Below are positions 1-32,493 of a stretch of 32,493 nucleotides of DNA, piece by piece. The stretch is taken from positions 1 to 32,493 of the forward strand of contig DUMQ01000014.1 of NCBI GenBank assembly GCA_012839815.1, read 5' to 3'. The position numbers and the translations under genes are program-made. The notes below the pieces were generated by a model, which made no database searches, was not told where the DNA came from, and worked only from the letters and a program-made list of their open reading frames with translations. Source of the stretch: Bacillota bacterium (GTDB lineage Bacteria > Bacillota > SHA-98 > Ch115 > JABLXJ01). Position 1 is the stretch's first letter, and each line of letters opens with the position of its first letter.

Positions 1-112
1 CGTTGAAATTTGGCGCGAGGGCCTTGCCAAATTTCAAGAGGCCCCGTCACGCAAGCACCGGCAACCCATGGGACGTGCTCGTAGACTGGCACAAATTAAG
101 AAACCTCTATTT
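1..112. repeat. Fold-back repeat element, copy A (left-truncated by window edge)
   Basis: A 12-bp perfect hairpin (arms at 3-14 and 26-37, TTGAAATTTGGC and its complement) opens the window. Bases 1-60 are a near-identical reverse complement of 26630-26689. The following bases (about 69-112, from GGGACGTGCT through CTGGCACAAAT to AACCT) match the right flank of the second copy in direct orientation. The core is therefore inverted relative to its flank when the two copies are compared. The left end lies outside the window. Confidence 0.75.
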
Positions 113-122
113 AGGCGCATGG

Positions 123-143
123 AGTGGCAAGAGTCTTACCGCC
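123..143. repeat. Isolated copy of the 21-bp palindrome found in the right-edge array
   Basis: The arms AGTGGCAAG and CTTACCGCC flank AGT. This closely resembles the array units at 32307-32327 and 32413-32433. It lies about 200 bp upstream of the sensory hydrogenase-kinase gene. It could be a protein-binding site or a stray copy of a dispersed repeat; nothing in the window decides this. Confidence 0.55.
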
Positions 144-160
144 CTGAGGCTGCGATCCGG

Positions 161-213
161 GCAGGAAGGCTGACAGGCACGCAGGCAGGCTGGCTGGTTG
201 GTTGGCTGGCAGG
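161..213. repeat. GGCA/GGCT/GGTT tetranucleotide-like simple repeat
   Basis: A run of imperfect four-base units (GGCA, GGCT, GGTT) lies in the gap before the first gene. The minus-strand open frame across it has a simple repetitive composition (Leu/Pro/Ala) and no recognisable domain, so I do not call a gene. Confidence 0.6.
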
Positions 214-240
214 AGCGTCCCCATCAGGCAGGTCATAGGA

Positions 241-256
241 CTATGGCTAGCCATAG
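241..256. promoter_or_regulatory. Perfect 16-bp palindrome upstream of the sensor gene (operator candidate)
   Basis: CTATGGCTAGCCATAG is a perfect palindrome about 90-100 bp before the first gene. The flanking CATAGGA and GGGCTATAG extend the symmetry loosely. It may be an operator, but no cognate regulator is identified and no convincing -10/-35 pair was found next to it. Confidence 0.35.
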
Positions 257-343
257 GGCTATAGATGGATGTAAGCAGCCTGTAGACCACAATTCTTACA
301 TGCACCCCTGGTTCTCCCCTCCCCTTACCTTTTTTCATGTGAA

Positions 344-2875
344 ATGATAGAATTATACGTTGAGGGGAGTGAAACCGGAGCCGTGGAGATCGTTACGACT
401 ATTGAGGGCAAGTGCAAGAGGTGCTATTCGTGCATACGCAACTGCCCGGTAAAGGCGATCAAGGTGGAAAACGGGCAGGCGAAGGTCGTACCGGAGCTTT
501 GTATCGCGTGCGGGCACTGCGTCCGAGTCTGTTCTCAAAACGCCAAACGGATCCAGGATGATACGGGGAAGGTCGCGGGATTCTTTGGAGACAGGGATAG
601 GGCAGAGGGAGAGGGTGAAATCAAGAGCGTTATCGCGGCCCTCGCTCCATCATTTGTCGCTGAGTTCCCCCGGTGCAGCCCGGGCCAGGTGGTGGCTGCC
701 GCCAGGAAGCTGGGATTTGACGCGGTCTATGAGGTCGCCTGGGGCGCTGACCGGGTCACCTGGGAGTATGTTGGCCTGCTTAAGAAGGCTAATCGCGCTC
801 GTGGGATAATAAGCACGCCGTGCCCTGCAATAGTGAACCTGGTTGAAAAGCGATATCCGAACTTGATCCCCAGGCTCGCACCTGTTGTCTCCCCCATGAT
901 CGCGCTCGGCCGGATGATCAAGGCCCGGACTCAAGAGAGCAACGGGGGCGAGGTCAAGATCGTTTTTATCGGCCCATGCGTTGCCAAGAAAAGCGAGATC
1001 GCGGATGAAAACGTCCGCGACGCGGTGGATGCCGTGATCACATTTCAGGAATTCAGGAAGATGCTGGGCTCCGCCGGGATAAACCCTGAGGCCCTTGAGC
1101 CCGCCCCATTTGATGGCCCGGAGGCTTCCCTGGGCCGGCTCTACCCCGTTTCGGGCGGCCTCTTGAAGAGCGCGGCGCTTAGGGCCGACATGATGGAAAA
1201 CGATATCATCGTCGTTGAGGGGAAGGATAATTGCCTCGAATTTCTGGATTTGCTTTCCCGTGGGGCGGCAAGTCCCGAGTTTGTTGACATGCTCTTCTGC
1301 GAGGGCTGTATCAACGGCCCCATGATGACAAGTCCCCTGGTGGGTTACGTCCGGAGGAAGGTTGTCGTAGATTTTGCGAAGAAAGGGCAGGGGAAGGGGC
1401 AACAGCAGGAGAACCCTTCATTTCCTGAGATAGTGGCACGTCGCACGTATAATGATAAAAGCGTCAAGCTACCCGTCCCTAATGAAGCGGATATCCAGAG
1501 GATACTGTGGGAGCTTAACAAGACGAGGCCCGAGGACGAGCTCAATTGTGGGGCCTGCGGCTATAATACCTGCCGGGAAAAAGCCATCGCCGTTTACCGT
1601 GGGCTCGCGGAGAACAAGATGTGCCTGCCTTATTTAATAAGCGAGCTTGAGAAGACCAATGAAGAGATCGCCGCCTTGCGGGATTATAATAGGAACATCG
1701 TGGAAAGCATTACGGAGGGTATTATAGTTGTGGACAGGAATTGCATGATCACCACGTTCAACGATGCAGGGGGCAGGGTCTCGGCGCTGAGCGGCGGGCG
1801 CGCAGTTGTTGGCAGGTATCTCCCGGACGCGCTCCCGGGGCTGGGGACGGAGGAGTTTATGAACGTCCTGAAGCGGACTATCCGGCAAGCTCAACCGGCT
1901 GAGATTACAGGCTTCCGGTATGGGCTCCAAGAACGCGACGTGATCGTGAATATAAAGATATACCCTCTCCGGAACGGTACTTCGAATGTTCACGGCGCTG
2001 TTATCATAACAGAGGATGTTACCGAGAAGAAGCGCCTTGAGGATAAGCTGGCGCAGTCTGACAAACTTGCGGCGCTCGGCCAGCTCGCCGCCGGTGTCGC
2101 GCACGAGATAAATACGCCGTTGACCTTGATATCGGGCTACACGGAGCTTCTCCTGAATGAATTGAAGGGCGAGGGGGCGGCGGCAAAACGCCTTGGGATC
2201 ATCGCGGAAGAGGTGGACCGGATCGCGGAGATCGTGCGGAGCCTCCTGAGCTTCGCCCGGCCTGCCCCGCGGCCATCGGAGAAGTGCAAGGTGAATGAGG
2301 CCATCAGGCGGACCCTGAGCCTGGTCGAGCGGCAGATGGCTTACAGGGGCATCGAGCTTATCGTGAACCTTGCAACGGGAGAGCCGGACCCTGAAGTCCT
2401 GGCCGACCAGGGTGAGCTGGAGCAGGTGTTCCTGAACATAGTCCTGAACGCTATCCAGGCGATGCGGAACGGCGGGCGGCTAGTGGTCGCAACTCGGGTC
2501 GTGCCAGAGCAACGGGATAGTGTAAGCATGAAATCTGGATCGGAACCGGAGCCGGAGCTAGAGTCGGAGCTAGAACTGGGGCCAGAGCCGAAGCCAGGGC
2601 CGGAACCTGGACCGCAACCAGGGGCAGGGAAGCCAGGGATGGGGGCCGGTCGGCGGCTTGAGATCGAATTTACGGATACGGGGTGCGGGATTCCCGAGGA
2701 AAACCTGGGTAAGATCTTTGATCCCTTTTTCACTACCAAAGATGTGGGCCAGGGTACCGGGCTCGGGCTTTCCGTTAGCTACGGGATCGTAAAGAAATAC
2801 GGCGGCAGCATAAGGGTTACGAGCAAGGTGAATAAGGGGAGCACCTTTATAGTTGAGCTTCCGATCAGCAAATAA
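344..2875 (+). CDS. hydS: Sensory [FeFe]-hydrogenase (HydS-like, group C) fused to PAS-histidine kinase
   Basis: Probable H2-responsive sensor kinase (843 aa). Residues 24-63 carry two [4Fe-4S] ferredoxin motifs (C24/27/30/34 and C53/56/59/63). Residues about 95-330 form an H-cluster domain with diverged signatures: TPCPAI (C160), GPCVAKKSE (C212) and CEGC (C319/C322). Proline precedes C160 where catalytic enzymes have the proton-transfer cysteine, which is typical of putative sensory hydrogenases. C402/405/410/427 form a further Fe-S motif, then a PAS-like region (about 445-560), a HisKA box with phospho-acceptor His about 587 (AHEINTPL), and an HATPase with N and G boxes. A Glu/Pro/Gly-rich insert (about 731-768) interrupts the ATPase loop. 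No transmembrane segment is evident, so it is likely cytoplasmic. ATG 344 lacks a ribosome site; GTG 383 (residue 14), after GAGGGGAG, fits family N-termini better. An NtrC-type regulator follows directly. H2 sensing is inferred from family. Confidence 0.92.
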   Translation: MIELYVEGSETGAVEIVTTIEGKCKRCYSCIRNCPVKAIKVENGQAKVVPELCIACGHCVRVCSQNAKRIQDDTGKVAGFFGDRDRAEGEGEIKSVIAALAPSFVAEFPRCSPGQVVAAARKLGFDAVYEVAWGADRVTWEYVGLLKKANRARGIISTPCPAIVNLVEKRYPNLIPRLAPVVSPMIALGRMIKARTQESNGGEVKIVFIGPCVAKKSEIADENVRDAVDAVITFQEFRKMLGSAGINPEALEPAPFDGPEASLGRLYPVSGGLLKSAALRADMMENDIIVVEGKDNCLEFLDLLSRGAASPEFVDMLFCEGCINGPMMTSPLVGYVRRKVVVDFAKKGQGKGQQQENPSFPEIVARRTYNDKSVKLPVPNEADIQRILWELNKTRPEDELNCGACGYNTCREKAIAVYRGLAENKMCLPYLISELEKTNEEIAALRDYNRNIVESITEGIIVVDRNCMITTFNDAGGRVSALSGGRAVVGRYLPDALPGLGTEEFMNVLKRTIRQAQPAEITGFRYGLQERDVIVNIKIYPLRNGTSNVHGAVIITEDVTEKKRLEDKLAQSDKLAALGQLAAGVAHEINTPLTLISGYTELLLNELKGEGAAAKRLGIIAEEVDRIAEIVRSLLSFARPAPRPSEKCKVNEAIRRTLSLVERQMAYRGIELIVNLATGEPDPEVLADQGELEQVFLNIVLNAIQAMRNGGRLVVATRVVPEQRDSVSMKSGSEPEPELESELELGPEPKPGPEPGPQPGAGKPGMGAGRRLEIEFTDTGCGIPEENLGKIFDPFFTTKDVGQGTGLGLSVSYGIVKKYGGSIRVTSKVNKGSTFIVELPISK
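2536..2646 (+). repeat. In-frame hexamer-type repeat encoding Glu/Pro/Gly linker
   Basis: Repeated GGA/GCC-GGA/GAG-like six-base units encode alternating Glu-Pro, Glu-Leu and Gly-Pro pairs. They sit inside the histidine kinase ATPase domain, between the N box and the Asp/Gly box. The position is a variable loop, so the insertion is probably tolerated. Confidence 0.8.
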
Positions 2876-2907
2876 TCCTGTCGTATGTCGTGTTCAGCAG
2901 GGTAAAT

Positions 2908-2914
2908 GAGGTGA
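2908..2914 (+). promoter_or_regulatory. Ribosome binding site that decides the response-regulator start
   Basis: GAGGTGA lies five bases before GTG 2920. The frame is also open from GTG 2890 and GTG 2911. GTG 2920 gives a normal receiver-domain N-terminus ending in KILVVDDE. Confidence 0.6.
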
Positions 2915-2919
2915 ATGGC

Positions 2920-4380
2920 GTGGCAGGGGAGAAGATCCTTGTCGTTGACGATGAGCAGAAGATGTGCGATTTTCTCGAGATCATCCTATCAGAGGACGGC
3001 TATGACGTCTCTTCCGTTACGAGCGGCGAGGAAGCGCTTAAGAGGATGCGTGAAGAGGATTTCGATGTGGTGATTACGGATCTGATGATGCCCGGGATCG
3101 ACGGGATGCAGCTTCTGGAGCGGGTGAGGGAGCTCAACTCTGATGCCATAGTTATCATGATTACAGGCTACTCGACCGTCGAAACCGCGGTCGAGGCCAT
3201 GAAAAAGGGCGCCTATGATTATATTCCGAAGCCGTTTAAGATAGAGGAAGTCAAGGTAGTCATTCGAAAGGCCATCGACCAGCGGAGGATAATCCGGGAA
3301 AACAGGCGCCTCAAGGACGAGCTGAAGGCTGCCAGGGGCAAATTCAGCGGTATCGTCGGCAACAGCAGGAAGATGCAGGAGATCTACCAGCTGATCGAGA
3401 AGGTGGCGAAGGCCGATTCAACCGTGCTCATCAGGGGGGAGAGCGGTACGGGAAAGGAGCTTGTAGCCAGGGCGCTTCACCATTACAGCCCCAGGAGCGA
3501 GAAGCCCTTTGTAAGTATAAACTGCGCCGCTTTGCCGGAGAACCTGCTCGAGAGCGAGCTCTTCGGGCACGCCAGGGGGGCGTTTACGGGCGCGGTCACG
3601 GCCAAGCGCGGCTTATTTGAGGAAGCCGACTCTGGTACCGTGTTTCTCGATGAGATAGGGGACATAAGCCTGGCGCTCCAGGCGAAGCTCCTGAGGTTTC
3701 TTCAAAATCGGGAATTCATACGTGTTGGCGAGACGACGACCAGGCGCGTAGATGTGCGTGTGATCGTCGCGACCAACCGCGACCTCGAGGCAGCTATCGA
3801 AAAAGGAACATTCCGGCGTGATCTATTCTACAGGCTTAATGTTATAAGCATAACGCTGCCCCCGCTCAGGGAGCGCAAGGATGATATACCGCTTCTCGCC
3901 AAACATTTTGCCGGGAAGGTGTGGGAGAGGATGGGCAAGGGCCCAACGCGTTTTTCGCAGGAGGCCATGGAAGCCCTGGTGGCTTACGACTGGCCCGGCA
4001 ACGTCAGGGAGCTCGAAAACGTCGTTGAGCGCGCCATGATCCTCGGTGAGGGGTCTGTGATCAGGGTCGAGGATCTCCCCGAGGAAGTTCGGAGGGCATG
4101 GGCGGCGCAGGCGACAGGAGCGAGGGCTCCTGGGGATGCGTCCTATAGAGCACCGGGCGGCGATAACCTGCCGGGAGAGGCTGGAGGGGGGACCGCACTA
4201 TCTGAAGGAGTATCCTTCAAAGAGGCTGTCGAGGCATATCAGAGACGCCTTATCCTGGAAGCGCTTGAGGAATCCGGCTGGGTGCAGGCGAGGGCCGCAG
4301 AGCGGCTCGGCATGGGCCGGACAACGCTTAACGAGATCATAAAGAGGCTGGGGATACCGACCGAGCCGCCAGCCAGGTGA
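2920..4380 (+). CDS. NtrC-family sigma-54-dependent response regulator
   Basis: Two-component activator of sigma-54 RNA polymerase (486 aa from GTG 2920). Residues 1-120 are a receiver domain with phospho-acceptor D54 (TDLMMPG) and conserved K104 (PKPF). Residues about 143-380 are the AAA+ domain: Walker A GESGTGKE (173-180), the sigma-54-contacting GAFTGA (220-225), Walker B VFLDEIGD (241-248) and a second-region R-finger area. The C-terminal Fis-type helix-turn-helix ends the protein, with [20 protein letters not shown] matching family HTHs. The linker before the HTH is Gly/Ala-rich. It starts about 45 bases after hydS, so the two form a cognate pair. Its likely target is the sigma-54 promoter at 5691-5705, the only good one I found in the window. 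This pairing is inference from context and motif. Confidence 0.95.
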
Positions 4381-4395
4381 AGGGGGTAGTCATCG

Positions 4396-5454
4396 ATGCC
4401 TGCAATGGATTATCTTTCTTATCACATGTACCGCGAGATCCTGGAGGAGCCGCAGGCGGTAGCGCGTATGGTGGAGATGGAGGGCGACAAGATACGGGGG
4501 CTCGCCCGGATCCTGCGCGAGCGGGATATCGACTGCATCGTCATCGCGGCGCGCGGCACGTCTGATAACGCCGCGCAACTTGCCAAGTATCTATTTGAGT
4601 ACATAAACGGCGTGCCCGTCTCGCTAGCCGCGCCGTCGATTTACACGTTGTACGGGGCGAGGGTCAAGCTCGATAAGGCGCTTGTCCTGGGTGTGTCCCA
4701 GTCCGGCGAAGGCCTCGATGTCGTCGAGGTCGTAAAGCACGCACGCGAGGCCGGCGCGGTGACGATCGGCATAACCAATAATGAGGGATCGGCCCTGGCC
4801 AGGACGGCGGAGCATACGATCTTTTGTCGCGCCGGTGAAGAGAAGAGCGTGGCCGCCACAAAGACCTATGTCACCCAACTGATGGCTTTCTACATGCTAT
4901 CATTTGAATGGGCCGGTAGGAGCGATCTGCTCGGGGAGCTTTCGCGGGCGCCCGAGTATCTAGATCGGGTCTTGACTATGGAGGAGGGTATCAGGGAGAT
5001 TGTACCACGCTACCGCTATATGAAAGAGTGCGTAGTGACCGGCCGGGGGTTCAACTACTCTACCGCGCTCGAGGCTGCGCTCAAGGTCAAGGAGACATGC
5101 TATGTGGGATCTCAACCCTACTCCGTCGCAGATTTCCTACACGGCCCGATCGCCATAGTTGAAGAGGGTTTCCCGGTGTTCGTCATCGCACCCCCCGGCA
5201 AGGCCTTTCCAAATTTCATGGAGCTTTGCACAAAGCTCCGCACCCGGAAGGCGGAGACCATCGTGTTGAGTTCAGCGCCTGAGATCCTGGACATATCGAC
5301 CGTCCCGCTCAGGATCCCGTTTGAGCTCGAAGAGGTGCTCACGCCGCTTGTATATATAACTCCTATGCAGCTTTTCAGCTTCCACCTCGCTCTGGTTAAG
5401 GGCTTCAACCCTGACCGGCCCCGGGGGCTGAAAAAGGTGACGGTTACAAGATAA
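4396..5454 (+). CDS. SIS-domain sugar-phosphate enzyme (NagB-II/GlmS-isomerase-like)
   Basis: This 352-aa protein contains two SIS domains like the isomerase half of GlmS but lacks the N-terminal glutaminase domain. Visible motifs are ARGTSDNA (phosphosugar loop), GVSQSGEGLDVVE, and GEEKSVAATKTY. The C-terminus NPDRPRGLKKVTVTR resembles glucosamine-6-phosphate deaminases of the NagB-II type more than GlmS. The probable reaction is amino-sugar phosphate deamination/isomerisation; the substrate is not proven. It starts 15 bases after the response regulator with AGGGGG nine bases before ATG 4396, so it is probably co-transcribed with the sensor pair. A terminator (5637-5668) separates it from the hydrogenase operon. 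Why an amino-sugar enzyme sits with an H2 sensor is unclear. Confidence 0.85.
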   Translation: MPAMDYLSYHMYREILEEPQAVARMVEMEGDKIRGLARILRERDIDCIVIAARGTSDNAAQLAKYLFEYINGVPVSLAAPSIYTLYGARVKLDKALVLGVSQSGEGLDVVEVVKHAREAGAVTIGITNNEGSALARTAEHTIFCRAGEEKSVAATKTYVTQLMAFYMLSFEWAGRSDLLGELSRAPEYLDRVLTMEEGIREIVPRYRYMKECVVTGRGFNYSTALEAALKVKETCYVGSQPYSVADFLHGPIAIVEEGFPVFVIAPPGKAFPNFMELCTKLRTRKAETIVLSSAPEILDISTVPLRIPFELEEVLTPLVYITPMQLFSFHLALVKGFNPDRPRGLKKVTVTR

Positions 5455-5466
5455 GTGATGGCGTGG

Positions 5467-5502
5467 TCCAAAAATATGGATTGTTCTATCCAAATATTTG
5501 GA
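5467..5502. promoter_or_regulatory. Tandem palindromes, candidate upstream activator sites
   Basis: Site 1 (5467-5480, TCCAAAAATATGGA) and site 2 (5489-5502, TCCAAATATTTGGA, a perfect palindrome) differ at two bases. Their centres are 22 bp apart, two helical turns, so two dimers would sit on the same face. They lie about 200 bp upstream of the sigma-54 promoter, the usual layout for NtrC-family enhancer sites. Site 2 also overlaps a weak sigma-70-like TTGGAC (5498-5503) with TAAAAT (5519-5524) at a short 15-bp spacing, so an operator for a repressor is an alternative. Confidence 0.65.
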
Positions 5503-5527
5503 CGTAGTCAATAGCGCTTAAAATCTC

Positions 5528-5668
5528 AATCCGCCGCCGACGGGATTAATATGGGGAACCCTGGAGGGCGTTGCATACGGAATAATGGACCGCGACTCCA
5601 GGGACCCTGGCGCCGGCGTAATAGCTTGGTACCGCTGCCCGCGCAGGAGCGCGGGCTTTATTTTTCTC
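5528..5668 (+). ncRNA. Candidate structured RNA or leader ending in an intrinsic terminator
   Basis: Several paired segments can be drawn. AATCC pairs with GGATT around 5529-5547. CCCTGGAG (5559-5566) pairs with CTCCAGGG (5596-5603), enclosing a 29-base loop. CGCCGGCG is at 5611-5618, and the terminator hairpin starts at 5637. AGCTTGGTACCGCT (5623-5636) matches the T-box core TGGNACCGC, but no specifier stem or AGUA-type element was found and no aminoacyl-tRNA or amino-acid gene follows. The family is unrecognised. Confidence 0.35.
5637..5668 (+). terminator. Rho-independent terminator
   Basis: An 8-bp perfect stem (GCCCGCGC 5637-5644, GCGCGGGC 5649-5656) with loop AGGA is followed by TTTATTTTT. 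It ends transcription from the sensor/SIS operon and insulates the sigma-54 promoter just downstream. Confidence 0.9.
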
Positions 5669-5690
5669 TATTAGGCAGGTTTGTGAAAGT

Positions 5691-5705
5691 TGGCACAAAG
5701 ATTGC
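5691..5705 (+). promoter_or_regulatory. Sigma-54 promoter of the hydrogenase operon
   Basis: TGGCAC (5691-5696), five bases, then TTGC (5702-5705) is an exact match to the sigma-54 core, with GG and GC at the required spacing and a T before TGGCAC. The expected transcription start is about 5716-5717, leaving a leader of roughly 85 bases before the small gene at 5802. An NtrC-family activator is encoded just upstream, which supports function. Confidence 0.85.
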
Positions 5706-5801
5706 TCCTATATAGGAAAGCGAATAGAAAAGTGAACAGCAAACCGGGCGCCGGGTTGAAAAGGGCGAGGCTGGCATGAAAGGGACGAGGAGGGGAGATC
5801 A

Positions 5802-6002
5802 ATGAGAAGCGCTGTTGCGAAGGTTCTTGTATACAACGTCGCTGATCGTGCGGCCGGCAGCTACGATGCTGATGCCGAATACGCGCGGATCGAGGCGGAG
5901 TATAACACAATTGGTCCGAACAGGGAGTGGCTTGAAAGGTCGGTTGAGATGGAGCGGGAACTCCTGGACGCGAGGATGGGCGTCAAATTCGACCAGAATT
6001 GA
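5802..6002 (+). CDS. Small unrecognised protein, first gene of the hydrogenase operon
   Basis: A 66-aa, acidic, mostly helical-looking protein with no cysteines, signal peptide or membrane segment. It is preceded by a strong AGGAGGGGAG ribosome site and is the first open frame after the sigma-54 promoter. The middle (YDADAEYARIEAEYN) looks like an amphipathic helix. I do not recognise the family. Its position suggests a role in hydrogenase regulation, assembly or stability, but this is inference. A non-coding alternative is unlikely given the ribosome site. Confidence 0.6.
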   Translation: MRSAVAKVLVYNVADRAAGSYDADAEYARIEAEYNTIGPNREWLERSVEMERELLDARMGVKFDQN

Positions 6003-6152
6003 AGCGGTAGATGAAGCGTGTAGGTATGCAGTATGTAAGCAAGTGTTGCATAAGGTAAGCAAGCGTTGGTTAGCAGATGTTGTTTGACCAAGTCTAGGCA
6101 AAGTGTGAATTGCGGAAGTAAGGGGTAGCGCCGGGAGCGAGGTGACGTGTCG
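6003..6152. other. Intergenic spacer with short duplicated segment
   Basis: This gap holds a near-duplicate of about 20 bases: GTAAGCAAGTGTTGCATAAG followed by GTAAGCAAGCGTTGG (about 6035-6070). No terminator was seen, so the operon probably reads through. Confidence 0.4.
6139..6145 (+). promoter_or_regulatory. Ribosome binding site selecting ATG 6153
   Basis: GAGGTGA is seven bases before ATG 6153 but only one base before the alternative GTG 6147, so ATG 6153 is the probable start of the ferredoxin-like protein. Confidence 0.6.
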
Positions 6153-6500
6153 ATGAAATCCATTGGGGAACTTGAGCGAATCAGGCGAGAGGCCGCGGCA
6201 GACATAGGTCTCAGGGTTGCCCGGAGCCGCGCAACTTTTGTGGTCCATATGGGGACCGATGGGCTCGCCGCGGGTGCGCGCGATGTGATGGTGGCGATCC
6301 TTGATGAGCTAAAACGGCAGGGGTTGACTGATTGCCTGGTTACGCAGACAGATGTCACGGGCCTACACGCGAGGCCGCCCGTCGTGGATCTTCTCATTCC
6401 TGGCCAAGCTTCCCTGACATATACCGGTGTAACACCTGAGGACGCACGAAGGATCGTAGTAAGGCACTTAGTCGGAGCGAGGGCCGCTGCGGGGCAATAG
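6153..6500 (+). CDS. Thioredoxin-like [2Fe-2S] ferredoxin homologue lacking its ligand cysteines
   Basis: This 115-aa protein (from ATG 6153) matches the single-domain thioredoxin-fold [2Fe-2S] ferredoxins usually encoded beside hydB/nuoF in clostridial hydrogenase operons. The fold is recognisable from the N-terminal SIGELERIRREA helix, MGTDGLAAGARDVM, LVTQTDVTG and the C-terminal TPEDARRIVVRHL. In the usual family the first loop reads GTCG and the second TGCxGxC. Here they are GTDG and TDVTGLH, so the Cys positions are Asp, Val and His. Only one Cys remains, outside those sites, so it very likely cannot bind a [2Fe-2S] cluster. The frame is intact with a good ribosome site, which argues for a retained structural or regulatory role rather than decay. 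Family ligand positions are from memory. Confidence 0.8.
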   Translation: MKSIGELERIRREAAADIGLRVARSRATFVVHMGTDGLAAGARDVMVAILDELKRQGLTDCLVTQTDVTGLHARPPVVDLLIPGQASLTYTGVTPEDARRIVVRHLVGARAAAGQ

Positions 6501-6627
6501 CCGGTTACGGTTTGCCGGGCGGCTGCCCCCGGATTATATTACGGCATCGAGGAATATTGCGGCATTGAATTGAGGCATTGAATTGATGGGATTGGATGGT
6601 TAGCGGGGTATAGTAAGGAGGCTAGTG
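6501..6627. other. Intergenic spacer with tandem 13-mer
   Basis: GGCATTGAATTGA is present twice in tandem around 6561-6588, followed by the hydB ribosome site. No other signal was seen. Confidence 0.45.
6614..6621 (+). promoter_or_regulatory. Strong ribosome binding site of hydB
   Basis: TAAGGAGG is three bases before GTG 6625, six before GTG 6628 and twelve before ATG 6634. GTG 6628 has the best spacing. Confidence 0.6.
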
Positions 6628-8532
6628 GTGCTTATGAGTTCATTCTACAGGGCGCATGTTCTGGTATGCGCCGGCGCGGGTTGCGTATCATCCGGTTGCA
6701 AAGCCGTAGAGCAAGCCCTGCGGGCCGAGGTTGCGCAGCAGGGGCTCGATGGGGAGGTTAAGATCATCCAGACGGGCTGCGTGGGCTCGTGCGACCAGGG
6801 ACCCGTGATCGTGGTCTACCCTGAGGGGACGTTTTACCGCAAGGTTAGGCCCGACGATGTCCCTGAGATCGTTGAGGAACACCTCTTAAAGGGCAGGCCT
6901 GTGGAGCGGCTGCTCTACAGGGACGAATCGAGCGAGCCCGTAGTAAACCTGGAGGATATAGGCTTTTTCAAGAGACAACGCAAGATCGTCTTGAGGAATT
7001 GCGGGGTTATCAACCCCGAGGATATAACGGAGTATATAGCGCGCGATGGATATGAAGCCCTGGGCAGGGTCCTGACCGAGATGACGCCTGAAGAGGTCAT
7101 AGATATTGTAAAGCGGTCGGGCCTCAGGGGTAGGGGCGGCGCAGGCTTCCCGACCGGCGTGAAGTGGGGCTTCACCGCCAAGGCCGCAGGCTCGCCCAAA
7201 TATGTGGTCTGCAACGCGGACGAGGGGGACCCGGGAGCATTTATGGACAGGAGCGTGCTCGAGGGCGATCCCCATTCGGTTATCGAGGCGATGGCTATAG
7301 CGGGCTACGCTATCGGGTCCAACCAGGGCTATGTTTACGTGAGGGCGGAGTATCCTTTGGCCATCGAGAGGCTCAGCATCGCCATCAAGCAGGCCAGGGA
7401 GTATGGGCTTCTCGGGAAGGATATATTCAGCACAGGTTTCGACTTTGACCTTGAAATCAGGGTGGGGGCCGGCGCCTTCGTGTGCGGTGAGGAGACAGCT
7501 CTCATCGCCTCCATCGAAGGACGGCGCGGAATGCCGCACCCCAAGCCGCCATTTCCCGCCAATGAGGGGTTGTGGGGCAAGCCGACGCTTATCAATAATG
7601 TGGAGACTTACGCCAACATCCCGCCGATAATCCTCAACGGTCCGGAGTGGTTCGCCGGCATCGGCACGGAAAAGAGCAAGGGCACGAAGGTATTCGCCCT
7701 TGCGGGGAAGATCAACAATACCGGGCTCGTGGAGGTCCCCATGGGAACTACGCTCCGGGAGATTATCTACGAAGTCGGCGGCGGGATCCCCGGCGGCAGG
7801 AGATTCAAGGCGGCGCAGACCGGTGGACCCTCTGGTGGATGCATCCCCGCCGAGCACCTGGATGTGCCCATGGAGTATGATTCCCTGGTAAAACTTGGCG
7901 CCATGATGGGGTCCGGCGGTCTTATCGTGATGGATGATCACACATGTATGGTTGATATGGCTCGTTTCTTCCTCCAGTTCACGCAGGACGAGTCGTGCGG
8001 CAAATGCACCCCGTGCCGCGAGGGGACCAAGGTTATGCTTGACATACTTACCAGGATCACCGAGGGCAAGGGCCGGGAGGGCGATGTCGAGCTTTTGGAA
8101 GACCTCGCCAGGACGATCAAGAATACGGCCCTGTGCGGCCTGGGGCAGACGGCTCCGAACCCTGTCCTGAGCACCATTAGGTACTTCCGTGATGAGTACG
8201 AGGCCCATATCCGAGAGAAACGGTGCCCTGCCGGCGTGTGCCAGGCGCTGGTAAAATACGAAATCATCCAGGACAAATGCCGGCGTTGCGGTCTATGCCA
8301 GAAGGCGTGCCCGGTTGGGGCGATCGAAGAGGTCGTTGCCCCTGAGGAGGAGCCGGTTGCGGTTGGGGCCGGGGCTACCGGGATCACCGGGACAGCCGTA
8401 ACCGCAGGGGCAGCCGCGACGGCCGGGGCGGCCAGAACGAAGCGTAAACCTCTGGCCATCAATCAGGAAAAATGCCTCAAGTGTGGCGTCTGCATGCGCG
8501 AGTGCAGGTTCCAGGCTATAACCAGGGTATAG
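6628..8532 (+). CDS. hydB: NADH-binding subunit HydB (NuoF-like) of trimeric [FeFe]-hydrogenase
   Basis: This 634-aa diaphorase subunit carries FMN, the NAD(H) site and Fe-S clusters. The N-terminal ~100 residues form a thioredoxin-like [2Fe-2S] domain (GAGCVSSGC, then TGCVGSC). The NuoF core follows: [15 protein letters not shown] (FMN/NADH loop) and [13 protein letters not shown], then the [13 protein letters not shown] cluster motif. The C-terminus has two [4Fe-4S] motifs ([12 protein letters not shown] and [11 protein letters not shown]). A Gly/Ala/Thr-rich insert of about 30 residues separates these two cluster motifs, where homologues normally have a short link. With HydA and HydC it forms the soluble complex of the electron-bifurcating (NADH plus ferredoxin) type. 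Bifurcation is inferred from family. Confidence 0.95.
8347..8445 (+). repeat. In-frame Gly/Ala/Thr simple-sequence insert in hydB
   Basis: Imperfect GGGGCC/GGG-ACC-like units encode a Val/Gly/Ala/Thr run between the two C-terminal ferredoxin motifs. The composition is unlike the flanking conserved sequence. Confidence 0.65.
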
Positions 8533-8593
8533 AGGCAGAGAGGACGGCAGAGGCAGGTTGGGCCTATTACGCGAGACGGGAGGAAAAGAAACC

Positions 8594-10411
8594 ATGGATA
8601 CTGCGAGAGCAAAACCCAAGGTGAAGCTTACTATAGATGGACGCGAAGTTGAAATCGAACAAGGGGCCACGGTGCTTGAGGCTGCGCGCAAGGCCGGCAT
8701 CGACATCCCAACGCTTTGCTATCATCCGGCTGTCGGCCCCTCGGGTGCATGCCGGGTATGTATTGTTGAGGTTGAAGGCGCGCGGACGCTTGTAGCCTCG
8801 TGCGTATACCCTGTGGCCGAGGGGATGGTGGTCAGGACCAACACGGCGGCAGTCCGGGCCGCCCGCAAGACGGTCGTTGAGCTATTGATCGCCGGTCATC
8901 CCCAGGATTGCCTGAGTTGCGAGCGTAATGGGAAGTGCGAGCTCCAGGCGCTCGCGAGAAATCTGGGCATCCGGAAGGTCAGGTATAATATCAGCGACAA
9001 GGAACACCGTGAGCCCGATACATCCAGCCCGTCCATTGTCCGCAACCCGGATAAGTGCGTGTTGTGCGGGCGCTGCGTTACGGTTTGCCGCGACATCCAG
9101 GGCGTCGGGGCTCTCTCCTTTGCTTACCGTGGCCGGAGGACCCTGGTCACGCCCTCGTTTGAGCACGGGCTTGGTGAGGCCAAGTGCACCTCGTGCGGGC
9201 AATGTTCGGCTGTATGCCCTGTGGGTGCCATCGTCGAAAAGGATGATACCGGCGTCGTATGGGATGCGCTGGATGATCCCGAAAAGCATGTCGTGGTCCA
9301 GGTCGCGCCGGCGGTGCGCGCCGCGCTCGGGGAGGAGTTTGGTATGCCGGCCGGGACACCGGTCACCGGCAAGATCGCCCAGGCCCTTCACATGCTGGGT
9401 TTTGATGCGGTCTTTGATACGCAATTCGCCGCTGATCTCACCATTATGGAGGAAGGACACGAATTCATTGAAAGGCTGAACAGGCGAGGGGTGCTGCCGC
9501 TTGTTACATCGTGCAGCCCGGGCTGGATAAGGTATTGTGAGCAGTTCCACCCGGAATTTCTCGATCACATTTCCACCTGCAAGTCGCCCCAGCAGATGAT
9601 GGGCGCGGTTATAAAGTCATACTATGCGAAGATCAAAGGCATCGACCCCTCGAAGATATTCAGCGTTTCGATAATGCCGTGCACGGCCAAGAAATATGAA
9701 GCCAAGCGTCCCGAGATGAGAACCTCGAGCGCCCCGTCCCAGGATGTTGACGCGGTGCTCACCACGCGCGAGCTTGCCCGGATGATCAGGGCCGCGGGTA
9801 TCGACTTTGCGAACCTGGAGGATGGCGAATTCGACTCGCCCCTCGGGATCTCGAGTGGCGCCGGGACTATTTTTGGTGTCACAGGCGGGGTCATGGAGGC
9901 TGCCCTCAGGAGCGTATACGAGATCCTGACCAAGAAGACGCTCGGTGATGTCAGATTTGAAGCGGTTCGGGGGTTTGACGGAGTCAGGCATGCGACCATT
10001 GATATCGCCGGGACTCAAGTCCGGGTCGCCGTGGTGCATGGCCTGGGCAATGCTGGGAGGTTCCTCGCGGGAACCGAGGATTCGCCTGATAGATACCATT
10101 TTGTAGAGATCATGGCGTGCCCCGGCGGGTGCATCTGTGGCGGGGGCCAGCCTATCTCGCTGGACCCGGCGGTGCGGCAGTTGCGGGCGTCCGTCCTTTA
10201 CAGGGAGGACGAGCGTAAGCCCATCCGTAAGTCCCATGAAAATGTGGAGGTCCGGCGACTTTACGATACGTTCCTCGGGCAGCCGGGGAGTGAACTCGCC
10301 CACCGTCTCCTGCATACCGCCTACGGCCCCGATGCGGCCAGGCTCGCGCGCGAGGATCGTGCCCATAGCGCAGCCTTCGGGCGGCAACCCATGTCGGCCG
10401 CGGGCGTATAA
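8594..10411 (+). CDS. hydA: [FeFe]-hydrogenase catalytic subunit HydA (group A3-like)
   Basis: H2-evolving/oxidising subunit, 605 aa from ATG 8594 (GGGAGG about ten bases upstream). Cluster domains in order: plant-type [2Fe-2S] (C42, C53, C56, C70), His/Cys cluster (H102, C106, C109, C115), and two [4Fe-4S] motifs (C155-C165 and C198-C208). The H-cluster domain has L1 TSCSPGW (305-311), L2 MPCTAKKYE (361-369) and L3 IMACPGGCICGGGQP (506-520; C509, C513). The C-terminal tail matches the small-subunit-like extension. Against the textbook TSCCP, the second Cys of L1 is Ser308. I recall Ser here in other multimeric clostridial enzymes but cannot check. Gene order hydB-hydA-hydC in one operon supports a trimeric NAD-linked enzyme. 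Confidence 0.96.
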   Translation: MDTARAKPKVKLTIDGREVEIEQGATVLEAARKAGIDIPTLCYHPAVGPSGACRVCIVEVEGARTLVASCVYPVAEGMVVRTNTAAVRAARKTVVELLIAGHPQDCLSCERNGKCELQALARNLGIRKVRYNISDKEHREPDTSSPSIVRNPDKCVLCGRCVTVCRDIQGVGALSFAYRGRRTLVTPSFEHGLGEAKCTSCGQCSAVCPVGAIVEKDDTGVVWDALDDPEKHVVVQVAPAVRAALGEEFGMPAGTPVTGKIAQALHMLGFDAVFDTQFAADLTIMEEGHEFIERLNRRGVLPLVTSCSPGWIRYCEQFHPEFLDHISTCKSPQQMMGAVIKSYYAKIKGIDPSKIFSVSIMPCTAKKYEAKRPEMRTSSAPSQDVDAVLTTRELARMIRAAGIDFANLEDGEFDSPLGISSGAGTIFGVTGGVMEAALRSVYEILTKKTLGDVRFEAVRGFDGVRHATIDIAGTQVRVAVVHGLGNAGRFLAGTEDSPDRYHFVEIMACPGGCICGGGQPISLDPAVRQLRASVLYREDERKPIRKSHENVEVRRLYDTFLGQPGSELAHRLLHTAYGPDAARLAREDRAHSAAFGRQPMSAAGV

Positions 10412-10485
10412 GCGTGTGAAGTGGCGTGACAGTACGTGGCAGTATACGTGGCAGTATTAGATAAGGGTGGCAACCAGGAGAGGAG
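10412..10485. repeat. Short tandem 12-mer before hydC
   Basis: ACGTGGCAGTAT is repeated twice (about 10433-10458) in the gap between hydA and hydC. AGGAGAGGAG follows directly as the hydC ribosome site. Confidence 0.5.
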
Positions 10486-11016
10486 ATGGCCGTTATGAGC
10501 GCTACCATAGGAACCGCTGCATGCAAATGTAGCTGCGGAAGCAATGCAGGTAAATTGGTTGATGATAGATTTCCCAAGCTGGATGCGATTATAGCGAAGT
10601 ATAAGGGGAAGCCCGGGGCCCTGATCCCCGTGCTGCACGAGGCCCAGCAACTCTTCGGATGCCTGTCCGAGGATGTGCAGGATCGGGTGGCGAGCGGGCT
10701 CGGGATATCCCCGAGCGAGGTCTACGGGGTCTCGACATTCTACTCATTCTTCACCCTCAGGCCGAGGGGCAAGTGGAAGATCGGGGTATGCCTGGGCACA
10801 GCCTGTTATGTCCGGGGCGCGGCGGAGGTCGTTGAGGCCTTGAAAAAGGAACTCGATATCCCCGTCAACGGGACCACAAAAGATGGGCGATTCACGCTGG
10901 AAGTGGTAAGGTGCCTGGGCGCCTGCGGGCTCGCTCCTGTCATGATGATCGGGGACGACGTCCATGGCCGGGTCAGGCCCGAGCAGATCCCTGAGATCTT
11001 GAAGGAGTACAGGTAG
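10486..11016 (+). CDS. hydC: HydC (NuoE-like) [2Fe-2S] subunit of the trimeric hydrogenase
   Basis: This 176-aa thioredoxin-fold [2Fe-2S] subunit passes electrons within the HydABC complex. The N-terminal helical part (LDAIIAKYKGKPGALIPVLHEAQ) and SPSEVYGVSTFYSFF are NuoE signatures. The cluster ligands are GTACYVRGA with its preceding Cys, and RCLGACGLAP. The first 25 residues add an unusual Cys-rich stretch (CKCSC) not needed for the family fold. HydC comes last here; in many clostridial operons it comes first. The terminator at 11064-11102 follows. Confidence 0.95.
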   Translation: MAVMSATIGTAACKCSCGSNAGKLVDDRFPKLDAIIAKYKGKPGALIPVLHEAQQLFGCLSEDVQDRVASGLGISPSEVYGVSTFYSFFTLRPRGKWKIGVCLGTACYVRGAAEVVEALKKELDIPVNGTTKDGRFTLEVVRCLGACGLAPVMMIGDDVHGRVRPEQIPEILKEYR

Positions 11017-11063
11017 AGGGAACATCACAAGGCAATATCACAAGACATCTCCGCCCCACGCGT

Positions 11064-11102
11064 AGAGGGAGGCTCTCATTCTATGGAGCCTCCCTCTTTT
11101 TT
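11064..11102 (+). terminator. Strong rho-independent terminator of the hydrogenase operon
   Basis: A 12-bp perfect stem (AGAGGGAGGCTC 11064-11075, GAGCCTCCCTCT 11086-11097) with a 10-base loop is followed by a run of T. Confidence 0.95.
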
Positions 11103-12836
<1,734 letters not shown>

Positions 12837-13028
12837 GACTCACTAGTGGTAAATTTTTACACGGTAAATCCTTAATTAGTTGGCACAGCTGGGCAAGAAA
12901 CCCTTCATTTATGGCGAATATATATAAAAGAGACCACCACCGTTATCGCCTACGTTCTGCCCAAGGTGGGTGATGATTGGGTTGTCTCTTGATGAACGGG
13001 TGGATAAACAGGAAGGGGTGTAAGCCAG
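12837..13028. other. Spacer with a possible leader hairpin before the secreted protein
   Basis: AGAGAC about 12929 pairs with GTCTCT about 12984, and ACCACC with GGTGGG inside it, so a leader hairpin is possible. AGTGGTAAA at 12844 resembles one arm of the right-edge palindrome family, but the second arm is poor. No confident promoter was found. Confidence 0.3.
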
Positions 13029-13871
13029 ATGATGGGTGGTAATGCCAGAGTCTACAGGATGGCCTTGCTGGGCGTGATGCTGTGCACCGTAATTGCCTTG
13101 TCTTCTATAGGGCTTGCGGACGAGCCGAAGGCCAAGCTTTTTATCAACCCGACGCCGGACCCGGGCTTCAACGTGCAGATGTGGGTTGACAGGGGGCAGG
13201 GCGCGACCTACTATCCCGGTGAGAATATCCGTATATCTTTTAAGAGCACGAGGTCTTGTTACGTTTACCTGCTGGATATCGATACTTCGGGCAACTATAA
13301 GTGGCTTTTGCCGAGCACATGGTGGGGTAACAACTACTTACCGGCTAACCAGGTAAGGACCCTCCCTGAAGGGCCATACAACCTCAAGGTTGAGGGGCCT
13401 CCGGGCACGGAGTGGTTGATCTTGTTTGCGTCGACGCAGCCGCTCGACATGCCTTACCTGGAGCAGTCCATCCGCTCCGGGCAGTTTGCTCCAAGGATCC
13501 AGGGGCAGGCTGAGATAATAACAAAGAATATAAGGGCCAAGATCCAGGTTATACCGGCCAGCGCCTGGGTGTCGACGTCCACATACTTTTATGTAGGGGG
13601 GCCGCCACAAGCCGGTCCCGTGGTGCCGCTTCCACCGCCGCCTCCACCGGTAGAGTTTGCGGCTATCAATATATGGAGTTACCCTTCGGGCGCCTTGGTC
13701 TTCCTCGACGGGGAGCAGAAGGGTTATACGCCGATCACGCTTAGAAATGTCCCGCTTGGCAACCACGAGGTAACGCTCATTAAGCCCGGGTATTATACCT
13801 ACACGCGACGCATGAGCATAACCTACTCCGGGACTTTCTACATAAACACAAATATGCAGCGGATCAAGTAA
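13029..13871 (+). CDS. Secreted DUF4384/PEGA-domain protein
   Basis: A 280-aa exported protein of unknown role. Residues 1-30 are a signal peptide: a positively charged start, then a hydrophobic core, with likely cleavage after GLA before DEPKAK. Residues about 40-170 resemble DUF4384 (YYPGENIRISFKSTRSCYVYLLDID). A Pro-rich linker (PLPPPPPP, about 198-205) leads to a C-terminal PEGA domain (INIWSYPSGALVFLDGEQKG then TPITL and NVPLGNHEVTL). PEGA domains are thought to bind or anchor at cell-surface layers. It is probably located outside the membrane. AGGAAGGGG precedes two adjacent ATGs (13029 and 13032). It appears to be monocistronic. Confidence 0.85.
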   Translation: MMGGNARVYRMALLGVMLCTVIALSSIGLADEPKAKLFINPTPDPGFNVQMWVDRGQGATYYPGENIRISFKSTRSCYVYLLDIDTSGNYKWLLPSTWWGNNYLPANQVRTLPEGPYNLKVEGPPGTEWLILFASTQPLDMPYLEQSIRSGQFAPRIQGQAEIITKNIRAKIQVIPASAWVSTSTYFYVGGPPQAGPVVPLPPPPPPVEFAAINIWSYPSGALVFLDGEQKGYTPITLRNVPLGNHEVTLIKPGYYTYTRRMSITYSGTFYINTNMQRIK

Positions 13872-13890
13872 GTTAAGATGCTATCCTCAA

Positions 13891-13972
13891 GCTGCGCACC
13901 TTTGTCTCGTTCCTGTAACCCTGCGGCTCCGCCCCGTGGCTGCGCCCGCCGGGCGGGACAAAGGTGCGCAGC
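13891..13972. repeat. Long fold-back repeat (16-bp perfect arms)
   Basis: GCTGCGCACCTTTGTC (13891-13906) and its exact complement (13957-13972) enclose 50 GC-rich bases with a smaller GCCCG/CGGGC hairpin. There is no T tract, so it is a poor intrinsic terminator. The architecture resembles the fold-back element at 26617 but the sequence differs. Confidence 0.7.
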
Positions 13973-14125
13973 CTCTCACACTACCAGCCTCTATCTGGTT
14001 CTCCATATCTCTTTAATTCTACATCTCCCTTTAGTTCTAATCCCTTTAGTTTTAAATTCCTGTGCTTTTATAATTCACATCCCTGTTTGGTCCTCCTTTA
14101 CCCGTTTCGTCTCTTTGTTACTACC

Positions 14126-14154
14126 TTCCAAAAGGCTGGGTATCATAATATAAT
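14126..14154 (+). promoter_or_regulatory. Candidate sigma-70 promoter for asnS
   Basis: A perfect TATAAT (14149-14154) lies 17 bases after a weak TTCCAA (14126-14131). It is positioned upstream of asnS with a leader of about 85 bases. Confidence 0.4.
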
Positions 14155-14226
14155 AGAAGATGGCGGATAAGTAGAATGGTGGATAAGCGGGTAAGGGCGC
14201 TTCCTTTTTCATCTATATATAATTTT

Positions 14227-14236
14227 AGGGTGGTGA
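14227..14236 (+). promoter_or_regulatory. Ribosome binding site deciding the asnS start
   Basis: AGGGTGGTGA, continuing TCC, pairs extensively with the 16S 3' end. It lies eight bases before GTG 14245, in frame with the longer open frame from ATG 14176, which lacks a good site. Confidence 0.65.
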
Positions 14237-14244
14237 TCCGAGCG

Positions 14245-15540
14245 GTGGAGGTTGTGTATATCTCGGGTATCGGGGCTCATGTGGGTGAAGAAGTTGAGAT
14301 CCGCGGGTGGCTTTATAACAAGAGGTCGAGCGGGAGCATACATTTTCTAATAATCCGGGACGGGACAGGCTTTTTGCAAGCCGTGGTGGCCAGAGAGGAG
14401 GTCCCGGTGGAGCTTTTTGAGACGCTTGGGGCGCTCCCCCAGGAGTCGTCTCTTACGGCGACGGGTGTCGTGCGCGAGGAGCGGCGCGCCCCGGGAGGCT
14501 TCGAGCTGGCTCTGAAGGATGCCAGGATCATACAGGTCGCAAGCGAGTATCCCATATCCCTTAAAGAGCATGGCGTCGACTTCCTTATGGATCACAGGCA
14601 CCTGTGGATCAGGACTCCACGTCAGCACGCAATCTTGAGGATTCGAAGCGAAGTCGTTAAGGCGTGCAGGGATTTTCTCGATGAAAGGGGCTTTGTCCTC
14701 CTGGATGCCCCTATCCTGACGCCGGCGGCTTGCGAGGGGACCACCACCCTCTTTGAGACGGATTACTTTGATCGCAAGGCTTACCTGACCCAGAGCGGCC
14801 AGCTATACATGGAGGCCGGGGCGATGGCTTTTGGCAGGGTATATTGCTTCGGGCCGACGTTCAGGGCCGAGAAATCCAAGACGCGCCGGCACCTGATGGA
14901 GTTCTGGATGATCGAGCCTGAGATGGCATTCTACGACCTCGATGATAACATGAAGCTCCAGGAGGAGTTCGTTTCGTATATAGTACAGAGGGTTTTGTCG
15001 AAGCGCTCGAAGGAGCTCGTCGACGTTCTTAAGCGCGATGTTTCAAAGCTCCGGAACGTCGAGCCCCCGTTTCCCAGGATTTCGTATGATGAGGCCGTGC
15101 GCATCCTGAGGGAGAGTGGTGTGGACTTCCAGTGGGGCAACGATTTTGGCGGCGGCGATGAGACCATCCTCGCAGAGAGATTTGACAAGCCCGTGTTTGT
15201 ACACAGGTATCCCGCGGCATGTAAGGCATTTTATATGAAGCCCGACCCGGATCGCCCCGAGGTGGTCCTGAGCGCCGACCTCCTCGCCCCGGAAGGCTAT
15301 GGTGAGATAATAGGGGGCGGCCAGAGGATCGACGATCTCGAGTTGCTGGAGGCCAGGATAAAGGAGCACAAGCTGCCGGAGGAGGCTTACAGGTGGTATG
15401 CGGATATCCGGAGATATGGTTCCGTGCCCCACTCCGGTTTTGGTCTTGGCATTGAACGGACAGTCGCATGGATATGCGGTCTCGATCATGTGAGGGAGGC
15501 CATACCCTTCCCGAGGCTTTTGAACAGGATATACCCGTAA
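14245..15540 (+). CDS. asnS: Asparaginyl-tRNA synthetase
   Basis: Class II aminoacyl-tRNA synthetase charging tRNA-Asn; 431 aa from GTG 14245. An N-terminal OB-fold anticodon-binding domain ([20 protein letters not shown]) precedes the catalytic domain. Motif 2 is [20 protein letters not shown] (FRxE with the typical AsnRS context) and motif 3 is [24 protein letters not shown] is also characteristic of AsnRS rather than AspRS. A 23-residue upstream extension to ATG 14176 is possible but does not match the family and lacks a good ribosome site. No T-box leader was recognised. Confidence 0.95.
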
Positions 15541-15587
15541 TAAACCAATGACTTACCTCACTTAGCTCACAAAGGAGAGGAGCGCGG

Positions 15588-16976
15588 GTGGGATACGATG
15601 TTATCATAATCGGCGCGGGTCCCGCGGGGATATTCACAGCACTTGAGCTCGCGGCCAGGGATAAAACCAGGGTCATAATGCTTGAGAAAGGCTCCGACCT
15701 CGATGCCCGTTCGTGCCTCTCGCGCACCCGGAGGACGACGTGTCAGCGCTGTAAACCATGCAATATCGTGTGCGGTTGGGGTGGGGCCGGGGCATTCAGC
15801 GACGGCAAATTGACCCTCTCTTCTGAGGTCGGCGGTATTCTTGATTCCTACATCAAGCGGGCCGAACTCGAATCCCTTATCCGGCATGTGGACGATGTTT
15901 ACTTGAAATTCGGCGCACCTGATAAAGTTTATGGGGTTGATGAGGATGCCATACGCGACCTGGAGCGCAAGGCCATACTTGCCGAGCTGAAACTGGTCCC
16001 GTCGAGGATCAGGCACCTCGGGACGGGCAGGACCAAGGAGGTCCTCGAGGGAATGAAAGGATACCTCGAAAACCGCGTCGACATCGCGTTACACAAGGAG
16101 GCTACCAGGATCATCTCCGAGGGCGGGCGCGTGACGGGGGTGGAGACGAACGACGGGGAGGCTATATATGGTAAATATGTTGTCGTCGCTCCGGGGCGGG
16201 AGGGCTCCGAGTGGCTCAGCCGGGAGGCGGCGAGGCTGGGTCTCAAAATGGCCGTAAACCCTGTAGATATCGGTGTGCGCGTGGAACTCCCGGCGGTTGT
16301 TGCCGAGCCGCTCACCGATGTCATATATGAATCGAAGCTGATATACCATTCAAAGTCGTTTGATGACAAGGTCCGGACCTTTTGCATGTGCCCATATGGC
16401 GAGGTGGTTATGGAGAGCAGCGATGGCTTGATAACGGTGAACGGCCACACCCACGCAGAGCACAAAACGGCGAATACAAATTTTGCCCTGCTCGTAAGCA
16501 AGACCTTTACAGAGCCATTCCGGGAGCCGATCAAATACGGGAAGTATGTGGCAGGACTCGCGAACCTGTTGAGCAGCGGGGTGATAGTCCAGAGGCTGGG
16601 CGACCTCGAGGCGGGGCGGCGCTCGACCTACGAGCGAATCGCGAAGGGGACTGTGAGGCCGACCCTTGAAGAGGCCACCCCGGGTGACCTCAGCCTGGTT
16701 TTCCCTTACAGACACCTTGTTAGCATAATGGAGATGCTCCGGGCCCTTGACCAGCTCGCACCGGGTATTTATGCCAGAAACACCCTTCTTTACGGTGTTG
16801 AGGTCAAATTCTACTCTTCGCGCCTCAACCTCAACAACGTCCTCGAGACGGAGATCAAGAACCTTTTCGCCATCGGGGACGGAGCAGGTGTGACGCGCGG
16901 CCTGATGCAGGCATCGGTGTCCGGCGTGATCGTGGCCCATGAAATCTTAAGGCGACTTGATAAGGAGCCGGCGTGA
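15588..16976 (+). CDS. FAD-dependent dehydrogenase, COG2509 family
   Basis: A 462-aa flavoprotein of a conserved but functionally undefined family. An N-terminal Rossmann motif (VIIIGAGPAGIFTALELA) binds FAD. The family signature is the Cys pair CQRCKPCNIVCGWGGAGAFS followed by DGKLTLS. The C-terminal FAIGDGAGVTRGLMQASVSG closes the FAD site. The GTG start at 15588 is fixed by AAAGGAGAGGA seven bases upstream. Its last four bases overlap the first possible start of the downstream methyltransferase (GTGA), so translation may be coupled. The substrate is unknown. Confidence 0.9.
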   Translation: MGYDVIIIGAGPAGIFTALELAARDKTRVIMLEKGSDLDARSCLSRTRRTTCQRCKPCNIVCGWGGAGAFSDGKLTLSSEVGGILDSYIKRAELESLIRHVDDVYLKFGAPDKVYGVDEDAIRDLERKAILAELKLVPSRIRHLGTGRTKEVLEGMKGYLENRVDIALHKEATRIISEGGRVTGVETNDGEAIYGKYVVVAPGREGSEWLSREAARLGLKMAVNPVDIGVRVELPAVVAEPLTDVIYESKLIYHSKSFDDKVRTFCMCPYGEVVMESSDGLITVNGHTHAEHKTANTNFALLVSKTFTEPFREPIKYGKYVAGLANLLSSGVIVQRLGDLEAGRRSTYERIAKGTVRPTLEEATPGDLSLVFPYRHLVSIMEMLRALDQLAPGIYARNTLLYGVEVKFYSSRLNLNNVLETEIKNLFAIGDGAGVTRGLMQASVSGVIVAHEILRRLDKEPA

Positions 16977-18316
16977 ATCCTAAAGGGGGGCGAGAATCAA
17001 TGCGTGCCGACCCGGGGCCAGTAGTTTCGAGAGTTGTTCTCAAGAGGGGCCGGGAAGGGCGGCTGAGGGCCGGGCACCTGTGGGTATACCGGGGAGAAGT
17101 CGCGAGCATCGAAGGGGTCGCGGAGGCGGGACCCGGGCCCGGGGATGTGGTCGATGTCCTGGACGCAAGGCGTAATTTTATCGGCCGCGGGTTCATAAGC
17201 CCCACGTCCAACATCCTCGTGCGAATTCTTACCAGGGATCCCGCGGAGGTCATAGATGAAGCCTTCTTCCGGAGACGGGTGGAGCGCGCCGTCGCCTACC
17301 GGCGGAGTATCGCGCCGGGAGTTGAGGCCTGCAGGATGGTTTTCGGCGAGGCCGATCTCCTCCCCGGCCTCATAGTCGATAAGTATGGCGACCTAGTTGT
17401 CCTGCAAACCCTGACCTGCGGGATGGACGCTCGAAAGGATGTCATAGTCGAGATTGTAAGGGGGCTCCTTGAGCCAAAGTGGATTTACGAGCGTAACGAT
17501 GCCGCTTCGCGTAGTCTTGAGGGACTGCCCCCCAGGTGCGGATTTTTGGCGGGCCCGGGTCGCCGGGATGAAGGCCGGGATAAGGATACGACGGGTGGCC
17601 AGGGCATGGATGGCCGGGGCGCGGGCGGCCAGGACGTGAGGAGTGGCCCGGCGGGGATCCCGAGGGGGACCCTGTTTGAAATCGGTGAAAACGGGCTCAG
17701 ATTCTTGATCGACGTGGGTATGGGCCAGAAGACTGGTAGCTTCCTCGACCAGAGGGAAAATCACGCTGCTATCAAGCCCTGGTGCCCTGGCGCGCGGGTT
17801 CTTGATGCCTTCTCGTACACAGGCGGGTTCGCAATCCATGCGGCGGCCTACGGTGCCGCGGAGGTCGTGGGTATCGATATCTCAGAGGCAGCCGTCGAGA
17901 TGGCGAGGCGAAATGCAGAGCTAAACGGGGTGGGCGACAGGTGCACCTTCGTGGTGGCGAATGCCTTCGATGAGTTGCGCAGGTACGAGGTGGCGGGCGA
18001 GAGCTTCGACATGGTCATCCTCGATCCCCCGGCTTTCGCAAAAAATAAGCGCGCGGTTGAAGGCGCCTTCCGCGGGTACAAGGAGATCAACCTGCGCGCC
18101 ATCAAGCTCCTTCGCGAAGGCGGGGTGCTCGTGAGCTGTTCCTGCTCTTATCACATGACCGAGGATCTTTTCATGACCATGATTTACGAGGCGGCCGCGG
18201 ACGTGGGGAGGCAGCTCAGGGTCGTCGAGATGAGGACTCAGGCAAAGGACCATCCCGTGCTCCTCGCTGTTCCGGAAACGCGCTATCTGAAATGCGCAAT
18301 TCTACAGGTCCTTTGA
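16973..18316 (+). CDS. RlmI/RlmK-type class I rRNA cytosine methyltransferase
   Basis: SAM-dependent 23S rRNA m5C methyltransferase family, up to 447 aa. An N-terminal PUA domain (LRAGHLWVYRGEVASIEG) is followed by a linker and a Rossmann methyltransferase: VLDAFSYTGGFAIHAA (SAM motif I), GIDISEAAVEMA, and DPPAFAKNK (motif IV); the SCSCSYHM segment holds the catalytic-type Cys region. About 35 Gly/Asp/Arg-rich residues (17552-17660) are inserted just before GTLFEIGENGLRF. Two starts are possible. GTG 16973 has AAGGAG at five bases and overlaps the flavoprotein stop. ATG 17000 has GGGGGG at nine bases. Exact rRNA target unproven. It converges on the kinase gene 20 bases away. Confidence 0.9.
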   Translation: MNPKGGRESMRADPGPVVSRVVLKRGREGRLRAGHLWVYRGEVASIEGVAEAGPGPGDVVDVLDARRNFIGRGFISPTSNILVRILTRDPAEVIDEAFFRRRVERAVAYRRSIAPGVEACRMVFGEADLLPGLIVDKYGDLVVLQTLTCGMDARKDVIVEIVRGLLEPKWIYERNDAASRSLEGLPPRCGFLAGPGRRDEGRDKDTTGGQGMDGRGAGGQDVRSGPAGIPRGTLFEIGENGLRFLIDVGMGQKTGSFLDQRENHAAIKPWCPGARVLDAFSYTGGFAIHAAAYGAAEVVGIDISEAAVEMARRNAELNGVGDRCTFVVANAFDELRRYEVAGESFDMVILDPPAFAKNKRAVEGAFRGYKEINLRAIKLLREGGVLVSCSCSYHMTEDLFMTMIYEAAADVGRQLRVVEMRTQAKDHPVLLAVPETRYLKCAILQVL

Positions 18317-18335
18317 GCGAGCTATGAGCCGGAAC

Positions 18336-19235
18336 TTAGACGGAGTCCGAGTTCAGCCCTTGGAACCCCTGGAGCTCTCGGGGTCGAGGCGCGGCCGGAA
18401 GGCTCATCACAAATAAGGCTCCCGGGCCGGGGCTGCGTTTAAGCTCTACGTTGCCACCGTGGGCCTGCGCTATGTGACGGGCTACAGTTAACCCAAGGCC
18501 GGTGCCATCTTTTTTTGTGGTGAAAAATGGCGTGAATATGCGGGTCATAAGGCTTCGTGGGACCCCGGGGCCCGAATCCTTGAATGCAATATGGATTTCC
18601 GCGCCTTCCTTATGTTTATTCGCGCCCCCTTTATCCCCCTTATGCTTATGGCTGTAGCTGTTTAGCGAGGTGGTGATGCTGAGCTCTCCTCCGTCTGGCA
18701 TCGCCTGGAGGGCATTGACGACAAGGTTTAAAACGGCCTGCTTGATCCGGCGTGCATCGCACGGGATTTCAGGGATATCAGTGGCATAGGCTCTAGATAT
18801 GGTTACGGCCTGCAAGGCCGCCTGCGCCTGGACCAGGAGTAACACCTCATCCACTATTTCGTGAAGATTTACTGGCTGGGGGACGCACCTTTGCTGGTCC
18901 GTCAAGAAAAGCACCTGAGAGAGCATATGATCAAGGCGGTCTATCTCCACGATGATTTTTTTGGCATATCGTTTGGCCATCTCCCTATCTGCCAGTCCAA
19001 GGTCTATTATCTGAGCCATACCTTTCATTGATGTAAGGGGACCCCGCAGCCTGTGGTTTACGCTTGTCGCTATCTGTCCCAGGGTCGTAACAAGGTCGGC
19101 TGCTATAAGGAATTCGATCATGCGTGATGAGGCCGCGACCCCCGCCTCAGGGCTTGCTGCGGACCCCGTGGAGGCATCTCCCCAAACGTATCCGGCATCC
19201 CTCACCTCTATCCCCCTCTCATGAATTTCCTCCAA
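18336..19235 (-). CDS. Orphan soluble sensor histidine kinase
   Basis: A 299-aa two-component kinase without transmembrane segments or a recognisable sensory domain. The HisKA region carries ATSVNHRLRGPLTSMKG with the phospho-acceptor His, followed by the N box (NLVVNALQAMPDGG), G box (DSGPGVPRSLMTRIFTPFFTT) and GTGLGLTVARHIAQAHGG. A charged Lys/His/Gly insert (about 18604-18660) lies between the N and G boxes, the same loop that is expanded in HydS. The first codon is TTG 19235; GTG 19205 after AGAGGGGG is an alternative. No response regulator is adjacent. Function is unknown; it could cross-talk with a distant regulator, such as the sporulation phosphorelay, but nothing here shows it. Confidence 0.85.
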   Translation of the reverse strand: MEEIHERGIEVRDAGYVWGDASTGSAASPEAGVAASSRMIEFLIAADLVTTLGQIATSVNHRLRGPLTSMKGMAQIIDLGLADREMAKRYAKKIIVEIDRLDHMLSQVLFLTDQQRCVPQPVNLHEIVDEVLLLVQAQAALQAVTISRAYATDIPEIPCDARRIKQAVLNLVVNALQAMPDGGELSITTSLNSYSHKHKGDKGGANKHKEGAEIHIAFKDSGPGVPRSLMTRIFTPFFTTKKDGTGLGLTVARHIAQAHGGNVELKRSPGPGALFVMSLPAAPRPRELQGFQGLNSDSV

Positions 19236-19529
19236 AGGCCATGGCAGTTACGCAACCCGGGCTCTCCATCCTTTTCTCTCTATCCTTCCGGTATTCTCCC
19301 GGTATTTTCTTGGCTCCCTACCGCCTGCGCGCTTCACAAGCACAATCTAAACTGGGCCAATAAACCATTTTCTCCAGTTTTTCGCCGATTCCTGCCTGCC
19401 TTGGATCAATGAGCGAGAATATTTATGAGATTCTCATTTAGCGCCCTGTGAACTGGGAAGTTTGAGATAACAAAATGCCTTGATGTCAGGCGTCGGTATA
19501 ATGCTTTCATTCGTTGCGATCAAGATGGG
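19236..19529. other. Divergent intergenic region
   Basis: The kinase (minus) and the permease remnant (plus) diverge from here. AATGAG-CG-AGAAT and ATTCTCATT (about 19408-19435) form an imperfect hairpin. I could not find any 5' part of the permease in any frame, so its missing portion is absent rather than frameshifted. Confidence 0.45.
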
Positions 19530-19844
19530 GTGGTCGAGGTGGAATCGATAACTACAAATTTCAAGATAACCCTCCCGCTCATGCGGCCCATCATGACCAT
19601 CGCCCTTCTGATCAGGATGGTCGACCTTTTTCGTGTTTTTGACATCGTATATGTGATGACGCGGGGGGGGCCGGCGTTTTACACAGAACTGACGGCCACG
19701 TATATTTACCGGGTCGCGTTTAAATTCGGGAGGTTCGGCGCGGCATGCGCCCTGTCATATATCACCCTTGCGATTTCTATAGTCTTCGCCGTATACCTCT
19801 TCGGCAACCTGCGGCGGGCCGAGATCCAGCGCGGGTACAAGTAG
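19530..19844 (+). pseudogene. C-terminal remnant of MalF/UgpA-type sugar ABC permease
   Basis: About 104 residues aligning to the last third of MalF-type permeases. KITLPLMRPIMTIALLIRMVDLFRVFDIVYVMTRGGP is the segment just after the EAA loop, then the last two membrane helices and a short tail. About 190 residues, including the first four helices and the EAA motif itself, are missing. There is no convincing ribosome site. It is followed, after a repeat-filled gap, by a deleted MalG-type gene and an intact ATPase, so this is a decayed operon. Confidence 0.8.
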
Positions 19845-19859
19845 ATGCGAGCATAGTTG

Positions 19860-19940
19860 CAAGTATAGGGTGTAAACATAGGGTGAGGGCATGGGTGCAG
19901 GTATAGGTGCGGGTATAGGTACGGATATAGGTGAAAGCAC
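19860..19940. repeat. Intergenic 6/12-base tandem repeat
   Basis: Five or more imperfect copies of a 12-base unit built on GGTATAGGTGCG / GGTATAGGTACG fill the gap between the two permease remnants. No coding function is apparent, so the period-6 expansion operates at the DNA level here. Confidence 0.75.
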
Positions 19941-20073
19941 TGAACGGTGCCCCGAGCCAGCGGAGCCTGGTGCGCAATGCGTGCAGGATGCGTAATGTAA
20001 GCATCATGTAAGCTTAGAACTTGGAAAGCTATTTTTTGGATTTTAGGAGATGCTATTAAAGGGGTGAGTTCGC

Positions 20074-20654
20074 TTGAATACCGGAAGGACGAGGACCTTG
20101 ACAGGAGTATCTCGGGGCACTCAGGGCAGGCTTTTGACGGGGTTGCTTTTTTATGCAGCTCTCATAATTCTCCTCATGATCACCCTGTTTCCCATATACT
20201 GGGTGGTGAGTACATCCTTTAAGAGCCCGCTCGAGGTCTATGCCATGCCGCCACGCTGGTCCCCGGGCGGTCTGTATCTGCAGAACTATATCGCAGCCCT
20301 CAAGGGAACTCCGGTTGCTAGATACCTCCTCAACTCCCTGGTCGTGAGCCTCGTAGCCACGGGCGCGGCTGTGGCCCTCGGATCCCTGGCGGCGTATGCC
20401 TTTTCGCGTTACACGTTTCGCGGCAAGGATCGACTTTTCTTCTTGATACTTCTCCTTCGCATGATACCTACGATCGTAACCGCGCTCCCCCTTTACATCA
20501 TCTATAGCAGGCTTGGCATTTCGGACACTTTGAAGTCAGGTGGGGCGAGATGTGTTCCCTCGCCACCATAATGCTCATTCCCATTCTAATCTTCATATTC
20601 CTGGTCCAGCGGCACCTCGTCAGAGGGCTCACCTTTGGAGCCATTAAGGGTTGA
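20074..20654 (+). pseudogene. MalG-type sugar ABC permease with internal deletion and frameshift
   Basis: Starts normally with TTG 20074 after AAAGGGGTGA. It encodes a MalG-like N-terminus: a hydrophobic helix, FPIYWVVSTSFKSPLEVY, LLNSLVVSLVATGAAVALGSLAAYAFSRY, and IPTIVTALPLYIIYSRLGISDT. At about 20535 the sequence jumps to the extreme C-terminus in another frame (20535-20654). That part reads WGEMCSLATIMLIPILIF, then the QRHLVRGLTFGAIKG end typical of MalG. About 100 residues, including the EAA loop that docks the ATPase, are lost. In the original frame it stops after 165 aa. The protein cannot form a working permease. Confidence 0.85.
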
Positions 20655-20695
20655 CCGGCTGACTTCTCGTTCAAAAAGCTTCAGGAGGAATTCTC

Positions 20696-21823
20696 ATGCG
20701 CGTAGTGTTTGAGAATGTGAGCAAGAGATTTGGGGCCGTTGAGGCTGTAAAGGACCTGAACCTCGAGGTTGAGAGCGGTGAATTCCTTATTCTCCTTGGT
20801 CCCTCGGGATGCGGGAAGACCACAACCCTCAGGATGGTAGCGGGCCTTGAGCGCCCCAACAGCGGGGTCATCAGGATAGGTGATAGGGTCGTAAACGACA
20901 TCTCCCCCAGGGACAGGGATATCGCCATGGTGTTTCAAAACTATGCCCTTTATCCCCACATGAACGTCTTTGAGAATATAGCCTCGCCGCTGCGCGTGAA
21001 GAAGGTCCCAAATCATGAAGTGAGGGAGCGCGTCCTGAACGTGGCGTCTCTTCTCAGGATAGAGCACCTCCTGGATCGAAGGCCTTCACAGCTCAGCGGG
21101 GGGCAGGCCCAGCGTGTCGCGCTCGGGAGGGCCATAGTGCGCTCGCCTCGTGTATTCCTGCTCGACGAGCCCCTCAGCAACCTCGATGCCAAGCTGAGGG
21201 TTCAGATGAGGGCTGAACTCCAAAAGCTACACCGCAGGCTCGGCATCACGACCCTCTATGTCACGCACGACCAGGAGGAGGCCATGACGGTAGGCCAGAA
21301 GATAGCCGTCATGAACCACGGAGTCCTTCAGCAGGCGGGCACGCCGCTGGAGATTTACCGGAACCCCGCAAACAGGTTTGTCGCTGAGTTCATAGGCAGC
21401 CCCGCGATGAATATATTTATCGGACGAGTAACTACGGGCGATGGCGGGAGGCTCTGGGTGGACATGGAGGATTTCAAGCTTCCCCTGCCCGGGCCGCTTG
21501 CCAGGGCGCTCGAGGAGAGGAGGGGACGGAGCACAGATGTGATCGTCGGGGTACGGCCAGAAGATATACGTGCCTCATGTGTGCCGCCGTCGCCGCTCCC
21601 CGATGGAAGCCTGCCATGGCATATCGCAGGCAGGGTTGATGTGGTGGAAACTATCGGGCGCGAGCTACATATATCAGTTGCCGCAGGAGAGAGCGAGATA
21701 ACGGTTGTAGCCCCGATTGCCGAAGAGCTGAGAGTCGAGGGCGAGGCGTTTCTCACTTTCCCCGAGACCAGGATATACCTGTTTGATGTCGAAACAGAAA
21801 AGAGGATTTATCCAGCGCTGTAA
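20696..21823 (+). CDS. ABC transporter ATPase, MalK/UgpC/MsmX type
   Basis: A 375-aa intact ATPase that energises carbohydrate importers. It has Walker A (GPSGCGKTT), Q-loop (FQNYALYPHM), signature (LSGGQAQR), Walker B (RVFLLDEPLSNLD), H-loop (VTHDQEEAMTV) and a C-terminal TOBE/regulatory domain with GVRPEDI. AGGAGGAA precedes ATG 20696. It sits 41 bases after the broken MalG-type gene. ATPases of this type are known to serve several permeases in Firmicutes, which would explain why it stayed intact while its neighbours decayed (inference). Confidence 0.95.
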   Translation: MRVVFENVSKRFGAVEAVKDLNLEVESGEFLILLGPSGCGKTTTLRMVAGLERPNSGVIRIGDRVVNDISPRDRDIAMVFQNYALYPHMNVFENIASPLRVKKVPNHEVRERVLNVASLLRIEHLLDRRPSQLSGGQAQRVALGRAIVRSPRVFLLDEPLSNLDAKLRVQMRAELQKLHRRLGITTLYVTHDQEEAMTVGQKIAVMNHGVLQQAGTPLEIYRNPANRFVAEFIGSPAMNIFIGRVTTGDGGRLWVDMEDFKLPLPGPLARALEERRGRSTDVIVGVRPEDIRASCVPPSPLPDGSLPWHIAGRVDVVETIGRELHISVAAGESEITVVAPIAEELRVEGEAFLTFPETRIYLFDVETEKRIYPAL

Positions 21824-22007
21824 ATACCTTCGATATAAGGCCGCCTGGCGGAGAGATGCGAGACGCCCCGGCCACTGTGCGGCACTGGTAGCTGTCACCT
21901 GCGAAAGGTCCGGGTATTTTTGCGCACCAACTTAGGGTTGGGCAGCATGCAAAATTCTTTCAGGTAGAAGCCGGTAATTAAAGTAAAGGTAGGGGAGGGG
22001 AGGCACG

Positions 22008-23210
22008 ATGACTCACAGGGAGAGGGTGCTGGCAACCTTGAATCATGAGGAGCCCGACAGGGTGGCTATAGACTTCGGGGGAATGCGGTCCACGGGGATT
22101 CACGCCATAGCCTATAACCAGCTCAAGAAGCACCTCAGGCTCTCGGGCGGGAGGACGAGGGTCTACGATATAATGCAGCAGCTTGCCGAACCGGAGAAGG
22201 AGGTGCTCGATATACTGGGGGGCGACGTTGTCCAGCTCCACCGGTATGAGCCTAGCTTCGGGGTGAATATACGGGGCTGGAAGAAGGGGACCCTGCCCGA
22301 TGGCTCGGAGTGCGAATACCCGCTGGACCTCGACCCCGTGATCGCTGAGGACGGCAGCAAATTGATCGTGCAGGATGGCACCGTGGTCGCGAGGATGCCG
22401 AAGGATGGCTTCTGGTATGATTTTGCCTATTTCCCGCTGGCGGACGCAGAGAGCTATAAAGATATCGATAAATACGAATTCCCGGATATAACCGGGGAGG
22501 AACTCGAGTTCCTGAGGGAGGAGGCGGAGCAGCTCAAGGCCACCATGGGGGAGTATGCCGTGCTCGGCGCCTTCGGTGGGAATATATTCGAGAACGGGAT
22601 GTTTACATTTGGAATAGAGAAATTCTTGACCGAGATTGCGATAAACCCGAAGCTCGTAGAGTATTTCCTCGACCGCATGGCTGATAAGCACGTGGAGAAC
22701 CTCAAGAAGTACATGGATGCCGTGGGGGACTATATCGACATCATCCAGATGGGTGACGACCTCGGCACCCAAAACGGCCTCTATATTTCCCGGGAAATGT
22801 ACAGGAAACTCATAAAGCCCTACCAGGCGCGGGTGTATGAGGCGGCGCATAAGCTGAACCCGAGGGTCAAGGTTTTCCTGCATTCATGCGGGAGTATATA
22901 CGATTTGATCCCCGATCTCATCGAAATCGGGGTGGATGTGCTGAATCCCGTCCAGACCACGGCCGCCAAGATGGACCCTGCCACGTTAAAGAGGGAGTTT
23001 GGCAGGGATATAGTCTTCTGGGGAGGCGGGGTTGATACGCAGACCGTGATGCTGTTCGGGACGCCCGATGAGGTGAGGAAACAGGTCAAGGAGAGGCTAT
23101 CTATATTCGCGCCTGGCGGCGGCTACGTCTTTAACCAGGTCCATAACATCCAGCCCGGAGTGCCGCCGGAGAACATCGTCGCGGCCTACATGGCGGCGCA
23201 GGGGCGTTGA
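22008..23210 (+). CDS. Uroporphyrinogen decarboxylase (UroD/MtaA) family protein
   Basis: A 400-aa protein of the UroD fold family, which also includes corrinoid-dependent methyltransferases such as MtaA and CmuA. The N-terminus MTHRERVLATLNHEEPDRV is the family hallmark. Also seen are DIIQMGDDLGTQNGLYIS and VFLHSCGSIYDLIPDLIEIG, where the His-x-Cys of HSCG is a zinc-ligand position in the methyltransferase branch. FWGGGVDTQ and the GGGYVFNQVHNIQPGVPPENI end follow. A methyltransferase role is more likely than heme synthesis because no heme genes are near, but no corrinoid protein is adjacent either. GGGGAGGGGAGG precedes the ATG. Confidence 0.88.
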   Translation: MTHRERVLATLNHEEPDRVAIDFGGMRSTGIHAIAYNQLKKHLRLSGGRTRVYDIMQQLAEPEKEVLDILGGDVVQLHRYEPSFGVNIRGWKKGTLPDGSECEYPLDLDPVIAEDGSKLIVQDGTVVARMPKDGFWYDFAYFPLADAESYKDIDKYEFPDITGEELEFLREEAEQLKATMGEYAVLGAFGGNIFENGMFTFGIEKFLTEIAINPKLVEYFLDRMADKHVENLKKYMDAVGDYIDIIQMGDDLGTQNGLYISREMYRKLIKPYQARVYEAAHKLNPRVKVFLHSCGSIYDLIPDLIEIGVDVLNPVQTTAAKMDPATLKREFGRDIVFWGGGVDTQTVMLFGTPDEVRKQVKERLSIFAPGGGYVFNQVHNIQPGVPPENIVAAYMAAQGR

Positions 23211-23238
23211 GACGCTAGGCAGGCGTGCCTCGTGGAAG

Positions 23239-23259
23239 GCCACGTAATCGTCACGTGGC
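23239..23259. terminator. Weak hairpin between convergent genes
   Basis: GCCACGT and ACGTGGC form a 7-bp stem with a 7-base loop. CCTCGTGG/CCACGTGAGG lie around it. No T tract follows on either strand, so terminator activity is doubtful. Confidence 0.3.
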
Positions 23260-23318
23260 GGGCGAGGAGGGGCGCGCCACGTGAGGCAGGTCTAAAGGGG
23301 TGAGGCCTATGCGCCAAC

Positions 23319-24650
23319 TTAGCGCAGGAGAAGTTCTGTCAGGGCCCGGCGGTACGCCCCCTCGGAGTGCATTACCCTGGCGAGCCAGGCGGCGCGGCGC
23401 GGGTCGCGCCGGAGGAGACGGGAGAACAGGCCGCCCTTGTTAAAAAATACGGCGGTGAGAATGAGGGAACGTCGAAGCTCGGGCAGGAGGGCGCCATAGC
23501 ACCTCCTGGTATACTCATACGCTATGGGGTGCCAGGCGGGCGCGCGACCACCCCGGCCGGCTGGCCTGTAGCCGGTGAAATCCCCGCAGAGGAAATCCGT
23601 TATAGTCTCCGCGGCTATCTTCGCGCTTCTTACCGCGTTGAACATGCCCTCACCCGTGAAGGGGTCCACAAGACCTGCAGCATCGCCGATGAGCAGGACC
23701 TGGCCACACGCTATCGGGCGCCTGAAGCCGCCGGCCGGCACGAGATATTCCTTCGGCCCTCCCGGTTTAGTGGCCGAAATCGTTTGGATTTCCCAGCCCT
23801 TTACGCGGGCCAGGTTATTAAGGAAGGCTGAGAACGCTGGATGAGGCTCGCTTTGAGAAGATGGCCCATCCGAGTCTATAAATATCCGCCGGGTGAAGGC
23901 CGCGTAGCCGATGCCTACATTGACATGGTCGCCATGCGGGAAAAGCCAGCCCGACCCAAAGGGTATAGGGGGAAAATATATCTCGGCGACGTTTGTTACC
24001 GGAATCGCGCGATTAGCCGCAAGATTAACGGGGATATCCATGCTCCATGTCCGGGCCAACTCCCACCACCGGAAGCGGAGCCGTATCCCGGCCAGCCGTG
24101 CCGTGGCACCAGATACCCCGTCAGCGCCGACAATGACCCTTGCTTCGAATCTCCCCTTTGATGTATCGAGCCAGAGTGCCGGCAGCCCCCCGTATGTATC
24201 GCGAGCAGCGGAAGGGCCGACGCCCACGAGCCGGCAGGCATCGATGAGCCGGGCGCCCGCATTGCGTGCGGCCTCGGTCAAAAACCAATCAAACGCCCGC
24301 CGCCTCACGGTGATCCCGAGCCTCGGGCGCCCGGGCAGGGAGATGCCTGCCTCGCATGCAGGCTCCATGCACACAGGCTCCATGTTAGGCCCAAATGCCC
24401 TTAAGCCATATATTTCGGCCTCGACCAGGTCTTGCGGGACTCCCAGGCCTTCCTGTTCCAGCACCGATAGCGTCTTCGCGCTCACCACTCCGGCGCATGG
24501 CTTGTCCCTCGGCAGCTTTTTTGCGTCGATGAGCAGGACTTTGAGTCCGCGAGCGGCAAGGATGCGCGCCGCGGTGGACCCGGCCGGCCCTGCCCCGACG
24601 ACAGCGACATCATAGATTCTGGTGATGAAATCGATCAGTCCTTTCCCCAC
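23319..24650 (-). CDS. Geranylgeranyl-reductase-family FAD-dependent oxidoreductase
   Basis: About 443 aa from GTG 24650. The open frame extends further upstream, but there it only overlaps the neighbouring gene in another frame. YDVAVVGAGPAGSTAARILA is the FAD Rossmann motif, followed by DKPCAGVVSAKTL, a family signature, and GADGVSGATARLAG. VLLIGDAAGLVDPFTGEGMFNAV completes the FAD site. The family reduces isoprenoid C=C bonds in lipids or quinones; the substrate here is unknown. It overlaps the 3' end of the old-yellow-enzyme gene by about 16 bases, so the two are translationally coupled. The ribosome site is weak. Confidence 0.85.
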   Translation of the reverse strand: MGKGLIDFITRIYDVAVVGAGPAGSTAARILAARGLKVLLIDAKKLPRDKPCAGVVSAKTLSVLEQEGLGVPQDLVEAEIYGLRAFGPNMEPVCMEPACEAGISLPGRPRLGITVRRRAFDWFLTEAARNAGARLIDACRLVGVGPSAARDTYGGLPALWLDTSKGRFEARVIVGADGVSGATARLAGIRLRFRWWELARTWSMDIPVNLAANRAIPVTNVAEIYFPPIPFGSGWLFPHGDHVNVGIGYAAFTRRIFIDSDGPSSQSEPHPAFSAFLNNLARVKGWEIQTISATKPGGPKEYLVPAGGFRRPIACGQVLLIGDAAGLVDPFTGEGMFNAVRSAKIAAETITDFLCGDFTGYRPAGRGGRAPAWHPIAYEYTRRCYGALLPELRRSLILTAVFFNKGGLFSRLLRRDPRRAAWLARVMHSEGAYRRALTELLLR

Positions 24651-25729
24651 GGGCACCCGCCGCTCGCCCGCTTGCAGCCGCCTGCGCACCCGTAGCACTT
24701 CATGATTTCGGAGTCCCTGCCCGCTATGGCCTTGTTCGCCCATTCCGGGTCGGCAAGCATACCACGCCCTACGGCGACCATATCCGCGATCCCACGGGCT
24801 AGGATGGCCTTTGCGGTGGCAGGCTCCACGATGCGGCCTACGGCGATCACCGGGACGTTGACTGATTCGCGGACCGGTGCCGCAAGACTCACGAGGCAAT
24901 CAAACGGATAACCCTCCGGCAGGTCCGGAATGGAGTCGCCGGGTAGACCCCTCGAGACATTGATAAGGTCCACGCCTTCCTTCTCGAGCGCCTGCGCTAC
25001 CTCCCGGCCCTCCTCGCGCGTAAGCCCTCCCTCTATGAAATCCACCGCGCCCAACCGGTAACCGATGATGAAATCCGGCCCTACACGCCCCCGCACTTCG
25101 CGGATGATTTCAATCGCGAGCCGCATCCGGTTTTCGAGGCTTCCCCCGTATTCATCCGATCTTCTATTGCTTATGGGAGACATAAACTGGGTTATGAGGA
25201 AGCCGTGGGCGCCATGTATTTCCACGCCATCAAACCCCGCGGCCTCCGCGCGGGCGGCGGCGAGGCCAAAAGCCCTGATGATTGCGCGAATCTCAGGCTG
25301 CGAAAGGGCCCGCGGGGGCTCGTCATCACTGCTCAGGCCCGGCACGGCGACCGCCGAAGGCGCTACAGGTAGCTCGCCTATAGCATCGCGACTGGTGTTG
25401 GCACCGGCATGGTTCAACTGGATAAGGACCCTGGCCCCTGCTTTACGGCATGCAAGAGCTATCCGCCTGAGGCCGGGAATCTGCTCGTCATCCCAGATGC
25501 CAAGCTGAGACTTGGCCAGCTTCCCGTTGGGCATGACTGCGGTCGCTTCCACGATTATAAGCCCGGCACCACCTCTCGCCCGGCGGGCGTAGTGCTCGAC
25601 AAAGCGGTCTGTCGCCTTGCCGGACTCATCGGCCCATCCGAATCTAACCATGGGGGGCATTACTATGCGATTGCGAATCTGGGTCCCCTTTATTGTTAGT
25701 GGGGTATCAAGCTGTGGAACACCAATCAT
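24635..25729 (-). CDS. Old-yellow-enzyme-type NADH:flavin oxidoreductase with C-terminal Cys motif
   Basis: A 364-aa FMN TIM-barrel reductase. Features are PLTIKGTQIRNRIVMPPM, VEATAVMPNGKLA, LIQLNHAGANTS, GVEIHGAHGFLITQFMSP (catalytic His pair), NRRSDEYGGSLENRMRL and VAVGRGMLADPEW. The C-terminus has CYGCAGGCKRASGGCPWG, four Cys resembling the [4Fe-4S] motif that in 2,4-dienoyl-CoA reductases precedes extra flavin domains. Those domains are absent here, so the short form may take electrons from a partner, possibly the overlapping flavoprotein. TTAGGAGGG precedes the ATG. The substrate is unknown. Confidence 0.9.
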   Translation of the reverse strand: MIGVPQLDTPLTIKGTQIRNRIVMPPMVRFGWADESGKATDRFVEHYARRARGGAGLIIVEATAVMPNGKLAKSQLGIWDDEQIPGLRRIALACRKAGARVLIQLNHAGANTSRDAIGELPVAPSAVAVPGLSSDDEPPRALSQPEIRAIIRAFGLAAARAEAAGFDGVEIHGAHGFLITQFMSPISNRRSDEYGGSLENRMRLAIEIIREVRGRVGPDFIIGYRLGAVDFIEGGLTREEGREVAQALEKEGVDLINVSRGLPGDSIPDLPEGYPFDCLVSLAAPVRESVNVPVIAVGRIVEPATAKAILARGIADMVAVGRGMLADPEWANKAIAGRDSEIMKCYGCAGGCKRASGGCPWGKD

Positions 25730-25752
25730 ACTTACCCTCCTAAGCTCCTGCT

Positions 25753-26187
25753 TTAACTTCTCTTCTCTATCTCTTTCTTCTGTTTCTTCCTCTCCTTAGC
25801 CAGGGCGTCATCGAGGGGGAGATTCTCTATCTCCTCCTCATACTTGTACCTTAATACCTTGTAGAAGATATCGTCCCTCATCCCGCGATACCTCAGGCTC
25901 GTGCTCCCCTCGGCTATTGAGTCCCCCTTGACCAGCATCTGGAGCTTCCCCTCGTCCTGCCGGTCAGTGTAATCGAGTTCGAGGTTCTCTATGATCTCCC
26001 GCCTGGTGTTCTGAGGCTATAGTTCAAGACAGCCTCGAGACCCTCCTCCTCTGTGAGGTTCCCGAGCTCCATCTGGACAAACCTGCCCGGTAGCTGCATG
26101 TGGATGGCGTCATATGGCCTATGCCGGGCCCCGCAAGCCTGGGACAGACCGTCAGAAGGCCGCAGTGACCCGGCATGAAGCTGGGAT
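25753..26187 (-). pseudogene. Frameshifted remnant of an unrecognised gene
   Basis: Two overlapping reading frames on the minus strand join into one protein-like sequence. The upstream frame reads HRPYDAIHMQLPGRFVQMEL through LTEEEGLEAVLNYSLRTP and stops near 25985. The downstream frame continues RREIIENLELDYTDRQDEGK and MRDDIFYKVLRYKYEEEIEN, ending in a Lys/Glu-rich coil (stop 25753). One single-base change near 25995-26005 would join them. No start codon or ribosome site is visible before the upstream part, so the 5' end also looks lost. I do not recognise the family. It lies just upstream of the reductase pair. Confidence 0.5.
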
Positions 26188-26616
26188 TGAATACCATATT
26201 TATTCTACCTTACCATTTTATCTTCTGCAAGCCCTAATTATACCTGAGTCCCAATTATAACCGGCGCCCGGCTTTATCGAATACTTTCAGGTAGAATATC
26301 CGGAAATAAGATTACCCCAGCAATGAGTATACTCCCTCCATGCCCTTAATTGCGGCCCTTGATTGCGCCGCCTTTCTAAGTTAGTGGTGCATAGCAGAGA
26401 GGCCTACCCCCCTGGCCGCGTCCGCCGGCAACTTCCTTATATCCGGCGAGGTGCCAGCAGAGATTGCCGTCGGAGTAAAATCATGGTATCATAAATCCTA
26501 GGAGAATCAATCCTTGACCAGAAGGATTCTCGAAAACATGACCTTATATACGTTAGATTAGAAGGGGCAAGTTTGCAGGATAGCTAAGTGTAAGTTCGAA
26601 GATTATTGACGTTTTT
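26188..26616. other. Intergenic region with small hairpins
   Basis: No gene seen. AATCCTT/AAGGATT (26509-26528, 6-base loop) and CGCCGG/CCGGCG (about 26430-26455) can form hairpins. CTTTCAGGTAGAA near 26285 also occurs at about 21956; this may be coincidence. Confidence 0.35.
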
Positions 26617-26790
26617 CCAGGACTTACGGTGCTTGCGTGACGGGGCCTTTTGAAATTTGGCAGGGCCCTCACGCCAAATTTCAACGGAGGCGCGCCGCAA
26701 GCGCGCCGTCCCCGGAACGCAACACCGTAAGTCCTGGGACGTGCTGGTAAACTGGCACAAATCAAGGAACCTACACTTAGACCCCATGCC
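26617..26790. repeat. Fold-back repeat element, copy B (complete core)
   Basis: Outer arms of 15 bp (CCAGGACTTACGGTG 26617-26631 and its exact complement 26723-26737) enclose 91 bases. Inside are a 12-bp hairpin (26650-26661 with 26673-26684) and a 7-bp GGCGCGC hairpin (26689-26695 with 26701-26707). About 50 bases to the right (GGGACGTGCT to AACCT and beyond) also match copy A at the left edge. The core orientation is opposite to that in copy A. No transposase is present. Confidence 0.8.
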
Positions 26791-26867
26791 GCATACGCGG
26801 CACCAACAGAGGATGAAAACGGCTTTAGCTGGGGTGATATTCATTTTCGGGGTAGCATGGAATAGCA

Positions 26868-26984
26868 TCATAAGACCTGATAATGGAGACTTGATAATGA
26901 CCTCATGGGCATGGGACCCGATGATGGATGAAATAGCGGTCATAAGACCTGATATAGGTCATAAGAATCATAAGACTTGATATA
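26868..26984. repeat. Repeated TCATAAGACYTGATA motif upstream of lhr
   Basis: Copies start at 26868, 26940 and 26968, with partial copies at about 26886 and 26958. They lie within 150 bases of the helicase start. They could be operator sites or simple duplication; no regulator is identified. Confidence 0.5.
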
Positions 26985-27019
26985 AGAGTAAAAGCAGATA
27001 AGGCAGCGGGGGTTTCACT

Positions 27020-30000
27020 ATGGGCTTTTCCTTCTCACAATTTCACCCGGCAATAGCAACCTGGTTCCGGGAGACCTTCAGCGAGCCGAGCCCGCCCCAG
27101 GCCAGGGGGTGGCCAGCCATTGCTGCGGGCAAGAACGTTCTTCTCCTTGCCCCCACCGGCTCGGGCAAGACGCTGGCGGCCTTTCTCCAGTGCCTGGACT
27201 GGCTCTATAAGCGAATCGAGGCGGGGGATGATATCAATAGCGGTGTCCAGGTTCTCTATATATCCCCTCTCAAGGCCTTGAATAACGATATATACCGCAA
27301 CCTCGAGGTCCCGATTGACGGCATCAAGCGCACGGCAGAGCGTATGGGCCTGCAGCTACCCCGTCTTACCTCCGCGATCCGGACCGGGGATACCCCCGCA
27401 AGGGCGCGCCAGGCGATGCTGAACCACCCGCCGCATATCCTCATCACCACCCCTGAGTCCCTCTTTTTGATGCTGTGCTCAAAAGCGCGCGAGATATTGA
27501 GGACCGTCAGATTCGTTATCGTGGACGAGATCCACTCGCTTTTCCCCACGAAGCGCGGGGCGCACCTTGCGATCAGCCTGGAGTATCTCGGGGAATTAAC
27601 GGGGCACCCCTTCCAGCGGATCGGGCTATCGGCTACTCAGAGGCCCCTCGAAGAGGTGGCAGCGTTTCTAGGTGGGGGCACTACAGGCGGCGCTATAGGC
27701 GAGAGTGGTGGTAGTAGCGGTAGTAGCGACCGTGGCGGCGGTGGTAGTATTGGCGATGCTAGTATTGGCGATAGTTGCGGCGGTTGCAGTGTTGGCGAGA
27801 GTAATATTGACGGTACAAGATGGATCCCTCGCCCGGTCGAGATTATCGATACGGGCCAGCGGAAGGAGCTGGACCTGCTGGTGCAGGTACCCGTAAATGA
27901 CCTGCGGGAGCTGCCCGAGAAGACGGTCTGGCCGGAAATCTACCGGTACCTGCTGGGCCTGGTCCTCGAGCACCGTTCGACCATTATCTTCGTTAATAAC
28001 AGGCGGGTTGCGGAGCGGGTGGCAGCCAACCTGAATGATCTCGCCCGCATGCGGGACATGCGTATGCGGGACGCCGGGTTTGGGACTGGTGTCCCCGATA
28101 TCGCCAGGGTTCATCACGGGAGCATGTCACGGGAACAGAGACTGGAGGTTGAGGAACTCCTGAAAGAGGGTAAGCTACGCTGTCTCGTGGCCACATCCTC
28201 CATGGAACTCGGGATCGATGTCGGTTCCATAGACCTGGTTATCCAGGTGGAATCCCCGCACGAGGTGGCGCGCGGTCTCCAGCGGGTGGGGCGGGCTGGT
28301 CATCTTGTGGGGCTTCCCAGTAAGGGGCGGATTGTCGTCAAGACGCGCATGGACCTCCTGGAGGCGGCGGTCATAGCCCGTGAGATGGAGGCTGGTCGCA
28401 TCGAACGAAGCCGTGCTCCCATGAACTGCCTTGACGTGCTTGCGCAGCAAATCGTGGGATTGGCTGTCGACTGCGCGATGCCGGTGGATGACCTGTTCCG
28501 CCTTGTGAGGCGGGCATATAATTACCGGCATCTCCGGCGGGAGGACTTTGAGGCCGTCCTGGCTGCGCTCTCGGGACAGTTCGGGGCGGATGAACTCATA
28601 GACCTCAGGCCGAGGATCTTTTGGGACAGGGTTAATGGCCTCGTGCGGGCGAGCGAGACCGGGAAACGCCTGGTGTATACGAATGGGGGAACCATCCCTG
28701 ATAGGGGGTATTTCGGTGTTTATACGGCTGGTTCACCGGTGCGCCTGGGCGAGCTCGATGAGGAATTCGTGTATGAACGCCGTATAGGGGACCGGTTCGT
28801 CCTGGGGACGAACACCTGGGAGATAGAGGAAATCAGGCAGGATCGGGTTATAGTAGCCCCGGCCCGGGGCGCGCCGACTGTAATCCCCTTCTGGAGGGGT
28901 GAGGGGTTCGGGCGGCCCTATGAACTCGGGTGCACGCTGGGCCGTTTTCTCGAAGAAATCGCGGCGCGACTGGATGAACCTGACCTCCCAGGGTGGCTCA
29001 GGCGCGAGTGCCTGTTGGATGAAGCCGCTGCCCGGAACCTGCGGGATTACCTCCTGGCGCAGCACAAAGCAACAGGGGTCCTGCCGTCGAGCCGGTCCAT
29101 GGTCGTGGAGGAGTTCCGTGACGAGCTGGGGGAGTGGCGCGTGGTGATTCATTCGCCGTTTGGCCAGCGCGTCAATGGGCCTCTCGCGATGCTGCTCACG
29201 GCCGCATTGCGGGAGACGCATGGAATCGAGGTTGAATCTGTGCGGACCGACGACGGCATCCTGTTTCTGTGTCCTGCGGCCCCCGAGCCTCCTTTCATCG
29301 ATCCCGCATCCCTGGCGTCCCTTGATCTGGATGACCTTGAGAGGAGGCTCGCGGGGTTGGTGAGGACGACCCCGCTTTTCGGTATGATATTCCGGCACGC
29401 CGCCGCGCGGGCGCTCATGTTGCCGCGCGGCCCCTATGGGCGGAAGAGGACGCCGCTATGGCTATCGAGGCTCAAGGCTGCCGACCTGCTGCAGGTGGTT
29501 GATCGCTACCCGTCTTTCCCGGTCGTTATGGAGGCCTACAGGGAGATATTGAGTGAAGTCTTTGATATTGAGGGATTGCGTGAAGTAATCCTGGGCCTGC
29601 GCACCGGTGCCATCCAGGTGCACCGTTGCCGCCGGTCCACGCCATCGCCCTTCGCCCGGCCCCTGGTCTTTGGGCTCGTAGCGGCCTATATGTATGAGGC
29701 TGATCTACCCAAGGGGGAGCGGAGGCTGCATGCCCTTACTATGGACCCGGGTGCGCTCAAGAGCTTGCTGGGAGGGGCCGGGCGGGATCAATTGCGCCAG
29801 TTGCTCGACCCGAAGGTGGTTCGCGAGGTCGTCGATGCGGCCCGCAGATTTCGCCGATTTCGAAGTCCTGATGAACTGCATGCATGGCTTCTGAAGGCTG
29901 GAGAATGGGTGGAGGATGATAGGCCGCCTGGTGCCGGTGCCGGTGATGATTTGAATACCAACGATGGTGCATGCGCTAATGATAACATAGATGTCAGTAA

Positions 30001-32071
30001 TGATGAGAAGCTTCGTGGCTTTTTGACCCAGCTTAGGGCCGCGGGGCGGGCGGTACATGTAACATGGACCGTTCCACGGGTGGATAGGACGGCGGAGTGG
30101 GGATCGGGCACGGGCAGAGGGTTCGCTACGGTGAAGCGGCAGGCCTGGATCGCCGCTGAGAACTTGCCGGAATACCGCGCCGCGCTCGGGGACCGGCTAA
30201 TCGATGACGGGTACCCTCATGCCGGCGTTATGGAGGGCGGGGGGATTATAGAGGGTGGTAACGTTACGGCGGGCGGCGGGGGTGAGACACAGGATGGCGC
30301 CGAGATCAGTGCGGAGGAGGCAAGAGATAAGCTTATACGCCGTTTCGCGCGGGCTCGCGGCCCGTTTGGGATTGCAGATGTCGCGAATTTCTACGGGTTT
30401 TCCGAGGAAGAGGTCATGACATCCATCTCCAGGCTGGAGTCGGCCGGATTCCTCCGGAGCGGGGAGTTTCTCCCCGGTGGGACGGGCCTCGAATGGTGTG
30501 ATGCCGGTCTATTGCAGCAGATCTACCGGCGCAGTCTTGCAAAGGCGCGGCGGGAGGTGGCGCCGCGCGATCCTGAGGATTATTGCGCCTTCCTCGCCCG
30601 CTGGCACGGTATCGGCGCCCCTGGGGCCGGCGCGGAGGGACTCAGCCGGGCTCTCGAACGGCTTGCGGGGGTGTTCTTGCCTGCCCGCCTGTGGGAGGGT
30701 GGCATCCTGCAGGCGCGGGTGCGCGGGTATGAGCCGGGGCTCCTGGATCAGTTGATCGGGAGCGGCTTTTTCACGTGGTTCGGGCGGGGGAACGGGGAAG
30801 AGATAGAGATTGCCATCTGCCCGGCTGGCGAGTTCCCTGAGAGCATCCCCGGTGCGACTCGTGCGGTAGCTAATACTAACGCTGGTGCTAGTACTGGTGC
30901 CAGTGCTGGTGCTAATGCTAGTGCTGATGCTGGTACTGATGCTGGTGCTGGCGCCGGTGCCATGCCCGGCGGGTCTATGGTCGATTTGGCTGGCATCCCC
31001 TCGCGGGTCATGAACGCGCACGCGGAGATAATCAACCTCTTGCGGGAGAAGGGCGCGCTTTTCCTGCCGCAGATCTGGCAACAGACGGGGCTATCCGTTG
31101 ATGAGATTCTCCTCGCCCTGGAGGAGATGGTGCGCCGCGGGGAGGTCACAAATGATACGTTTGGCGCCGTGCGGAGCATCCTTGCGACGGGTACCAGGTT
31201 GGGCAATCACAATGCAGGCCCGGGTCACGGTGCGGTCCGGGTAGGTTCAGGCCCGGGGCCGGGTATCGTAAACCGTTCCGTTGCAAGCCATCCCAGGTTG
31301 AATCATTTCATGTTAAATCAGATGGGGAGATGGTCCCTCATTGAATGGCCACGGGCCCGGGCCGGGGGAGATCACCTGGCCGAGCATCAGCTTGCAGATC
31401 GCCTGGCGCGGGTGTGTGAGCGCCTCCTGGCGCGCTACGGCATTGTCAGCAGGGAGGTGGCGTCCCTGGAGGGATTTACATGGGGACCGCTCAACGAGAT
31501 CCTTGCAAATTGGGAGATGGCTGGCAAGGTGCGCAGGGGATACTTCGTTCGCGGCCTGTCCGGGGTCCAATACGCGACCACCGAGGCGGTAGACGGCCTT
31601 CGCCTGCCACGGGATGCGGGGTTGCCCAGATTCTGGGGGCTCGTGGTAGGCGATCCGGCAAACCCGTGGGGAAAACTATTTCCATGGCCTGTTCTTAATC
31701 TTGCTTCACCCCATCCAGGTCCCGCGACAGCGTATCTCGATGCCGGGCTACACCTTGCCCGGTTTACGCTGCCGGTCCTGCCGTCGGTCGTCGTGCTCAA
31801 GGAGGGCACCCCGGTCATCATCGCGGGGGGTAGAAAGGTAAGGGTCGTATCACTCAAGCCCCTTGATGAGGCTGGCGATTTGACATATGCCCTGAGAGAG
31901 CTCACCAGGGTCCTTGGTTGGATTCACTACCCCGGGGAACGCGGTAATCGCATCGAGGTGGCCGAATGGAATGGGAGGCCAGTTACCGATACAGAAGCCG
32001 GTGAAATCCTGGCTGAGTTCGGCTTTGAACGCGGGCCCAGGACGATGATCAAATGGGATGGAACAGGATAG
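27020..32071 (+). CDS. lhr: Lhr-type large superfamily 2 helicase
   Basis: A 1683-aa ATP-dependent 3'-5' DNA helicase of the Lhr family (bacterial Lhr is usually about 1400-1600 aa). RecA1 domain: LLAPTGSGKTLAA (Walker A, about 43-54), TTPESLFLML, VDEIHSLFPTKRG (motif II, about 168) and LSATQRP (motif III, about 203). RecA2 domain: VHHGSMSREQR, ATSSMELGIDVGSIDLVIQV and GLQRVGRAGH (motif VI). Winged-helix and Lhr-core domains follow, then the long C-terminal region found in full-length bacterial Lhr. Two simple-sequence inserts (27671-27818 and 30862-30960) account for part of the extra length. A weak GGGGG site precedes ATG 27020. Repair-associated role by family; no partner gene is adjacent. 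Confidence 0.95.
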   Translation: MGFSFSQFHPAIATWFRETFSEPSPPQARGWPAIAAGKNVLLLAPTGSGKTLAAFLQCLDWLYKRIEAGDDINSGVQVLYISPLKALNNDIYRNLEVPIDGIKRTAERMGLQLPRLTSAIRTGDTPARARQAMLNHPPHILITTPESLFLMLCSKAREILRTVRFVIVDEIHSLFPTKRGAHLAISLEYLGELTGHPFQRIGLSATQRPLEEVAAFLGGGTTGGAIGESGGSSGSSDRGGGGSIGDASIGDSCGGCSVGESNIDGTRWIPRPVEIIDTGQRKELDLLVQVPVNDLRELPEKTVWPEIYRYLLGLVLEHRSTIIFVNNRRVAERVAANLNDLARMRDMRMRDAGFGTGVPDIARVHHGSMSREQRLEVEELLKEGKLRCLVATSSMELGIDVGSIDLVIQVESPHEVARGLQRVGRAGHLVGLPSKGRIVVKTRMDLLEAAVIAREMEAGRIERSRAPMNCLDVLAQQIVGLAVDCAMPVDDLFRLVRRAYNYRHLRREDFEAVLAALSGQFGADELIDLRPRIFWDRVNGLVRASETGKRLVYTNGGTIPDRGYFGVYTAGSPVRLGELDEEFVYERRIGDRFVLGTNTWEIEEIRQDRVIVAPARGAPTVIPFWRGEGFGRPYELGCTLGRFLEEIAARLDEPDLPGWLRRECLLDEAAARNLRDYLLAQHKATGVLPSSRSMVVEEFRDELGEWRVVIHSPFGQRVNGPLAMLLTAALRETHGIEVESVRTDDGILFLCPAAPEPPFIDPASLASLDLDDLERRLAGLVRTTPLFGMIFRHAAARALMLPRGPYGRKRTPLWLSRLKAADLLQVVDRYPSFPVVMEAYREILSEVFDIEGLREVILGLRTGAIQVHRCRRSTPSPFARPLVFGLVAAYMYEADLPKGERRLHALTMDPGALKSLLGGAGRDQLRQLLDPKVVREVVDAARRFRRFRSPDELHAWLLKAGEWVEDDRPPGAGAGDDLNTNDGACANDNIDVSNDEKLRGFLTQLRAAGRAVHVTWTVPRVDRTAEWGSGTGRGFATVKRQAWIAAENLPEYRAALGDRLIDDGYPHAGVMEGGGIIEGGNVTAGGGGETQDGAEISAEEARDKLIRRFARARGPFGIADVANFYGFSEEEVMTSISRLESAGFLRSGEFLPGGTGLEWCDAGLLQQIYRRSLAKARREVAPRDPEDYCAFLARWHGIGAPGAGAEGLSRALERLAGVFLPARLWEGGILQARVRGYEPGLLDQLIGSGFFTWFGRGNGEEIEIAICPAGEFPESIPGATRAVANTNAGASTGASAGANASADAGTDAGAGAGAMPGGSMVDLAGIPSRVMNAHAEIINLLREKGALFLPQIWQQTGLSVDEILLALEEMVRRGEVTNDTFGAVRSILATGTRLGNHNAGPGHGAVRVGSGPGPGIVNRSVASHPRLNHFMLNQMGRWSLIEWPRARAGGDHLAEHQLADRLARVCERLLARYGIVSREVASLEGFTWGPLNEILANWEMAGKVRRGYFVRGLSGVQYATTEAVDGLRLPRDAGLPRFWGLVVGDPANPWGKLFPWPVLNLASPHPGPATAYLDAGLHLARFTLPVLPSVVVLKEGTPVIIAGGRKVRVVSLKPLDEAGDLTYALRELTRVLGWIHYPGERGNRIEVAEWNGRPVTDTEAGEILAEFGFERGPRTMIKWDGTG
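27671..27818 (+). repeat. In-frame Gly/Ser-rich hexamer repeat in lhr RecA1-RecA2 junction
   Basis: GGTGGT/AGTAGC/ATTGGC-like six-base units encode residues about 218-266, a Gly/Ser/Ile/Asp run directly after the EEVAAFL segment of RecA1. It sits on the surface between core motifs, so the ATPase core is intact. Confidence 0.8.
30862..30960 (+). repeat. In-frame Ala/Gly/Ser/Thr/Asp hexamer repeat in lhr C-terminal region
   Basis: Tandem GGTGCT-AGTACT / GCTGAT units encode an alternating Ala-Gly/Ser/Thr/Asn/Asp run of about 33 residues. The DNA repeat is well preserved, suggesting recent expansion. Confidence 0.85.
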
Positions 32072-32084
32072 ATAATAGATAGAT

Positions 32085-32250
32085 ACAAAGATGGTTCAGG
32101 TTCAGGTCATGCGGGCGGGTCATGATTCGGGTCATGCGGGTCATGATCGAGTGATGCTTATGCTCGAGTCATGCTTGAGTTATGTTCGAGTTATGCTCAT
32201 GCTCTAGTCATGCTCATGATCGAATCATGCTCGTGATCAAATCTTGCGGG
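32085..32250. repeat. Degenerate TCATG-rich tandem repeat downstream of lhr
   Basis: GGGTCATG, GAGTCATGCT, GAGTTATGTT and similar units recur roughly every 10-13 bases from about 32104 to 32235. No gene is supported here. Confidence 0.6.
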
Positions 32251-32272
32251 CGAGGTGGTGAGCGAGGTGGTA

Positions 32273-32493
32273 AGGTGGTAAGCAGGTTGCCACCTTTACG
32301 GCTCAGGGTGGTAAGATTCTTACCACCATCATCGATGGGTCACGGTTGGGTGGTAAGCAAGTTACCAGGATAGACGTCGAGGTGATAAATAACTTGCCAT
32401 CTCATCGGGCTAAGTGGCAAGATACTTTCCAGTGCAGCGAGCAGGTGGTAACTAACTTGCCAGCCTGGCGCGCAGAGTGGTAAGATACTTGCC
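32273..32493. repeat. Array of at least seven helically phased 21-bp imperfect palindromes
   Basis: Units start at 32274, 32307, 32349, 32381, 32413, 32444 and 32476 (the last is cut by the edge). The best unit (32307-32327) has perfect 9-base arms GGTGGTAAG and CTTACCACC around ATT. Others vary mainly in the arms (GGTGGTAAC/CTTGCCAGC, AGTGGCAAG/CTTTCCAGT). Start-to-start spacing is 33, 42, 32, 32, 31 and 32 bases, close to 3 or 4 helical turns. Spacers between later units are 10-11 bases and unrelated. No gene overlaps it. Confidence 0.8.

Follow-up and report, generated by a model that had tools for sequence, protein, structure and literature searches.

Predicted dimer-binding sites in a helically phased array inside a probable ISKra4-type mobile element of a Bacillota genome

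A row of imperfect palindromes (dyads) at the right edge of a 32,493-nucleotide stretch of Bacillota DNA, which we call the window, forms the core of an element that is non-coding and is bordered by the terminal repeats GGGTGCATGTA...TTGTGG. Judged from its sequence, the array probably represents the cis-acting core of a non-autonomous element of the ISKra4 group (prokaryotic Mutator-like, p-MULT 4) that carries predicted dimer sites. We put the probability of this reading at about 0.72, and at 0.72-0.8 when it is worded simply as dimer sites on DNA within a mobile element of ISKra4 type. The element is dispersed through the genome, bears terminal repeats and lies upstream of promoters, and its dyads are phased along the helix and constrained in their cores. 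In the mechanism that we propose, an ISKra4-type transposase would have copied the element through the genome, setting its right terminal repeat (IRR) about 16-18 bp upstream of sigma-A promoters. Each 21-bp dyad would be the site for a protein dimer, with the half-site RSTGGYAAR, and the dimers would line up next to one another along one face of the DNA to give a continuous nucleoprotein complex inside the element.

A dispersed array of phased dyads

The window is the entire contig C144, and the array is intergenic, past a helicase-type open reading frame that ends at 32071. The start-to-start spacings of its seven 21-bp dyads (Table 1) are 33, 42, 32, 32, 31 and 32. This confirms the row of palindromes at 31-33 bp with one gap of 42 that an earlier note on this DNA had described, and the pairing exceeds what shuffled sequence gives. 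Three dyads pair at 7 or more of the 9 arm positions (0.24 expected from dinucleotide shuffles, 4 of 2000 reaching three), and five pair at 6 or more (1.6 expected, 9 of 2000). The half-site matrix finds a single weak match (8.4) in the other 31 kb of the window, while array units score about 19-28.

Table 1. Coordinates of the array, the element ends and the predicted promoter in the window
Feature	Position	Strand	Basis or remark
Dyad 1 (u1), GGTGGTAAGCAGGTTGCCACC	32274..32294	.	dyad scan and half-site matrix
Dyad 2 (u2)	32307..32327	.	9-bp arms perfectly paired
Dyad 3 (u3)	32349..32369	.	42 bp (4 turns) past u2
Dyad 4 (u4)	32381..32401	.	half-site matrix
Dyad 5 (u5)	32413..32433	.	half-site matrix
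Dyad 6 (u6)	32444..32464	.	half-site matrix
Dyad 7 (u7)	32476..32493	.	clipped by contig end, 18 of 21 bases present
Leader of the window array copy	32101..32273	+	5'-truncated, without left terminal repeat; expanded GAGTCATGCTC-type repeats
Right-hand end of another copy, left window edge	42..307	-	92.5% identical to C94:587-853
Right terminal repeat (IRR) GGGTGCATGTAAGAATTGTGG	287..307	-
Terminal dyad AGTGGCAAGAGTCTTACCGCC of the left-edge copy	123..143	.
Predicted sigma-A promoter TTACCT-N17-TAGAAT	325..353	+	-35 box 17 bp from IRR; top 0.4% of background

The arm motif singled out in the earlier note proved strongly enriched genome-wide: with up to three mismatches allowed, the 2.8-Mb genome has 142 occurrences of GGTGGTAAG-N3-CTTACCACC on each strand and one of its reversed control. 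Used as a query, the window array matches 49 places in the genome, mostly contig ends, where a repeat that interrupts assembly would be expected to lie. Array pieces lie on about 40 of the 163 contigs and most are 92-100% identical, spacers included; the number of copies is lower than this contig count, because the two halves of one copy often enter the count as separate pieces. An unbroken copy on contig C85 runs from u0 through u13 and has one further clear dyad (at least 14-15 dyads in all), with spacings of 33, 33, 42, 32, 32, 31, 32, 31, 32, 32, 31, 32, 32 and 41. The array was expected to continue beyond the window, and in other copies of the element it does, but the contig itself stops at 32493, inside dyad 7.

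This dispersal over about 40 contigs means that the array is not a single-locus platform. A partition or replication-origin site, which should occupy one locus or very few and be linked to par or replication genes, is unsupported on this ground. The idea of a multi-dimer platform therefore survives in part: half-site conservation, phasing and constrained cores uphold dimer sites on DNA, while partition, origin and silencing functions give way to the interior of a dispersed, transposon-type element. Near-identical repeats and locus-specific, unrelated spacers, as a CRISPR array needs, are both lacking, since repeats differ within one array and spacers are common to different loci; CRISPR had been discounted from the start. 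The same comparison overturns the description of the spacers as unrelated, as these 10-11-bp segments have a weak consensus of about YYGRCGYGYRR and are identical from locus to locus. The recurrence of the same spacers at different loci indicates that the whole 31/32-bp repeat is inherited, and their weak shared consensus that the repeat arose by tandem duplication.

Element ends, ISKra4 affiliation and promoter-upstream placement

From the pieces available, the element would consist of a left terminal repeat (IRL), a leader, about 14 phased dyads, a right module and the IRR. The left junctions of many copies start at GGGTGCATGTAATTTTTGTAATGTGG and have unrelated flanks, and the right ends on contigs C124 and C94 bear GGGTGCATGTA...ATTGTGG. 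The order on C94 is array, two other dispersed repeats, last dyad and right repeat. Its right part matches window positions 42-307, so the window has the right end of one copy at its left edge and the left part of another at its right edge; the idea that the left-edge copy is a separate subfamily was dropped in view of C94, which shows it to belong to the same element. On no contig of this assembly were both terminal repeats of one copy found together. In the leader of the window copy (32101-32250), the 11/17-bp GAGTCATGCTC-like repeats are expanded and their number varies among copies, which could make them a length-variable marker.

The two other repeats also occur in the window. A stand-alone copy of the second dispersed repeat (26583-26779) is a highly stable stem-loop with CTAAGTGTAAGTT/AACCTACACTTAG at its bounds; both arms of the stem, CCAGGACTTACGG...CCGTAAGTCCTGG, depart from the usual CCATGGGTTGCCGG...CCGGCAACCCATGG, a compensating change. 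This module is nested in array elements on C94 (folding z = -9), C105, C88 and in window positions 1-120. The third dispersed repeat (...CTCGCAGGTGACAGCTACCAGTGCCGC...) has a copy at 21841-21925 and is likewise nested beside arrays on C94, C105 and C65.

The layout of IRL, array and IRR modules resembles that of the pneumococcal BOX elements, which are also non-autonomous and have terminal modules flanking a variable tandem array (boxB) (PMC3049150); the resemblance is one of architecture only. BOX elements have been described through RNA folding, whereas the units of the array element are helically phased dyads without covariation.

Several features connect the element to the ISKra4 group of p-MULT 4, which is described as inserting upstream of promoters (PMC3942029): ISKra4 insertion sequences that we found in related genomes have similar GGGTGCATGTA...TTGTGG terminal repeats, and a transposase of the family is present in the genome. 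Both the IRL and the IRR of the element align with those of ISKra4 relatives in genomes G003, G234 and G005. The only full-length ISKra4 transposase of this kind in the genome is encoded on contig C139 (NF033572, 2e-90) and scores 304 bits with the NCBIfam model for ISKra4, above the cut-off, and 115 bits with that for ISLre2, below it. This assignment to ISKra4 sets the system apart from TnGBS and ISLre2 (p-MULT 3). On C139 an IRL (GGGTACATGTAACTTTTGTGGG) lies 5' of the transposase gene and a diverged array directly 3' of it; compared with the terminal repeats in the dispersed copies, this array points the other way, and its right end is lost. In the relatives in G003 and G234 the transposases are 58-61% identical, and terminal repeats of this kind are present on either side. 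No dyad array was found in these two relatives, so transposition in this family can do without one. Unlike these insertion sequences, the dispersed element has no transposase and carries a phased array of about 14 dyads. The composite of the element on C94 contains no ISKra4 transposase open reading frame, and for this reason we file the element only as a non-autonomous relative of the ISKra4 group.

A motif that resembles the terminal repeats and lies within the transposase gene (SACKNVV codons) was considered as a possible origin of fragments and dropped, the true terminal repeats being those at the element ends. The leader preceding the ISKra4 transposase coding sequence contains a hairpin (L049:1868-1940), GATATCCTCCTC...GAGGAGGATATC, that would hide the ribosome-binding site; G234 has a similar one, and C39 has a remnant that includes the leader and the first codons.

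According to Guerillot et al. 2014 (PMC3942029), insertions of TnGBS, of ISLre2 and of ISKra4-group members lie 13-17 bp ahead of a sigma-A -35 box, and in oriented cases the right repeat adjoins the promoter. Taking this rule as a prediction, we scored promoters by offset at 8 IRR and 19 IRL-type junctions. The mean score at the IRR junctions peaks at offset 16 (6.4); the next best offset reaches 0.4 and the others are nearly all negative. Six of the eight IRR junctions fall in the top 0.4% of background promoter scores; none of the 19 IRL-type junctions does, and there is no peak on the IRL side. A -35-like box lies 16-18 bp from the IRR at seven of the eight junctions: at 16 bp the boxes are TTGACG, TTGCGG, TTGCAG, TTGACA and TTGACA (with a weak -10 for the TTGACA on C80), at 17 bp TTACCT (copy at the left edge of the window) and at 18 bp TTGCAT (C94, just outside the published range). 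The remaining junction, on C124, has TTGACA at 22 bp. That the IRR junctions obey the promoter rule is independent evidence that an ISKra4-type transposase moved the array element. In the window, the predicted promoter is assigned to a gene (344-2875) with ferredoxin, hydrogenase-like and histidine-kinase parts by sequence; its program-called ATG at 344 overlaps the predicted -10 box, so the true start is probably downstream.

Both the terminal repeats and the placement bear on whether the array belongs to the REP/REPIN/BIME family mobilised by a RAYT (TnpA-REP) transposase, as its short palindromes in dispersed clusters could suggest. The Y1_Tnp domain (PF01797) is absent from the genome (controls were positive), and the element has ISKra4 terminal repeats and sits upstream of promoters, which makes this the least credible of the readings that we considered.

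Nature of the dyads and the candidate binding protein

Each dyad could form a short stem, and the array could accordingly be taken for a row of RNA hairpins acting as a terminator, an mRNA stabiliser or a small RNA. Among 78 distinct units of diverged arrays, we counted 476 paired arm positions, against 472 +/- 7 after re-pairing arms between units, with no excess at any single pair of arm positions. The partly compensating arm changes reported earlier are thus not in excess among these units, and the suggestion of a hairpin array in RNA, disfavoured by the same lack of covariation, is very improbable: Rfam matches to the array are not above chance and helical phasing is unexpected of RNA. The half-sites are instead conserved independently of each other as RSTGGYAAR, with the core TGGYAA, a pattern that a dimer site should show and a hairpin should not.

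A neutral tandem repeat within a transposon, palindromic by origin only, would account for the weak spacer consensus, which points to tandem duplication, and for the spread of copies as units. The distribution of changes runs counter to it. Between diverged arrays, identity is 78.5% in the arms, 61% in the spacers and 64% in the centres. In 31 recent copies, 13 of 132 core sites are variable compared with 46 of 142 spacer sites (p=7e-6), and the proportion of varying cells is 0.8% at core positions and 4.8% in spacers; the difference holds at non-CpG sites when stratified by base (p=0.0006). The TGGYAA cores are thus 4-6 times less variable than the spacers, recent copies included. This constraint and the phasing, which outlasts divergence and rearrangement, leave a neutral repeat improbable.

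Spacings in the diverged arrays fall into classes of 31-33, 42, 53 and 73 (near 3, 4, 5 and 7 turns), with a few exceptions at 36, 39, 41 and 50. Their mean phase is 0.00 turns at 10.6 bp, a value that picks out no single pitch, since most belong to one narrow class. The arrays also share descent, so the spacings are not independent observations; what is informative is their persistence at about 70% identity. Near-whole-turn spacing is kept in 70%-identical copies, and the u2-u3 gap of 42 bp is retained in the majority of diverged ones. Spacings of 3 or 4 turns would place dimers on one face of the helix and so allow a continuous complex. Together, the lack of covariation, the constrained cores and the kept phasing point to sites for dimers along one face of the DNA helix rather than to hairpins in RNA.

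We infer that a protein binds the dyads, that the binder is dimeric, and that it is more likely to be the transposase of the element than a regulator of the host. The transposase is the leading candidate because of two sequence features. GGYAA is found at IRL positions 21-25 in C139, G234 and C61/C83 (three lineages), although so short a match could be due to chance, and in the congeneric genome G001 (L113:1436-1660) the terminal repeat of a short four-dyad array runs straight into the first dyad (GGGTGCATGTAATTGTGGTAAGATTCTTACCACC). At this G001 locus a second terminal repeat, in direct orientation, follows the array. Within the reading of dimer sites in an ISKra4-type element, we consider the odds for the transposase as the binder to be roughly even; the relatives that move without an array speak against it. 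Bound to the dyads, it would help to pair the ends or to capture a target. Repeated transposase-binding sites inside terminal repeats also occur in Tn7-type ends and plant subterminal repeats, but their sites are fewer and are not known to form a row of dyads phased at 31.5 bp over about 450 bp.

The main rival to the transposase is a captured host DNA-binding dimer, either a regulator or a nucleoid protein, with the same element and the same DNA sites, so that every insertion would bring a remote control or silencing platform upstream of a promoter. The elements do sit upstream of promoters, their cores are constrained in recent copies, and the ISKra4 relatives in G003 and G234 have no array. 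However, many copies are truncated or have other repeats separating the array from the promoter, and we regard this host-protein reading as a substantial minority possibility; it includes the element and site parts of the preferred explanation, so the two confidences overlap.

Distribution and meaning of the array

A search for two phased dyads in 299 genomes of the phylum gave 47 forward and 53 reverse matches in this genome and one match in each of four others, which look like chance. Two arrays in G001, a genome of the same genus, are related to this one, at 93% and 72% identity. No plasmid or phage matches to the array were found by blastn. Candidate stretches number 19 in the viral collection and at least 91 in the genome collection; when the genome-collection matches listed were checked for denser runs, they proved to be pairs, or simple repeats that are tightly packed and have a different period, with no comparable array. 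Among the phylum sample, the phages and plasmids compared by blastn and the genome-collection matches listed, arrays of this kind were found only in this genome and one congener.

Our literature searches returned no description of ISKra4-derived elements with palindrome arrays. The ISKra4-type terminal repeats and the insertion rule are known; what is new is the phased array inside a non-autonomous relative. Bacterial non-autonomous elements are usually viewed as carrying little beyond their terminal repeats. About 14 phased, predicted dimer sites under measurable constraint suggest that the interior of this element does something, and since promoters are what its family targets, insertion sets the array beside host genes. 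It is conceivable, though unlikely on balance, that the long array is a mobile nucleoprotein platform brought upstream of host promoters, for the element's own mobility or for the rewiring of host transcription. With so compact an element one can ask whether bacteria have multi-site transposase assemblies of this sort, or whether such elements carry platforms for the binding of regulators.
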